A stretch of 9,757 bases of DNA from Dehalococcoidia bacterium UBA3254 (GTDB taxonomy: Bacteria > Chloroflexota > Dehalococcoidia > Dehalococcoidales > UBA3254). Below are positions 1-9,757 of the stretch, piece by piece (positions within the stretch are counted from its first letter, which is position 1; each line of letters begins with the position of its first letter). Location: positions 1 to 9,757 of the forward strand of contig DEUU01000274.1 of the NCBI GenBank assembly GCA_002362735.1, written 5' to 3'. The notes beneath the pieces are model-generated. The model worked only from the letters and a program-made list of their open reading frames with translations. It searched no databases and was not told the origin of the DNA. Both the position numbers and the translations under genes were made by a program.

Positions 1-859
1 ACAGAATCCTCCCCATGCCAATATGGACTGTCCCCAATCGGCCACCATCCCTTCTTGTCCCGCGAATGACGGGGGGAATGATGTGGCTGGTACCGATACC
101 CAGCTCCGTGATATTATTAGCGTTCTCATCAGCATTGAGCATGCCGCGTATTTTCTCGACATCTTCCCTAGATCCTGATACGTCCACCACTCTACCGGCT
201 TTTACAATATACTTCAAAGGTTGTCTCAGAACGAAACCTAACTGCAGAACACAAACATCTGCAACGATAGTCCCTTCTGCGGTGCCTTCCACAGGGGTAA
301 TCGCTGATTCAGCATAATCCGGCAATACGCCTGTTTCTTGAGAATTGGGATAAGCCGCTAAAGATGCTCTTCCGGCAACGCTCATGGTGATATCCGTTCC
401 TGAAGGACTGGTTACTCTGGCAATACCGGATCTGGATAAAAGGGCTTTAAGATTTTCAGATCGATTCTTAATAATTTCAAGATCTTTTAAAGAAACGCCG
501 CGTTTCAGATCATCCAGAGGGATGTTGCGGTTGAGCATATAACATCTAACACCTGCATTGCGGGCTTCCTTTTGCGCAGTAGTATGACCAATCTCTATTT
601 TATCCTCAATTGCAAGAAAAACATTGACATTTTTCATCGCTGCGGCAACCGCAGCCGGGGGTTCAGTGTGGGCAATATCTGCTGGAATAATGATAGTATG
701 TATAGGGACAGCACCGACAGAATTTAGCACATTCAAGAAAAGCTCACCTAACCAAACAGACCCACCTTCATCCTCGGTAATCACCAAAGCATTTTCACCG
801 CTTTTAACCTGCATGCAATTTTCAATAATCGAACGTAAGCCATTCATAAGCTCAAACAT
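1..859 (-). CDS. M29 aminopeptidase / NicX-like metalloprotein (partial, 3' end missing)
   Basis: The reading frame starts at ATG 859-857, with GGAGGG five bases upstream, and runs off the left edge after 286 codons without a stop. The protein resembles the M29 aminopeptidase-T superfamily, which also contains 2,5-dihydroxypyridine 5,6-dioxygenase (NicX); members are usually about 340-410 residues, so roughly the last 50-120 are missing. Family-like patches are VEGTAEG (190-196), TELGIGT (251-257) and TVHIGMG (277-283). Glu252 and His279 fall where the family places metal ligands; the final His/Asp ligand motif would lie beyond the edge. It is the last visible gene of the leftward arm, 75 bases after the dehydrogenase, and is probably co-transcribed with it. 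The family includes peptidases, a ring-cleaving dioxygenase and many uncharacterised proteins of anaerobes. An oxygenase role is unlikely beside anaerobic-type enzymes, so a hydrolase is the safer guess. Family confidence is moderate; the substrate is unknown. Confidence 0.75.
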   Translation of the reverse strand, partial: MFELMNGLRSIIENCMQVKSGENALVITEDEGGSVWLGELFLNVLNSVGAVPIHTIIIPADIAHTEPPAAVAAAMKNVNVFLAIEDKIEIGHTTAQKEARNAGVRCYMLNRNIPLDDLKRGVSLKDLEIIKNRSENLKALLSRSGIARVTSPSGTDITMSVAGRASLAAYPNSQETGVLPDYAESAITPVEGTAEGTIVADVCVLQLGFVLRQPLKYIVKAGRVVDVSGSREDVEKIRGMLNADENANNITELGIGTSHIIPPVIRGTRRDGGRLGTVHIGMGRIL

Positions 860-934
860 GGTGCCCTCCAGATCTTAATATTGTTGCTTTTTATATCCGA
901 TTCCGTCACGAATTGCCGGGATTCATGGCATATT

Positions 935-1849
935 CTATTCAACTTCTATGTCAGGGATGCGGACCTCGATACCGCCCGCGCGTTCTTCCTGAATTAACAT
1001 AGCTGCACAGCCATCTTTGTCTCCCCAACCCCGATTAACAGCGGTGACATAATCTTGCCAGACACTATCGGCTATTGGCATAGGGACATGGAATTCCCGA
1101 CCTAAGGAAGTTGCCAGTTCCTGATCTTTAAAAGCTATATTCAAAGACATCGAAGGCTTATCAAAGCCACCCCGTAAATATACCTTTGGTAAAAGCATGG
1201 TGAAGGTAAGCCCTCTTCCAACGGCGCCATTTCTGATGGCTTGCCACAATACCCGTGGTTCGACTCCTGCCTTAACTCCCAGTGTAAGGCATTCTGCGGT
1301 AATTGCATTCAAGCCTGTCGAAATACAATTATGCATCAGCTTGCAGATACTGCCACAGCCAATCCCACCAGTATAAGTTACTTTGTCACCCATCTTTTCC
1401 AGTATCGGTTTGCAACTATTAAATACTGTCTCATCTCCACCCACCATGAAAGTGAGTTTCCCTGTTCGGGCACCTTCCGGGCCTCCGCTGACAGGAGCGT
1501 CCATCACAGCTACCCCTTTTTCCTTAAAAACCTGGTAGATACGCCGGATCAAAGAAGGAGAACTGGTGGAAAGGTCAATATATATCATTCCAGGATGGAT
1601 CCCATGGATAATACCTTCTGACCCCATGGCTACAGATTCTACTTCACGTGGTCCCGGCAAGGAGGTAAATACAATATCGCTAGCAGATGCTGCCTCTTTG
1701 GGGGAATTGACGGGAGTTGCTCCAGATTTCACTAGGGATTCTATTGACTCCTTGTGAATATCGTAGACAGATAAATAATACCCGCCTTTAATAAGATTAG
1801 CCGCCATTCCCCTACCCATATTCCCCAATCCAATGAAACCTATTATCAT
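935..1849 (-). CDS. NAD(P)-dependent beta-hydroxyacid dehydrogenase (3-hydroxyisobutyrate dehydrogenase family)
   Basis: This 304-residue protein reversibly oxidises a beta-hydroxyacid to its semialdehyde or keto form with NAD(P). All family signatures are visible. The N-terminal Rossmann motif GFIGLGNMG is at residues 4-12, the substrate loop DAPVSGG at 117-123, and the catalytic segment GIGCGSICKLMHN at 162-174, giving Lys170 as catalytic residue and Asn174 as its partner. The later KDQELA motif is at 241-246. Length is typical for the family (about 290-300), with a slightly long C-terminal tail. The start is ATG 1849, with GGAG seven bases upstream; an out-of-frame ATG lies just before it. 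Relatives include tartronate semialdehyde reductase and 2-(hydroxymethyl)glutarate dehydrogenase of nicotinate fermentation, so the substrate cannot be read from sequence alone. It lies between the MarR gene and the M29-like gene on the same strand. Confidence 0.93.
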   Translation of the reverse strand: MIIGFIGLGNMGRGMAANLIKGGYYLSVYDIHKESIESLVKSGATPVNSPKEAASASDIVFTSLPGPREVESVAMGSEGIIHGIHPGMIYIDLSTSSPSLIRRIYQVFKEKGVAVMDAPVSGGPEGARTGKLTFMVGGDETVFNSCKPILEKMGDKVTYTGGIGCGSICKLMHNCISTGLNAITAECLTLGVKAGVEPRVLWQAIRNGAVGRGLTFTMLLPKVYLRGGFDKPSMSLNIAFKDQELATSLGREFHVPMPIADSVWQDYVTAVNRGWGDKDGCAAMLIQEERAGGIEVRIPDIEVE

Positions 1850-1922
1850 CCATGCGCTCCTTCAAATACTATTTTGATTGTTCTTTTATGGGCATTTCAG
1901 AGTATTTTTTTATTACGTTACG

Positions 1923-1950
1923 ATCATAGTTGGGTGATACTGAATAACAA
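1923..1950 (-). promoter_or_regulatory. Candidate sigma-70 promoter for the dehydrogenase gene
   Basis: In the 120-base gap between marR and the dehydrogenase, the minus strand reads TTGTTA (1945-1950), a 16-base spacer, then TATGAT (1923-1928). The -10 box has one mismatch to consensus and the -35 box two. It would give a leader of about 65 bases before ATG 1849. It could let the dehydrogenase and M29-like genes be expressed separately from marR. The region is AT-rich, so a chance match is possible. Confidence 0.35.
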
Positions 1951-1969
1951 ATATTATTTTGGAAGCTGC

Positions 1970-2434
1970 CTATTGTTGGTTTACCATAGCTTTGATTCTG
2001 ATCTTATCCAGGTACAACTTAAATCGTTGCTTCTCAGTATCCGTCAAAGCAGACATGCAATTTGTAATAGACTTTTCTTTTATGGAATATTTGTATAATT
2101 TACGTCCTTCAGGTGTGAGTGCCACTCGGATCATATTCTTTCTGGGGAGATCATTGATTTTCTCTATAAGTCCTCTTTTTTCCATCCGGTCCAGTAATTG
2201 TGAAATAGAATGGATATCTAATAATAGCTGTCTGCTGATCTCAGTAGGAGTAACACGGTCATTGGCCTCGTGGACAACGAATATCACTGCCGATTCGGGG
2301 ATAGAAATCCCAAGAGTTCTTAATTCTTTTTGGCGGGCTTTGCTTATTGCCATATAAGTCCTGCGGAACCATAACCAGGTATCCAGGTTAGGATTCTTGG
2401 GCGAAATGTATTTTTTTTCTAATGGTTTTATCAA
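1970..2434 (-). CDS. MarR-family transcriptional regulator
   Basis: This 154-residue cytoplasmic DNA-binding protein is predicted to act as a ligand-responsive dimeric repressor. Helical dimerisation segments flank a winged helix-turn-helix at about residues 45-112. The helix-turn-helix covers roughly 61-88 (TPTEISRQL, then SQLLDRMEKRGLIEK), and the wing DLPRKNMIRVALTPEG at 95-110 has the family's basic tip followed by LTPEG. Length is normal for MarR. The start is a TTG at 2434-2432, chosen because AGGTGGTG (2445-2452) lies ten bases upstream and no in-frame ATG is nearer; the GTGs inside that site are in another frame. It heads the leftward arm and faces the mutase operon across a 251-base AT-rich region, the classic position for a MarR protein that controls both itself and the divergent operon. 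The effector is probably the imported acid or a pathway intermediate (inference). Confidence 0.92.
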   Translation of the reverse strand: MIKPLEKKYISPKNPNLDTWLWFRRTYMAISKARQKELRTLGISIPESAVIFVVHEANDRVTPTEISRQLLLDIHSISQLLDRMEKRGLIEKINDLPRKNMIRVALTPEGRKLYKYSIKEKSITNCMSALTDTEKQRFKLYLDKIRIKAMVNQQ

Positions 2435-2444
2435 TTTTGAAAGT

Positions 2445-2452
2445 CACCACCT
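2445..2452 (-). promoter_or_regulatory. Ribosome binding site deciding the TTG start of marR
   Basis: The minus strand reads AGGTGGTG here, ten bases before TTG 2434. The spacing is a little long, but it is the only good Shine-Dalgarno match near the first in-frame initiation codon. Confidence 0.55.
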
Positions 2453-2508
2453 TTTTGTATACTAATCTAAATTCAGCCTCAATTATCTATAAAGCATCTC
2501 ATTCTCAC

Positions 2509-2535
2509 ATAATATTAAACCTTATCTATTGACAA
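2509..2535 (-). promoter_or_regulatory. Candidate marR promoter sharing its -35 bases with the divergent promoter
   Basis: The minus strand reads TTGTCA (2530-2535), a 15-base spacer, then TATTAT (2509-2514), each box one mismatch from consensus. The -35 lies on the same bases as the exact TTGACA of the rightward promoter, because TTGACAA reads TTGTCAA on the other strand. The spacer is short and the region very AT-rich, so this is a weak call. Confidence 0.3.
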
Positions 2536-2557
2536 CAATTATAATCTATGATACCAT
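2529..2557 (+). promoter_or_regulatory. Promoter for the rightward mutase operon
   Basis: An exact TTGACA (2529-2534) is followed by a 17-base spacer and TACCAT (2552-2557). A TG dinucleotide at 2549-2550 gives an extended -10 element. Transcription would start near 2564, leaving an AT-rich leader of about 120 bases before the S-subunit start at 2686. It is the best-matching promoter in the window and lies directly upstream of the candidate operator. Confidence 0.6.
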
Positions 2558-2572
2558 CTGAGTCAATACATT

Positions 2573-2590
2573 AACTTAATATATTAACTT
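2573..2590. promoter_or_regulatory. Candidate MarR operator: near-palindrome just downstream of the mutase promoter
   Basis: The core TTAATATATTAA (2576-2587) is a perfect 12-base palindrome. Extended to 18 bases it pairs at 8 of 9 positions per half. The 8-mer ATTAACTT also recurs as a direct repeat at 2570-2577 and 2583-2590. The site lies about 10-25 bases beyond the predicted transcription start, where a bound MarR dimer would block RNA polymerase. Palindromes arise easily in sequence this AT-rich, so assignment to this regulator is inference. Confidence 0.4.
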
Positions 2591-2672
2591 CATAAATCTA
2601 TATCATATCTTAACTATTTTTAAATATTTAAACTTAAAACTTCAATATTATTAATCCTAATTAAGCTTTATA

Positions 2673-2677
2673 AGGAG
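2673..2677 (+). promoter_or_regulatory. Ribosome binding site deciding the TTG start of the mutase S subunit
   Basis: AGGAG lies eight bases before TTG 2686. Starting here places the cobalt-binding His at residue 16, as in characterised clostridial S subunits. The next in-frame ATG (residue 17) would delete that motif, so the TTG start is well supported. Confidence 0.8.
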
Positions 2678-2685
2678 CAGCTACA

Positions 2686-3102
2686 TTGCAATCAAAAAAT
2701 ATAATCATAGGGACCATCGGCCAGGATGCTCACATGATTGGCCAATTTATTATCTGGCGCAGCTTAAAGGAAGCGGGTTTTAATGCCATCAGCCTGGGGG
2801 CTTGTGTGGGACAGGATGACTTTATTAATGCTGCTATCGAAACGAAAGCGGATGCCATCCTGGTATCCTCCCTTTATGGAATGGGATTATTCGATTGTGA
2901 AGGACTCCGGGATAAATGCATCGAAGCCGGATTAGAAAATGTCCTGCTATATGCCGGAGGTCGATTAACTACGGGAGTAATGGGTTGGGAGGAAATACTG
3001 AAAAGATACAAGGACATGGGTTTTGACCGGGTTTATCCCCCGGGGACTTTACCACCCCAGGTGATTACCGATTTAAAAACTGACTTAAAAATAGCGGATT
3101 AA
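2686..3102 (+). CDS. glmS: Glutamate mutase-type B12-binding subunit (S / sigma component)
   Basis: This 138-residue cobalamin-binding Rossmann-like protein supplies adenosylcobalamin to the catalytic E subunit in a radical 1,2-rearrangement. The base-off/His-on signature DxHxxG is complete: Asp14, His16 (lower cobalt ligand) and Gly19, in GTIGQDAHMIG. The other cobalamin-contact motifs are VSSLYG (60-65), GG at 91-92 and DRVYPPGT (114-121). The stretch DFINAAIETKAD (45-56) and the C-terminal third closely follow clostridial glutamate mutase S subunits as I recall them, and the length matches (about 137). The start is TTG, fixed by the ribosome site and the His16 position. The E-subunit gene follows after 11 bases, so the two are co-translated. 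The symbol denotes the mutase subunit, not glucosamine-6-phosphate synthase or mismatch-repair MutS. The B12-binding role is near certain; glutamate as substrate is not. Confidence 0.93.
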   Translation: MQSKNIIIGTIGQDAHMIGQFIIWRSLKEAGFNAISLGACVGQDDFINAAIETKADAILVSSLYGMGLFDCEGLRDKCIEAGLENVLLYAGGRLTTGVMGWEEILKRYKDMGFDRVYPPGTLPPQVITDLKTDLKIAD

Positions 3103-3113
3103 GGGAGATCACA

Positions 3114-4562
3114 ATGGAAGTATCAAGCAAACGGTGGAGCGAAGAGAAACTTTTCGAAATGCGCAAAGAGGTACTCAGAGGATGGCCAACAGCTAACGAG
3201 GTCGATCTCAAAGAAGCCATAGAATACCGCAGGACGATACCATCTGAAAGAAATAAGGTAGATCTCAACCGGAAAGTGCTGATCACCGGAAAACCTTTTG
3301 TTGAAAAAACCGTAGGACGGACCACCATTGAAGAGCAAATTGAACATTCTCAAGTGCTGGTTGAAGCCGGAGTGGATGTGATAGATATTTTCACGGATAC
3401 CTATACCCGTAAAAACCAGTTTAAGAAAGCCGAAGCGGGAATCATTGAAAGCAAGAAAGAAGGGCGTTCACTACTTAATGGTTATCCTATAGTTAACCAT
3501 GGAGTTAAAGAATCACGGAAAGTTATCGAGTCTGTTGATGTCCCTACACGCATCTGGAGTGGTTGTGACGAAGACCCCCGTTTAATCCAGGAAATCTCTC
3601 TGGCAGCGGGGTTTACGCAAGTCGGGTTTAGCAACATTATTGATCTAATTGCTCATTCGAGGGATTACCCCCTGGACTTAAGGATCCGTAATGATCAGTA
3701 CTGTACCCGGCTGGCATCTTATTATGTTGAACAAGGTTTTTCTATTGACTTGTTTGCACCCAGTGGTCTTCATGGCTACGATCCACCGGATATGAAAGCG
3801 GCGGTACTTATTCCTACGGTTCTGCTCGCGGCTGAGCAGGGAGTAAAGGACATTTCAGTTAGCTTTCTATCGACTGTGAACCTGAATCAAATGGTAGCCG
3901 CTTTGAGGGTGATTCGTAAACTGCTAAGGGAATATCTGGATAGATTTGGCCACCCTGATGTCAATATAAACCTGGGATTTGGTACCTGGCATGGTGATTG
4001 GCCACTGGACCCTTATTTAGCTGCTGCGGTTAACGCCTGGGATGTCAGCATAGCTTTGCTGGCTGGAGTAGATGGTCTCTGGCTCAAATCTATTGGTGAA
4101 GCCGCAGGAATCCCGGCCAGGGAGTCAGATATTCCAGCCATAAAAATAGCCAAGAAATTAATCGATGTCATCGGGAGGCAGCGTTTAGACGAAAGCGAGG
4201 AGCTCAAGCTTGAAGAGCACATGATGACCATGGCTGTAAAAGCCATAGTGGATAAAATGCTGGACTTAGGAGATGGCGATGTCGCTAGAGGCATGATCAG
4301 GGCAGTTGAAGCGGGTGTTATCGATACTACGCTATCACCCTGGATTTATTTAGCCCGGAAAGTCCTTGAGGTTAGAGATATCAATGGCGCTATCCGTTAC
4401 GTTGACCATGGTAATATTCCCTTGCCGAAGGAAGTTGTCGAGTACCATCGCGAGAAGATCGCGGCAAGAGAAAAAAAGGATGGCGTAAAAGCGGGGATTG
4501 AAATGCTTATTCAGGATGTAACCTGCGTATCCAGAGACATAATTAAAGGTTACAAATATTAA
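3114..4562 (+). CDS. glmE: Glutamate mutase-type catalytic subunit (E / epsilon), divergent; substrate uncertain
   Basis: This 482-residue TIM-barrel subunit should pair with the preceding S protein as an adenosylcobalamin mutase. Its length matches clostridial GlmE (483). Shared landmarks include RGWPTANEVDL (22-32), DTYTRKNQF (95-103), EGRSLLNGYPIVNHGVK (116-132), DQYCTRL (194-200), LLAAEQGVK (237-245), KSIGEAAGIP (325-334) and LDLGDGDVA (383-391). Lys325 and Glu329 align with the residues that touch the cofactor ribose. By eye, Arg69 and Arg99 match two Arg of the clostridial glutamate 'arginine claw' (the first only with a gap). The third Arg position is Trp148, and the segment carrying Glu171, Tyr177 and Tyr181 is remodelled around residues 168-185. 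The substrate may therefore differ from glutamate. Start: ATG with GGGAG seven bases upstream. No reactivase gene (glmL) separates the subunit genes, unlike the clostridial order. Sure of the family, unsure of the reaction. Confidence 0.88.
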   Translation: MEVSSKRWSEEKLFEMRKEVLRGWPTANEVDLKEAIEYRRTIPSERNKVDLNRKVLITGKPFVEKTVGRTTIEEQIEHSQVLVEAGVDVIDIFTDTYTRKNQFKKAEAGIIESKKEGRSLLNGYPIVNHGVKESRKVIESVDVPTRIWSGCDEDPRLIQEISLAAGFTQVGFSNIIDLIAHSRDYPLDLRIRNDQYCTRLASYYVEQGFSIDLFAPSGLHGYDPPDMKAAVLIPTVLLAAEQGVKDISVSFLSTVNLNQMVAALRVIRKLLREYLDRFGHPDVNINLGFGTWHGDWPLDPYLAAAVNAWDVSIALLAGVDGLWLKSIGEAAGIPARESDIPAIKIAKKLIDVIGRQRLDESEELKLEEHMMTMAVKAIVDKMLDLGDGDVARGMIRAVEAGVIDTTLSPWIYLARKVLEVRDINGAIRYVDHGNIPLPKEVVEYHREKIAAREKKDGVKAGIEMLIQDVTCVSRDIIKGYKY

Positions 4563-4591
4563 TAATAAGATGGTAAGCGGAGGCATCAAAG

Positions 4592-5962
4592 ATGATAATT
4601 GAAGATTGGGCAAGGCATATTGTTCAAACTGATTTTGATGCTCTGGATGAGAATACCATTGAGCAAGCTAAATATCGAATCATCGATATTATAGGTTGCG
4701 CCATAGGTGGGGCCAATACTCCAGGCTGCTCGATAGTGAGAGACCTGATACAAGAATGGGGAGGGAAAGAGGAGGCTACTATCTTAGTGCATGGAATAAA
4801 AGCTCCGGCACACAATGCAGCCTGGTTAAATTGCGTCATGGCGAGATCTTTCGACTATGGAGTGTTGATACCCTTTATCGGTGACAGACAGGTCGTTAAT
4901 CATATCAGTGAAACAACGGTTCCCACGGCTGTCACTGTGGCCGAGTGGAAGCATGCTGGCGGCAAGGAACTGATTACAGCCCTGGTATTGGGTGATGATA
5001 TTACCACTCGATTGACCGCAGGTTCAAATTATACGGCGGCGGTGAGTTGGGACAGTGTGGGTACAACTAACAGATTTGGAACGACCACCATTGCCGGTAA
5101 GCTACTGGGGTTGTCTGTAAAGAAAGTAGTAAACGCATTTGGGATCGTAGTGAACCAGCTGGCGGGCAGCTTCCAGGTTATGCAGGATGGGGTGCATGCT
5201 TTTAAATTAACTCAAGGGCTGTCGGCCCGGGATGGCATTATAGCAGCGGAACTAGCGGATAAAGGATTTTTGGGGATAAAAGACCCTCTACTGAGTAAAT
5301 ATGGATATTTTGCCCTTTACTGTAAAGATTATGATACGGACATCCTGACCCGGGACCTGGGTAAGAAATTTTATGCGGATATGACCTTTAAACCTTATCC
5401 CGGGTGCAGGTTTACCCATCCGATTACGGATTGTGCGTTAGATCTAGTTAGATCTTATGATATAAAAGCCGAGGATATTGAGAGAGTGAGCATTAATGTG
5501 GCCCCTTCTCACCTGGATTCTCCGTTGAATCAACCTTTTAAAATAGGAGAATTTCCCCAGGGTGACGCGCTTTTCAGCCCTCGGTACGCGGTGTCCAGCG
5601 CTCTTGTGAGAAAAAATGTTAAACCCGAATATTTTACTGAGGAATATATACGCGATCCTAAAGTGCTTGATCTTACTGCGAAAGTAAATATGATAGGAAC
5701 TATGCCGTCCTTCATGCTGGAAGCAGCTGAAGTAACGGTCACGATGAAGGATGGGAGAGAACTTACAAAATCTGTTGATACAGCTAAGGCTCATCCGCTT
5801 AAGAAGCCTCTGACTCAGAATGAGATAGAAGATAAGTTCTGGGGCAATGTGACTTTCTCCAGGACAGTCTCACAAAAAAACGCTGAAACAGCATTAACAA
5901 TGCTTAAGAATTTGGAAGAAGTCGATGATATCAATAAGGTGATAAGATTGCTGGTTAGTTAA
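4592..5962 (+). CDS. MmgE/PrpD-family protein (2-methylcitrate dehydratase / aconitate decarboxylase-like)
   Basis: This 456-residue cytoplasmic enzyme belongs to the MmgE/PrpD superfamily, whose members dehydrate 2-methylcitrate, decarboxylate cis-aconitate or epimerise iminodisuccinate. Family features are DIIGCAIGG (32-40), AWLNCVMARSFDYG with Asp88 (77-90), HISETTVPTAVTVAE with His104 (104-118), GKLLGLS (169-175), HAFKLTQGLSARDGIIAAELA with Lys205 (202-222) and FKPYPGCRFTH with Lys267, Arg273 and His276 (266-276). Length is typical (about 450-480). Asp88, His104, Lys205 and His276 fit the active-site set I recall from aconitate decarboxylase. The position usually held by a second His (159 there) appears to be Asp154. 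The start is ATG with GGAGG eight bases upstream, 29 bases after the mutase E gene, so it is translationally linked. Here it probably acts on the mutase product or its deaminated or unsaturated derivative, for example by (de)hydration or isomerisation (inference). The exact reaction is unknown. Confidence 0.9.
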   Translation: MIIEDWARHIVQTDFDALDENTIEQAKYRIIDIIGCAIGGANTPGCSIVRDLIQEWGGKEEATILVHGIKAPAHNAAWLNCVMARSFDYGVLIPFIGDRQVVNHISETTVPTAVTVAEWKHAGGKELITALVLGDDITTRLTAGSNYTAAVSWDSVGTTNRFGTTTIAGKLLGLSVKKVVNAFGIVVNQLAGSFQVMQDGVHAFKLTQGLSARDGIIAAELADKGFLGIKDPLLSKYGYFALYCKDYDTDILTRDLGKKFYADMTFKPYPGCRFTHPITDCALDLVRSYDIKAEDIERVSINVAPSHLDSPLNQPFKIGEFPQGDALFSPRYAVSSALVRKNVKPEYFTEEYIRDPKVLDLTAKVNMIGTMPSFMLEAAEVTVTMKDGRELTKSVDTAKAHPLKKPLTQNEIEDKFWGNVTFSRTVSQKNAETALTMLKNLEEVDDINKVIRLLVS

Positions 5963-6067
5963 GATATCATTTCGCCAACAAGAAGGTAACGGGGATCCCG
6001 AAAAGAAAATTAACCAGCGGTTATGGTTTGTTAAGGCAGAGGGGAGACCCTTTGGGAAGGAGCCAGG

Positions 6068-7255
6068 ATGAACTTCGGATTTAATGAGTTAAAAAACCTC
6101 GTTATTAATAGAGGATTATGCACTGTCTGTGGAACTTGCATTGGTGTTTGCCCCAGGGATTGTTTGGAATTAACTTATCAGGAAGAGGAACCAGTACCCG
6201 AGTTGAAGGGCAAGTGTAATTCGTGCGGGATTTGTTATAAGGCATGCCCGGGAAGTGATGTTCCTCTCATGGATCTTGAGAAATTCTGCTTCGGTAAGGT
6301 AAGAACAAGCAAGCCTGATGATTTGGGAATATTTAACTTTAGTGGTATGGGTTATGCTACAGATAAGATAATGCGGCATTCGGGTGCCAGTGGAGGAGTA
6401 GCCACTGCTCTGCTAACCTATGGATTGGAAAAAGGACTAATTGATTGTGCTATTGTAGCGGGATTTTCTAAAGACCAACCGTGGCTTACTGAGGCTAAAA
6501 TAGCTACCACTTCAAAAGAATTGGCTGAGTCAGCTCAGTCAAAATATGCTGCAGTAGCTATTAATTCCGTATTAAGCGAAGCGGTGCGAAGGGGTTATCA
6601 AAGGATAGCCGTCATTGGCTGTCCGTGCCACATCCATGCCATCAGAAAAATTGAATGCCAGGGTCTTGTACCCGAGATTACCAAAAAAATAACGATTCTT
6701 CTGGGGTTGTTCTGTGGTGCAAATTGGCATTTCGAAGGGACCAGGCATGTTCTCTACGAGAATTGTAATATACCGGATCTGAAATCTATTACTCTTCTAC
6801 AGTATCGAGGCCGAGGCAAGGATGGGTCATCTAAATTCGTAGTGGAATTAAAAAATGGAGAACGAAAAGAGGTACCTAAATTCGACGCGGTCGTAATGAG
6901 AATGAATCATTTCACTAGGGAAAGATGTGTTATGTGTATTGACTGGTCGGCCGAATTATCTGACATCTCAATAGCAGACTACTGGGGACCAGTAAAATCT
7001 GACGAGGGAGGGTTTTCATCTATTTTAATACGCACAACTAAGGGGACTGATTGGTGTCAGGGAGCACAAAATTCGGGGTATTTGTTAATGAAAGAGTCGC
7101 CGACCGAATACCTTATTAATAGCTTAGGATTTGAAAATAAAAAACATGGAAATGTTTTTCGTCTAATGCAGCGACAGCGATATGGATGGCCTACGCCAAA
7201 TTATCATTACTCTTCAAGTCATAACCCCATACGATCAGGAAGGAGTGTCAAATAA
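6068..7255 (+). CDS. FrhB/FdhB-like iron-sulfur flavoprotein (coenzyme F420 hydrogenase/dehydrogenase beta family)
   Basis: This 395-residue protein has an N-terminal double ferredoxin domain joined to FrhB_FdhB N and C domains. Cluster 1 ligands are Cys18, 21, 24 and 28; cluster 2 ligands are Cys50, 53, 56 and 60, both CxxCxxCxxxCP. The beta-subunit domain shows SGASGGVATALLTYGLEKGLID (105-126), the GCPCH motif (184-188) with CHIHAIRKI after it, GLFCG (213-217) and CVMCIDWSAELSDISIADYWG (287-307). Relatives hold FAD plus a 4Fe-4S cluster and either move electrons between ferredoxin and F420 or reduce a C=C bond with ferredoxin (BciB, HCAR). With no F420 or hydrogenase partners visible, a ferredoxin-dependent reduction of a pathway intermediate is the likelier role (inference). 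Start: ATG with AAGGAG five bases upstream. The preceding 105-base gap holds no convincing promoter or terminator, so it probably belongs to the mutase operon. Confidence 0.9.
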   Translation: MNFGFNELKNLVINRGLCTVCGTCIGVCPRDCLELTYQEEEPVPELKGKCNSCGICYKACPGSDVPLMDLEKFCFGKVRTSKPDDLGIFNFSGMGYATDKIMRHSGASGGVATALLTYGLEKGLIDCAIVAGFSKDQPWLTEAKIATTSKELAESAQSKYAAVAINSVLSEAVRRGYQRIAVIGCPCHIHAIRKIECQGLVPEITKKITILLGLFCGANWHFEGTRHVLYENCNIPDLKSITLLQYRGRGKDGSSKFVVELKNGERKEVPKFDAVVMRMNHFTRERCVMCIDWSAELSDISIADYWGPVKSDEGGFSSILIRTTKGTDWCQGAQNSGYLLMKESPTEYLINSLGFENKKHGNVFRLMQRQRYGWPTPNYHYSSSHNPIRSGRSVK

Positions 7256-7325
7256 GTTGGTTGCCCGATTATTACGTGTCTGAGTTTACCCCTCAATTTG
7301 ATTATTTAAAAGGGATGGATATGAC

Positions 7326-7337
7326 ATTAAATTTAAT
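7326..7337. repeat. AT-rich perfect palindrome upstream of dctP
   Basis: ATTAAATTTAAT is a perfect 12-base palindrome in the 188-base gap between the FrhB-like gene and dctP. It resembles, but does not match, the palindrome at 2576-2587. It might be a second regulator site; the high AT content makes chance plausible. No promoter with both boxes near consensus was found in this gap. A further 10-base palindrome, TTTGATCAAA, lies at 7403-7412. Confidence 0.25.
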
Positions 7338-7430
7338 TTGATACACAACAATTAAATATCCAGACCTGCTAGTTATAAAGATGATTCACCTTGGGAACAA
7401 TTTTTGATCAAATTTAAATATCAGAAATAA

Positions 7431-7438
7431 AAGGAGGT
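7431..7438 (+). promoter_or_regulatory. Full-consensus ribosome binding site of dctP
   Basis: AAGGAGGT, complementary to the 16S rRNA 3' end over all eight bases, ends five bases before ATG 7444. It is the strongest ribosome site in the window, fitting the high expression expected of a transporter's solute-binding protein. Confidence 0.85.
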
Positions 7439-7443
7439 TAATC

Positions 7444-8631
7444 ATGAAAAACCTACGATCAGGCATTTTGTTGGCGAGTCTCATGTTAATCCTTGTTTTG
7501 GTCTCTATGTCCTTCCTTGCCGGCTGCAGTTCCCCAACTCCTTCTACTACCGCCGTTCCTCCCAAAACCACTACTACTGCACCGACCACTACGGCTGCTC
7601 CACCACCAACGACCTCTGCTCCAGCACCGGCTACCTCTGCTCCGGTTACCTCCGCAGCGGCCAAACCGATTGTTCTGAAGGTTGCGCCGACCACGCTCCA
7701 GGCTTCTCCAAATCTTGGAATGACTCTAACCATTTCAACCCAGCTAAAATTAATAGAAAATCGTACTAACGGTCGGGTTAAATTTGATATCTACTGGGGT
7801 CAAACCCTGGCCTCAGCTACCGAGCTCAGTGGGGCCATCAACTCCGGTCTGGCAGATATGGCTATCCTGCGGCCTTATGGTGAACCTGGTAAGCTCCCTC
7901 TCGCATCCGTCGGTGAGATGCCTGGCATCAGTGAAGATCAATGGGCCCTTCTTTGGGCTTACTACGATTTATTCAGGCAAGATCCCATACTCTCCGAATT
8001 GGCGAAATATAAAATGAAACCGCTTTGGGTGATTTTGACCCAAAATATAGACATCATATCCAGAACCCCGATTGCTTCACTGGCTGACTTGAAAGGAAAA
8101 AAGATAGCCGCCGGGGGTATTGCTGCTGATGAGATAAAGACTCTGGGCGGTGTGCCTGTTTCCATGACCCCAACCGAACAGGGCGAGGGTATGCGGTTGG
8201 GTACAATTGAAGGCGCCGCTGCTCCCCTCGATGCATCTTATTCCTTCAAATTTTATGATTCAGGCAAATATATTACCAAGATGTACCTGGGTCCGCGCAT
8301 ACAACCATTTGTTATTAATCAAGATGTCTGGAATAGTTTGCCAGCTGATATCCAGAAAGTCTTTAACGATTCAATGCAGGACATGGTAAATTTAACCTAT
8401 ACCACGATCATGAAAGATAGTAATGAACCTATCATGAAAGAAATGACCGCAGCCGGGGTACAATTTCTTAACCTCAGCGCGGCAGATATGGCTCAAGTTA
8501 AGAGCGTGCAGGCTGCCTATGCAGATAGCTGGGCATCCAAACAAACCGCGTCGGCTGATGCCAAGAAAGCCCTGGATGATTATCGTGCTTTTGCAGCCAA
8601 GTATGAAAAAACCAGCCCCTACAAGAAATAA
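7444..8631 (+). CDS. dctP: TRAP transporter solute-binding lipoprotein, DctP family
   Basis: This 395-residue extracytoplasmic protein captures an organic acid for the downstream DctQM permease. Residues 1-27 are a lipoprotein signal peptide: basic start, hydrophobic 8-26, lipobox LAGC with Cys28 as lipidation site. A low-complexity Thr/Pro/Ala/Ser linker (29-73) tethers the binding domain, which starts near residue 76. DctP features include LKLIENRTNGRVKFDIYWGQTL (101-122), ELSGAINSGLADMA (127-140), SLADLKGKKI (212-221), GGVPVSMTPTEQGEGMRLGTIEGAAAP (235-261) and the C-terminal helix pair. The GxKIR Arg that binds the substrate carboxylate in typical DctP proteins appears to be Ala222, hinting at altered ligand binding. 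The lipid anchor suggests a cell with no outer membrane, or an anchored Gram-negative variant. It has the strongest ribosome site of the cluster, and a hairpin separates it from the permease gene. The ligand is probably the pathway substrate (inference). Confidence 0.93.
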   Translation: MKNLRSGILLASLMLILVLVSMSFLAGCSSPTPSTTAVPPKTTTTAPTTTAAPPPTTSAPAPATSAPVTSAAAKPIVLKVAPTTLQASPNLGMTLTISTQLKLIENRTNGRVKFDIYWGQTLASATELSGAINSGLADMAILRPYGEPGKLPLASVGEMPGISEDQWALLWAYYDLFRQDPILSELAKYKMKPLWVILTQNIDIISRTPIASLADLKGKKIAAGGIAADEIKTLGGVPVSMTPTEQGEGMRLGTIEGAAAPLDASYSFKFYDSGKYITKMYLGPRIQPFVINQDVWNSLPADIQKVFNDSMQDMVNLTYTTIMKDSNEPIMKEMTAAGVQFLNLSAADMAQVKSVQAAYADSWASKQTASADAKKALDDYRAFAAKYEKTSPYKK

Positions 8632-8663
8632 TCTTGCTTCTCCTTATCCTGGATGGTAATTTA

Positions 8664-8701
8664 ACTGGCGCGTTCCCTTGGTTCAATGGGAATGCGCCAG
8701 T
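8664..8701 (+). other. Strong intercistronic stem-loop between dctP and dctQM
   Basis: Bases 8664-8677 pair with 8688-8701: a 14-pair stem, mostly GC, with one G-T wobble (8672/8693) and a 10-base loop. Inside the loop TTG and CAA can pair further. No T-run follows, so it is not a canonical Rho-independent terminator. Structures like this after a binding-protein gene commonly protect the upstream message from 3' exonucleases or lower downstream expression, giving more DctP than permease. The structure is clear from sequence; the role is inferred. Confidence 0.75.
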
Positions 8702-8769
8702 ATGTGGCTGCCACTGATTAAGTTAACATTGGGATTAGCTAAAAGATATATCTTAAAGTCAGGATAGAG

Positions 8770-9757
8770 ATGGAAGAAACAAAAAATATCTCGTCTAATA
8801 GAAACTCAATGCTAAGGATATACCTGAACGTCCTTGAAAAGCTGGAACGATGGGCTATCTATTTATCTGTCATCATGATTTTCATGATGATGATATTAAC
8901 CTCCCTGGACACCTTTTTACGAGATGTCTTTAACAACCCTATCGACGGGGTTTATGAATTACATACCATGATGATGGTCGGCATTTTGTATCTGGGGCTG
9001 TCGTATGCTCAATCCAGGCGAACTCATATCCGGATGGACGTCTTATCTTCACGGATGAACTCGGGCAACCAGGCGCTGTTGCAGCTGCTAGGTGATGCTG
9101 TTTTTCTCTTTATTGCCGCCGTAATTTGCTGGCGAATGGGGGCAGAGACCTGGGTTGCCTGGGTGACCAAGGACTTTCTGGCCGGGGTAGTGCATTTTCC
9201 ATTATGGCCAGCCAAACTGGCGATTACCCTGGGAACAGCCCTGCTCAGCTTGCGTCTGATTACCGATATTGTCCGCAATCCAGTATGGTTTACCAGGCCA
9301 GATATAAGCGCGCGGCGGCATTATTTGAATATTGCGATCGTTCTGGTAGTACTCATATTCTTAATAGGCATAACTTTATTTATCAAAAACTTGCATTTAG
9401 GTCCCACAACTACTGGATGGAGTGTCCTTTGCCTATTTATCATATTGCTATTTATCGGTCTGCCGGTCGCTCCTTCAATGGCCATTATTGGGATCCTGGG
9501 CATCTGGATTATGTCCGGGAATGGGGCAGCTCTGCAAGTCATGGGAACGGTACCCTTCAATGCTTCCGCAAACTATGCGATGACGGTAATGCCTCTGTTT
9601 ATTGTTATGGGAACCTTTGCCGGTTTGGCTGGATTTGCTGAAAGTGGCTTTGACCTTGCTAAAAGCTGGCTGGTGGGGATTAAAGGGGGGATCGTCCACG
9701 CTACCATCGTTGGGTCCACCATTTTTGCCGCGGCTACAGGCAGTGGGGCAGCCTCCT
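8770..9757 (+). CDS. dctQM: Fused TRAP transporter permease DctQ-DctM (partial, 3' end missing)
   Basis: The frame starts at ATG 8770 (AGGA five bases upstream) and stays open for 329 codons to the right edge. Residues 1-175 are a DctQ small permease: four hydrophobic segments (about 28-47, 62-80, 104-122, 148-165) with family patches DTFLRDVFNNPIDGVYELHTMM (47-68) and THIRMDVL (85-92). A further membrane segment at 186-204 joins it to a DctM large permease beginning near 217, with FIGLPVAPSMAIIGILG (228-244), MPLFIVMGTFAGLAGFAESGFDLA (274-297) and GIKGGIVHATIVGSTIFAAATGSGAAS (303-329). Separate DctM proteins are about 425 residues, so most of DctM (about 300 residues) lies outside. DctQM fusions are a known TRAP subtype; the large subunit moves substrate by an elevator mechanism driven by sodium. 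It follows dctP by 138 bases with the hairpin between them. Confidence 0.93.
   Translation, partial: MEETKNISSNRNSMLRIYLNVLEKLERWAIYLSVIMIFMMMILTSLDTFLRDVFNNPIDGVYELHTMMMVGILYLGLSYAQSRRTHIRMDVLSSRMNSGNQALLQLLGDAVFLFIAAVICWRMGAETWVAWVTKDFLAGVVHFPLWPAKLAITLGTALLSLRLITDIVRNPVWFTRPDISARRHYLNIAIVLVVLIFLIGITLFIKNLHLGPTTTGWSVLCLFIILLFIGLPVAPSMAIIGILGIWIMSGNGAALQVMGTVPFNASANYAMTVMPLFIVMGTFAGLAGFAESGFDLAKSWLVGIKGGIVHATIVGSTIFAAATGSGAAS

Follow-up and report, generated by a model that had tools for sequence, protein, structure and literature searches.

A glutamate mutase-like gene pair with a rebuilt substrate pocket in a Dehalococcoidia genome, possibly a carbon-skeleton mutase for another acid

To our knowledge, few B12-dependent carbon-skeleton mutase reactions have been described, and the branch acting on free acids comprises those of glutamate and 2-methyleneglutarate. 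The 2-methyleneglutarate mutase (EC 5.4.99.4) of Eubacterium barkeri is a single chain, unlike the two-gene S+E arrangement of glutamate mutase (GlmES, EC 5.4.99.1; Clostridium cochlearium, PDB 1i9c/6h9e), in which an S subunit with a DxHxxG motif is paired with an E subunit, GlmE. We take K326 and E330 of GlmE to be contacts to the cofactor ribose, and H291 and Y181 to be residues of the glutamate pocket. In the excerpted account of PMC10947579, R66, R149, and R100 form an arginine claw; R66, R149, and E171 hold the migrating glycyl half of the substrate, with E171 as the amine contact, while R100 and Y177 hold the acrylate half, Y177 its carboxylate. The same excerpt gives the main-chain carbonyls at G68 and N123 a part in positioning the adenosyl group. 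A 2009 survey, likewise as excerpted, knew 2-methyleneglutarate mutase solely from E. barkeri (PMC2667541).

The window analyzed here, a 9,757-nucleotide stretch from Dehalococcoidia bacterium UBA3254, encodes an S-like and an E-like subunit side by side (Table 1). The S subunit carries the B12-binding motif as DAHMIG at residue 14, scores above the cut-off of TIGR01501, the NCBIfam model for subunit S of methylaspartate mutase (162.8 bits; cut-off, 135.8), and matches 1i9c_A with an E value of 1.5e-47. The E subunit, which a sequence-only reading had already called GlmE-like, matches the GlmE structure 6h9e_B with an E value of 5e-97 (phmmer) and PF06368, the sole domain family found in it, with 365.6 bits; its fold resembles that of GlmE with an rmsd of 1.2 Å at 38% identity. 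However, it reaches only 371 bits against the curated equivalog model for subunit E, TIGR01503, whose cut-off is 390.1. Unlike the methylmalonyl-CoA mutase family, to which identity in the fold comparison is 12 to 15%, the window E subunit gave no match when scanned for PF01642 (MM_CoA_mutase), and an acyl-CoA mutase identity was ruled out on this basis. The pair departs in these ways from known glutamate mutases but likely works like the GlmES mutase. Annotating it as a glutamate mutase would nevertheless be wrong: the E subunit falls below the curated cut-off and lacks the full R66/R100/R149 claw set; E171 and Y177 are absent as well.

Table 1. Genes and pocket residues of the window, with coordinates, and the layout of four operons containing a PrpD gene
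Feature	Coordinates	Strand	Remarks
M29-like protein	2-859	-	weak Pfam match, 22.4 bits (cut-off, 27)
Beta-hydroxyacid dehydrogenase	935..1849	-	tartronate semialdehyde reductase / 2-hydroxymethylglutarate / 3-hydroxyisobutyrate dehydrogenase type
MarR regulator	1970..2434	-	PF12802; divergent from S-E
S (sigma) subunit, GlmS-like, 138 aa	2686..3102	+	B12-binding; TTG start as called
E (epsilon) subunit, GlmE-like, 482 aa	3114..4562	+	catalytic; non-canonical substrate pocket
Arg69	3318..3320	+	opposite GlmE Val69, not Arg66
Arg99	3408..3410	+	GlmE Arg100, lower claw, kept
Asn122	3477..3479	+	GlmE Asn123
Trp148-Ser149	3555..3560	+	at the place of GlmE Arg149 (upper claw)
Residues 170-182, VGFSNIIDLIAHS	3621..3659	+	Glu171 to Gly, Tyr177 to Asp177, Tyr181 to His181
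Lys325 to Glu329	4086..4100	+	Lys325, GlmE Lys326; Glu329, GlmE Glu330; both kept
MmgE/PrpD-family protein, 456 aa	4592..5962	+	PF03972 and PF19305
FrhB/FdhB-type protein with ferredoxin domain	6068..7255	+	PF04432/PF04422/PF00037
TRAP transporter DctP solute-binding protein	7444..8631	+	PF03480; TRAP_S1 over cut-off
TRAP DctQ-DctM permease fusion	8770..9756	+	PF04290 and PF06808; small (DctQ) and large (DctM) subunits joined in one frame; runs off window end
Window operon			S-E-PrpD; 29 bp from E stop codon to PrpD
L111 operon			S-E-S-E-PrpD-MutL; 30-bp gap
L120 operon			PrpD-S-E-MutL; 24 bp before S
L121 operon			E-S-PrpD; 1-bp gap

The residues assigned to the adenosyl and ribose side are retained in the E subunit, as the sequence-only reading had stated for Lys325 and Glu329, and its identification of Arg99 as a claw arginine also holds. 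By position, this is the only one of the three claw arginines in the window protein. Arg69 had been counted as another, but its position does not bear this out: Gly68, present in 86 of the 87 aligned representatives described below, sets the register and thereby places GlmE R66 opposite Thr66. The loss of R149 was read correctly, its partner being Trp148 (phmmer) or Ser149 (MAFFT), and neither alignment places an arginine at this third claw position. His150 is likewise gone, opposite Ser149 or Gly150 depending on the alignment and not Ser149 alone as proposed. GlmE H291 had been matched to Thr291; it falls on Gly290, and Thr291 lies opposite Gln292 (phmmer). Residues 170 to 182 had been described as devoid of acidic or tyrosine equivalents, which is true of E171 and of any tyrosine but overlooks the aspartate at position 177 and the histidine at position 181. 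In the structure model of E, these two lie one turn apart on a helix (residues 175 to 181); side-chain placements in the pocket were read from the alignment. Overall, the pocket loss that had been noted from one protein is real, common to the whole clade, and beyond chance, with two residues misread. Relative to the roles in the excerpt of PMC10947579, the entire glycyl grip (R66, R149, and E171) is lost and the arginine on the acrylate side is kept.

To place the protein among its relatives, we gathered 163 E sequences (120 search hits, a typed GlmE reference, and locus genes) and kept 87 representatives, leaving out those more than 72% identical to one already retained. The window served as the query for this sample; the residue counts given here therefore do not reflect natural frequencies. 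In an unrooted tree of the 87, a branch with an SH-aLRT support of 100 parts 31 rows with canonical GlmE (A) from 56 rows with the window (B), a group we call clade B on the presumption that the root lies outside it. The same split received 100/100 in a tree of 32 chosen rows, in which a single clade of the window and canonical GlmE was rejected (p-AU, 3.2e-6).

Across clade B, R149, Y177, Y181, and H150 are each found in 0/56 rows, R66 in 3, and E171 in 1, and both upper claw arginines are gone together in 53. The replacements recur: residue 69 is basic in 49 of the 56 rows, 177 is D, E, or Q in 48, 181 is H in 51, and 297 is W (W296 in the window) in 52. Kept throughout or nearly so are R/K100 (56/56), K/R326 (56/56), and E330 (55/56). 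An arginine at R146 in the window, two or three residues ahead of the R149 place, is no conserved stand-in, since only 6 of 56 clade-B rows, the window included, have an arginine within 146 to 152. In a genome scan, the 71 canonical loci whose E gene was called all share an identical 18-residue signature with R149, Y177, and Y181 kept; the 10/10 of the canonical tree rows at six residues holds by construction, because those residues defined the 10 rows. The other 21 rows of A mostly retain R66 (17) and R149 (15) but not H150 (0) or E171 (1), and neither upper arginine is present in three of them (P0095, P0109, and P0116). This pattern suggests that the GlmE fold was retuned on several occasions, the window's group being the largest of the retuned groups among these sequences. 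Raw pN/pS was 0.25 to 0.37 in five closer clade-B pairs and 0.40 to 0.47 in three that include the window itself, for which synonymous sites approach saturation; these ratios speak for purifying selection on clade-B relatives.

GlmE-like genes are rare in the phylum and class of genome G001, yet expanded where present. With alignment A1, canonical genes included, 6/400 sampled genomes of the phylum had a match at 1e-60, and with the same alignment 8/393 of the class had one at 1e-100. G001 carries five clade-B copies (L112 to L116) and G002 three, and the seven E genes of G423 (L125 to L128 and L134 to L136) are all non-canonical with R66 and R149 kept. The seven genes of G423 and five of G001, none with a canonical pocket, seem to exceed the needs of a single glutamate pathway. 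Among the 120 matches listed, those named by organism were most often from Chloroflexota, with others from Betaproteobacteria/Burkholderiales, Bradyrhizobium, and Pelotomaculum and a few canonical Clostridium and Cetobacterium records. When nine relatives were used to scan genome contigs, most matches were canonical GlmE, and a scan of viral contigs found no relative. Some members join the two subunits in a single chain, with S ahead of E in P0034 (663 aa) and E ahead of S in L119:3808-5892 (695 aa).

Gene neighborhoods were counted within 6 kb, with PrpD detected by BLAST at 1e-8 from one PrpD query. Canonical loci had GlmL/MutL in 64/71 cases, GlmS in 62/71, and PrpD in 0/71, with less than 6 kb available on at least one side in 24 of the 71. 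PrpD was present in 7/25 non-canonical loci, the window included, after two further loci without a called E gene were left out. Four of these form tight operons (Table 1). PrpD genes were also counted per genome to control for their abundance: G003 has three and G427 two, and three of these five sit in mutase operons. Closeness to PrpD was dropped as evidence in G001 and G423, which hold 78 and 47 PrpD genes; chance would place about 0.8 and 0.9 within 6 kb, against 1/5 and 3/7 loci observed. The suggestion that PrpD-linked E subunits might form their own clade did not survive inspection of the tree, as they occur on both its sides, A and B. Claw-retaining E subunits are paired with PrpD as well (L121, L126, and L128).

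Context varies among the 12 clade-B loci for which an E gene was called. GlmL lies within 6 kb in four (L111, L118, L120, and L122), and the GlmL genes of L111 and L120 pass the GlmL equivalog cut-off, as expected of working AdoCbl mutases. A separate S gene lies within 6 kb in seven, and in L119 S is fused to E. L112, L113, L114, and L116, all in G001, have neither GlmL nor S within 6 kb; having no S nearby, they would share that of L115 or another. Of the five G001 copies, four (L112, L113, L115, and L116) have UbiD-type decarboxylase genes within 6 kb, and type III CoA-transferases recur beside the G002 copies (one tested, the rest recognized by eye). In G427, a single operon at L111:8607-13825 (S-E-S-E-PrpD-GlmL) encodes two mutases that differ from each other, with a fumarate-reductase-like pair and CoA-transferases as neighbors. 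The first E keeps R66 and R149 without E171, Y177, and Y181, and the second belongs to clade B with 50% identity to the window E; the arrangement suggests two successive skeleton rearrangements. L122:3788-19834 (G095) combines a clade-B S-E-GlmL set with a TctA-type transporter, a gene of the PEP-mutase/isocitrate-lyase family, a DUF6282 protein, and two PrpD genes nearby, and resembles a dicarboxylate catabolic island.

Elsewhere in the window, the nearest PDB relatives of the PrpD protein are cis-aconitate decarboxylases, the FrhB/FdhB-type gene is perhaps on the S-E-PrpD transcript, and the DctP protein would have a role in carboxylate uptake. Neither the DctP protein nor the M29-like gene, when searched for relatives, yielded a hint of the substrate, the latter having no solved relative at an E value below 0.27. 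The tie between the dehydrogenase and the mutase is uncertain, and no other member was seen to have the dehydrogenase, M29-like, and FrhB genes together beside it. No methylaspartase annotation was present among the nine window ORFs scanned. An Rfam scan of the window gave no match, hence no cobalamin riboswitch at gathering score, and promoter-like sites occur in it at chance level.

We consider it probable, at roughly 60%, that S+E is an AdoCbl-dependent carbon-skeleton mutase that shares the design of glutamate mutase but serves another acid. Its substrate would most likely be a dicarboxylate of the hydroxy, oxo, or methylene type, lacking an alpha-amino group. This reading builds on the B12 motif of S, the GlmE fold, the kept residues on the adenosyl side and in the lower claw, the lost glycyl-gripping residues, and the conserved set of replacements. 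AdoCbl between S and E would be split homolytically as in GlmES, and the 5'-deoxyadenosyl radical would abstract a hydrogen from the substrate, which would return after the 1,2-shift. R99 very likely still binds a carboxylate, so that the part staying behind would be held there, with D177 and H181 in place of the tyrosines. An ammonium group is unlikely in the substrate, because E171 is gone; the migrating group would instead be held by R69 and neutral residues as it shifts to the next carbon, and the basic residue 69 may substitute for R66 from three residues on. In canonical glutamate fermentation, methylaspartase acts at the step given here to PrpD. The branched product could pass to this adjacent enzyme for dehydration, isomerization, or epimerization beside a carboxylate, and the TRAP carboxylate importer may deliver the substrate.

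The sequence-only reading had also proposed a mutase for a different acid that lost its grip while keeping the radical machinery. The lost upper claw and E171, the separate clade, the distinct gene partners, and the absence of signs of decay agree with this, but mere loss is the wrong description of a pocket rebuilt with D/E/Q177, H181, basic 69, and W297. The interpretation, including the change of substrate, is plausible and draws on clade-wide evidence where it had one by-eye alignment. Against it, glutamate could be gripped otherwise, with R69 for R66 or R146 near R149; PrpD also accompanies claw-retaining E subunits and is uninformative in G001 and G423; and the context is not uniform, with GlmL near 4/12 and a separate S near 7/12 clade-B loci. 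That glutamate is still the substrate, bound in an unusual pocket, is quite unlikely: the fold is the same, S passes its model, R69 and R146 might replace lost arginines, and the clade-B relatives P0008 and P0045 exceed the E-subunit cut-off, but the window E does not, R149, Y177, and Y181 are missing from every clade-B row and kept in every canonical locus, and the neighborhood differs. A decaying or non-catalytic copy, as the loss of several substrate residues might suggest, is highly improbable: the frame is open, S and E are closely spaced with a Shine-Dalgarno-like GGGAG, the B12 and radical residues are retained, the replacements are conserved clade-wide, and relatives are under purifying selection.

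Two concrete reactions can be named for a mutase of another acid, each with a low probability. An enzyme like 2-methyleneglutarate mutase, hypothetically applying the same chemistry to a non-amino dicarboxylate and likened to it here by description, would move an acrylate moiety to give a 3-methylitaconate-type product for hydration or isomerization by PrpD. The lost amino-binding E171 and the kept carboxylate-binding R100 fit, the PEP-mutase/isocitrate-lyase-type, TctA, and PrpD genes near L122 resemble the lyase end of nicotinate fermentation, and the 2-hydroxymethylglutarate dehydrogenase 3cky is the second-best solved relative of the window dehydrogenase (175.1 bits). Yet 3cky trails tartronate semialdehyde reductase (177.8 bits) in a broad family, and no gene of the serine-dehydratase-like, methylitaconate-isomerase, or dimethylmalate-lyase kind is present among the nine annotated window ORFs, leaving this reaction improbable. 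The conversion of 2-hydroxyglutarate to 3-methylmalate, dehydrated by PrpD to mesaconate in an amino-free twin of the methylaspartate pathway, is doubtful too: relatives of PrpD dehydrate 2-methylcitrate, E171 is lost, and PrpD sits in the window operon against none of the canonical loci, but an alpha-carboxylate would need the upper claw that nearly all clade-B rows have lost.

For clade B as a whole, we regard as evenly balanced the proposal of a large, unrecognized family of free-acid B12 carbon-skeleton mutases that diversified through rebuilding of the glutamate mutase pocket, acts on one or more substrates beyond the known list, and reaches three to five copies in some genomes. Among the best open-access literature matches (titles and abstract openings), we recognized no study on clade B and found no assayed member. 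Four of nine non-canonical E sequences scanned (P0008, P0045, P0101, and P0111) lie above the TIGR01503 cut-off and would be named methylaspartate mutase by it, so that genome-based claims of glutamate fermentation from the E gene alone are unsafe. Residues 69, 177, 181, and 297 are named positions for testing the change of substrate. A pocket rebuilt in so consistent a way suggests that uncultured Chloroflexota, along with other bacteria, carry out at least one more reaction of this kind.
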